NCBI GenBank assembly: GCA_021158225.1
Contig: JAGGUZ010000028.1
Span: 1 to 37,610, forward strand
Length of the DNA stretch: 37,610 nucleotides
Reading direction: 5' to 3'
From: a bacterium
GTDB taxonomy: Bacteria > Patescibacteriota > Gracilibacteria > UBA1369 > PNNO01
This document shows, one piece after another, positions 1 to 37,610 of the stretch. The notes under the pieces are model-generated. The model made no database searches. It had not been told where the DNA came from and was given only the letters and a program-made list of their open reading frames with translations. How positions within the stretch are numbered: position 1 is the first letter of the stretch; every line of letters starts with the position of its first letter. The translations under genes were made by a program, and so were the position numbers.

Positions 1-627
1 CAAAACCTCGCGCGAAACATCCAATTGTTCTCAAGATATTCTAAAAATCTAAATAATACCGATACAATTAATGGAAGTTCAAGCCTGCCGGAAAGCTCAA
101 ACAACGTTTACATTAAAGACAACGGCATGCTTATCCTTGGTGGAGAATTTGCTAATAAAGCCAGGACAATCGTGGTTTTAAATAACAATGTTTACATTAA
201 GAAGAATCTCACCTTTAAAGATCCGGAATCTCTTACGGATCCACGCAAAGTTCCTTCTCTAGCCGTAATCGTTATTGGAGGAAATATAGTAGTAGATCCA
301 AACGTTTCGGAGACAAATGCAATTTTCTTCGTACAAGAGGGAGAAAAAGGAGGCGGACAAATTTGCGAAGCTCCAAAAACAGGATCGCAAAAGCAATCTA
401 AGTTCTGTGTAGATAATCCAGATATCGTTAATTACAACACAGAAAACAGACTTACACACTACGGATCAATTTATGGTGACATAGAGCATCTCCTTAAATA
501 CCGAGTTAAAACAGGAGATCCCACAAAAGAAGAAGGTGCAATACTTATCAGATTTGATAACCGTATATATTTAAATACACCACCACTTCTAAATAAATTG
601 GTAGATGTAACGCAAAAAGCGTTCTAG
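1..627 (+). CDS. Hypothetical protein, C-terminal part (CDS runs off the left edge)
   Basis: Frame is open to base 1 (QNLARNIQLFSRYSKN...) and ends at TAG 625-627; the track start at 25 is an internal TTG. No family recognised. Confidence 0.6.
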   Translation, partial: QNLARNIQLFSRYSKNLNNTDTINGSSSLPESSNNVYIKDNGMLILGGEFANKARTIVVLNNNVYIKKNLTFKDPESLTDPRKVPSLAVIVIGGNIVVDPNVSETNAIFFVQEGEKGGGQICEAPKTGSQKQSKFCVDNPDIVNYNTENRLTHYGSIYGDIEHLLKYRVKTGDPTKEEGAILIRFDNRIYLNTPPLLNKLVDVTQKAF

Positions 628-649
628 TGGCAAAGATTCTAGTTAAAAG

Positions 650-682
650 AGCCTTGGGTCACTAAGATCCAGGGCTTTTTTT
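650..682 (+). terminator. Rho-independent terminator
   Basis: AGCCTTGG gtcactaagat CCAGGGCT TTTTTT: 8-bp stem with one G-U pair followed by a T run, just after the stop at 627. Confidence 0.75.
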
Positions 683-797
683 ATAAGGTCAAAATATGAC
701 ACTAAAAGCCCTTAAAATATATGTAAAAGATACAAAATTCAGGTTGCTACATAGCCATAGTTTATTTATAATTGCTCCCCGTAATCTAGTCTTAAGT

Positions 798-1790
798 ATG
801 TCAAACAAAAAAGCAGTCTATCTATTTTTTGGAGACGATACCTACAGTGCACACAATAAAATGATGTTTTGGCGCACCGAATTTGAAAAAAAACATGGAG
901 GCAACACAAATATTGAAGTTTTGGAAGGCAAAACCCTTCTTGCAAACAATTTTAGAAGCAATATACAATCAGCACCGTTTTTAGCCGACAAAAGGCTTGT
1001 AATAATTAAAGATTTCTTAAGTAAAGGGAATAAAGACGAACAAAAGAAAGTTGCCGATATTCTTGAAACCGATCTCTCCAATTTTTGCGTAATTTTATTT
1101 ATTGAATATGGAAGTCCGGATAAAAGAATGGCACTTTATAAAAAAATAAATAAAGTCGGCCATCCGGAAGAATTTAAAGCGTTAATGGGACCGGAATTAA
1201 CAAAATGGATTCAGAAACATTCACAAGAAATAAATCTTATTTTAACACCGCAAATTGCTTCTTATATAGGTGAACAGGCAGGTTCTGATCTTTGGAACTT
1301 AAGTAACGAGCTTGAAAAGCTAAAAACTTACGGACTTGAAAATGAAATAACAAAAAATGTAATTGATGATTTGGTTCACCCAAATTTAACCACCTCGATT
1401 TTCAAACTTACCGACTATCTTGCCCATCGCAACGCAAAAGACTCCCTAAAAACACTCGATATTCTTCTTGAAAGCGGAGAAGATATGATGAAAATAATTT
1501 TTATGATAGTAAGACACTTTAGAATTTTGATTCAGGTAAAAGATTTAATGAACCGTGGAAATTCCAAAAGGGAAATAATCGGAAAAATAAAAGAACATCC
1601 TTATACAATTTCCACAGCAATGCAACAGAGCCCCAACTTTTCTTTAGATGCATTATGTAAAATTTATGAGGCTCTACTACAAATTGATATTGGGATAAAA
1701 ACAGGAAAAATTCGTATGCTGACCGATGACAAGAAAGAAATGTTACTCACTCTTGAAAAATTTGTTCTTAATGTTTGCGAAATAGCTTAG
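798..1790 (+). CDS. holA: DNA polymerase III delta subunit-like protein
   Basis: MSNKKAVYLFFGDDTYSAHNKMMFWRTEF...; HolA-like clamp-loader architecture. ATG at 798 preferred to the track start at 696. Confidence 0.8.
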   Translation: MSNKKAVYLFFGDDTYSAHNKMMFWRTEFEKKHGGNTNIEVLEGKTLLANNFRSNIQSAPFLADKRLVIIKDFLSKGNKDEQKKVADILETDLSNFCVILFIEYGSPDKRMALYKKINKVGHPEEFKALMGPELTKWIQKHSQEINLILTPQIASYIGEQAGSDLWNLSNELEKLKTYGLENEITKNVIDDLVHPNLTTSIFKLTDYLAHRNAKDSLKTLDILLESGEDMMKIIFMIVRHFRILIQVKDLMNRGNSKREIIGKIKEHPYTISTAMQQSPNFSLDALCKIYEALLQIDIGIKTGKIRMLTDDKKEMLLTLEKFVLNVCEIA

Positions 1791-1798
1791 AGAAATTC

Positions 1799-3217
1799 TT
1801 AAAGCACAAAATACTTATCGTGTTCCCACTGTGACACATAAGTTTTATAATCCAGCCATTCCGCTCTTTTTGCTTTTGTAAAAGCATTAAATATATGCTC
1901 TCCAAGTGCATCTTTAATTACACCGTTTTTTTCCAAATCTTTAATTGCTTCCCACATATTATCGGGCAAATGCCTTATTTTAAGTTCCTTAGCTTTCTTG
2001 TCGTCAAGATGAAAAATATCCTCATTCACAGGATCCGGCGGAGTTAAATTATTTTCTATGCCGTCAAGTCCAGCCGCAAGCATAACAGCAAATGCAAGAT
2101 ATGGATTACTGCTTGGATCCGGACTTCTAAATTCACATCTCGTAGCAGACTCTCTTCCTTTTGTATAACGCGGAATTCTTATTAAAGCACTTCTGTTTGT
2201 TTGCCCCCATGCAACATAAACAGGAGCTTCATATCCGGCAACCAAACGTTTGTAAGAATTAACTGTAGGATTTGCAATAGCTGTTATTGCCCCTATGTTT
2301 TTTAATTGTCCCGCAATAAAATTCAATGCAATTTTTGAAAGCTTAATATTATGATTTTCATCAAAAAAAGCATTTGAGTCATCTTTAAAAAGACTTTGAT
2401 TAACATGCATACCCGAACCATTAATTCCGGCAACAGGCTTAGGCATAAACGTAGCATATAAACCGTACTTTTGAGCAACAGCCCTAACAGCAGTTTTAAA
2501 AGTTACCGTATTGTCAGCACAAGTAAGAGCATCGGAATATTTAAAATTTATTTCATGTTGTCCTTGCGCGACTTCATGATGAAGCGTTTCCACATCTATT
2601 CCCAATTCCAAAAGAGCATCTGTGATTTCTTTCCGAATTTCAACGGCAAGATCGGTGGAAAGATCAAAATAACCACCTTTATCGTGAGGAAGAGGTTTTA
2701 TATCTCCATCGTTTTTCTTAAACAGAAAAAATTCGAGTTCCGGTCCGGTATAAAATGTATAACCGAGCCTTTCCGCACGAGCCATTTGTTTTTTAAGGAT
2801 ATAACGCGGATCACCTTCAAACGGATTCCCATTCGGAGTATAAACATCACAAATAAAACGAGCTGTTACCTTTCCTTTCTCGCGTGACCAAGGAATAATT
2901 GTAAAAGTGCTTAAATCAAGTTTTAAATACATATCACTTTCAAAGATTCTGGTAAAACCTTCTATAGATGAACCATCAAACCAAACATTTTGTTCAATTG
3001 CATCCTTCAATTTGCCAACCGGAATTGTTACAGCCTTGATTACTCCTGTTACATCCGTAAATTGAAGTTTTATATAGCGAACTCCCTCTTTTTCTACAAT
3101 ATTAAATATTTCCTCTTTCAAAAGGTCCGAATTATCTCTATGTAGTTTAGAAAGTTTAACTCTGGATATCGGCTCATATTTTTTTTCAATAGTCTTTTCT
3201 TCCGTAATTGTAGACAT
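1799..3217 (-). CDS. glnA: Glutamine synthetase, type I
   Basis: Motifs WFDGSSIEGFTRIFESDM, GPELEFFLF, HHEVAQGQHEINFKYSDAL, GINGSGMHVNQSL, NRSALIRIPRY, EFRSPDPSSNPYLAFAVMLAAGLDGI. Confidence 0.95.
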   Translation of the reverse strand: MSTITEEKTIEKKYEPISRVKLSKLHRDNSDLLKEEIFNIVEKEGVRYIKLQFTDVTGVIKAVTIPVGKLKDAIEQNVWFDGSSIEGFTRIFESDMYLKLDLSTFTIIPWSREKGKVTARFICDVYTPNGNPFEGDPRYILKKQMARAERLGYTFYTGPELEFFLFKKNDGDIKPLPHDKGGYFDLSTDLAVEIRKEITDALLELGIDVETLHHEVAQGQHEINFKYSDALTCADNTVTFKTAVRAVAQKYGLYATFMPKPVAGINGSGMHVNQSLFKDDSNAFFDENHNIKLSKIALNFIAGQLKNIGAITAIANPTVNSYKRLVAGYEAPVYVAWGQTNRSALIRIPRYTKGRESATRCEFRSPDPSSNPYLAFAVMLAAGLDGIENNLTPPDPVNEDIFHLDDKKAKELKIRHLPDNMWEAIKDLEKNGVIKDALGEHIFNAFTKAKRAEWLDYKTYVSQWEHDKYFVL

Positions 3218-3236
3218 TGAGATATGGGGATTAATA

Positions 3237-3242
3237 ATTATA
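3237..3242 (-). promoter_or_regulatory. Putative -10 (TATAAT) of glnA
   Basis: Minus strand TTTTGTATAATTATTAATCCCCATATCTCA-ATG; -10 lies about 20 nt upstream of the ATG. Confidence 0.5.
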
Positions 3243-3411
3243 CAAAATTAAGTTAAACAACAAACATTACCTTGATCAACAGTAAAACTAACCTCATATT
3301 TTTGCTGTAGAAACAATATACAAGATTATTTAAAGTTTATATTTACGATTAATCAAATGTATGTACAATAAGATTGTCGAAATTTTCTACAACACTTTTA
3401 ACTTGACTAAA

Positions 3412-4140
3412 ATGATAACAGATATTCTTGTAGGAGTAGGTTTTACGAAAAAAGAAGCCAAGGTATATTTGGCAAATCTTGAGCTTGGACAGTCCGTTAT
3501 ATCTAAAATCGCAAAACGAGCGGAAATAAATCGCGTAACAACATATGACATAGTCGAAAAACTTATCCATAAGGGATTTATACATTTTATAACAAAACAC
3601 GGAGTTAAGTTTTTTAGCCCCACAAAACCAGATTTAATCTTTCAAAATACAAAAAAGAAAATTGATTCTTTTCAAAAATCACTACCGGCATTAAGAAGAC
3701 TGCATGGAGAAACAGTTCATCCACGTGTTAGATATTTTGAAGGACTAGACGGAATTAAATACATATACGAAGACACTTTATCAAGCAAAACCGATATCTC
3801 AAATTTTTCCAATTCCGCAGAAATTCGTAGATTTTGGCCAACATACGATGAAGATTATGTAAAAAAGAGAGCGAAAAAAAAGATATTTTTGCGTGGAGTA
3901 TCCCCTCTTGATGAAGCCGGATTGCAAGTAAAATCGGAAAACAAAAAATATTATCGCGATATAAAATTAATCCCTCATAAAAAATATGATTTTTCAAACG
4001 AAATAAATATTTATGATGACAAAGTATCAATTATCTCATTTAAAGAAGGACTAATTGGAATGATTATCGAAAGCAAAGAAATAGCCGATACGCAAAGGAT
4101 AATCTTTAAAATGGTTTGGGATTTCGCCAAATCGTTATAA
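3412..4140 (+). CDS. TrmB-family winged-helix transcriptional regulator
   Basis: N-terminal HTH (LVGVGFTKKEAKVYLANLELGQSVISKIAKRAEINRVTTYDIVEKLIHKGFIHFI) plus TrmB-like C-terminal domain. ATG 3412 preferred; the track start at 3361 overlaps a likely -10 (TACAAT 3363-3368). Confidence 0.8.
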   Translation: MITDILVGVGFTKKEAKVYLANLELGQSVISKIAKRAEINRVTTYDIVEKLIHKGFIHFITKHGVKFFSPTKPDLIFQNTKKKIDSFQKSLPALRRLHGETVHPRVRYFEGLDGIKYIYEDTLSSKTDISNFSNSAEIRRFWPTYDEDYVKKRAKKKIFLRGVSPLDEAGLQVKSENKKYYRDIKLIPHKKYDFSNEINIYDDKVSIISFKEGLIGMIIESKEIADTQRIIFKMVWDFAKSL

Positions 4141-5568
4141 ATTTTCGTAAATATTTCCGATATTTAAAAGTTTTCCCTCGCTAAATTGAGGACCAATTAT
4201 TTGCATACCTACCGGAAGCCCTTTTGAAGTAATACCACAAGGAACATTTAAAGCCGGTAAACCGGCTATATTCATTGGAACCGTTAAAGCGTCAACCAAG
4301 TACATCTGAAGAGGATCATCTAATTTCTCCCCAAGCTTAAAGGCAGGTCCGGGAACCGTTGGAGCAATTAAAACATCAACTTTTTGGAAAATTTCATTAA
4401 ATTCCTCAATAATTTTCGTTCTGACCCGTTGCGCTTTTTTATAATAAGCACCGTAATATCCAGCGGAAAGAACATAATTCCCAATCATTATTCTTCTTTT
4501 TATTTCTTCTCCAAATCCCTCTCCGCGAGAATTAAAATAATAATCTTCCAAACTTTCACCATTATCTTCCGGTTTTAAGCCAAATCTAATTGAATCATAG
4601 CGTGCCAAATTAGCGGAGAGTTCAGCAGGCATAACAATATAATAAACGGCAATGGCATATTTTGTCATAGGCAAAGAAACCTGTTCTACAAATGCCCCTT
4701 GTGATTCCAATACCTTAATTGCCACTTCAACACTCTTTTTAACTTCTTTGTCTATTCCATTGTTAAAATACTCCTTTGGCATACCAATTTTAAGACCTTT
4801 AATATTTTGATTGATTTCTTGGAGATAATTAGGGACAACAACATTCGGAGTTGTAGAATCATTAACATCTTTACCGGCTATATAATTCATAACAATTGCA
4901 ATATCGCGAACACTTTTTGCGAAAGGTCCAATTGTATCCAAAGATGATGCCATCGCCGTAACTCCGCTTCTGGAAATACGTCCGTATGTTACTTTTAAAC
5001 CTGGAACTCCGCAAAATGAAGCCGGCTGTCTAATTGACCCTCCGGTATCTGTCCCGAGCGAATATAAACAAGTATCGGAAGCTACTGCGGCCGCAGAACC
5101 TCCGGAAGACCCCCCTGCCGTATAGTCTGGATTATGAGGATTTCTTGTAGGCCCAAAATAACTATGTTCAGTTGATCCTCCACATGCAAACTCGTCAAGA
5201 TTGGTTTTTCCTATCATCACCATTCCGGAATTTTTAAGTTTTTTTACAACCGTAGCATCATACGGAGGAACAAAATTTGAAAGCATTTTCGACCCGCTTG
5301 TGCTTAAAACTCCTTTCGTATTCATTAAATCTTTAATTCCGCATGGAATACCTTCCAATAAATCTATCCTTTCACCGCGTGCAATTTTATTATCAACGAT
5401 TTTAGCCTGTTCCTTGGCTTCCTCACCTGTTATAGTCACATAAATATTAAGCCTTTCATTCTCTTTTCCAGCTTTATTTAAAAAAGCGTCAGTTAACTCA
5501 ATACATGAAAAACGTTTTTCCAAAAGACCTTTATGTGCAGATTCTATACTTAAATTTTTTATATCCAT
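4135..5568 (-). CDS. gatA: Asp/Glu-tRNA(Asn/Gln) amidotransferase subunit A
   Basis: Amidase signature GGSSGGSAAAVASDTCLYSLGTDTGGSIRQPASFCGVPGLKVTYGRISR. Overlaps the trmB 3' end by 6 bp (TTATAA carries both stops). Confidence 0.95.
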   Translation of the reverse strand: MDIKNLSIESAHKGLLEKRFSCIELTDAFLNKAGKENERLNIYVTITGEEAKEQAKIVDNKIARGERIDLLEGIPCGIKDLMNTKGVLSTSGSKMLSNFVPPYDATVVKKLKNSGMVMIGKTNLDEFACGGSTEHSYFGPTRNPHNPDYTAGGSSGGSAAAVASDTCLYSLGTDTGGSIRQPASFCGVPGLKVTYGRISRSGVTAMASSLDTIGPFAKSVRDIAIVMNYIAGKDVNDSTTPNVVVPNYLQEINQNIKGLKIGMPKEYFNNGIDKEVKKSVEVAIKVLESQGAFVEQVSLPMTKYAIAVYYIVMPAELSANLARYDSIRFGLKPEDNGESLEDYYFNSRGEGFGEEIKRRIMIGNYVLSAGYYGAYYKKAQRVRTKIIEEFNEIFQKVDVLIAPTVPGPAFKLGEKLDDPLQMYLVDALTVPMNIAGLPALNVPCGITSKGLPVGMQIIGPQFSEGKLLNIGNIYENL

Positions 5569-5861
5569 TAATCTTTTTTAATTACAGATTTTACACGAAT
5601 TTGCTGCCTTTCCTTAGGTAGAGGAGAACATTCAAGAAGCTCTTCCCCATCACACCTTCTCTTAATGTCGTCACTTTGAGTAACATTTTTAAGACCGGTT
5701 ACTTGAGAAGTTTCTTCAACTCCATCCGTATTAACCTCTTTTAGTTGTTCAATATATTTTATAATGTCTGAAAGCTGCCTCGAAAATTTCTTAGCTTCGT
5801 TATCGGAGAGCTTTAGTCTGGAAAGTTTTGCTATATGTTTTATATCATCTTGTGAAAACAT
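5568..5861 (-). CDS. gatC: Asp/Glu-tRNA(Asn/Gln) amidotransferase subunit C
   Basis: MFSQDDIKHIAKLSRLKLSDNEAKKFSRQLSDIIKYIEQLKEVNTDGVEETSQV; immediately upstream of gatA. Confidence 0.92.
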   Translation of the reverse strand: MFSQDDIKHIAKLSRLKLSDNEAKKFSRQLSDIIKYIEQLKEVNTDGVEETSQVTGLKNVTQSDDIKRRCDGEELLECSPLPKERQQIRVKSVIKKD

Positions 5862-5942
5862 AAATTTTAATTTAAGTACACTAAGGACAGTTTAACCGAA
5901 AGATTAAAAAAAGTTAATATTTATTCTTACTCGTGCTCTTGC

Positions 5943-5948
5943 TATAAT
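5943..5948 (+). promoter_or_regulatory. Extended -10 promoter (TGcTATAAT), predicted leaderless
   Basis: ctcTTGCTATAATacgcatATG: -10 ends 6 nt before the ATG at 5955, so the expected TSS falls at or near the A of ATG. Confidence 0.6.
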
Positions 5949-5954
5949 ACGCAT

Positions 5955-6260
5955 ATGAACACAGATAGAAACATACAGAAAGTTGCACTTGTTTTCTTTT
6001 TCGCAATTGGAATAATCCACATAATAGCCCATTTAATGCTTATTAATGGATATGCAGTAAATATTTCTTATGCAATAAAAAATATTCTTGAAATACCATT
6101 TATATTAAGTGCGGCAATTTATGGATTCATGAATATTAAAATAAGTTTCATAACTTCGGACAAAGATCATAAAATTGCAAACATAATTATCGTATTGCTA
6201 GTTATTATCCTGCTTGTAGCACTCATTTATTTAAATTTATTTATACCTGACAGAATGTAA
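5955..6260 (+). CDS. Small integral membrane protein (about 3 TM), hypothetical
   Basis: Hydrophobic segments in the 101-aa ORF; TAATG stop/start overlap with the next gene. Confidence 0.65.
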   Translation: MNTDRNIQKVALVFFFAIGIIHIIAHLMLINGYAVNISYAIKNILEIPFILSAAIYGFMNIKISFITSDKDHKIANIIIVLLVIILLVALIYLNLFIPDRM

Positions 6261-6712
6261 TGCCAAATGAAAACGGGAATCTAAAAATTGTTATGGCTTT
6301 CGGAACATTTGACGGTTTTCATGCAGGTCATGAATTTTTTTTAAAACGAGCATGTAAACTTGGGAATCAGTTAATAGTTGTAGTAGCTCGCGACAATACC
6401 GTTAAAAATGTAAAAGGACAATATCCAAGTTTTGATGAAAGACAAAGAATGCAACAAGTTAAAGACAGTCAAATTGCAGATAAAGTAATTCTTGGATACG
6501 ATAATGACAAATACAAAGCAATAAAAAAATACAGACCAAGTATAATCGCCCTTGGCTACGATCAGTTTGTATTTACTTATAAACTAAACAAGATGATAAT
6601 CGATGAGAGTATGGACACGAAAATTATCAGGCTGGATGCGTATGAGCCAGATATATATAAATCTTCTCTAATAAAATTACATAATGAAGAAATTGAAGAA
6701 GAAAAATCATAG
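6260..6712 (+). CDS. Cytidylyl/adenylyltransferase-fold protein (RibL-type FAD synthase / TagD-like)
   Basis: MAFGTFDGFHAGHEFFLKRACKLG (GTFDxxHxGH) and later YKSSLIKL (ISST-like position). Confidence 0.8.
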   Translation: MPNENGNLKIVMAFGTFDGFHAGHEFFLKRACKLGNQLIVVVARDNTVKNVKGQYPSFDERQRMQQVKDSQIADKVILGYDNDKYKAIKKYRPSIIALGYDQFVFTYKLNKMIIDESMDTKIIRLDAYEPDIYKSSLIKLHNEEIEEEKS

Positions 6713-7640
6713 ACATCACGTAAAAAACAATATAACAAGAGCTTTTCGTTTAAGTTTTTCCAATATGTGGAGAAACAAATATCTTACAAGCGCCACTATT
6801 TTGGTTATGGGCATATTGGTTTTTATTTTTAATATCATTTTAAGCGTAAATTATGTTACGCAAGAAGCTTTAACTGATCTAACAAGAAAAGTAGACATAG
6901 TCGCATATTTAAAAGACGACACTCCGTACTACACCGTACAACAGATGATAAAAGAGTTAAAAAATTTAGATGGAGTAGTCGATGCAACATACACATCAAA
7001 AAATGATGCTCTAAAAATTGTTTCGGAGACAAAACCTCAAACTGCGGAATTTTTAAGGAAATACGGTATCAACAATCCACTTCCAGCAAGTATAAACATA
7101 ACAACAAAAAGACCGGAATTACACATAATGATTAAACAATTTTTAAACCAAGAAAAGTACAGACATCTGCTATCAGATACTGTTTCAAAAGACAGTATGC
7201 AGAATAATGCCACAAAAGCCGTTACTGATAATTTAATAAGACTATCAAATGCAACAAATCAAATTGTATTTTGGATTTTTATTATTTTTATAATCGGATC
7301 TGTTTTAATTATCTCCAATTCAATTCTTCTTACAATTTATAACAGACAACGAGAGATTTATATCATGCGACTTGTTGGTGCCACACATGGTTTTATTCAG
7401 CTTCCTTTTATCCTTGAGGGTTTGTTTTATGGGTTTTTCGCTATGATAATAGCAGGACTACTCTTGTGGATTATGGGTAGTCAAATTAATATCACGGAAA
7501 TAAGTATTTCATCTTATTTGGCTTCAATTCCGATAATGAAAATTTTCTTTGTTGAACTTGGAGTATCAATGCTATTTGGCGTTTTGTGCAGTTTTCTTGC
7601 CGTTCATGTTTATCTTAAAAACAAATTAATTCTAAACTGA
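6684..7640 (+). CDS. ftsX: Cell division permease-like protein FtsX
   Basis: N-terminal TM, FtsX extracellular domain (VDIVAYLKDDTPYYTVQQMIKELKNLDGVVDATYTSKNDAL), FtsX-type permease C-terminus (REIYIMRLVGATHGFIQLPFILEGLFYGFFAM). Confidence 0.88.
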   Translation: MKKLKKKNHRHHVKNNITRAFRLSFSNMWRNKYLTSATILVMGILVFIFNIILSVNYVTQEALTDLTRKVDIVAYLKDDTPYYTVQQMIKELKNLDGVVDATYTSKNDALKIVSETKPQTAEFLRKYGINNPLPASINITTKRPELHIMIKQFLNQEKYRHLLSDTVSKDSMQNNATKAVTDNLIRLSNATNQIVFWIFIIFIIGSVLIISNSILLTIYNRQREIYIMRLVGATHGFIQLPFILEGLFYGFFAMIIAGLLLWIMGSQINITEISISSYLASIPIMKIFFVELGVSMLFGVLCSFLAVHVYLKNKLILN

Positions 7641-7644
7641 ATTT

Positions 7645-8259
7645 ATGCGCGTTCAAAAAACTCAAGGTATAATATTACAAATATATCCACGTGGAGAAAA
7701 GGATTATTCGGTAACCGTTTTTAGTCCCACCCTCGGGAGAATAAGGACATATGCGAAAGGAGCAAGAAGAATCGAAAGTAAATTTACCGGACATCTTGAT
7801 CTTTTAAATGTTTGTGATTTTGAATTATACGAAGGTCCGCATTCAACGCTTATTACTCAATGTAATGTTATCGGAAGTTTCCCGAATTTCAGAGAAGAAT
7901 TGTCAAAGTTCTATTTGGCAACGGAAAGTGCAATAATGACGAACAGATGTATTACGGAAAATGAAGATCACATGAGTTCTTATAGATTATTATTGGAGAC
8001 CCTTGAAGCACTCAACACTTTCAATAAAGAAGATCTGATTTTTGAAGCATTTAAAATCAAATTATGTGAAATTCTTGGATTAATGCCAAATTTATATTCA
8101 TTAAATCAAACCGAATTTCATAATTTATCTTTAAGACTTAAAAAAATTCTTAAATTCATGCTCGAAAAACCATACTGCGAAATAGTAAATCTCTCCATTC
8201 CGCAAAAAGACTCAAATAATCTTAAAAAGACTACGGAGCAGTTCTTAGCATTTATATAG
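7645..8259 (+). CDS. recO: DNA repair protein RecO (short form)
   Basis: KTQGIILQIYPRGEKDYSVTVFSPTLGRIRTYAKGARRIESKFTGHLDLLNVCDFELYEG: RecO OB-fold. Confidence 0.85.
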   Translation: MRVQKTQGIILQIYPRGEKDYSVTVFSPTLGRIRTYAKGARRIESKFTGHLDLLNVCDFELYEGPHSTLITQCNVIGSFPNFREELSKFYLATESAIMTNRCITENEDHMSSYRLLLETLEALNTFNKEDLIFEAFKIKLCEILGLMPNLYSLNQTEFHNLSLRLKKILKFMLEKPYCEIVNLSIPQKDSNNLKKTTEQFLAFI

Positions 8260-8263
8260 CACT

Positions 8264-10492
8264 TTAAGCCATCTTCTTCACAGAATGTACCCCGTTAACT
8301 GATGAAATATTATTTAATATATCAGAAAATTGAGTAAAATCAGTTATCTCAATTTGAAGTTGCCAATAAATTGCTTCCGAGTTCCTTTTTGCTATATGAA
8401 AATTCATAATCGTAGCCATCTTTTTATTAACTTGTTTTGTAACTTCCCTCATTATTTGCATATTCGGGTCCGTTTCCACAATAAAGGTTACATTAAGAGT
8501 ATCGTCATTAGCACTATCAACCCATTTTGCCGTAATACGTCTATCCAAATCACTCATTTTATAAATCGGACATTCTTTTTTATGAATGCTAATCGCTTTC
8601 CCGCGAGTAATAAATGCTGATATTGGTTGACCGAAAGACGGCTTACAGCACTTTGCAATTCTTACCGGCAATCCTTTTTCTCCACCAACAACAATATATT
8701 TCCCAAGATCACTTTCTTTTTCAATTCTAATTTTCGTTTTTTTAACAGATTCCTTGCGAACGGAACCAAAAATTTCTTCCGGAGTATATATTTTTTTAAT
8801 AATTGAAGATGCCAAAACAGATCCGCTTCCAACTTGCTTTACTATTTCCTCGCGTTTTTTAAACGAATTAACCTCTCCGTTAAAATTTTTAAGTATAGTA
8901 AGCTTTGGATCGAGCTTGGGTTTTCCTATTTGCTCAAGTTTTTTATTAAGAAGTGCTTTCCCCTCTTTGAAATTTCTATCTTGATCAAAACTTCTAAAAA
9001 AAGTTTTTATTTTTCCGCGAGCTCCACTTGTCTTTGCAAACGATAACCATTCAAGTTTTGGAGAACTATTTGGATACGTCATAATCTCAACAATCTCTCC
9101 GTTTTGAAGCTCATAATTAAGAGGAACAACACTCCCGTTAACTTTAGCCAAAGTGCACCTGTTTCCAACATCACTATGAACCGAATAAGCAAAATCTATC
9201 GGCGTTGACCCCTGTGGCAAATCTTTAACTTCTCCTTGAGGAGTAAATACAAAAATCCTGTCCTGAAACAAATCAACTTTAAGATCTTTCATAGTCTCTT
9301 CATTCGTTTCCCCCTCAAGATGCATACTTAATTTTGCGAGACTTTGAATCCAATCCAACTGGGCACGTTGTTTGCTCACCAAGTCTTGTTCGTTTTTAAC
9401 TTTTGTAGAACTGCCTTTTGATTCCTTGTAAAGCCAATGTGCGGCTATTCCATATTCAGCTTCTTCATGCATTTTTTCAGTTCTGATTTGTATTTCAACA
9501 GGCTCTTTATGTGAATGCGGAGCAAGCCCGATAATTGTTGTATGCAAACTTCTATATCCATTTGGTTTTGGGAAACCTACATAATCTTTAAATCTCCCCG
9601 GAAGAGGTTTCCATTGATTATGAAAATATCCGATTAGTTCATAAAGATCACCGACCTTTTCTTCTCCATTATCATTATACTTTGTCGGCAAAATAATTCT
9701 TATCGCAAAAATATCATGAATATCATCAATAGAACTTCGCCCTTTCTTCTTAAGTTTTTTATATATGCTGTAAGTATTTTTATATCTTCCGGCAACAGAA
9801 GCCTCAATTTTTTTACTCTTTAAAAAATCATCAACAGCTTTTTTAATATCTTCAATCGCATTCTTTTTTTTCTTTCCAAGAACTTTTAACTGTGCCTGTA
9901 TATTTCTATACTCAATCTCATTTAAATATCTAAAACAAAGATCCTCAAGCATGGATCTAAGACTATAAACACCAAGTCTGGAAGATAAAGGAACATAGAT
10001 ATCCAGTGTTTCACGAGCCATTTCTTTTTGAAAATCTTTATCCAATTTTTCCAATGTCTGCAGATTATTAAGACGATCGGAAAGCTTAATTAAAACAACA
10101 CGTAAATCTTTTGCCATCACAAGAGCCATTTTACGTAAAGTTTCCATCTCCCCAGCATTACCGCTGGTATTAATAGTCCCCATTTTTTCATAAGCAGATA
10201 CGAGCACAGCAACTTCCTTCCCAAATTCAGATTCAATTCTCTTATAATGCTTATTTGAATATTCAGGTACCTCATGAAGAATAGCGGCAATTAACGTCTC
10301 TTCATCAACTTTTAAAGTAGTAAGAATTTTAGCTGTTTCAATCGTATGCTGAAATACGCTATCACCGGAAATTCTTTCTTGCCCATCGTAAACTTTCTCG
10401 GCAAAATCAAACGCTTTTTTAAGTCGTTCTTCCGATACATTATCTGTATACTGCCTTGTTCTTTTTAAAAGTGAGTTGAATTCTTTATTCAT
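8264..10492 (-). CDS. rel: RelA/SpoT-family (p)ppGpp synthetase with degenerate hydrolase motif
   Basis: HD-like domain, synthetase (GRFKDYVGFPKPNGYRSLHTTIIG...VEIQIRTEKMHEEAEYGIAAHWLYKE), TGS, CC-type zinc-finger-like domain, ACT. ATG (MNKEFNS) at 10492 preferred to 10525. Confidence 0.93.
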   Translation of the reverse strand: MNKEFNSLLKRTRQYTDNVSEERLKKAFDFAEKVYDGQERISGDSVFQHTIETAKILTTLKVDEETLIAAILHEVPEYSNKHYKRIESEFGKEVAVLVSAYEKMGTINTSGNAGEMETLRKMALVMAKDLRVVLIKLSDRLNNLQTLEKLDKDFQKEMARETLDIYVPLSSRLGVYSLRSMLEDLCFRYLNEIEYRNIQAQLKVLGKKKKNAIEDIKKAVDDFLKSKKIEASVAGRYKNTYSIYKKLKKKGRSSIDDIHDIFAIRIILPTKYNDNGEEKVGDLYELIGYFHNQWKPLPGRFKDYVGFPKPNGYRSLHTTIIGLAPHSHKEPVEIQIRTEKMHEEAEYGIAAHWLYKESKGSSTKVKNEQDLVSKQRAQLDWIQSLAKLSMHLEGETNEETMKDLKVDLFQDRIFVFTPQGEVKDLPQGSTPIDFAYSVHSDVGNRCTLAKVNGSVVPLNYELQNGEIVEIMTYPNSSPKLEWLSFAKTSGARGKIKTFFRSFDQDRNFKEGKALLNKKLEQIGKPKLDPKLTILKNFNGEVNSFKKREEIVKQVGSGSVLASSIIKKIYTPEEIFGSVRKESVKKTKIRIEKESDLGKYIVVGGEKGLPVRIAKCCKPSFGQPISAFITRGKAISIHKKECPIYKMSDLDRRITAKWVDSANDDTLNVTFIVETDPNMQIMREVTKQVNKKMATIMNFHIAKRNSEAIYWQLQIEITDFTQFSDILNNISSVNGVHSVKKMA

Positions 10493-10564
10493 AATTTTAC
10501 AAAAAACTAATCTTATTTTATACAAATCGTAATAATAAGTATATGGACTTTATTAAAATTGAGA

Positions 10565-12334
10565 TTATTTCTCTTCTTGAATAATCAAATCCAAATCCGA
10601 GCCTTTAATATCAACAACTTGCACACCTTGTATTAAAGCTTTTTTATTAAATTCAATATCTTTTATACGCGCATCCATATTTTTAAGCGCAATATCAAAT
10701 AATTCCGATATCTTATTCAACGCATTATATCCAGCTTTTAAATCAATTTGTCTCTTTGAAGTTTCTATAAACGAGTTTAATAAATTATTCGATTTATTCC
10801 CTTCTAATCGATCGAGCGAGACGAAAAAATCTTTTTCAACCTTGTTTTTTTGAGTTGTCACCTCATTAAATTCAACTTTCAGTTTATCTTTATTCTCATT
10901 AACATCTCTTTGCGTATCAATAGATTCCTGATAGACATCTCTAAGTTCTGTTAGATGAAGATTAAGAGCCTTTCCCCTATCTCTAGAGTTATCAAGTAGC
11001 TGATGTATATCCGTAGAAAAAGCATTTTGAAGTCTTAAAAGCACATCCATATAAGAAGCTATCCTGTCTGTATTTGTGACAGAACCAGTTTTAAGCCCTA
11101 TTAAATAAAGACTTTTGATGGAAGGATTCACACCTTCATATACCCTCCCCGATTCTCCGGATATCAATGCTGTCGCAACTCCTTTTTCAAACTTATCACG
11201 CGAAGTTCCCCCATTTTTTCCCGCTACAAAGGTAGACTCAAGTTCTTTTGTTGTATCTCCTTGAGTTTCGTTATTTTTTGCTACTTCTTCGGTCTTGGTC
11301 TCATCGCCTGAAAATAATCCGGTAATTCCTTCAAATGCCCTTTGAGGCAATTTAAAAAAGAAAAATGTGGAAATAATAACAATAATCAAACATCCTACAA
11401 GCACATAACGAGTAATAATTTGGATTACTTCCTTTCTTTCAAGTTCATCCTCAGACAAAGTTGCAGGCGGAATTACATCCCCATTTTCTGAATCTTTCTG
11501 ATTTGACTTATCCTCTCCGGTGTTATCGCTATCCGTAGCATTAACTCCAACCACAGTAGCCGGAGCTACTTCCGATGGTACATCTTGATTAGATTCCGGT
11601 TTTATTTTTTGTTCAGTCTCTTTATGGTCTTTTTTTATAGACTCTTTTAATTGATTCCAAGTAGCGGATGTCTCGACTGGAGCTTGAACCTTATCACCAG
11701 TGGAGAGGTCTTCATCCTCGGTCTCAAGCGTTTCTTCTTCTAAATCTGGATTTTTCTCTTCAATTACTGGCGTTTCTTCTTCTAAATCTGGTTTTTCTTC
11801 TTCAATCTCAAGCGTTTTTTCTTCTAAATCTGGTTTTTCTTCTTCGGTCTCAAGCGTTTCTTCTTCTAAATCTGGATTTTTCTCTTCGATCGCTGGCGTT
11901 TCATTCTCTTCAATCTTGGATAAATTAAATCCTCCTTCATCATTTATAGATTCCGGCTTATAACCAGCTTGTTCAATAAGATTAGCATTAACATCTTTAT
12001 TTAGATCTTCAATTTCCAGTTCCGGAGTTTCCCCAATCTCAGTTTTGTTGTCTACAGAATTATTTACCTTTGGAGTTCCCAAAGTAAATTTTTTCTCCGA
12101 TTTATGAGAATTATGATTTCTTTTCTTCGGCCTGTGCCTGGTACGATTCTTATTATTATCGCTTTTTGGTACTTTAACCGAAACATCTTCGATTTTTTTC
12201 GAATTAGACCTCTTTTTTGGTCTATATCTCTTCTTTTTTTTTACCCCAGAAACACTACCCGTATTTTGAGTATTATTGTTTTTCTTTACGGGTTGCGATT
12301 TTATATCAACCTTTTTGTTCTCTTCATCTGCCAT
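10565..12334 (-). CDS. Hypothetical single-TM protein: basic N-terminus, acidic tandem repeats, TM, coiled-coil-like C-terminus
   Basis: KKKRYRPKKR.../RHRPKKR... then (EEKNPDLEEETLET)n, TM YVLVGCLIIVIISTFFFFKL, then a helical region. Confidence 0.75.
   Translation of the reverse strand: MADEENKKVDIKSQPVKKNNNTQNTGSVSGVKKKKRYRPKKRSNSKKIEDVSVKVPKSDNNKNRTRHRPKKRNHNSHKSEKKFTLGTPKVNNSVDNKTEIGETPELEIEDLNKDVNANLIEQAGYKPESINDEGGFNLSKIEENETPAIEEKNPDLEEETLETEEEKPDLEEKTLEIEEEKPDLEEETPVIEEKNPDLEEETLETEDEDLSTGDKVQAPVETSATWNQLKESIKKDHKETEQKIKPESNQDVPSEVAPATVVGVNATDSDNTGEDKSNQKDSENGDVIPPATLSEDELERKEVIQIITRYVLVGCLIIVIISTFFFFKLPQRAFEGITGLFSGDETKTEEVAKNNETQGDTTKELESTFVAGKNGGTSRDKFEKGVATALISGESGRVYEGVNPSIKSLYLIGLKTGSVTNTDRIASYMDVLLRLQNAFSTDIHQLLDNSRDRGKALNLHLTELRDVYQESIDTQRDVNENKDKLKVEFNEVTTQKNKVEKDFFVSLDRLEGNKSNNLLNSFIETSKRQIDLKAGYNALNKISELFDIALKNMDARIKDIEFNKKALIQGVQVVDIKGSDLDLIIQEEK
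11722..11889. repeat. Four tandem copies of a 42-bp in-frame unit (14 aa)
   Basis: Units at 11722-11763, 11764-11805, 11806-11847, 11848-11889, e.g. tctcaagcgtttcttcttctaaatctggatttttctcttcaa. Confidence 0.9.
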
Positions 12335-12362
12335 TTTCTTCTATATATTTAGTTTTCTGTTA

Positions 12363-12377
12363 ATTATAACACAAAAT
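12363..12377 (-). promoter_or_regulatory. Extended -10 promoter (TGtTATAAT) of the 589-aa gene
   Basis: Minus strand ATTTTGTGTTATAAT, about 28 nt upstream of the ATG at 12334; identical 15-mer at 25924-25938. Confidence 0.55.
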
Positions 12378-12431
12378 CCGCCTTTTTTAAAGCTATGTTA
12401 AGCCTAAAAGTAGCGGATTCTGATTAATTAA

Positions 12432-13133
12432 TTAAAACTTAGAAAGAGCTTTAAGCGCATCATTTAAATTGTTAATTTCCGGACTTTGCGCATAACCGGC
12501 TCCAATTCCGAAATATTGTAAAATACCGAATATAATTGCTAATACAATCCCAACAATAATTATTGTAAGAATTGTATTTGTCGGATTTAATTTTTTAATC
12601 ACGGAAATAATTTTATATGTAACAACAATCATCCAAACTCCAAGAACAAGCCCAAGAAGAGAATATAAACCCGGAGCAACAGCAATTAATATAAAAGGAA
12701 TCATTAAAACATATGCATACCCCATAACTCTGAACAATTCTCCAAAACTTCCTTTTCCTTTAAAGAATTGTGAACCGACAAAATCAATTGCGAAAATAGC
12801 AACAAAAGCAGTTATAAGAGAAACAATCATACTAACAAGAAGATATCCTACAGACATTCTCCACCCTGCCGGAAACATAAAATATGTACCAAGAGACATA
12901 GAAACTACCCCTGCAGCAATAAATAAGAATGCCGCACTTGCAGTCGTTTTTCTTATTGAAATATCATGTATTTTCTTTTCATTCAATTTTAATATTTCAA
13001 TTGAATTCATGAATTCTTTTTTTAAATCGAATTTCCCTGGATGTCCTATTTCCTTAAAAGTTTCACCGGCTCCATCCAGATGTTTTTTGAATTCATCTTG
13101 CATATCATGATCATGTTTGTGGTGTTCATTCAT
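12432..13133 (-). CDS. Yip1-like multi-TM membrane protein with His-rich N-terminus
   Basis: MNEHHKHDHDM...; KGKGSFGELFRVMGYAYVLMIPFILIAVAPG resembles Yip1-domain proteins; 5 TM-like segments. Confidence 0.6.
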   Translation of the reverse strand: MNEHHKHDHDMQDEFKKHLDGAGETFKEIGHPGKFDLKKEFMNSIEILKLNEKKIHDISIRKTTASAAFLFIAAGVVSMSLGTYFMFPAGWRMSVGYLLVSMIVSLITAFVAIFAIDFVGSQFFKGKGSFGELFRVMGYAYVLMIPFILIAVAPGLYSLLGLVLGVWMIVVTYKIISVIKKLNPTNTILTIIIVGIVLAIIFGILQYFGIGAGYAQSPEINNLNDALKALSKF

Positions 13134-13254
13134 TGTGTGTTGATTTAAAGATTACATTACTTTGAGCAGTATAAAGGATTATCTAAAAGAAGTGAATAAA
13201 ATTTCTCAACAAATTATGAATCCAGGCAAACCCAAAATTGATACTACGCTTCAC

Positions 13255-13277
13255 TTTTACCTTGATTATGAGTAAAA
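13255..13277. promoter_or_regulatory. Dyad TTTTAC-N11-GTAAAA upstream of hppA
   Basis: TTTTAC cttgattatga GTAAAA; shares TTACCTTGAT-N4-AGTAAAA with 3267-3287. Confidence 0.4.
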
Positions 13278-13324
13278 TTCATATGGTCTTTAATATATAA
13301 TATATATTATTTAACAAAAGTGTC

Positions 13325-15412
13325 ATGAGCCTACCTAGCTTTCTTGATGTGCCTACGATTTCCGTGATTGTATCTTTGATTGCGCTTGTCTATGCCGTTG
13401 GACTTATTGTCAACGTACTATTGCAAGACAGTGGATCACAAAAAATGCGGGACATTGCGAAATCTATTCAAGAAGGAGCCTCAGCTTACTTGAATAGACA
13501 ATATTTTACTGTTTTTCTTTTTGCAATTTCAATTTTCTTGATTCTTGCATACACCATCCCAAAAGGAGACCACAATAATGGCCTGCTTTTAGCGGTTGGA
13601 TTTTTTGTTGGAGCATTATTTTCCGCCCTTGCCGGATATATAGGAATGAATGTTTCCGTTCGAGCAAATGTTAGAACAACTCAAGCATGTTCTAAGAGTC
13701 TTGATAAAGGACTTAAAGTTGCTTTTAAAGGCGGGGCCGTTACAGGACTTTCAGTCGTAGGACTGGCACTTCTAGGTGTTTCCGGTTTTTATATTATTTT
13801 CACTAAAATGATGGGCGTTCCAGCTGGAGAAACTCCAAACCTATTGCTTGGATTTGGTTTTGGGGCCTCCCTCCTTTCTTTATTCGCACGTGTTGGTGGA
13901 GGAATCTTCACTAAAGCAGCCGATGTTGGAGCGGACTTGGTTGGAAAAATAGAAAAAGGAATCCCGGAAGACGATCCTAGAAATCCTGCCGTAATAGCAG
14001 ACAATGTTGGAGATAATGTCGGAGATTGTGCAGGAATGGGAGCAGACCTTTTTGAAACATATGCAGTAACTTTAATCGCAGCAATGATTTTGGCAGCTTC
14101 AACACTTACAAGTACACTTGGTACAAATGCGATAGAATATCCTCTTGCACTTGGTGCAATAGCTGTTTTAGCCTCAATAGTCGGAACATGGTTTGTAAGA
14201 CTTGGAAAAAAGAAGAATATAATGACGGCCCTATATAAAGGGATGATTGTAACCGGACTTTTATCGGCTATCGGTTTTTATTTCGTTACCGACTGGATGA
14301 TAGGAGATATTAATATTTTCTATGCTACGGTCGTCGGCCTTTTTGTTACTTTGTTTATTAATGTAATTACCGAGTATTATACTTCAACAGATTATAAACC
14401 TGTTAAGAAAATTGCTAAATCAGCGGAAACCGGAGCCGGAACGAACATAATTTCCGGACTTGCGGTAGGACTGGAAAGTACATTCCTTCCTGTAATTTTA
14501 ATAGTTACAGCAATTATTATTGCGTACTTTTTTGGAGAAGCATCAATTGCAGAAAATGGGGTTTACGGAATTGCAATTGCAGCAGTAGCAATGCTCTCTA
14601 CAACAGGTCTTGTTATCGCAACAGATTCTTACGGTCCTATTACCGATAATGCTGGAGGCATCGCGGAAATGGCAAACTTGCCAGCAAAAGTAAGAAAAAA
14701 TACGGACAAATTAGATGCCGTTGGAAACACAACAAAAGCCGTTACAAAAGGATATGCAATAAGTAGTGCGGCACTGGCAGCTTTAGTACTTTTCCAAGCT
14801 TATACAGAAGAACTAACAAAAGTTACAGGCGAAAAAATTATATTCTCGTTATCAGATTATAGAGTGTTAATAGGACTGTTCATCGGAGGCCTTCTCCCTT
14901 TTATATTCTCTTCAGCTTTATTGGAATCAGTAGGAAAAGCAGCTCATAAAATTGTAATTGAAGTAAGAAGACAATTTAAAGAGATTAAAGGAATTATGAC
15001 AGGAAAAGCTCAACCAGAATACGGAAAATGTGTTGATATCGTTACAAAAGCCGCACTTAAAGAAATGATCTTTCCGGGTATTCTTGCAGTCTCTACTCCA
15101 ATTTTAGTAGGTGTATTTTTAGGACCTATCGCTCTTGGAGGCCTTCTTGTTGGCGTTATAGTAGTAGGATTTTTAATGGCTATCAGTATGTCTACAGGTG
15201 GTGGAGCATGGGACAACGCTAAAAAATATATTGAAGATGGAAATTTCGGAGGAAAAGGATCTGACGCACACAAAGCTGCCATCGTTGGTGATACTGTTGG
15301 AGACCCGTATAAAGATACTGCTGGCCCCGCACTCAATGCGTTGATAAAAGTTATCAACACTATTTCATTAATTATCGCACCTTTAATTGCAGGATTAATA
15401 ATTTGGGGTTAA
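13325..15412 (+). CDS. hppA: Membrane-bound proton-translocating pyrophosphatase
   Basis: [102 protein letters not shown]. Confidence 0.97.
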
Positions 15413-15449
15413 GATAGTCCCTAAAAATTAATCATCCCAACTTCCCATT

Positions 15450-15758
15450 ATGACAAACACAGATACAGAAACTACACATACACAAGCTAAATTAAATGCT
15501 ATTGAGGATGGACTTGCGCAGTTCATCCTTAATAGTGATTTTTCTAGAAACACAAAAGATTCTTCAGACTCTCTCGACGAAAACACTTTCTTCTGGCCGG
15601 TAGCAAAACTCCCTGAAGGAATAGAACTTGGCGACACAGTTAACATCTCCCTCGAACTTACGAACAAAGAGGAGCGCATAATTGAACTCCAAAAGAAGAA
15701 ACAACAAGAACTTAAATATGACGAAATGAGAAAACTCTTAGAAGAGCTTGTAAATTAA
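15450..15758 (+). CDS. Hypothetical protein, 102 aa
   Basis: Intact ORF between hppA and a convergent gene; charged helical C-terminus. Confidence 0.55.
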   Translation: MTNTDTETTHTQAKLNAIEDGLAQFILNSDFSRNTKDSSDSLDENTFFWPVAKLPEGIELGDTVNISLELTNKEERIIELQKKKQQELKYDEMRKLLEELVN

Positions 15759-15766
15759 ACAAACTC

Positions 15767-16849
15767 TTATTCCCACTGAAGTCCTCCTTGATTATTTATA
15801 ACGGAAATCCATGTTTTCCCCGGAGCAAATGTAAACTCCTTGCCGTTTCCATCGTAAAATTTATATTTATCAAGAGCGGTCATTTTTTTCCATACACCCG
15901 TAAAGACCTTTCCATTTCTAAACAAATACATATCCCCTTGTCCTTCCGTCTTCATATAAAGCCTTCCTGCCTCATCCGTAGGATAATAATTAGTCACAAG
16001 AATAACCACATTTGAAGCTGTAATTTGTTTCTCGCTTCCATGATCTATATAAGGATTCCCAGCCTGAAACCTTTTATAAACTTCATCCGTAACATCGTAG
16101 TCATATCTAACAAAATAACTGGGGAACGGATAATAAATATGAATCGTAGAAGCATTCTGATCTTCCACAGAAGGATCTTCATCTTCTTCTACAGATCCAA
16201 ACGATAAAAACGGCTCTTTTAACGGTTTATCCCATCCTCTATCTGCAATAAGTTCTCTAAGTTCCTTAACATTTGTAAAAAGATTATGAGGAGCAAAATA
16301 AACATAATCACGAGTAAAATATTTAAGTCCCCCTTCAAGAGCAAGTCCATCCAAATCAAAAACATTTCCACTATTATAAATAGCACTTAATCCCATTTGA
16401 CTTCCTCCTGCATGAGCAAGCGCACTACTAAACTGCTCAGCCCACTTTACAAAATAAGGGCGTGCCGACCTTACCGGACCAACTCGATCCGGACTCTGAT
16501 AAGGGAAGAAGGCAATAAATCGCGTAATTCCACCCTCTACTTCGGTTTCAAAAACCAAACTCGCCTGTTCCAAACCAGCCATTTGTCTTCTTGAATCAGT
16601 GTGATTTTCAACAATAACAGCTATCATCCTTTCTTCATCAACATCAATTGGCAAATCATCGATTAAAGAAAGGTGTTCTTCTGGTTCTTCTTTTGGTTTT
16701 TCGTCAATCGTTTTTTGTTGCTCTTCCGGAGGGATTTCCTTAGATGGAGCCGGCAAGGCAAAAACAGCCGTCCACACAATTATTATTACAAGTAAGAATG
16801 TAATTGCAATACCACCTATAATAAGGTATGAACGTTTCCTTTTATCCAT
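15767..16849 (-). CDS. DUF3048 (YerB-like) membrane-anchored protein
   Basis: N-terminal TM; VENHTDSRRQMAGLEQASLVFETEVEGGITRFIAFFPYQSPDRVGPVRSARPYFVKWAEQFSSALAHAGGS is typical of DUF3048. Confidence 0.85.
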   Translation of the reverse strand: MDKRKRSYLIIGGIAITFLLVIIIVWTAVFALPAPSKEIPPEEQQKTIDEKPKEEPEEHLSLIDDLPIDVDEERMIAVIVENHTDSRRQMAGLEQASLVFETEVEGGITRFIAFFPYQSPDRVGPVRSARPYFVKWAEQFSSALAHAGGSQMGLSAIYNSGNVFDLDGLALEGGLKYFTRDYVYFAPHNLFTNVKELRELIADRGWDKPLKEPFLSFGSVEEDEDPSVEDQNASTIHIYYPFPSYFVRYDYDVTDEVYKRFQAGNPYIDHGSEKQITASNVVILVTNYYPTDEAGRLYMKTEGQGDMYLFRNGKVFTGVWKKMTALDKYKFYDGNGKEFTFAPGKTWISVINNQGGLQWE

Positions 16850-16859
16850 AAGAATTGAT

Positions 16860-17528
16860 TTAGCTTTCAGCTTTTTCTCCTCCTTCTTCTTTCTTCTCTT
16901 CAGCCTTTGCTTCCTCTCCTTTTTCTCCTTCTACAGGGGCTTCAGTTTCTTCTGCAACAACTTCTTCTTCCTCGGCTCTTGGAGCCGCAACAGAAGCAAC
17001 TGTTAATTCAAGATCATCAACAGCTTCAACTCCTTCCGGAAACTTAAGATCACTGATATGAAGAACTGTATGAAAATCTTCCAATGAACTGATATCAAAT
17101 TCAATATGTTTCGGAATATTTTTTGCGATACATTTAACCATTACCATTTCTCTACTCTGCATAAAAGTTCCTCCAAACTCCCTTACCGCCTTAGATTCCC
17201 CTGTAGCAATTAATGGAACCTCTGTAGTAACTTCTTTGTTAAGATCTACAAATTTAAAATCGATATGAGTAAATTTATCAGTTACAGGATCGCGTTGCAA
17301 CTCGTGTATAAGCACATTAACCTTATCTTTCCCATCAATATCAAGTTCAAGAACTGTATTCCCTCCACCTTTCTCAAAGATTCTTCTAAATGTTTGATAA
17401 TCTACGGAGAGATTTTTATTTTCTTGTTTCAAGCCGTAAAAGATTCCGGGAATCATCCCTTCGTTTCTTATTTCTTTTGCAGAGATGTCGATAGGCCGAG
17501 ATTTAACTTCAAGTGTTATGGTATCCAT
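16860..17528 (-). CDS. rplY: 50S ribosomal protein L25 / general stress protein Ctc
   Basis: L25 fold (KEIRNEGMIPGIFYG..., VLIHELQRDPVTDKFTHIDFKFV) plus Ctc C-terminal domain and acidic tail. Confidence 0.92.
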   Translation of the reverse strand: MDTITLEVKSRPIDISAKEIRNEGMIPGIFYGLKQENKNLSVDYQTFRRIFEKGGGNTVLELDIDGKDKVNVLIHELQRDPVTDKFTHIDFKFVDLNKEVTTEVPLIATGESKAVREFGGTFMQSREMVMVKCIAKNIPKHIEFDISSLEDFHTVLHISDLKFPEGVEAVDDLELTVASVAAPRAEEEEVVAEETEAPVEGEKGEEAKAEEKKEEGGEKAES

Positions 17529-17599
17529 GAAAAATTATTATTATATTTTGCGTAAAAACAGCGTGAGAAGTTTATCTAAAAAAGCATTAAAGTGCAAGT

Positions 17600-17623
17600 A
17601 AAAGTACAAATTCTTGTACTTTT
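17600..17623. promoter_or_regulatory. Perfect 10-bp inverted repeat between divergent rplY and ybaB
   Basis: AAAAGTACAA attc TTGTACTTTT. Confidence 0.5.
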
Positions 17624-17680
17624 TCCCCGAAGTGAGTATCATATTTTTGCGTTTCGATTAACACTAACCTCAAAATAACT

Positions 17681-17977
17681 ATGAATAAGTTTAAAGATTT
17701 GTATAAATTGCAAAAACAAGCAAAAGATATCAAGAAAAAACTTCAAAACACTCATATCGAAGCTGAAGTTGAAGGTGTTACGGCTATTGTAGACGGTCAA
17801 CAAGAAATAATTTCCGTTAGTATTACAGATGAAGCCTACACGAATAAAAAGAAAACCGAATCTAATCTGGTAAAAGCTCTAAATAAGGCAATAAAAAGGT
17901 CTCAGCAACTTGGAGCCGAACAAATGAAGGATGTTATGGGCGATATGGGTCTTGGTGGAGGATTACCAGGAATGTAA
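17681..17977 (+). CDS. ybaB: YbaB/EbfC-family nucleoid-associated protein
   Basis: LYKLQKQAKDIKKKLQNTHIEAEVEGVTAIVDGQQEIISVSI...GGLPGM. Confidence 0.8.
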   Translation: MNKFKDLYKLQKQAKDIKKKLQNTHIEAEVEGVTAIVDGQQEIISVSITDEAYTNKKKTESNLVKALNKAIKRSQQLGAEQMKDVMGDMGLGGGLPGM

Positions 17978-18002
17978 AAGTATAAATAATAAATAAACTT
18001 CT

Positions 18003-19010
18003 ATGAAATTTTCGCGCATATTCTTAGCGATTTTAATTCTTGTAATTGTAATTTTCGGATACGCTTGGAAAACCATCTACACTCCCATGGACATTAATGA
18101 CAATAAAGAAATATCGTTCATTATAAAAAGTGGGACATCAGCTAAAGAAATAACAGAGCAACTTAAGAAAGATGGCTTGGTTAAATCCGGCACAGCTTTT
18201 TATACATATATACGTCTTATGGGAGAAGACAAAAACATTACAGCCGGGCGTTTTATGTTAAAAAAATCAATGACCGTTCCTGACATTGTTAATGTAATTA
18301 CTATTCCAACAGTGTCCGAAGCTGTAATTACAATTCGGGAGGGACTAACCGTAAAAGATATCGACAAAGAACTCACTAAACAAAAATTAATACGATCAGG
18401 AGAGTTTATGCAAGCCGTAAAGGATTTTAATGATTATGCTTCTTATCCGTTTCTTAACCGTGAGGTTGTTAGCAAGTTAGAATTTCCCTTGGAAGGTTAT
18501 CTTTATCCCGACACCTATTTTGTTGACGGTCTGAATTTTTCAAGCAAGAAATTTATTATAAAAATGCTCAACAATTTTAAGACTAAGTTTAATACCGTTA
18601 AACCTTTATTCGATACACAAAACAGATCTCTCCATGAAATAATTACAATGGCATCTATATTGCAAAAGGAAGTTAGAACATCAAAAGATTATAATATTAT
18701 TTCAGGAATTCTCTGGAAAAGATTGGATAGCAATTGGCACATTGGCGCAGACGCAACTATTTTATATGCAACCGGTAAAAAGAATATAGAAGTTGAAGAT
18801 TTAGATATAGATTCCCCTTATAATACCCGCCTACATACCGGCATGCCTCCGGGGCCAATCAGCAATCCGGATATTGAGCATATTAAAGCTGCAATAACTC
18901 CAGAAGACAGCGATTACTGGTATTACTTAACAACTCCGGACACTGGCGAAGTTGTTTATGCCAAAACAAACAACAAGCAAAATATAAACAAGGCGAAGTA
19001 TCTTTACTAG
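18003..19010 (+). CDS. mltG: Endolytic murein transglycosylase MltG (YceG-like)
   Basis: N-terminal TM; LEGYLYPDTYFVD; ITMASILQKEVRTSKDYNIISGILWKRLDSNWHIGADATILYATG; YNTRLHTGMPPGPISNPDIEHIKAAITP. Confidence 0.93.
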   Translation: MKFSRIFLAILILVIVIFGYAWKTIYTPMDINDNKEISFIIKSGTSAKEITEQLKKDGLVKSGTAFYTYIRLMGEDKNITAGRFMLKKSMTVPDIVNVITIPTVSEAVITIREGLTVKDIDKELTKQKLIRSGEFMQAVKDFNDYASYPFLNREVVSKLEFPLEGYLYPDTYFVDGLNFSSKKFIIKMLNNFKTKFNTVKPLFDTQNRSLHEIITMASILQKEVRTSKDYNIISGILWKRLDSNWHIGADATILYATGKKNIEVEDLDIDSPYNTRLHTGMPPGPISNPDIEHIKAAITPEDSDYWYYLTTPDTGEVVYAKTNNKQNINKAKYLY

Positions 19011-19123
19011 GAGTCTTTGTGCGACACAATTTTTTGGGTATTTCTATACTCGGGTCAGAAGTTCGTTAAGGAACCCCTTTAGTTTGTTTTTTGATGTACA
19101 ATAAGAATTATCATCTTGAATAA

Positions 19124-19258
19124 GCCATTCCACTTAAAATCCCACCCCAAGACTTAAAAACCAAGCCCCAAGGCGAATATGTACTTTACGAACTTTTCCC
19201 TACAAACAATCAGGTAGATAAAGAAAAACACTTCATTACGCGCTTAATTAACGACTAG
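19124..19258 (+). pseudogene. Possible gene relic or unannotated short ORF without ATG
   Basis: Open 44-codon frame AIPLKIPPQDLKTKPQGEYVLYELFPTNNQVDKEKHFITRLIND* in an otherwise non-coding gap. Confidence 0.3.
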
Positions 19259-19271
19259 TTCTATATATCTC

Positions 19272-20765
19272 TTAAACAGCAGGCTCCTCGGTAGCACCAT
19301 TATCCTCTGCCAGTGCTTCTTCCTCGGCTTTGTTGTAAGTAATTGTAAAATCGGTTGAATTCTTGCTTCCATCCGGCGCAATTGCCGTAACAGTAAATTT
19401 GTTCTCTCCGGGATCTAAATTGCCAAGTGATTCTCTGGCATAATATATCCAAGTTGTATCCCCCGGCTCAAATGCAGAAAGTGTGTATCCGCTTACATTA
19501 ATTTCTTTTGCCCCTGAAACAGAACCCACGACTTTTACAACATCAGTATCTACAACATTTGAATCTTTGCCGTTATAACTTATAACTTCCGGTGCAACCA
19601 GTTCTCCCAGATCCGCATTAATCTCCTCTTCATCGGTAACTTCATCAGATTGATATTTTACGATAAGTTGTGTTTTCCCACTCTTAAGTTCGTTTTCTCC
19701 AAGTGCATAAAACTCATATGTATTTACACCCGGCTTTAAAGTCCCAGCCACTTGTGAGACTGCAAAACTCCATTCCGTATTTCCGGGAACATAAAGATTA
19801 AGTTCGTACGTTTCTGTGTCTCCGTTATTTTCAGCATCAACCATCATTTTTTGCGTTAAAGCCGTTGTAGTCCCTCTTATAGTTAACGAAGATTCCGGAG
19901 TTGTAAAAGTTAAAGTAGACGGAGTTGTAATTTTCGGTTTGGCAAGTTCCCCCTCATTAATAGCCACATCTTCGGTAGCTTCTTCATCAAATACCATTTG
20001 CGTAGCTGATCCGCCTCCAATAGAAAAGTCGGTAGGATGTTGATCCTCAGCCATATTCCATTTATAAAAAGACATATTCCTAAAATCATCGGAAACCGCA
20101 TCTATTACGGATGGACTCTGCCTGTTTGTATAAGCCTCAATATTTTTATCGGTAATAATCGCTTGTTGTCCCACTCCTACGCTTAAAGTTTCAACTTTTC
20201 TCACTTTTCCATCTTCATCTATCATTATATCTGCTAAAATATCACCTTTAATAACCCTAACAGCTTCAGCCAAACTTGTTTGCTCAACTTCATAAATCGT
20301 AGAAACATTTTTTATCAATGTATGATTTGTAGAAACAGTAAATTTAACCGGGATTTCAGAATTTTTGTTGCTGTTAACCCAGATTTTCCCTTCTTTTAAT
20401 TGAACATTCACTTCATAACCATCTCCATCTTTTTTTATATCAACAAAACTAATCTCCGTTTTTTCATCCAAACGAATATAATTATCATGAAACAGTTCGA
20501 CAACAACTCTGCCTCCCGTTTGAGTTTTAATAGAATCTTCCTGAAGAAGCTTTGTACCGTTATACATCCGTTCCCATTCTCCCGACCCCCAAGGAAGAAT
20601 TTTAGAAGTTCCTTGCGCAGTATACGCATAAATATCGTTTCCATCCCCGGAATTTTGAGTTGTAGACCACAATTGATATCCAAGGACAATAATAACTCCC
20701 GTACTAATCATAATAAGAAATGGAAGGATATAATCGATAGGTCTTTTGCGAGGTATTCGAGGCAT
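19272..20765 (-). CDS. FecR-domain surface protein with C-terminal Ig-like domains
   Basis: N-terminal TM; FecR-like LQEDSIKTQTGGRVVVELFHDNYIRLDEKTEISFVDI...VQLKEGKIWVNS; then beta-rich repeats (STLTFTTPESSLTIRGTT..., VVKVVGSVSGAKEINVSG...). ATG (MPRIPRKR) at 20765 preferred to TTG 20786. Confidence 0.8.
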   Translation of the reverse strand: MPRIPRKRPIDYILPFLIMISTGVIIVLGYQLWSTTQNSGDGNDIYAYTAQGTSKILPWGSGEWERMYNGTKLLQEDSIKTQTGGRVVVELFHDNYIRLDEKTEISFVDIKKDGDGYEVNVQLKEGKIWVNSNKNSEIPVKFTVSTNHTLIKNVSTIYEVEQTSLAEAVRVIKGDILADIMIDEDGKVRKVETLSVGVGQQAIITDKNIEAYTNRQSPSVIDAVSDDFRNMSFYKWNMAEDQHPTDFSIGGGSATQMVFDEEATEDVAINEGELAKPKITTPSTLTFTTPESSLTIRGTTTALTQKMMVDAENNGDTETYELNLYVPGNTEWSFAVSQVAGTLKPGVNTYEFYALGENELKSGKTQLIVKYQSDEVTDEEEINADLGELVAPEVISYNGKDSNVVDTDVVKVVGSVSGAKEINVSGYTLSAFEPGDTTWIYYARESLGNLDPGENKFTVTAIAPDGSKNSTDFTITYNKAEEEALAEDNGATEEPAV

Positions 20766-20882
20766 ATTATTGTTTTTAGTATTCAAAAATATCTTTTTCA
20801 GAAAAAGACATAATCAGTATAAAAACGCATGCTCCAAATGTAAAGTTTATTGCATGCTCAAGTATACAATTTTTGTTCACAG

Positions 20883-22307
20883 TTAAAATCCCATCTCTCG
20901 TTTAATGGCTGTTATATCCCTAATCAGTCTGTGATCGGTTTTTAAACGACTTTCAATTAAGTTGTAAGCATGCAAGACTGTTGTATGATTCCTACCTCCA
21001 AAATACTCTCCTATCTTTTCATAAGAATGATCAAGCTCATAACGAACAATATACATGGAGATCTGCCTAGCTATCATAATATTCTTTTTCCTAACCGGAC
21101 CAATCAAATCGTCCTTGGTTACATGAAAGTAATTTGCAACTGTTTCTATAATTTGATTTATACTTTTTATTTGATCCACCGGAGCGTTTGGAGCATTATT
21201 TTTATGAATCTGATGAATCCTGTGTTGAGAACTGAGAATATCGGCAACAAGCTCTATTGTAGGAACCGTATCGTTAAGTGTGGTTTGTGAAATAACCTGC
21301 ATAAGCACACCTAGAAGATCTCTAACGTTACTCTCGATATTAAAGGCAATACATTCAAGAACTTCTGGATCTATAATCACCTGCAATTCTTGAGATCTTT
21401 GCTTAAGAATAGCAAGCCTGGTCTCGTAATCCGGTGGAAGAATTTCAACAACCGTACCCATTCCAAACCGACCTTTTAGTCGATCTTTAAATCCTTTTAG
21501 ATCTTTTGGCGGATTATCGCTACTTAAAACTATTTGTTTATTATTATCGTAAAGATCATTAAACGTATGGAAAAACTCCATTTGACTCATATCCTTATTC
21601 TCGAGAAATTGAATGTCATCAAGAATAAAACAATCCACAGTCCTGTATTTATCTTTAAATTCTTTGGTTTTTCTCTTACCAATAGCCTCTATTATTTCGT
21701 TTGTAAACTGCTCTGCCGTCATATAAATAACTCTTGAGCCCGGATGTGATTTTAAAATATCTAATCCTACAGCCTGCAAAAGATGTGTTTTCCCAAGACC
21801 TACTCCGGAAAAAACATACAATGGATTATAAATACCTCCCGGCATACTCGAAACCGCCAAACACGCCGCATGAGCAAGCTTATTATCTTTACCAACAACA
21901 AAATTTTCAAGAGTGTGCCTTACATTCAACTTCTTACTCTTAAGACCTTTTTTCCCAATATAAACTTCGTTTCTATTTCTTACCTTCCTGACACATTTCT
22001 CATCCTCTTCACTAAGAACAGAATCAAGAACCACCTTGTGAACAGAACTTTTACTTGTAAGCGACGAATGAACTTGATACTCAATATCTTGTATTGTCGG
22101 ATCAACTTCTTGGACAGCCTGTTTTATTTTTAAATGATACCTGTCTTGAACCCATTTTTTTGCAAACGGCGTTGGAAACCCAACTATAATAGTATTACTA
22201 TTTCTATCTATAATACCGGTATCCGTAAACCAAGTTTTAAAGAGAGGAAGTTTGATAGTAGGCTTTATACGCACTAAAACTTTTTTCCACACGTCTTTAT
22301 TCGACAT
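20883..22307 (-). CDS. dnaA: Chromosomal replication initiator DnaA
   Basis: NPLYVFSGVGLGKTHLLQAVG, CFILDDIQFLENKDMSQMEFFHTFNDL, SYEKIGEYFGGRNHTTVLHAYNLIE. Confidence 0.96.
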   Translation of the reverse strand: MSNKDVWKKVLVRIKPTIKLPLFKTWFTDTGIIDRNSNTIIVGFPTPFAKKWVQDRYHLKIKQAVQEVDPTIQDIEYQVHSSLTSKSSVHKVVLDSVLSEEDEKCVRKVRNRNEVYIGKKGLKSKKLNVRHTLENFVVGKDNKLAHAACLAVSSMPGGIYNPLYVFSGVGLGKTHLLQAVGLDILKSHPGSRVIYMTAEQFTNEIIEAIGKRKTKEFKDKYRTVDCFILDDIQFLENKDMSQMEFFHTFNDLYDNNKQIVLSSDNPPKDLKGFKDRLKGRFGMGTVVEILPPDYETRLAILKQRSQELQVIIDPEVLECIAFNIESNVRDLLGVLMQVISQTTLNDTVPTIELVADILSSQHRIHQIHKNNAPNAPVDQIKSINQIIETVANYFHVTKDDLIGPVRKKNIMIARQISMYIVRYELDHSYEKIGEYFGGRNHTTVLHAYNLIESRLKTDHRLIRDITAIKREMGF

Positions 22308-22558
22308 TTTGAGTGGCTAATTTGAGTAGCAAAAATTGTTTTACCCTAGATTGGTTGGAACTAAATATTAGACCCACATTTTCTTAAACTCAAGCCAATG
22401 TCGCACAACTTTTTTGAACCTAGATGTTGGACTTATCATTGCCTATACAATACCATATATAGTTAGACATTCTTTCTTATGAAATAAATCAAAAAAACGA
22501 TCAAGAGGTACCACACCTTAACTTTAAAATCTATGCAACCTTTTTTATAAAAATTTCA

Positions 22559-24184
22559 TTAAAACAATTGAATGATATCGCTATATGTAACAATAAATAA
22601 GAAAGCAATAAGGATGAAAAAACCAAGTGCGTTAATAGAAGCTTCCCATTTTTGAGGGATTCTTTTCCCTCGCACAGCCTCAATAAGAAGGAAAAGAAGT
22701 CTTCCTCCATCAAGTGCAGGGAAAGGAATTATATTAATTACCGCAAGACTTAATGATAAAAGAGCCATAAATCTAAGAAGCGCCATAAGCCCGTCCTGAA
22801 CAAAAACATACGTTAAACGAGCAATACCTACAGGTCCGGCAATCCCTTCCGGAACAACAAATTGACTTGTGACAGATCTAACAAGTTCCCCAAGCATACC
22901 AATAGTTAAACCTGCAAGCCTACCGGATTCCATAAACGCTTCTCCTATTGCAATATGTACCGGATATTTAACGTCGTTAATCTTTTTAATTGATGTCAGA
23001 AAATCCGCGTTATAAACACTAAGTTGATTATTTTTATAAGAATTAAAATCTATTAGTCCAACACCAATAAGCCCGCTATCTGCCGGCGTAACCTTCAACT
23101 CTTTTATATCCCCACCCCTATTAATTGTGTATGTAAGCTCTCCCCCTGAATTTTCATTTGTAATTTTAATTGCATCTTCCGGTTTTTCAATCAAATTCTC
23201 ATTAATTGAAACTATAACATCTCCTTTTCGAAATCCGGCTTTATAAGCTGGGGCATCAATAAGAGTGTTAACAATAACCGTACGCTGTTTATCGGGTAAT
23301 AAAACATTAATTTCAATTTCTTTGAAATTTCTTAAAATAGTATACTTAAGTTTATTTTGCGTATTTACAATATCTTGATAATCGGAGACTTTATAAACCT
23401 GCTTATCATTAACCGCAATAATCACATCCCCTTCCTTAATCCCGGCTTTTTGACTCTCGCTCCCCGGCAAAACATCATGTACAAATACCCTAGGAAGATA
23501 CATGGATCCGTAAAGTTCTACTCCGAAAGAATCCAAATTTTCACCTCCATCAAGATTAAAAGTTAAATTTTTATCCCCTCTAAGAACCTCAAGTGAAAAA
23601 TTTTCGTCAGCTGGTTTCCCAGTTAAATCATTTAACTGCTTTTGCGGATTAACGAGCGTAACTCCATTGACTTTTGTAATAACATCATCAACTTGCAAAC
23701 CCACTTTTTCGGCTACACTCCCATTGTCCACAGATTTAATGCGAACTCCGTAATCTATATCTATTATTCCATCATTAATCGCATGCAAAACATCATCACC
23801 ATTTACTAAAAGTGGCTCAATTCCAATACTGAATCCAACTGTTAAAAGAACAATCGCCAATAAAAAATTCATAACAACGCCTGCGATAACAACAGCCATT
23901 CTTTGTCTTAAAGATTTTCCGGCAAAACTTTTTTTGTCTTTCAGTAATTTCGGATCGGAACTATCTTCGCCATAAAGCCTCACAAATCCACCAAACGGAA
24001 TCCAATTAACCGAATAAATCGTTCCCTTTACTTTTTTGCCCCAAATTCGCGGAGGTAACCCTATTCCGAACTCTTCAACTTTAATCCCAACTTTTCTTGC
24101 AGTCCAAAAATGTCCGAATTCATGAATAAGTATAATTACGGAAAATATTACTATAAATGCGATTGCCGATATAAAGAAATCCAT
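22559..24184 (-). CDS. rseP: Site-2 protease RseP (M50) with apparently three PDZ domains
   Basis: IHEFGHFWTARKVGIKVEEFGIGLPPRIWG (HExxH); INIIPFPALDGGRLLFLLIEAVRGKRIP; three PDZ-like segments between. Confidence 0.93.
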   Translation of the reverse strand: MDFFISAIAFIVIFSVIILIHEFGHFWTARKVGIKVEEFGIGLPPRIWGKKVKGTIYSVNWIPFGGFVRLYGEDSSDPKLLKDKKSFAGKSLRQRMAVVIAGVVMNFLLAIVLLTVGFSIGIEPLLVNGDDVLHAINDGIIDIDYGVRIKSVDNGSVAEKVGLQVDDVITKVNGVTLVNPQKQLNDLTGKPADENFSLEVLRGDKNLTFNLDGGENLDSFGVELYGSMYLPRVFVHDVLPGSESQKAGIKEGDVIIAVNDKQVYKVSDYQDIVNTQNKLKYTILRNFKEIEINVLLPDKQRTVIVNTLIDAPAYKAGFRKGDVIVSINENLIEKPEDAIKITNENSGGELTYTINRGGDIKELKVTPADSGLIGVGLIDFNSYKNNQLSVYNADFLTSIKKINDVKYPVHIAIGEAFMESGRLAGLTIGMLGELVRSVTSQFVVPEGIAGPVGIARLTYVFVQDGLMALLRFMALLSLSLAVINIIPFPALDGGRLLFLLIEAVRGKRIPQKWEASINALGFFILIAFLFIVTYSDIIQLF

Positions 24185-24188
24185 ATGG

Positions 24189-24749
24189 TTATACTGTCAT
24201 TATGTCTTTTTCCTTCTTTTTAGCAAGCTCCTCAATTTCTTCATTTACTTTGTCAACAACTTCTTGCAGATGTTTATTGGACAAATGAAAATCATCTTCG
24301 CTTATTTCTTTGTCTGCCTCCAATTTTTTAAAAGCTTCGTGTGCAACTTGTCTTGCATTCCTAATGCCAATACGAGCATCCTCCGCCAATTTATAAACAA
24401 CTTTACTAAGTTCCGCTCTTCTTTCTTCCGTTAGTGGCGGGATCGTAATTCTTACAACAACGCCATCGTTTACCGGCGTTAAATTAAGCCCTGCCTGCTG
24501 AATAGCAACTTCAATTTGGTTTAATATACCTTTGTCCCAAGGTTGAATTTGAAGAGTCCTTGAATCCGGTATAGAGATTGTCGCCAAAGATTTTAAGGGC
24601 TGATCTGTTCCGTACGCAGTCACCTTAATTTCTTCTATCAATGTAGCACTTGCTCTACCAATCTGTAATTTTGTATATTCATGAATAAGACGTTCCTTTG
24701 TCTTTTCAAATTCTTGTTTTGCTGTTTCCAAATATGGTTTTGTTGGCAT
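24189..24749 (-). CDS. frr: Ribosome recycling factor
   Basis: YTKLQIGRASATLIEEIKVTAYGTDQPLKSLATISIPDSRTLQIQPWDKGILNQIEVAIQQAGLNLTPVNDG. Confidence 0.97.
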   Translation of the reverse strand: MPTKPYLETAKQEFEKTKERLIHEYTKLQIGRASATLIEEIKVTAYGTDQPLKSLATISIPDSRTLQIQPWDKGILNQIEVAIQQAGLNLTPVNDGVVVRITIPPLTEERRAELSKVVYKLAEDARIGIRNARQVAHEAFKKLEADKEISEDDFHLSNKHLQEVVDKVNEEIEELAKKKEKDIMTV

Positions 24750-24768
24750 GTCTGTTAATTGTTAATTA

Positions 24769-25482
24769 TTAAGAAATAAGCGTTCCGATTTTTTCACCGG
24801 TTATCGCTTTTTTAATATTACCCTTCTTGTTAAGATCAAAAACCAAGATAGGCATTCCTCCATCCTTACAAAGAGCAACTGCCGTTAAATCCATAACTTT
24901 AAGATCCATGGAAAGAACATCTTTATACGAAATAGTATCGAATTTTTTTGCATCTTTATCTACCTCCGGATCACCGCTGTAAACACCGTCAACCTTAGTA
25001 GCCTTAAGTAAAACATCACATTTAAGTTCAAGAGATCTTAATGCGGCCGCTGAATCGGTTGTAAAATAAGGACTTCCGGTTCCTCCTACGCAAATTACAA
25101 TTCTATTGTTATTTAAATGATGACGAGCTTTCATCGGATAATAATCCTCAGCAACTTGTCTAACACTTAACGCAGAAGCAACCCTACACTCAACTCCTCT
25201 TTTCTCAATAGCACTTTTCATTGCGGAACCGTTCATAACAGTCGCCATCATTCCCATATTATCCGACATAATTCTCTCAATTCCCGAATTTTTAAAATCT
25301 CTGTACCTCCAAATATTACCGCCTCCAACAACTATTCCAATTTGCACTCCCATAGAATGTATTTCCACAATTTGATTAACAAGTTCATCCAATATCTCAA
25401 CATCTATACCGGAATCTTTATCACCCTGAAGCACCTCCCCGGATAATTTAAGGAGTACCCTTTTGTATTTAACTGGCTCCAT
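24769..25482 (-). CDS. pyrH: UMP kinase
   Basis: YKRVLLKLSGEVLQG, GIVVGGGNIWRYRD, MGMMATVMNGSAMKSAIEKRG, DGVYSGDPEVDKDAKKFDTISY. Confidence 0.97.
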   Translation of the reverse strand: MEPVKYKRVLLKLSGEVLQGDKDSGIDVEILDELVNQIVEIHSMGVQIGIVVGGGNIWRYRDFKNSGIERIMSDNMGMMATVMNGSAMKSAIEKRGVECRVASALSVRQVAEDYYPMKARHHLNNNRIVICVGGTGSPYFTTDSAAALRSLELKCDVLLKATKVDGVYSGDPEVDKDAKKFDTISYKDVLSMDLKVMDLTAVALCKDGGMPILVFDLNKKGNIKKAITGEKIGTLIS

Positions 25483-25488
25483 CGTGAA

Positions 25489-25902
25489 TTAATATGTTAA
25501 CAATATGTAAGTAATAACAATTCCAAGCAAAACACCAATAATAAAAATTGCCGGGATTCTTCTCTCTTCTTCTTGTTCGTGAGCATTTGCAAGATCTGCA
25601 AGCAGATTACTACTAACAATCACATCTTCTTCTTTATTTTTGTCGATTACATCTTCGTAATTATGATTAACCACAAGTTTTACAAAATTATCAAAACTAA
25701 CCTTTACTTTCTCGGCAGCCGGAATATCGTCCATAACAACTCGTGATTCATGCGGAGTAACCTGTGGAAAATTATTTTCTTCAATATTTTCATCTATATG
25801 ATTTACAACAAAAGAATCTTCCTCCTCTTTTATAGATAGATCTATCTTTCCGTTCTTTTTAGTTGGTCCATCAATGGACTTTGTTTTTTCTTTACGCACC
25901 AT
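25489..25902 (-). CDS. Hypothetical tail-anchored membrane protein
   Basis: Start MVRKEKTKS at 25902 fits a -10 at 25924-25929; acidic soluble part and C-terminal TM (IPAIFIIGVLLGIVITYILLTY). Confidence 0.6.
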   Translation of the reverse strand: MVRKEKTKSIDGPTKKNGKIDLSIKEEEDSFVVNHIDENIEENNFPQVTPHESRVVMDDIPAAEKVKVSFDNFVKLVVNHNYEDVIDKNKEEDVIVSSNLLADLANAHEQEEERRIPAIFIIGVLLGIVITYILLTY

Positions 25903-25923
25903 AATGTATGTTAATACTAAAAG

Positions 25924-25938
25924 ATTATAACACAAAAT
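25924..25938 (-). promoter_or_regulatory. Extended -10 promoter (TGtTATAAT)
   Basis: Minus strand ATTTTGTGTTATAAT, same 15-mer as 12363-12377. Confidence 0.5.
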
Positions 25939-25966
25939 ACGATTAGCCAAAAATATAAAGATATAA

Positions 25967-25998
25967 AAAAGGATGGACCTGCAAAGATCCATCCTTTT
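25967..25998 (-). terminator. Rho-independent terminator after groEL
   Basis: AAAAGGATGGA cctgcaaaga TCCATCCTTTT: perfect 11-bp stem including A/T flanks, T-rich on the minus strand 3' side. Confidence 0.85.
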
Positions 25999-26007
25999 AT
26001 TTAATTC

Positions 26008-27648
26008 TTACATCATTCCCATTCCCGGCATTCCACCCATTCCTCCAGGCATAGCCGAAGCTTCAGGCTTTTCTTCCGGTAAATCCGTAACAGCACCTTC
26101 CATTGTTAGGAAAATAGATGCAATAGAAGTAGCATTTTCAAGTGCACTTCTTGTTACTTTCGCAGGATCAATAATTCCTTCTTTTACCATATCAACATAT
26201 TCATCTTTATCAGCGTTATATCCTACACCCTCCTTTTCGTTAAAAACTTTATCAACAATCACCGCTCCATCTTTCCCTGCATTCTCGGCAATTTGAGCAA
26301 GTGGTGATGTTAGTGCATTCTTAACCAAATGGAAACCGGTAACTTCATCGGTATCACCTTTCTTACCTTCAAGAACTTTAGAAGCTTCCAAAAGAGCAAC
26401 TCCTCCACCCGGAACAATACCTTCTTCTACAGCAGCTTTAGTTGCCTGAAGAGCATCTTCAATTCTGTGCTTTCTTTCTTTAAGTTCGGTTTCCGTAGCC
26501 GCACCAACTTTAATAATTCCAACTCCTCCAGCAAGTTTAGCAAGTCTTTCTTGAAGCTTTTCTTTATCAAATTCAGAAGTAGATCTATCAAGAGATACTT
26601 TTATTTCATTAATACGAGCATCAATTTCGCTTTGGTCTCCCTTTCCCTCCACTATAATACATTTATCTTTATCCGCCACAATTTTATGAGCTTCACCCAA
26701 ATCGGACAAATCTGCAGATTCAAGTTTTAAACCAACTTCTTCAGAGATAACACGCGCACCTGTTAGAGCCGCAATATCCTTTAACATTTCTTTTCTTCTA
26801 TCTCCAAATGCGGGGGCCTTAACAGCCAAAACATTAAATACTCCTCGCAGTTTATTAAGCACAAAAGTAGCAAGAGCTTCACCTTCAACATCTTCCGCGA
26901 CAATAACGATATCTTTCTTTCCCGATTGTACTAACTTTTCAATTAAAGGAAGAACTTCCTGAATTGAAGAAATCTTTTTATCGGTAACCAAAATTTTCGG
27001 ATCCGTCATTTCCGCAACCATTTGGGCAGTATCGGTAACCATATAAGGTGAGATATAACCGTTATCAAACTGCATTCCTTTTACAACTTCTTTCTCAAGC
27101 CCCATTGTTTGAGACTCTTCAACCGTAATAACACCATCGGGACCGACTTCATCCATCATTTCCGCAATAATATTTCCGACCTCTTTATTTTGAGCGGAAA
27201 TTGTAGCAACCTGAGCAATTTTTTCTTTAGAATCGCCAATTTGAACAGCCGTCTCTTTAAGATGTTTAACAATCGCATCTGTTGCTTTATGAATTCCGTC
27301 TCTTAGTTTCATTGGATTTGCACCGGCAGTAACATTTCTTAATCCTTCCTGAATCATTGCATGTGCAAGAATGGTAGCCGTAGTTGTACCATCACCGGCA
27401 ATATCGTTTGTTTTGGTTGCAACTTCTTTAACAAGTTGCGCTCCCATATTTTCGTAAGTGTCCGGAAGGTCAATTTCCTTTGCAATAGTAACTCCATCGT
27501 TTGTAATTGTTGGAGCTCCATATTTTTTATCAAGAACTACATTCCGTCCTTTTGGACCAAGTGTAATTCGAACAGCTTGTGCAAGCTGAGTAACTCCCGA
27601 AAAAAGTTTTTGTCTTGCCTCATCACTGAATATTACTTGTTTAGCCAT
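26008..27648 (-). CDS. groEL: Chaperonin GroEL
   Basis: [19 protein letters not shown]...[31 protein letters not shown]...; [12 protein letters not shown] tail. Confidence 0.99.
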
Positions 27649-27702
27649 AATTATTAATAGTTATGTTTATAAAAGATTCGGTTCGCCTCACAGCTCCCCG
27701 TG

Positions 27703-27993
27703 TTATTTTAAAATTGCGAGCACATCTTCCTCACGGAAAATCATAAGATCTTTTCCATCAAGTTTAACTTTTGTTCCTCCCCATTCTTTAAATAAAATCG
27801 TATCCCCTTCTTTAACTTCAATAGGAATTCGATTGTTATCTTCTCCCATCCTACCGGGACCAACAGCAATAACTTTTCCCTTTTGAGGTTTTTCCTTTGT
27901 AGCGGTATCGGGAATAATAATACCCGAAACAGTCATTTCTTCAGATACCGGCTCAACCACAAGATGATCGGCCGTAGGTTGAATCTTTGCCAT
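27703..27993 (-). CDS. groES: Co-chaperonin GroES
   Basis: IQPTADHLVVEPVSEEMTVSGIIIPDTATKEKPQKGKVIAVGPG...GDTILFKEWGGTKVKLDGKDLMIFREEDVLAIL. Confidence 0.98.
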   Translation of the reverse strand: MAKIQPTADHLVVEPVSEEMTVSGIIIPDTATKEKPQKGKVIAVGPGRMGEDNNRIPIEVKEGDTILFKEWGGTKVKLDGKDLMIFREEDVLAILK

Positions 27994-28018
27994 AGATAAA
28001 AAGGTTAAATTATATAAA

Positions 28019-28045
28019 TTAGCACTCAGTATTATAAAGTGCTAA
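28019..28045. promoter_or_regulatory. CIRCE element (HrcA operator) upstream of groES
   Basis: TTAGCACTC-N9-AAGTGCTAA versus consensus TTAGCACTC-N9-GAGTGCTAA (1 mismatch). Confidence 0.9.
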
Positions 28046-28058
28046 AAAACACAGTCAA
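28031..28058 (-). promoter_or_regulatory. Sigma70-type promoter of groES-groEL
   Basis: Minus strand TTGACT-N16-TATAAT; the -10 lies in the CIRCE loop. Confidence 0.8.
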
Positions 28059-28160
28059 GAGAAAATAATATCTTGTCGAACAAATATCCGTTACCAGAGT
28101 AGATGGCGCCATAACAAAAATAAGTGCCACAATCATCATGAGTAAGATGAGTTTTTTCAT
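28032..28160 (-). CDS. Possible small membrane/secreted protein, 42 aa (not in ORF track)
   Basis: MKKLILLMMIVALIFVMAPSTLVTDICSTRYYFLLTVFFSTL*; TATAAT on minus strand at 28175-28180. Its 3' end overlaps the groES promoter. Confidence 0.3.
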   Translation of the reverse strand: MKKLILLMMIVALIFVMAPSTLVTDICSTRYYFLLTVFFSTL

Positions 28161-28185
28161 CTTGGTGAAATGAAATTATATAAAT

Positions 28186-29712
28186 TTACTTCGCATATTC
28201 CTCTGCCCGAGTTTCTCTAACTACATTCACCTTAATTTGTCCAGGATATTGCAAATCGCGTTCAATCTTTCTTGTAACATCATGAGAAAGCTTAACAGCT
28301 CCAAGATCATCAATCTCTTCCGGATTCAAGAATATACGAACTTCCGTTCCAGCCTGAATAGCATAGGCTTTCCCAACTCCATCAAAAGAATTACAAACAT
28401 TTTCAATTTCATCAAGTCTCTTAATATAGTTATCCAAATTATCTTTATTCGCACCCGGACGAGCGTTTGCAATAGCGTTAGCAGCCGAAACAACCATAGC
28501 CTCCAAAGTTTCCGGTTTCGGATCTCCATGATGAGCTTCAATTGCGTGAATTACTCTTTTATCAAGTCCGAATTTTTTTGCTATATCGCGACCAATTGTA
28601 GCATGATTTCCCTGTATTTCGTGATCAACAGCTTTTCCTATATCGTGAAGCAGTCCGGCCCTTTTACTTATATTAACATCAGCGCCAAGTTCACTCGCCA
28701 AATTCGCCGCAAGAAAAGCAACTTCCATAGAATGCTTAAGTGCGTTTTGACCATAACTAACTCTAAACTTAAGACGACCAAGCAATTTAATCAAATTGGG
28801 ATGCAATCCGGCAACACCTGTATCGAATGCAGCTTTTTCACCAAGATCTTTAATAAGTCCGGCAATTTCCTCCTTAACTTTATTATATGTCTCTTCAATT
28901 CTAGCCGGATGAATACGCCCGTCTTCAATAAGTCTTTCAAGAGTTATTTTAGCAATATATCTACGAACCAAATCAAAACCGGCAATAACAATAGATCCCG
29001 GTGTATCATCAACAATAACATCTATACCGGTAATTTCTTCGAATGTATTAATGTTTCGCCCTTCACGACCGATAATTCGTCCCTTCATATCGTCTGACGG
29101 AAGACTTACAATAGTGGCTGTCGATTCAACTGTTGTATCCGCCGCATATTTCTGAATAGCTTCGGCGATAATATATTTCGCCTTTTGTTCAGCCTGCTCA
29201 TTAACTTCTTTTTCGGTTTTTCTAATCTGCTCAACAAGCACCTCTTTTGTATCTTCCTCAACTTTTTTCAGAAGAACATCTTTTGCATCTTCCTTCGACA
29301 TTTGAGAAACTTTTTCAAGTTCCGATTCCTGCATTTCCTGAATTTTCTGCACCTCTTCACGAAGACGCTTTACGGAAGTAACTTTATTTTCAAGTTCCTC
29401 TTTTAATTTATCCGCATCCTCAGCTTTTTTCTCAAGAGATTGTTCCTTTTTAATAAGACGTTCTTCAATTTTTTGTAATTGTTCACGCTTTCGTTTTTCA
29501 TCTTTTTTTGCTTCATCCTGAATTTTAAAAGCATTGTTTTTTGCATCAAGAAGAACTTCCTTAGCCTTATTTTGCGCATCTTTAACCATGTGCACACTTT
29601 TTTCAGCCAAATCCTTGTTTTTTTCTTCAACAAGTTTTTTTCGATAAACATAACCGATACCACCACCAGCTACAAGCCCGATTAAAATCAATAGAATTGT
29701 CAATGTATCCAT
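28186..29712 (-). CDS. rny: Ribonuclease Y
   Basis: N-terminal TM, coiled coil, KH (DDMKGRIIGREGRNINTFEEITGIDVIVDDTPGSIVIAGFD), HD (HSMEVAFLAANLASELGADVNISKRAGLLHDIGKAVDHEIQGNHATIG). Confidence 0.97.
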   Translation of the reverse strand: MDTLTILLILIGLVAGGGIGYVYRKKLVEEKNKDLAEKSVHMVKDAQNKAKEVLLDAKNNAFKIQDEAKKDEKRKREQLQKIEERLIKKEQSLEKKAEDADKLKEELENKVTSVKRLREEVQKIQEMQESELEKVSQMSKEDAKDVLLKKVEEDTKEVLVEQIRKTEKEVNEQAEQKAKYIIAEAIQKYAADTTVESTATIVSLPSDDMKGRIIGREGRNINTFEEITGIDVIVDDTPGSIVIAGFDLVRRYIAKITLERLIEDGRIHPARIEETYNKVKEEIAGLIKDLGEKAAFDTGVAGLHPNLIKLLGRLKFRVSYGQNALKHSMEVAFLAANLASELGADVNISKRAGLLHDIGKAVDHEIQGNHATIGRDIAKKFGLDKRVIHAIEAHHGDPKPETLEAMVVSAANAIANARPGANKDNLDNYIKRLDEIENVCNSFDGVGKAYAIQAGTEVRIFLNPEEIDDLGAVKLSHDVTRKIERDLQYPGQIKVNVVRETRAEEYAK

Positions 29713-29970
29713 AACAAATAAGTTAGTACTTTGTACATCAACCTAAGAAACCTAAAATAAAAACGAAATACATTTTGATAGAACGAACTGAGACTCAAAA
29801 ATTTATCTCAATATGCGCATACTTTAAAAAAATTTTATTCTTTTTACTTATGTTGTTTTATTATATGCAAATAACTTTTTAATTCCGTTTTCTCTTATTA
29901 CTTAGACCAATCTACATTAATAATTATCCTCATTAAAAGTACTTGATAGCATAATAAAAGTCAACTTAAG

Positions 29971-30003
29971 TATTTAATAACTTCTTAATATTTTCTTAAT
30001 AAT
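29971..30003 (+). repeat. Three 11-bp direct repeats upstream of the lamin-tail gene
   Basis: TATTTAATAAC / TTCTTAATATT / TTCTTAATAAT, just upstream of a -10-like TATGAT (30011-30016). Confidence 0.6.
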
Positions 30004-30045
30004 TGATAAGTATGATTGAAATCCCTCTTAATTTTTTTAAATGTT

Positions 30046-31998
30046 ATGAAATCGCTTACACTTACATATATGGTCATCTCTCTTTTGTTGTTATATGGCA
30101 TATTCGCTCAAAGAGTAATGGCCGATCCGGCCACACCGGAACCCAAAATTATATCGTTTCCATCTTTATTAATAACAGAAATCGGGTTTAAAGACAGTAA
30201 GAACGACTTCATTACTCTTCAAGTATTTAACGACATGAACAATGGGAACGGCAACACAATTAAAGGCCTATCGTTAAAAGACGATTCCATTTTTTTTACT
30301 ATTGATGATGACATATATATCAGGAATGGCGAAAAAATCTTCATCTCATTCGGGGAGAATAACGACGAAATCAAAACAACAAACGAAGGACTACAGATTA
30401 ATCTTACTAAAAACGGACTTACGGGAACAACAGAACAACTTATTGTAACAAATAACAATCAAAAGATTATTGATGCCGTATGTTGGGTAAACAGTAAACC
30501 GGCAAAATCCGAAATTACAGACTTTGAATATCTTTTTAATCAATCGGCATGGAAAAATAATGACATTACATCCTGTATAAACAGCGATGGAATCAGCAAA
30601 GATCAGTTAATCCAAAGAAAAAATCCAATAATTGATACAAACAGCAAGGATGATTGGGAAATTAAGATTGTCAATTCCGAAACAATTCAAAACATTAATA
30701 ACAATAGTGATGAAGAAGAAAAAAAAGATGATGATAAAGATCAAGAAACGAATCCAATAAGTAAAATTAAAATTTGTGATGGCGAAGTAATTATTAGTGA
30801 ATTTTTACCTAACCCTCTTGGTAAAGATTCAAATCAAGAATGGATCGAAATTATGAATTCTTCGGGAGCTAATTGCTCCTTATATGGTTGGCAAGTCGAT
30901 GACCGAGAGGGAGGCAGTAAAAAGTACACAATAACTTCGTCGGAAATCATCCCTTCCGGCAAATACTTACTGCTCCCCTCTTGGAAAACCGGCTTAAATC
31001 TTAACAACAGTGAAGACAGCGTCAGAATCTTTAATTATGATGGAGAATTAACAGATAGTATTGCCTATGAAGACGCTCCCGAAAACGAAACTTACGCTCT
31101 AAACAAGGAAACGGACAATTTTACATGGACAATAAAACCGACCCCGCTAACAGAAAATTTGTTCCCGAAAATCCCTGAGTTAAGACCGAAGCCGAAAAAA
31201 AAAGAAGAATCAGAAACTAAACCATCAAGCAAAGTAACAAACGGAACATTGTCCGATCAATTACATATTACCGAAGTTTTCCCAAACCCAAAAGGGCAAG
31301 ATAGCGAACATGAATGGATTGAAATTTTTAATGCTTCCGATAGTGAAATAAAGCTTGGAAATTGGAAACTTAACACAACAAATAAAACTTATAATTTCAA
31401 AAATATTATACTCAAAAGACAAAGTTATTTGATTCTTTCAGACAAAGAATTGGGATTTTCACTTAAAAATACCGATGAGAAATTAACATTAAATGACTTC
31501 AACAATAAAGAAATATCAACAGTAACATATGAAAAAAGTTTTGAATCGCAATCATTTATGGAAATAACAACAATAGACGACGGGACTTCAACTAAATCTT
31601 GGATATGGACAGATAATCCAACCCCGGGAGAAGCAAATTACATTAGATATGTATATAGTGGAACAATAAATACATTTGATGAAACAAGCGGGAAATTACT
31701 CTTGTCCGTAAATAGTGGGCAACCAAATGAAAAAGTATTGGAAATTTTGCTCTTACTTTCAGGTGAAAAACTAATCGATTCAATATTTACAGTCGGATCT
31801 CGTATAAATGTTACCGTAAGAAAAGAAGATGGGAATTTAATATTGGAAAATTATACGCTTCTTGAAGAATCTTCCAAACCGGGGCAAACAACAGAAGGAT
31901 CAAGCGGTCTTTTTTATATACTCATTTCCTCTGTCCCTCCATTGGGACTACTCGGCTATGGGGCAATAAAAAAGTTCGGGTTGATAAAAATTGTCTAA
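30046..31998 (+). CDS. Secreted, C-terminally TM-anchored protein with lamin-tail domains
   Basis: Signal peptide MKSLTLTYMVISLLLLYGIFAQRVMA; VIISEFLPNPLGKDSNQEWIEIMNSSG... and LHITEVFPNPKGQDSEHEWIEIFNASD... (LTD); a divergent N-terminal copy; C-terminal TM. ATG 30046 preferred to TTG 30016. Confidence 0.85.
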   Translation: MKSLTLTYMVISLLLLYGIFAQRVMADPATPEPKIISFPSLLITEIGFKDSKNDFITLQVFNDMNNGNGNTIKGLSLKDDSIFFTIDDDIYIRNGEKIFISFGENNDEIKTTNEGLQINLTKNGLTGTTEQLIVTNNNQKIIDAVCWVNSKPAKSEITDFEYLFNQSAWKNNDITSCINSDGISKDQLIQRKNPIIDTNSKDDWEIKIVNSETIQNINNNSDEEEKKDDDKDQETNPISKIKICDGEVIISEFLPNPLGKDSNQEWIEIMNSSGANCSLYGWQVDDREGGSKKYTITSSEIIPSGKYLLLPSWKTGLNLNNSEDSVRIFNYDGELTDSIAYEDAPENETYALNKETDNFTWTIKPTPLTENLFPKIPELRPKPKKKEESETKPSSKVTNGTLSDQLHITEVFPNPKGQDSEHEWIEIFNASDSEIKLGNWKLNTTNKTYNFKNIILKRQSYLILSDKELGFSLKNTDEKLTLNDFNNKEISTVTYEKSFESQSFMEITTIDDGTSTKSWIWTDNPTPGEANYIRYVYSGTINTFDETSGKLLLSVNSGQPNEKVLEILLLLSGEKLIDSIFTVGSRINVTVRKEDGNLILENYTLLEESSKPGQTTEGSSGLFYILISSVPPLGLLGYGAIKKFGLIKIV

Positions 31999-32054
31999 AA
32001 CACCTTTTATAAAGTATAATGAGCTGTGCAATATTTATTAATCTTTTTCAATAT

Positions 32055-32780
32055 ATGGAATCGAAGAAAGAGAAAAAAGACAATTCATGGCGTACAATCG
32101 GGCTTATATTAATAGGGCTTTTGGTCGGTTATATTAGCGGAAGGTTCGAATTAACAACAATCACTTTTAACAACGATAATAAAACCGTGCGAAATCCTGT
32201 AAAAACGATGGACGATAAATCCGCGGTTACAACTCCATCGAAAAAACCAATTGCAATAAGCGAAGACGACGACCCCTATCTTGGAGATGAAAATACCATT
32301 GTTACAATAATCGATTTCAGCGATTATCAATGTCCATTTTGTAATAAATTTTATAGTAATATTTTACCTCAACTGAAAACCGACTATATAGATACCGGAA
32401 AGGTTAAATATGTATTTCGAGATTTTCCTTTAAACATCCATCCAAAGGCAAAATATGCCCACTACAGTGCAGATTGCGCCCTTGAACAAGGAAAATATTG
32501 GGAGATGCATAACAAACTTTTTGAATCACAATCAGACTGGGAAAAATCGGATGACCTTACGAAAACATTTACAGATTATGCGTCCGAGCTAGGAATGAAT
32601 ACCTCAAACTTTCAAGAATGTCTTGCTTCCGAAAAATATAAAGATGAAGTTAAAAAAGATATAGAAGATGGAATTTCTTATGGGGTAAAAGGTACTCCAA
32701 CTCTTTTTATTAACGGAAAACCAATTAGAGGTGTAAGTAATTATGAATACCTTAAACAAACAATTGAAAAAGCATTATAA
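32055..32780 (+). CDS. DsbA-like thioredoxin-fold thiol oxidoreductase, membrane-anchored
   Basis: N-terminal TM; DFSDYQCPFCNKFYSNILPQL (CPFC), RDFPLNIHPKAKYAHYSADCALEQGKYWEMHNKLFE, GVKGTPTLFINGKPIRG. ATG 32055 preferred since 32019 overlaps TATAAT 32015-32020. Confidence 0.9.
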   Translation: MESKKEKKDNSWRTIGLILIGLLVGYISGRFELTTITFNNDNKTVRNPVKTMDDKSAVTTPSKKPIAISEDDDPYLGDENTIVTIIDFSDYQCPFCNKFYSNILPQLKTDYIDTGKVKYVFRDFPLNIHPKAKYAHYSADCALEQGKYWEMHNKLFESQSDWEKSDDLTKTFTDYASELGMNTSNFQECLASEKYKDEVKKDIEDGISYGVKGTPTLFINGKPIRGVSNYEYLKQTIEKAL

Positions 32781-32788
32781 CCGATAAT

Positions 32789-35002
32789 ATGGAAATACTT
32801 ACCTTGTCCATATCTAAAATGCACTGCGCAACTTGTGCTCAGAAAATAGAAAAAGAACTTTCAAATACGAAAGGTGTTTTAAATTCCGTTGTAAGATTCT
32901 CCAATAAAAAAGCAACTGTTACTTTTGATGAACAAGTAACGAACGAAAAAAAAATAGTTAGAACTATAGAAAAGATTGGCTACAAAGCAGAAATAAATAT
33001 AAGTGAAAATAAAAGACAAAAAAAACGCAAAAAAAGAATACGAATCATTACTTTAAAAATTATAATAGCTACAATTTTTGCCCTAATCACTTTAGCCAGC
33101 CCGTTTTACAAATCACAAATAACCGAGGCATCGCAAGATCTTCTTAATTGGGGACTTTTTATATCTACAATCTTAGTTGTATATATAGGAGCAAAACATG
33201 TACTCGGTGCAACTTTCAACTCTATTAAAAAGTTCAAAATCGATGCGCAAATTTTACAAGGATTCGGGCTTTCCATCCTTGCAATCTACGCATTTGTACT
33301 TATATTAATCCCTTCTCTTAATAATGAACTATCAAGGTTTACGGTTCTAAGCACAATTAATGTTGTATCGATTGTAATACTTATAATTGAATGGATAAGG
33401 CTTTCATACGAAGCCGTTTTTAAAGAAAGCTATGAAACTCTCGTGGGTATACAACCCAAAACAGCGCGCACCATAAGACACGGCACAGAGATGGAACTTG
33501 ATATCGATCAAATTAAAATAGGAGAAACTGTAAAAATTAAAGCCGGAGAAATAATTCCCGTTGATGGAATAATAATCGAAGGAACAACTGAAATTAATGA
33601 AATGATGATAATCGGCGAAATAAATCCGGTCAAAAAATCTGCTGGAGATGAAGTTATTACAGGAACAATGAATGGGAAAGACACAATCGTAATTAAAACT
33701 ACGCAAGTTGGAGAAAACAATACTGTTAACCAACTTATCAATCATATTGGTGAAGCAAAAAAATACCCAGGCTTAAAAGAAAAACGCGCAAATAATATAG
33801 AGAAAATATCCACAATTATTTTGCTGATTTTATCGTTAGGGTTATTTATATTTTGGACACTTTGGGGAGCTCCAATTTTTATTGGAATTTTTAGTGCAGT
33901 TTCATTGTTACTTATATCAAATCCTCAATCATTTAAACAAGGATCAATTATTCCAATCAATTTTACAATAGAAAGACTGGCTCTTAACGGAATTGTTTTT
34001 AAGGGAGGAAGAGCGCTCGAAATAGCAGATAAAGTAAACCACGTAGTTTTTAACAAAACAGGCATATTAACAAATGGTATCCCAGAAATAACAAACGTTG
34101 TTACTAAAAACGCATTCAACGAAAAAAGATTTTTAATCCTTATAGGATCTTTGGAAAACGCTTCAACCCATCCGTTCGGTGAAGCAATCGTGCAGTATGT
34201 GAAAAATCAAAAAATAACAATTAAAAAAGCTTCATCGGTTAAAACAATCGATGGACTTGGAATACTCGGAATCGTTGATGGGGAAGAAATTATTGCCGGG
34301 AACTTAAAACTTATGGAAAAATCTAATGTACAAATGCACGATGAGTTGATTCATAAAGCTGAAATCCTTTCCAAGAATGTAAAAACTCCAATCTACGTTG
34401 CTCGGAACAGAGAACTTGTTGGCATTATTGGAATTGCAGATTCTATAAAAGAATTTTCCAAAGAAGCCATTATGATGTTAAGAAAAGGAAACTACAAATT
34501 AAGTATTATAACCGGTGATAACAAAGCCATCGCCAATCATATAGCGGAAGAAGTAAGGGTTAGAAACGTAATCGCAAATCTTGTTCAACATGAAAAAACA
34601 AAATACATTACTTCCCTTCAAAACAACGATGAAATTGTAGCTTTCGTAGGAAACGGCATTAACGATGCCCCTGTATTAATGCAAGCCGATTTGGGAATAG
34701 CCTCCGGCGTAGGAAATGACATCGACTTGGAAGAATCCGATGTTACTCTTTTAAGCGATAATCTATTACAAGTTGATAAAGCACTCGGCATATCAAAAAA
34801 AATATTACAACAAACAAAGAATAATTTTTATTTCTCATTGCTTTACCATATAACAGCATTTTTGCTTGTCTCCGGAATAGCTTATCCTATATCTAATATT
34901 ATATTACCTCCAATTTTCGCTCCGATTATAATGGGAGCATTCGTATCTTGGATGTTCTATAAAATCGGAAAAATAAAGCAAGAAACTTCATTCAATTTTT
35001 AA
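32789..35002 (+). CDS. P1B-type heavy-metal ATPase homologue, apparently catalytically inactive
   Basis: HMA domain (ISKMHCATCAQKIEKEL), A-domain, HP (ASTHPFGEAIV), TGDN, GIND; but NKTGILT for DKTGTLT, NPQ for CPC, IGEI for TGES, GNGIND for GDGIND. Confidence 0.9.
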   Translation: MEILTLSISKMHCATCAQKIEKELSNTKGVLNSVVRFSNKKATVTFDEQVTNEKKIVRTIEKIGYKAEINISENKRQKKRKKRIRIITLKIIIATIFALITLASPFYKSQITEASQDLLNWGLFISTILVVYIGAKHVLGATFNSIKKFKIDAQILQGFGLSILAIYAFVLILIPSLNNELSRFTVLSTINVVSIVILIIEWIRLSYEAVFKESYETLVGIQPKTARTIRHGTEMELDIDQIKIGETVKIKAGEIIPVDGIIIEGTTEINEMMIIGEINPVKKSAGDEVITGTMNGKDTIVIKTTQVGENNTVNQLINHIGEAKKYPGLKEKRANNIEKISTIILLILSLGLFIFWTLWGAPIFIGIFSAVSLLLISNPQSFKQGSIIPINFTIERLALNGIVFKGGRALEIADKVNHVVFNKTGILTNGIPEITNVVTKNAFNEKRFLILIGSLENASTHPFGEAIVQYVKNQKITIKKASSVKTIDGLGILGIVDGEEIIAGNLKLMEKSNVQMHDELIHKAEILSKNVKTPIYVARNRELVGIIGIADSIKEFSKEAIMMLRKGNYKLSIITGDNKAIANHIAEEVRVRNVIANLVQHEKTKYITSLQNNDEIVAFVGNGINDAPVLMQADLGIASGVGNDIDLEESDVTLLSDNLLQVDKALGISKKILQQTKNNFYFSLLYHITAFLLVSGIAYPISNIILPPIFAPIIMGAFVSWMFYKIGKIKQETSFNF

Positions 35003-35009
35003 AGACTTT

Positions 35010-36137
35010 TCAATTTTTAAGAACTTTTGCGTATTCAAGCTCGTATATGTGAAGAAACGCAAGGAGCAAGTTTAATATAATCGGTCCGTATATTATACCT
35101 TGTAATCCAAACGCCATAATCCCTCCAAATACCGCTAAGAATGTCAGTAATGGATGTACAGGCGCTCGTCCTTCAATAAGATAAGGCCTAATTAAATTAT
35201 CAACCGTGCTTACAACAAGCACTCCCCATAAAAACAATCCAACACCTCCTACATAATTACCGCTGAAGAAAATAATTAATGAAGCGGGTACCCACACAAT
35301 GGCAGTACCAACAAGCGGAACTAAAGAGAATAATCCAGTCGCCGTAGCCCAGAATATTGGATTGTTAAGCCCCACTACAGCATAACCTATACCAGCTAAA
35401 GTCCCTTGGATAACAGCCGTAAAAAATATTCCGAAAATCATTGCCAAGCTAACCTCTTTAAATTTTTTAAAAACAGTTCTCTCATGCTTTTCCGGAAGTG
35501 GACTTAAATCCATAAGTTTTTTTACAAAAACATCTCCATCTTTAAAGAAATAATAAAGTGCAAAGAAAAAGATCATAAACGAAATAATAAACCAGATTAT
35601 ATTTTTTATAAATCCCAAAACGTTATTTAGCTGTTCACGAAGCACATCAACCACTTTTTGAGCGGTAGAGCTTATTTGCCCAACAAAATCAAAATTAACT
35701 TCATTTATATCAAATCCATTGCTATTTACAAAAGGAGCTATCTTCTGAAATTGGTCATACACAAAAGATCCCTCTTGCCATGCCAGTAAATCTTGTACAT
35801 AACCTTCTTCCTGAACTTTGGTTGAAATATTATTGAATGCATCTATTCCTTCGGAAATAAGCAATGTCCCAAATAAACTTAACGGAATAGTTATTACAAG
35901 AAGAGTAAACAAACATGTTAAAAGAGATGCTATTCCTCCCCGTCCACCAAATAATTTTTTAAGTCTGCGAAAAATCGGATAAAAAATAGTGGCAAAAAAG
36001 ATTGCAAAAATAAGTACGGTAAAAAACGGAGTATAAAGCACGTAGACTCCATAAAAAAGTAGCAGAATAATTGCAAGCAAAAACAATCCTGCAAAATTTG
36101 GAACCGTTAAAGATGTTTTACTTTTCAAACTTTTCAA
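35010..36137 (-). CDS. AI-2E family (PerM-like) membrane protein
   Basis: FTVLIFAIFFATIFYPIFRRLKKLFGGRGGIASLLTCLFTLLVITIPLSLF...; GLFSLVPLVGTAIVWVPASLIIFFSGNYVGGVGLFLWGVLVVSTVDNLIRPYLIEGRAPVHPLLTFLAVFGGIMAFGLQGIIYGPI. Start is TTG. Confidence 0.9.
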   Translation of the reverse strand: MKSLKSKTSLTVPNFAGLFLLAIILLLFYGVYVLYTPFFTVLIFAIFFATIFYPIFRRLKKLFGGRGGIASLLTCLFTLLVITIPLSLFGTLLISEGIDAFNNISTKVQEEGYVQDLLAWQEGSFVYDQFQKIAPFVNSNGFDINEVNFDFVGQISSTAQKVVDVLREQLNNVLGFIKNIIWFIISFMIFFFALYYFFKDGDVFVKKLMDLSPLPEKHERTVFKKFKEVSLAMIFGIFFTAVIQGTLAGIGYAVVGLNNPIFWATATGLFSLVPLVGTAIVWVPASLIIFFSGNYVGGVGLFLWGVLVVSTVDNLIRPYLIEGRAPVHPLLTFLAVFGGIMAFGLQGIIYGPIILNLLLAFLHIYELEYAKVLKN

Positions 36138-36382
36138 ATTATGTAAGGTTAATGTCTCTTATACTTATATCAAAAGTTTAGATAAAAATGAAGGACTCGT
36201 TATTTATTGAATTTATTTAATATCCAGAAGATGATATCATCACCTTAAATTAGCCAACCAATAACAAACATGATTAAAGCAAATACCCACACAACACAAA
36301 TCCATATAAACAAAAATAAATATAGGCCAGACTGAAGGAATATTCCTTGGATTAATACCGAGCGCAATTGCCCTGTGAATGC

Positions 36383-36706
36383 CATTCATGAGCAAAGTCA
36401 AATTGATGATATAGAAAAGTTGTTAAAAAATAAAAGCAAAAGGAAAAAAGTTATGACTACATAGAGGTAATGGCATGTCCCGAAGGATGCATCGGAGGAG
36501 GAGGCCAACCAAAATCGAAAGATAAAGGTGTAATTGAAAAACGAAAAGAAGCTCTTTACAAAATCGACGACGATACAAAAGTAAGAATGGCTCACAGAAA
36601 TCCACTGGTAATAGATTTCTTTGAGAATTATCTCTCAAAACTTACAGAGGAAGAAAAATCAGGTATATTGCATACCTCTTTTAAAACATGTCGTCCAAAT
36701 TCATAA
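36383..36706 (+). pseudogene. Frameshifted C-terminal relic of an [FeFe]-hydrogenase large subunit
   Basis: After TAA 36431: KQKEKSYDYIEVMACPEGCIGGGGQPKSKDKGVIEKRKEALYKIDDDTKVRMAHRNPLVIDFFENYLSKLTEEEKSGILHTSF. Plausible upstream continuation in another frame: AIHEQSQIDDIEKLLKNKSKRKK. Confidence 0.85.
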
Positions 36707-37049
36707 TAACCCACTGATCTGACAGTTCCGGTTTTCGTTTAAGTTTAATTTCTACAATCGGCCTGGAAAGATCTTCAAGACTTCTGTTATTACCATTACT
36801 TGTAACTCTTACATTTTTAGATTTGCGAATAATTTGAAAATCCATTTTATTCAAATTAAATTCAACTATTCGTTGTTCTCCAATCTCAACTTCTTCTCTC
36901 CCGAGATCGATATAAAGCGGTATTATCTCATCTTGTATTATCTCCGCACCGGATTCTCTTACTCTTTGAATAATTTCTTCAAAACGATCATCCGCAGCTG
37001 AGGCAACAGTATCATCTATTTCCCTCATCGGTTTGTCATCAAAATGCAT
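36681..37049 (-). CDS. Hypothetical protein, 122 aa
   Basis: Intact ORF, balanced composition; 3' end overlaps the hydrogenase relic by 26 bp. Confidence 0.6.
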   Translation of the reverse strand: MHFDDKPMREIDDTVASAADDRFEEIIQRVRESGAEIIQDEIIPLYIDLGREEVEIGEQRIVEFNLNKMDFQIIRKSKNVRVTSNGNNRSLEDLSRPIVEIKLKRKPELSDQWVIMNLDDMF

Positions 37050-37078
37050 ATTTTGAAGGTTAAAAGTTTATTTAATAA

Positions 37079-37588
37079 TTAAAGTTTAATCTCTTTAGCC
37101 ACAAAACGCCATTTTTTATGAACATTTTTCTTTATTCCTATACGAGAAGTCTTCTTAATTTTTGTTTTCATTCCGTTATCCGAAATATATAGATTTTTTG
37201 ATTTGCATATATCTATATCGTTTTGTTTTTTGTTAATTCCAAGAGCTTTACACAATTTACCCGGTCCATCAAAATACTCTCCTGAATCAAGCATCTTAAT
37301 ACCTCTAATTAAAACCGCAGCAGGATAACCTTCTTTTTCGGTTGTAATATTCACACAGTAATACATTCCATAGATAAAATAGATGTAGGTATGTCCGGCC
37401 AGACCAAACATTGGAAAATTACGAGCAGTTTTCCCATTTGCTCCGTGACTTGCCGGATCATCTCCAAAATATGCTTCTGTTTCAGTTATTACAGCTTTTT
37501 GATTACCAAAAACAAGAATTTTCCCTATTAACGCCTCAGCAACTTCCAGGGTTGGCCTTTTAAAAAAGTTGCGTGTTAATTTTTTCAT
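37079..37588 (-). CDS. DNA-3-methyladenine glycosylase, AAG/MPG family
   Basis: LIGKILVFGNQKAVITETEAYFGDDPASHGANGKTARNFPMFGLAGHTYIYFIYGMYYCVNITTEKEGYPAAVLIRGIK...DGPGKLCKALGI. Confidence 0.92.
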   Translation of the reverse strand: MKKLTRNFFKRPTLEVAEALIGKILVFGNQKAVITETEAYFGDDPASHGANGKTARNFPMFGLAGHTYIYFIYGMYYCVNITTEKEGYPAAVLIRGIKMLDSGEYFDGPGKLCKALGINKKQNDIDICKSKNLYISDNGMKTKIKKTSRIGIKKNVHKKWRFVAKEIKL

Positions 37589-37610
37589 TTTACACAGTTT
37601 AACTGGCTGG

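Follow-up and report, generated by a model that had tools for sequence, protein, structure and literature searches.

What remains for a metal pump to do once its transport and catalytic residues have been replaced is the question raised by a 737-codon frame on contig JAGGUZ010000028.1. In such pumps, the first Asp of the GDGxND motif binds the catalytic Mg, and the Glu of the TGE motif drives dephosphorylation. Kinases and phosphatases provide well-known examples of pseudoenzymes, a common role of which is the regulation of an active sibling; to our knowledge, pseudoenzymes are rarely reported for P-type pumps. A preliminary description, made from the letters of the window (the whole stretch of 37,610 nucleotides that was analysed), held that the encoded protein cannot pump, and that the loss of active-site residues from an intact frame argues for repurposing over decay.

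Altered motifs in a P1B-type protein

Inspection of the open reading frame at 32789-35002 on the forward strand, which is also the strand of every part of the protein located below, confirmed that it is uninterrupted, with an ATG start and no internal stop. Pfam recognised an HMA domain (PF00403), an E1-E2_ATPase domain (PF00122) and a HAD hydrolase domain (PF00702) in the 737-aa product. The TIGR01525 profile exceeded its cut-off of 346.25 with a score of 390.5 bits, which makes the protein a descendant of the P1B metal ATPases, while the scores for TIGR01511 (Cu, P1B-1; 318.7 against a cut-off of 397) and TIGR01512 (Cd, taken as the test for P1B-2 Zn/Cd pumps; 259.4 against 313.5) stayed below their cut-offs.

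In this protein, the CPC metal site of the membrane is replaced by NPQ (residues 378-380, 33920-33928), with N378 encoded by AAT (33920) and Q380 by CAA (33926), and GDGIND is replaced by GNGIND (residues 621-626, 34649-34666), with N622 encoded by AAC (34652). Both changes had been read correctly at the outset, as had the absence of the late membrane motifs YN, which is YH at residues 686-687, and MxxSS. The change of the phosphorylated Asp to Asn422, in the motif NKTGILT, is likewise real, although a codon check placed the AAC codon at 34052-34054 and not at 34051-34053 as first given; relatives have GAC or GAT at this position. In ATP7B, the substitution D1027N abolishes the phosphoenzyme (PMC4179477). 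The actuator loop reads IGEI instead of TGES (residues 275-278, 33611-33622); the Thr and the Ser are changed, but the motif had been called lost too readily, because the catalytic Glu, E277, is still present. As described, the protein keeps the HMA site MHCATC within the domain at 32801-32986, the HP motif (461-462), GLGILG (489-494), TGDN (575-578) and a Lys (K603). Its only Cys residues are Cys13 and Cys16 of the HMA domain, and there is none in the membrane. Functional P1B pumps have either CPC in the membrane or a variant of it, such as CPH or SPC, and NPQ is neither. With CPC, the GDG Asp and the phospho-Asp gone, the sequence strongly indicates that the window protein cannot pump, and the preliminary description was almost certainly right on this point.

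Structure prediction, which that description had proposed, yielded a P-type ATPase fold with AlphaFold2 (34 sequences; pLDDT 85.3, pTM 0.75); because the alignment contained canonical pumps, the model is consistent with the fold without proving it. A Foldseek search of the PDB returned ATP7B and CopA, and the best match was the engineered ATP7B C983S/C985S/D1027A (7xuk, 7xun), in which CPC and the phospho-Asp, the same sites as in the window protein, are altered. However, the engineered protein is an artificial trap of a working pump, whereas the changes in the window are natural and evolved across a family. The P1B-1 copper ATPases (A. fulgidus CopA, 3j09; L. pneumophila CopA, 3rfu; and ATP7B) are about 30% identical to the window protein and have in common with it the order HMA-TM-A-TM-P/N/P-TM, the predicted fold, the ATP-site residues of the N domain, HP and the invariant Lys603. 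Unlike them, it is without CPC, YN, MxxSS, the GDG Asp and the phospho-Asp.

Distribution of the family and the course of the losses

A search of 353 genomes of the class found the gene in a single family of Peregrinibacteria, which are tiny, uncultured bacteria; six of the seven genomes of that family have it. In the seventh family genome (79% complete), a DsbA-like gene that is a neighbour in the other six stands at a contig end, which cuts the locus. Of the close homologues, two belong to congeneric species (71 and 66% identity) and three to further genera of the family (about 45-50%). A family HMM was built from the five intact copies and searched against the 353 genomes. These copies scored 1206-1356 bits, and no other P1B exceeded 521. 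The sixth copy, that of G006 (L037:6001-8201), is disrupted twice, by a frame break at about residue 184 and by a TAA at about residue 557, and its main piece scored 811. Phylogenetic analysis of 72 sequences placed the six members in a single clade (support 100), the stem of which, with a length of 1.74, is the longest internal branch. This clade clusters with the canonical P1Bs, with a sister placement that is weakly supported and an exact position that is not firm.

We compared the family with 61 canonical P1B sequences, all of which have the listed motifs because the motifs were the criterion for selecting them. CPC is replaced in all six members (NPQ, NPE, NPT, NTY, NPS and NPE), and both Cys are lost everywhere. 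The GDG Asp is lost in every intact copy (GNG in four, GKG in one), and the broken G006 copy keeps it. MxxSS is gone from the five fully readable members and was not seen in the sixth; YN has become YH in four. Common to all six are K423, T424 and G425, the N-domain residues E456 and H461, and the HMA domain, and the ATP-site residues E456, H461, G489, G491 and G504 of the N domain are invariant across the aligned clade. In G005, the HMA domain has lost one Cys (MHTAAC), and metal binding by CxxC is therefore not clade-wide.

The Asp-to-Asn change, which had been presented as the main feature of the protein, turned out to be specific to one species. All five relatives keep DKTG, even though four of them have lost the GDG Asp, and the AAC codon of the window differs from the GAC of G002 by a single G-to-A change. 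The actuator Glu, for its part, is kept only in the window (E277, in IGE) and is lost in the five relatives. Thus, the losses form a mosaic and not the one selective set that had been described, and the full set of Post-Albers residues occurs in no family member. Nor are they limited to active-site residues, as had been supposed: 140 positions are shared by 90% or more of the 61 canonical P1Bs, and the window protein retains 73 of these, divided into 6 of 7 in the HMA domain, 40 of 53 in the P and N domains, 15 of 26 in the A domain and 12 of 54 in the membrane helices, where 42 are gone. The ancient events that mark the whole family are the disappearance of CPC and of the residues of the membrane site, together with that of GDG in the five intact copies. 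Since the Asp is kept in five relatives and CPC is lost in all six members, the loss of the Asp in the window is the youngest step, and the natural loss was graded, with the metal path going first, the Mg site next and the phospho-Asp last, in one species.

Selection and inverted conservation

Frames are open in five of the six genomes at 29-57% protein divergence. Omega was about 0.02-0.03 for the clade by ML and 0.10 for the closest pair by NG86, similar to neighbouring genes; synonymous sites (dS) are saturated, and these two methods are the only sources of the values. A pseudogene, with a disrupted frame or neutral evolution, was rejected because the frame is open and omega is far below 1; only the G006 copy is disrupted. 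Relatives with intact DKTGT and CPC and a neutral dN/dS had been named in the preliminary description as the mark of simple decay, and of these, only the Asp was found.

For a comparison by domain, we took 191 canonical P1B pairs from the same order, matched for overall identity. Across genera, the N domain (residues 433-545, 34085-34423), which is better conserved in the clade than any other part of the protein, was 64-75% identical versus 27-42% in canonical pairs, and the HMA domain 47-59% versus 24-47%. In contrast, identity was 28-37% versus 46-69% in TM3-4 and 25-36% versus 50-72% in TM5-6. The clade and canonical ranges do not overlap except for a touching edge in the HMA domain; the pairs are not independent, and the clade-wide statistics are based on five intact sequences. 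Within the genus, the values were 80-81% versus 43-66% for the N domain, 74-79% versus 39-73% for the HMA domain and 53-55% versus 73-91% for TM5-6, with TM3-4 at the low edge of the canonical range (63-66% versus 63-88%). When pumps have diverged to the same extent, the N domain ranks with their more variable parts (about 35% identity) and TM5-6 is the most constant (about 60%), whereas the corresponding figures for the pseudo-pump clade are 69% and 28%; the same pattern was obtained with 1083 canonical pairs, a larger set. Unlike those of pumps, then, the membrane helices of the pseudo-pump evolve fast and its N domain slowly. We read this as a new, strong constraint on the N and HMA domains, with the transport helices released from theirs. 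The inverted conservation points to the N domain as the bearer of the new job, and the comparison of N-domain with membrane-helix conservation may offer a simple test for finding other dead pumps.

Gene conversion was rejected as the source of the N-domain conservation, because fourfold-degenerate sites are about as diverged or saturated there as elsewhere. Similarly, we found no relaxed selection after the loss of the Asp: relative-rate counts for the window versus G002 were 79:60 (chi2 2.6), which do not differ, and lineage-specific changes numbered 9:8 in the N domain and 11:11 in P2, with no speed-up. The Asp of the window protein is thus gone without visible loosening of constraint, which suggests that its function probably needs no phosphoenzyme. 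Purifying selection, the open frames and the pattern of conservation together bear out the earlier view that the protein was repurposed.

Genomic context and candidate roles

Gene order is the same in all six loci: RNase Y (-), LTD (+), DsbA-like (+), pseudo-pump (+) and AI-2E transporter (-). In the window, the LTD gene (30016-31998, +) encodes an exported protein with two lamin-tail domains by Pfam and, in the family alignment, two invariant Cys pairs. The DsbA-like gene (32019-32780, +), directly upstream of the pseudo-pump in six of six loci, encodes a membrane-anchored thioredoxin (Thioredoxin_4 in Pfam) with the active site CPFC, and 8 bp separate its stop from the pseudo-pump start. The suggested link to the upstream redox protein thus holds, as an operon with the DsbA-like gene. 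The convergent gene for an AI-2E family transporter (35010-36137, -) is probably outside the unit. A sigma-70 scan gave no more promoter-like matches than shuffled sequences, and terminator-like matches were within the shuffle range. In other families, the LTD and AI-2E genes flank nothing, a DsbA-like gene, or CcdA-like and DsbA-like genes, and never a P1B; the pseudo-pump is a family-specific addition to the DsbA/LTD cluster. The LTD protein is a likely disulfide client of its DsbA-like neighbour. In such bacteria, DsbA proteins are usually oxidised by VKOR, which occurs in most genomes of the family (the window genome and five others) and can serve the DsbA-like protein.

In another Peregrinibacteria family (L185, L182, L180 and L181), a CcdA/DsbD-like membrane gene lies inside the LTD-DsbA cluster; this is probably a thiol system dedicated to the LTD surface protein. 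The CcdA-like gene product of such clusters in other Peregrinibacteria families (G022, G033, G046 and G055) is, like the pseudo-pump, an accessory membrane protein of a DsbA-like protein, but the CcdA/DsbD-type conduit is unrelated to the window protein, which without membrane Cys cannot form a CcdA-type electron relay. A thiol conduit replacing CcdA was rejected as a direct mechanism because the only Cys residues are the two in the HMA domain. In G005 (L036:5256-5996 and 6001-8178), the DsbA active site has changed from CPFC to CPFS alongside the change of MHCATC to MHTAAC in the HMA domain; this joint loss of Cys, a single co-occurrence, hints at a DsbA-HMA link.

Besides the pseudo-pump, the window genome (99% complete) encodes a single P-type ATPase, which belongs to the P2 type and has intact motifs; neither a canonical P1B nor a second HMA domain was found in this genome. 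Similarly, no canonical P1B match was found in G001, G002, G003 and G005, where the pseudo-pump is the only HMA protein. G006, alone in the family, has canonical CopA- and CopB-like genes (L186), and the gene broken there is apparently dispensable, at least where canonical P1Bs exist. A role as regulatory subunit of a canonical P1B paralogue is unlikely in a genome that has none, and the same applies to the earlier idea of a partner of a canonical pump.

We propose, at a probability of roughly 60%, that the protein is a non-transporting, membrane-anchored, metal- and ATP-responsive docking or sensor protein for the adjacent DsbA/LTD pathway. A P1B metal ATPase would have joined the LTD-DsbA operon in the family ancestor and ceased to pump; its membrane helices would have become a plain anchor, and its cytosolic HMA domain (with CxxC serving for metal or thiol) and N domain would have come under a new, stronger constraint, the surface of the N domain contacting a cytosolic partner. 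The protein may then report metal or nucleotide status to the exported DsbA/LTD surface-protein pathway, or anchor it. From the retained binding residues, we infer that ATP is bound at the N domain and metal at the HMA domain. The cytosolic partner and the coupling to DsbA/LTD are speculative; the DsbA-like domain is probably extracytoplasmic and the HMA and N domains cytosolic, so that a direct contact is not obvious. A more definite version, a membrane receptor acting with DsbA/LTD in ultra-small bacteria without a canonical P1B pump, in which the HMA domain is the metal or thiol input, the strictly conserved and ancestrally ATP-binding N domain the head for a ligand or partner and the helices the anchor, is tentative, with the odds somewhat against it. 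For minimal bacteria without a canonical P1B, the protein would be a candidate way of using an HMA domain without pumping.

It is possible that only the CxxC of the HMA domain matters, and that the protein is a membrane-tethered Cu(I) buffer which binds or senses stray copper in genomes without a canonical P1B. Its place as the sole HMA protein in the window genome, G001, G002, G003 and G005, the broken copy beside CopA- and CopB-like pumps in G006, and an HMA conservation above that of canonical P1Bs all fit a buffer. Yet this account leaves a conservation of the N domain greater than that of the HMA domain, as well as the retained 737-aa polytopic body, without explanation, and G005 is without one of the two Cys, which makes it unlikely in our judgement. 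Less probable again is a protein that is still an enzyme and lost this activity only in the window, either as a pump for a non-metal substrate or as an aspartyl-phosphate switch stuck without its actuator Glu. The DKTG Asp of all five relatives and the invariant ATP-site residues would be expected of an enzyme, and the loss of the Glu in these relatives fits a switch. However, of the five relatives with DKTG, four have N or K in place of the GDG Asp; conservation is lowest in the helices that set substrate specificity (25-37%), the reverse of what pumps show; and no relaxation followed the loss of the Asp in the window.

Asn422 itself might be an assembly or sequencing error in one genome, in a protein otherwise like its relatives, as a single GAC-to-AAC transition relative to G002, present only once, would allow. 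We give this little chance, as the frame shows no other fault and the remaining losses, common to the family, were found in independent assemblies; the wider conclusion stands without N422. Simple decay of a pump no longer needed, seen at a stage when the frame is still whole, could point to the frame break and stop in G006 and to the many canonical positions lost. Against it are five open frames at the divergence given above, the low omega, N and HMA domains conserved beyond those of working pumps, and the kept gene order; these sequence comparisons largely refute decay for the clade, and we attach only the slightest probability to it. The docking or sensor reading is the one that we retain.

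The fold and the family of the protein are known; what is probably new is the use other than as a pump and the natural change of the phospho-Asp to Asn. No bacterial pseudo-P-type ATPase was found in the literature searched, which is weak evidence of absence. The nearest reported parallel that we found is the degenerate P4-ATPase-like domain of Plasmodium GC-beta, an apicomplexan guanylate cyclase, which is reported to have lost most signature residues and is yet part of a functional protein (PMC6592433). That domain is of the eukaryotic P4 type and fused to a cyclase, whereas the window protein is bacterial, of P1B type and not part of a fusion, and has an HMA domain.

A scan of contigs for the pattern F[DN]KTGILT found two further P1B-like proteins with FNKTGILT, both in unrelated bacteria, which suggests that dead P1Bs may arise repeatedly. 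One, in a Thiogranum MAG (L070:5707-7830, +), has SPQ for CPC, TGEK and GDSDRD, with no HMA domain seen; it groups with the CopB-like L120 in the tree and would be an independent dead P1B. The other, in a Micrococcales MAG (L087:5686-7593, +), is very divergent and has an open frame, with QVA for CPC and ADGHYD for GDGxND. A P1B-like protein of a Bacteroides MAG (L089, ORF near 6001-8106) has CPC and DKTG intact, with TGES changed to NGDK, GDGIND changed to GSGIGD and a degenerate HMA Cys pair.

Follow-up and report, generated by a model that had tools for sequence, protein, structure and literature searches.

The forward-strand stretch at about 36316-36703 of the window (the whole contig analysed, 37,610 bp) is, judging from its sequence, very likely what is left, after several deletions, of a dead operon for an ECF-like membrane protein, probably a NuoF-like protein and a group A [FeFe]-hydrogenase, HydA. 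Three pieces (ECF-like, HydA linker and HydA C-terminus) lie in colinear order within some 390 bp; the genome holds no intact copy, and intact copies are present in relatives. Deletions, we infer, caused the losses; the operon would once have included NuoF and would have arrived by lateral transfer, separately from the hydA of a congener. The relic would thus be the trace of a hydrogen-metabolism operon that was held and then lost in a bacterium with a tiny genome, and the lost hydA was apparently of a different type from the one still present in the congener.

Table 1. Coordinates of the relic, its flanking genes and related loci in other genomes
Feature	Position	Strand	Basis or remark
Intact AI-2E-family permease, flank outside relic	35010..36137	-	PF01594, 166.6 bits; 80% identical homologue in G002
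Remnant of ECF-transporter S-component-like membrane protein (INIGQTEGIFLGLIPSAIAL)	36316..36375	+	Third frame; a decayed match may extend back to 36255
HydA remnant: end of second [4Fe-4S] ferredoxin motif and linker (NCPVNAIHEQSQIDDIEKLLKNKSK)	36366..36440	+	Frame +3; HydA profile E 5.7e-6, positions 197-221
A-rich junction of internal deletion	36425..36452	+	Inferred; profile positions 221 and 483 abut in different frames; breakpoint approximate
TAA stop in frame of C-terminal piece	36431..36433	+	Sequence and translation
HydA C-terminus remnant: third H-cluster motif and small-subunit-like tail	36434..36682	+	Pfam, NCBIfam and own profile; open frame on to 36703
Intact convergent 122-aa gene, flank outside relic	36681..37049	-	Full-length homologues (67-71% identity) in G002, G003 and G005
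HypC-HydE fusion ORF, then HydG	L034:7596-10253 and 16264-18001 (G005); G001:C25, G004:C120/C146, G006:C36/C117		Alongside group 3b-like [NiFe]-hydrogenase

The Pieces of the Relic

All 1414 stop-to-stop fragments of the window were searched with profiles of HydA (built from 20 HydA proteins of relatives), of ECF-like proteins (built from 13 hydA-linked examples) and of NuoF. The matches are colinear within one 390-bp stretch (ECF positions 59-78, then HydA 197-221 and 483-565), the NuoF profile matched none of the fragments, and translation between the pieces reveals changes of reading frame and one stop. The relic has the marks of a pseudogene: significant homology to intact genes of relatives, disrupted frames and colinear pieces.

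The C-terminal piece is a stop-to-stop frame of 90 codons (36434-36703, frame +2) in which YDYIEVMACPEGCIGGGGQP...LHTSF occupies 36452-36682. It ranks first among the 1414 fragments against the HydA profile, far beyond chance (E 5.5e-34), and matches the NCBIfam A6 hydrogenase model at positions 486-569 of 571 (88.1 bits); Pfam Fe_hyd_SSU covers frame residues 33-84 (44.9 bits against a cut-off of 24), and Fe_hyd_lg_C reaches 30.4 bits, limited to the last 23 columns of the model. The third H-cluster motif, ExMxCxxGCxxGGGQP, is present as EVMACPEGCIGGGGQP (36464-36511), and its Cys and Gly residues are retained, which is compatible with recent decay and also with retained constraint. The first and second motifs (TSCCPxW and MPCxxKK) are missing: profile positions 222-482 are absent from the window, and there is no second copy in the genome. 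The earlier note, made from the letters alone, had read this segment as the end of an [FeFe]-hydrogenase with its H-cluster cysteines, a relic of an H-domain whose remainder is absent, and Pfam, NCBIfam and our own HydA profile all bear it out. It was also right that a TAA interrupts the frame and that the called start is artificial; the sole ATG, at 36470, lies within the conserved stretch, with YDYIEV ahead of it in frame.

An H-cluster cannot be bound without motifs L1 and L2, as is established for the family. Both are absent here, and the product, if one is made, would therefore not be a hydrogenase; going by its motifs, the short frame that is left can neither hold an H-cluster nor produce hydrogen, and the hydA of this genome is very probably dead. 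It could be argued that the HydA tail has given rise to a short functional protein (78-90 aa, with a CxxxC motif and a small-subunit-like domain) that is still made and selected, as the 90 codons are stop-free and the Cys and Gly of the third motif are kept. We consider this highly unlikely: the H-cluster depends on L1 and L2, both of which are gone, the conserved YDYIEV precedes the only ATG, and the last seven codons are antisense to the end of the neighboring gene. Nor is there a stand-alone equivalent; a conserved protein of 80-90 aa, the counter-case that the earlier note had named, was found in none of the 89 genomes of the order or the 381 of the phylum, where all other matches to the piece sit in frames of 301-648 aa.

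Upstream, IDDIEKLLKNKSK is preceded by NCPVNAIHEQSQ, and together they make up the last part of the second [4Fe-4S] ferredoxin motif and the linker (E 6e-6). This match, carried by fragment 36336-36461, is the only other match to the HydA profile above background in the window, and against the HydA of G011 the linker piece scores 82, the best of 1000 shuffles reaching 56. What is missing between the two HydA pieces (positions 222-482, ~260 residues, ~780 bp) is nearly the whole H-domain; of the ferredoxin domains just 25 residues of the domain end are left, in a different frame, and a full HydA frame is not present. The earlier note had taken IDDIEKLLKNKSKRKK to continue the C-terminal frame through a frameshift over the A-run. 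Its frame (+3) was correct, but the residues belong to the linker between ferredoxin and H-domain, ~260 residues further N-terminal, and the linker piece marks a large internal deletion instead of a frameshift. Placing IDDIEKLLKNKSK (IDDIEKLLKN) as a helix directly before YDYIEV, by way of one frameshift, was tried and rejected: across 18 homologues it scored 14-22 there, versus 31-82 as the ferredoxin linker.

For the ECF-like piece, the best match of the profile in the window was 36310-36375 (E 0.0017 among the 1414 fragments). Its ungapped score against the G002 protein, 51, was matched or beaten in 9 of 1000 shuffles, and its panel sum of 260 was reached in none of 1000 (180 +/- 11 in shuffles). 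The piece is just 20 residues long, which, like the 9 in 1000 for the single score, argues against the reading of the stretch as an operon remnant. Missing between it and the linker piece are the ECF residues after ~71, any NuoF gene and HydA residues 1-195.

Flanks and the Rest of the Genome

The stop of the convergent 122-aa gene abuts the last homologous HydA codon, and the natural end of HydA is therefore missing. On the left, a block encoding 508-aa and 660-aa proteins, a 253-aa thioredoxin-like protein, a P-type ATPase and the AI-2E permease is kept in G002 and G005. Comparing synteny, as the earlier note had proposed, we found no hydA at the place of the relic in either genome; between the permease and the 122-aa gene they carry typA (plus proC in G002), and the hydA of G002 lies on another contig than the flanking block.

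The genome (990 kb, 99.4% complete) is a draft of 33 contigs, with 0.9 kb between the relic and a contig end, as would suit an assembly artefact in which an intact hydA operon had been collapsed or chimerically joined. Such an artefact is very improbable, however, since it would take a stop and at least two false joins that happen to be colinear, so complete a genome contains no further HydA fragment, and G002 and G005 share the synteny of the left flank.

In the genome as a whole we found no other HydA, no 51K/NuoF domain and no [NiFe] large subunit; the accompanying search for HydE, HydF and HydG, which the earlier note had also suggested, gave no HydG match and no HydE or HydF over the cut-off. 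The missing HydE/F/G are no proof of lost hydrogen metabolism, because relatives with an intact HydA are also without them. Phage records yielded no DNA similar to the relic. A weak match to Fe_hyd_lg_C in the relative G026 (E 8e-4, below the cut-off) looks like chance and was set aside.

Origin of the Operon

Intact HydA is found in the congener G002 (606-aa frame) and in the family member G003 (578 aa), with an ECF-like gene next after each. The order implied by the relic (ECF, NuoF, HydA) is intact in G011, G191 and G296. Among the 20 HydA proteins, the identity of the relic is highest to that of G080, of another family (49%), and among the lowest to that of G002 (38%). In a tree of 115 columns the relic stands apart from G002 and G003 (split 96.8 aLRT/89 bootstrap) and is weakly joined with G080, G296, G011, G088 and G191; the bootstrap at its own node is low (45).

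Gene order and the short tree connect the relic with operons of the ECF-NuoF-HydA type from other families and not with the hydA of the congener, and the tree split, the identities and the gene order together favor an operon that was separately acquired and then decayed. Vertical loss is a live though less likely variant, itself compatible with a dead operon remnant: the relic would be the orthologue of the G002 hydA, broken in this species. The intact hydA of G002 and G003, in the same family, speaks for it, and the low identity to G002, the differing gene order and place and the supported split speak against it. The ancestor with hydrogen metabolism, since lost, that the earlier note had envisaged stands to the extent that the operon was once held; it was probably gained laterally, since it is probably not the congener's gene.

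On the favored reading of separate acquisition and decay, the original operon would have run from an ECF-like membrane protein through, probably, a NuoF-like NADH-binding subunit to a group A HydA. A first deletion would have brought the ECF gene, cut in its middle, up against the HydA linker, a second would have removed the H-domain residues with motifs L1 and L2 among them, and the natural 3' end of hydA would have been lost as well.

HydA Maturation in Relatives

The relic leads to a testable question, namely how HydA is matured in genomes seemingly without HydE, HydF and HydG. The intact-HydA genomes G002, G003, G011, G043 and G052 show neither HydG nor, over the cut-off, HydE or HydF; in G296 (853,053 bp, a single contig), tblastn with HydG, HydE and part of a HydF as queries finds nothing (loci of G296 and the other intact-HydA genomes in this comparison: L118, L135-L177). 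G048, which has a short HydA, encodes the C-terminal portion of a HydF-like protein where one of its contigs begins (L045:2-409), and its congeners G043 and G052 have no HydF over the cut-off. The HydA of G011 (L038:1783-3375) lacks the third H-cluster motif (CPGGC) owing to an in-frame gap of ~46 residues; it may be one more copy in decay, or the assembly may be at fault.

Across the phylum, HydA recurrently has an ECF S-component-like membrane protein as its neighbor, and NuoF is often there too; at least three gene orders occur (14 HydA loci: L110, L111, L116-L119, L036-L041, L053 and L054). A phylum-wide "orphan" [FeFe] module of HydA, NuoF-like and ECF-like proteins might conceivably work without HydE/F/G of its own, repeatedly gained and lost, with the relic as its wreck; the ECF-like protein could, for example, let in an H-cluster precursor supplied by a partner cell. 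We regard this as improbable.

In four genomes of the same family (G001, G004, G005 and G006), HydG occurs together with a HypC-HydE fusion, or with what remains of one at contig ends, alongside a [NiFe]-hydrogenase; they have no HydA, HydF or HypF over the cut-off, and the fusion was profiled in G005 only. Judging from these loci, HydG/HydE chemistry may serve a [NiFe] enzyme in the four genomes. The passage of PMC7304191 on CPR group 3b-like "hyd2" enzymes describes small subunits that are short (164 aa on average) and a hypC-like family nearby, and makes no mention of HydE or HydG; the [NiFe] loci here resemble the "hyd2" loci described there, with small subunits of 167-186 aa. Our literature search, of incomplete journal coverage and thus weak evidence of novelty, found nothing on HydA without HydE/F/G or on HypC-HydE/HydG with a [NiFe] enzyme.

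Comparison With Known Systems

The relic is very probably a decayed operon, one that was probably acquired laterally. Its closest counterpart is the group A (A6-like, NADH-linked) HydA of NF040763/TIGR02512: the C-terminal 84 residues align to the end of the model, third motif included, and the linker matches, whereas the N-terminal iron-sulphur domains, L1, L2 and most of the H-domain are gone and the frames are broken. The likeness to the iron hydrogenase small subunit (PF02256, 45 bits over frame residues 33-84) is that of a fragment, in which the domain is a single-chain HydA tail joined to the third H-cluster motif; a stand-alone small subunit is a separate conserved short gene, and the relic has no stand-alone homologue. 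The 20 ECF-like residues match the same membrane segment of the hydA-linked ECF S-component-like protein of the phylum (PF12822, barely over the cut-off), of which the relic keeps this segment only. Finally, for hydrogenases of bacteria of the Candidate Phyla Radiation (CPR), PMC7304191 describes a patchy presence across close genomes and attributes it to lateral transfer; the scattered presence is alike here, but that study covers [NiFe] enzymes, and the relic is that of an [FeFe]-hydrogenase.
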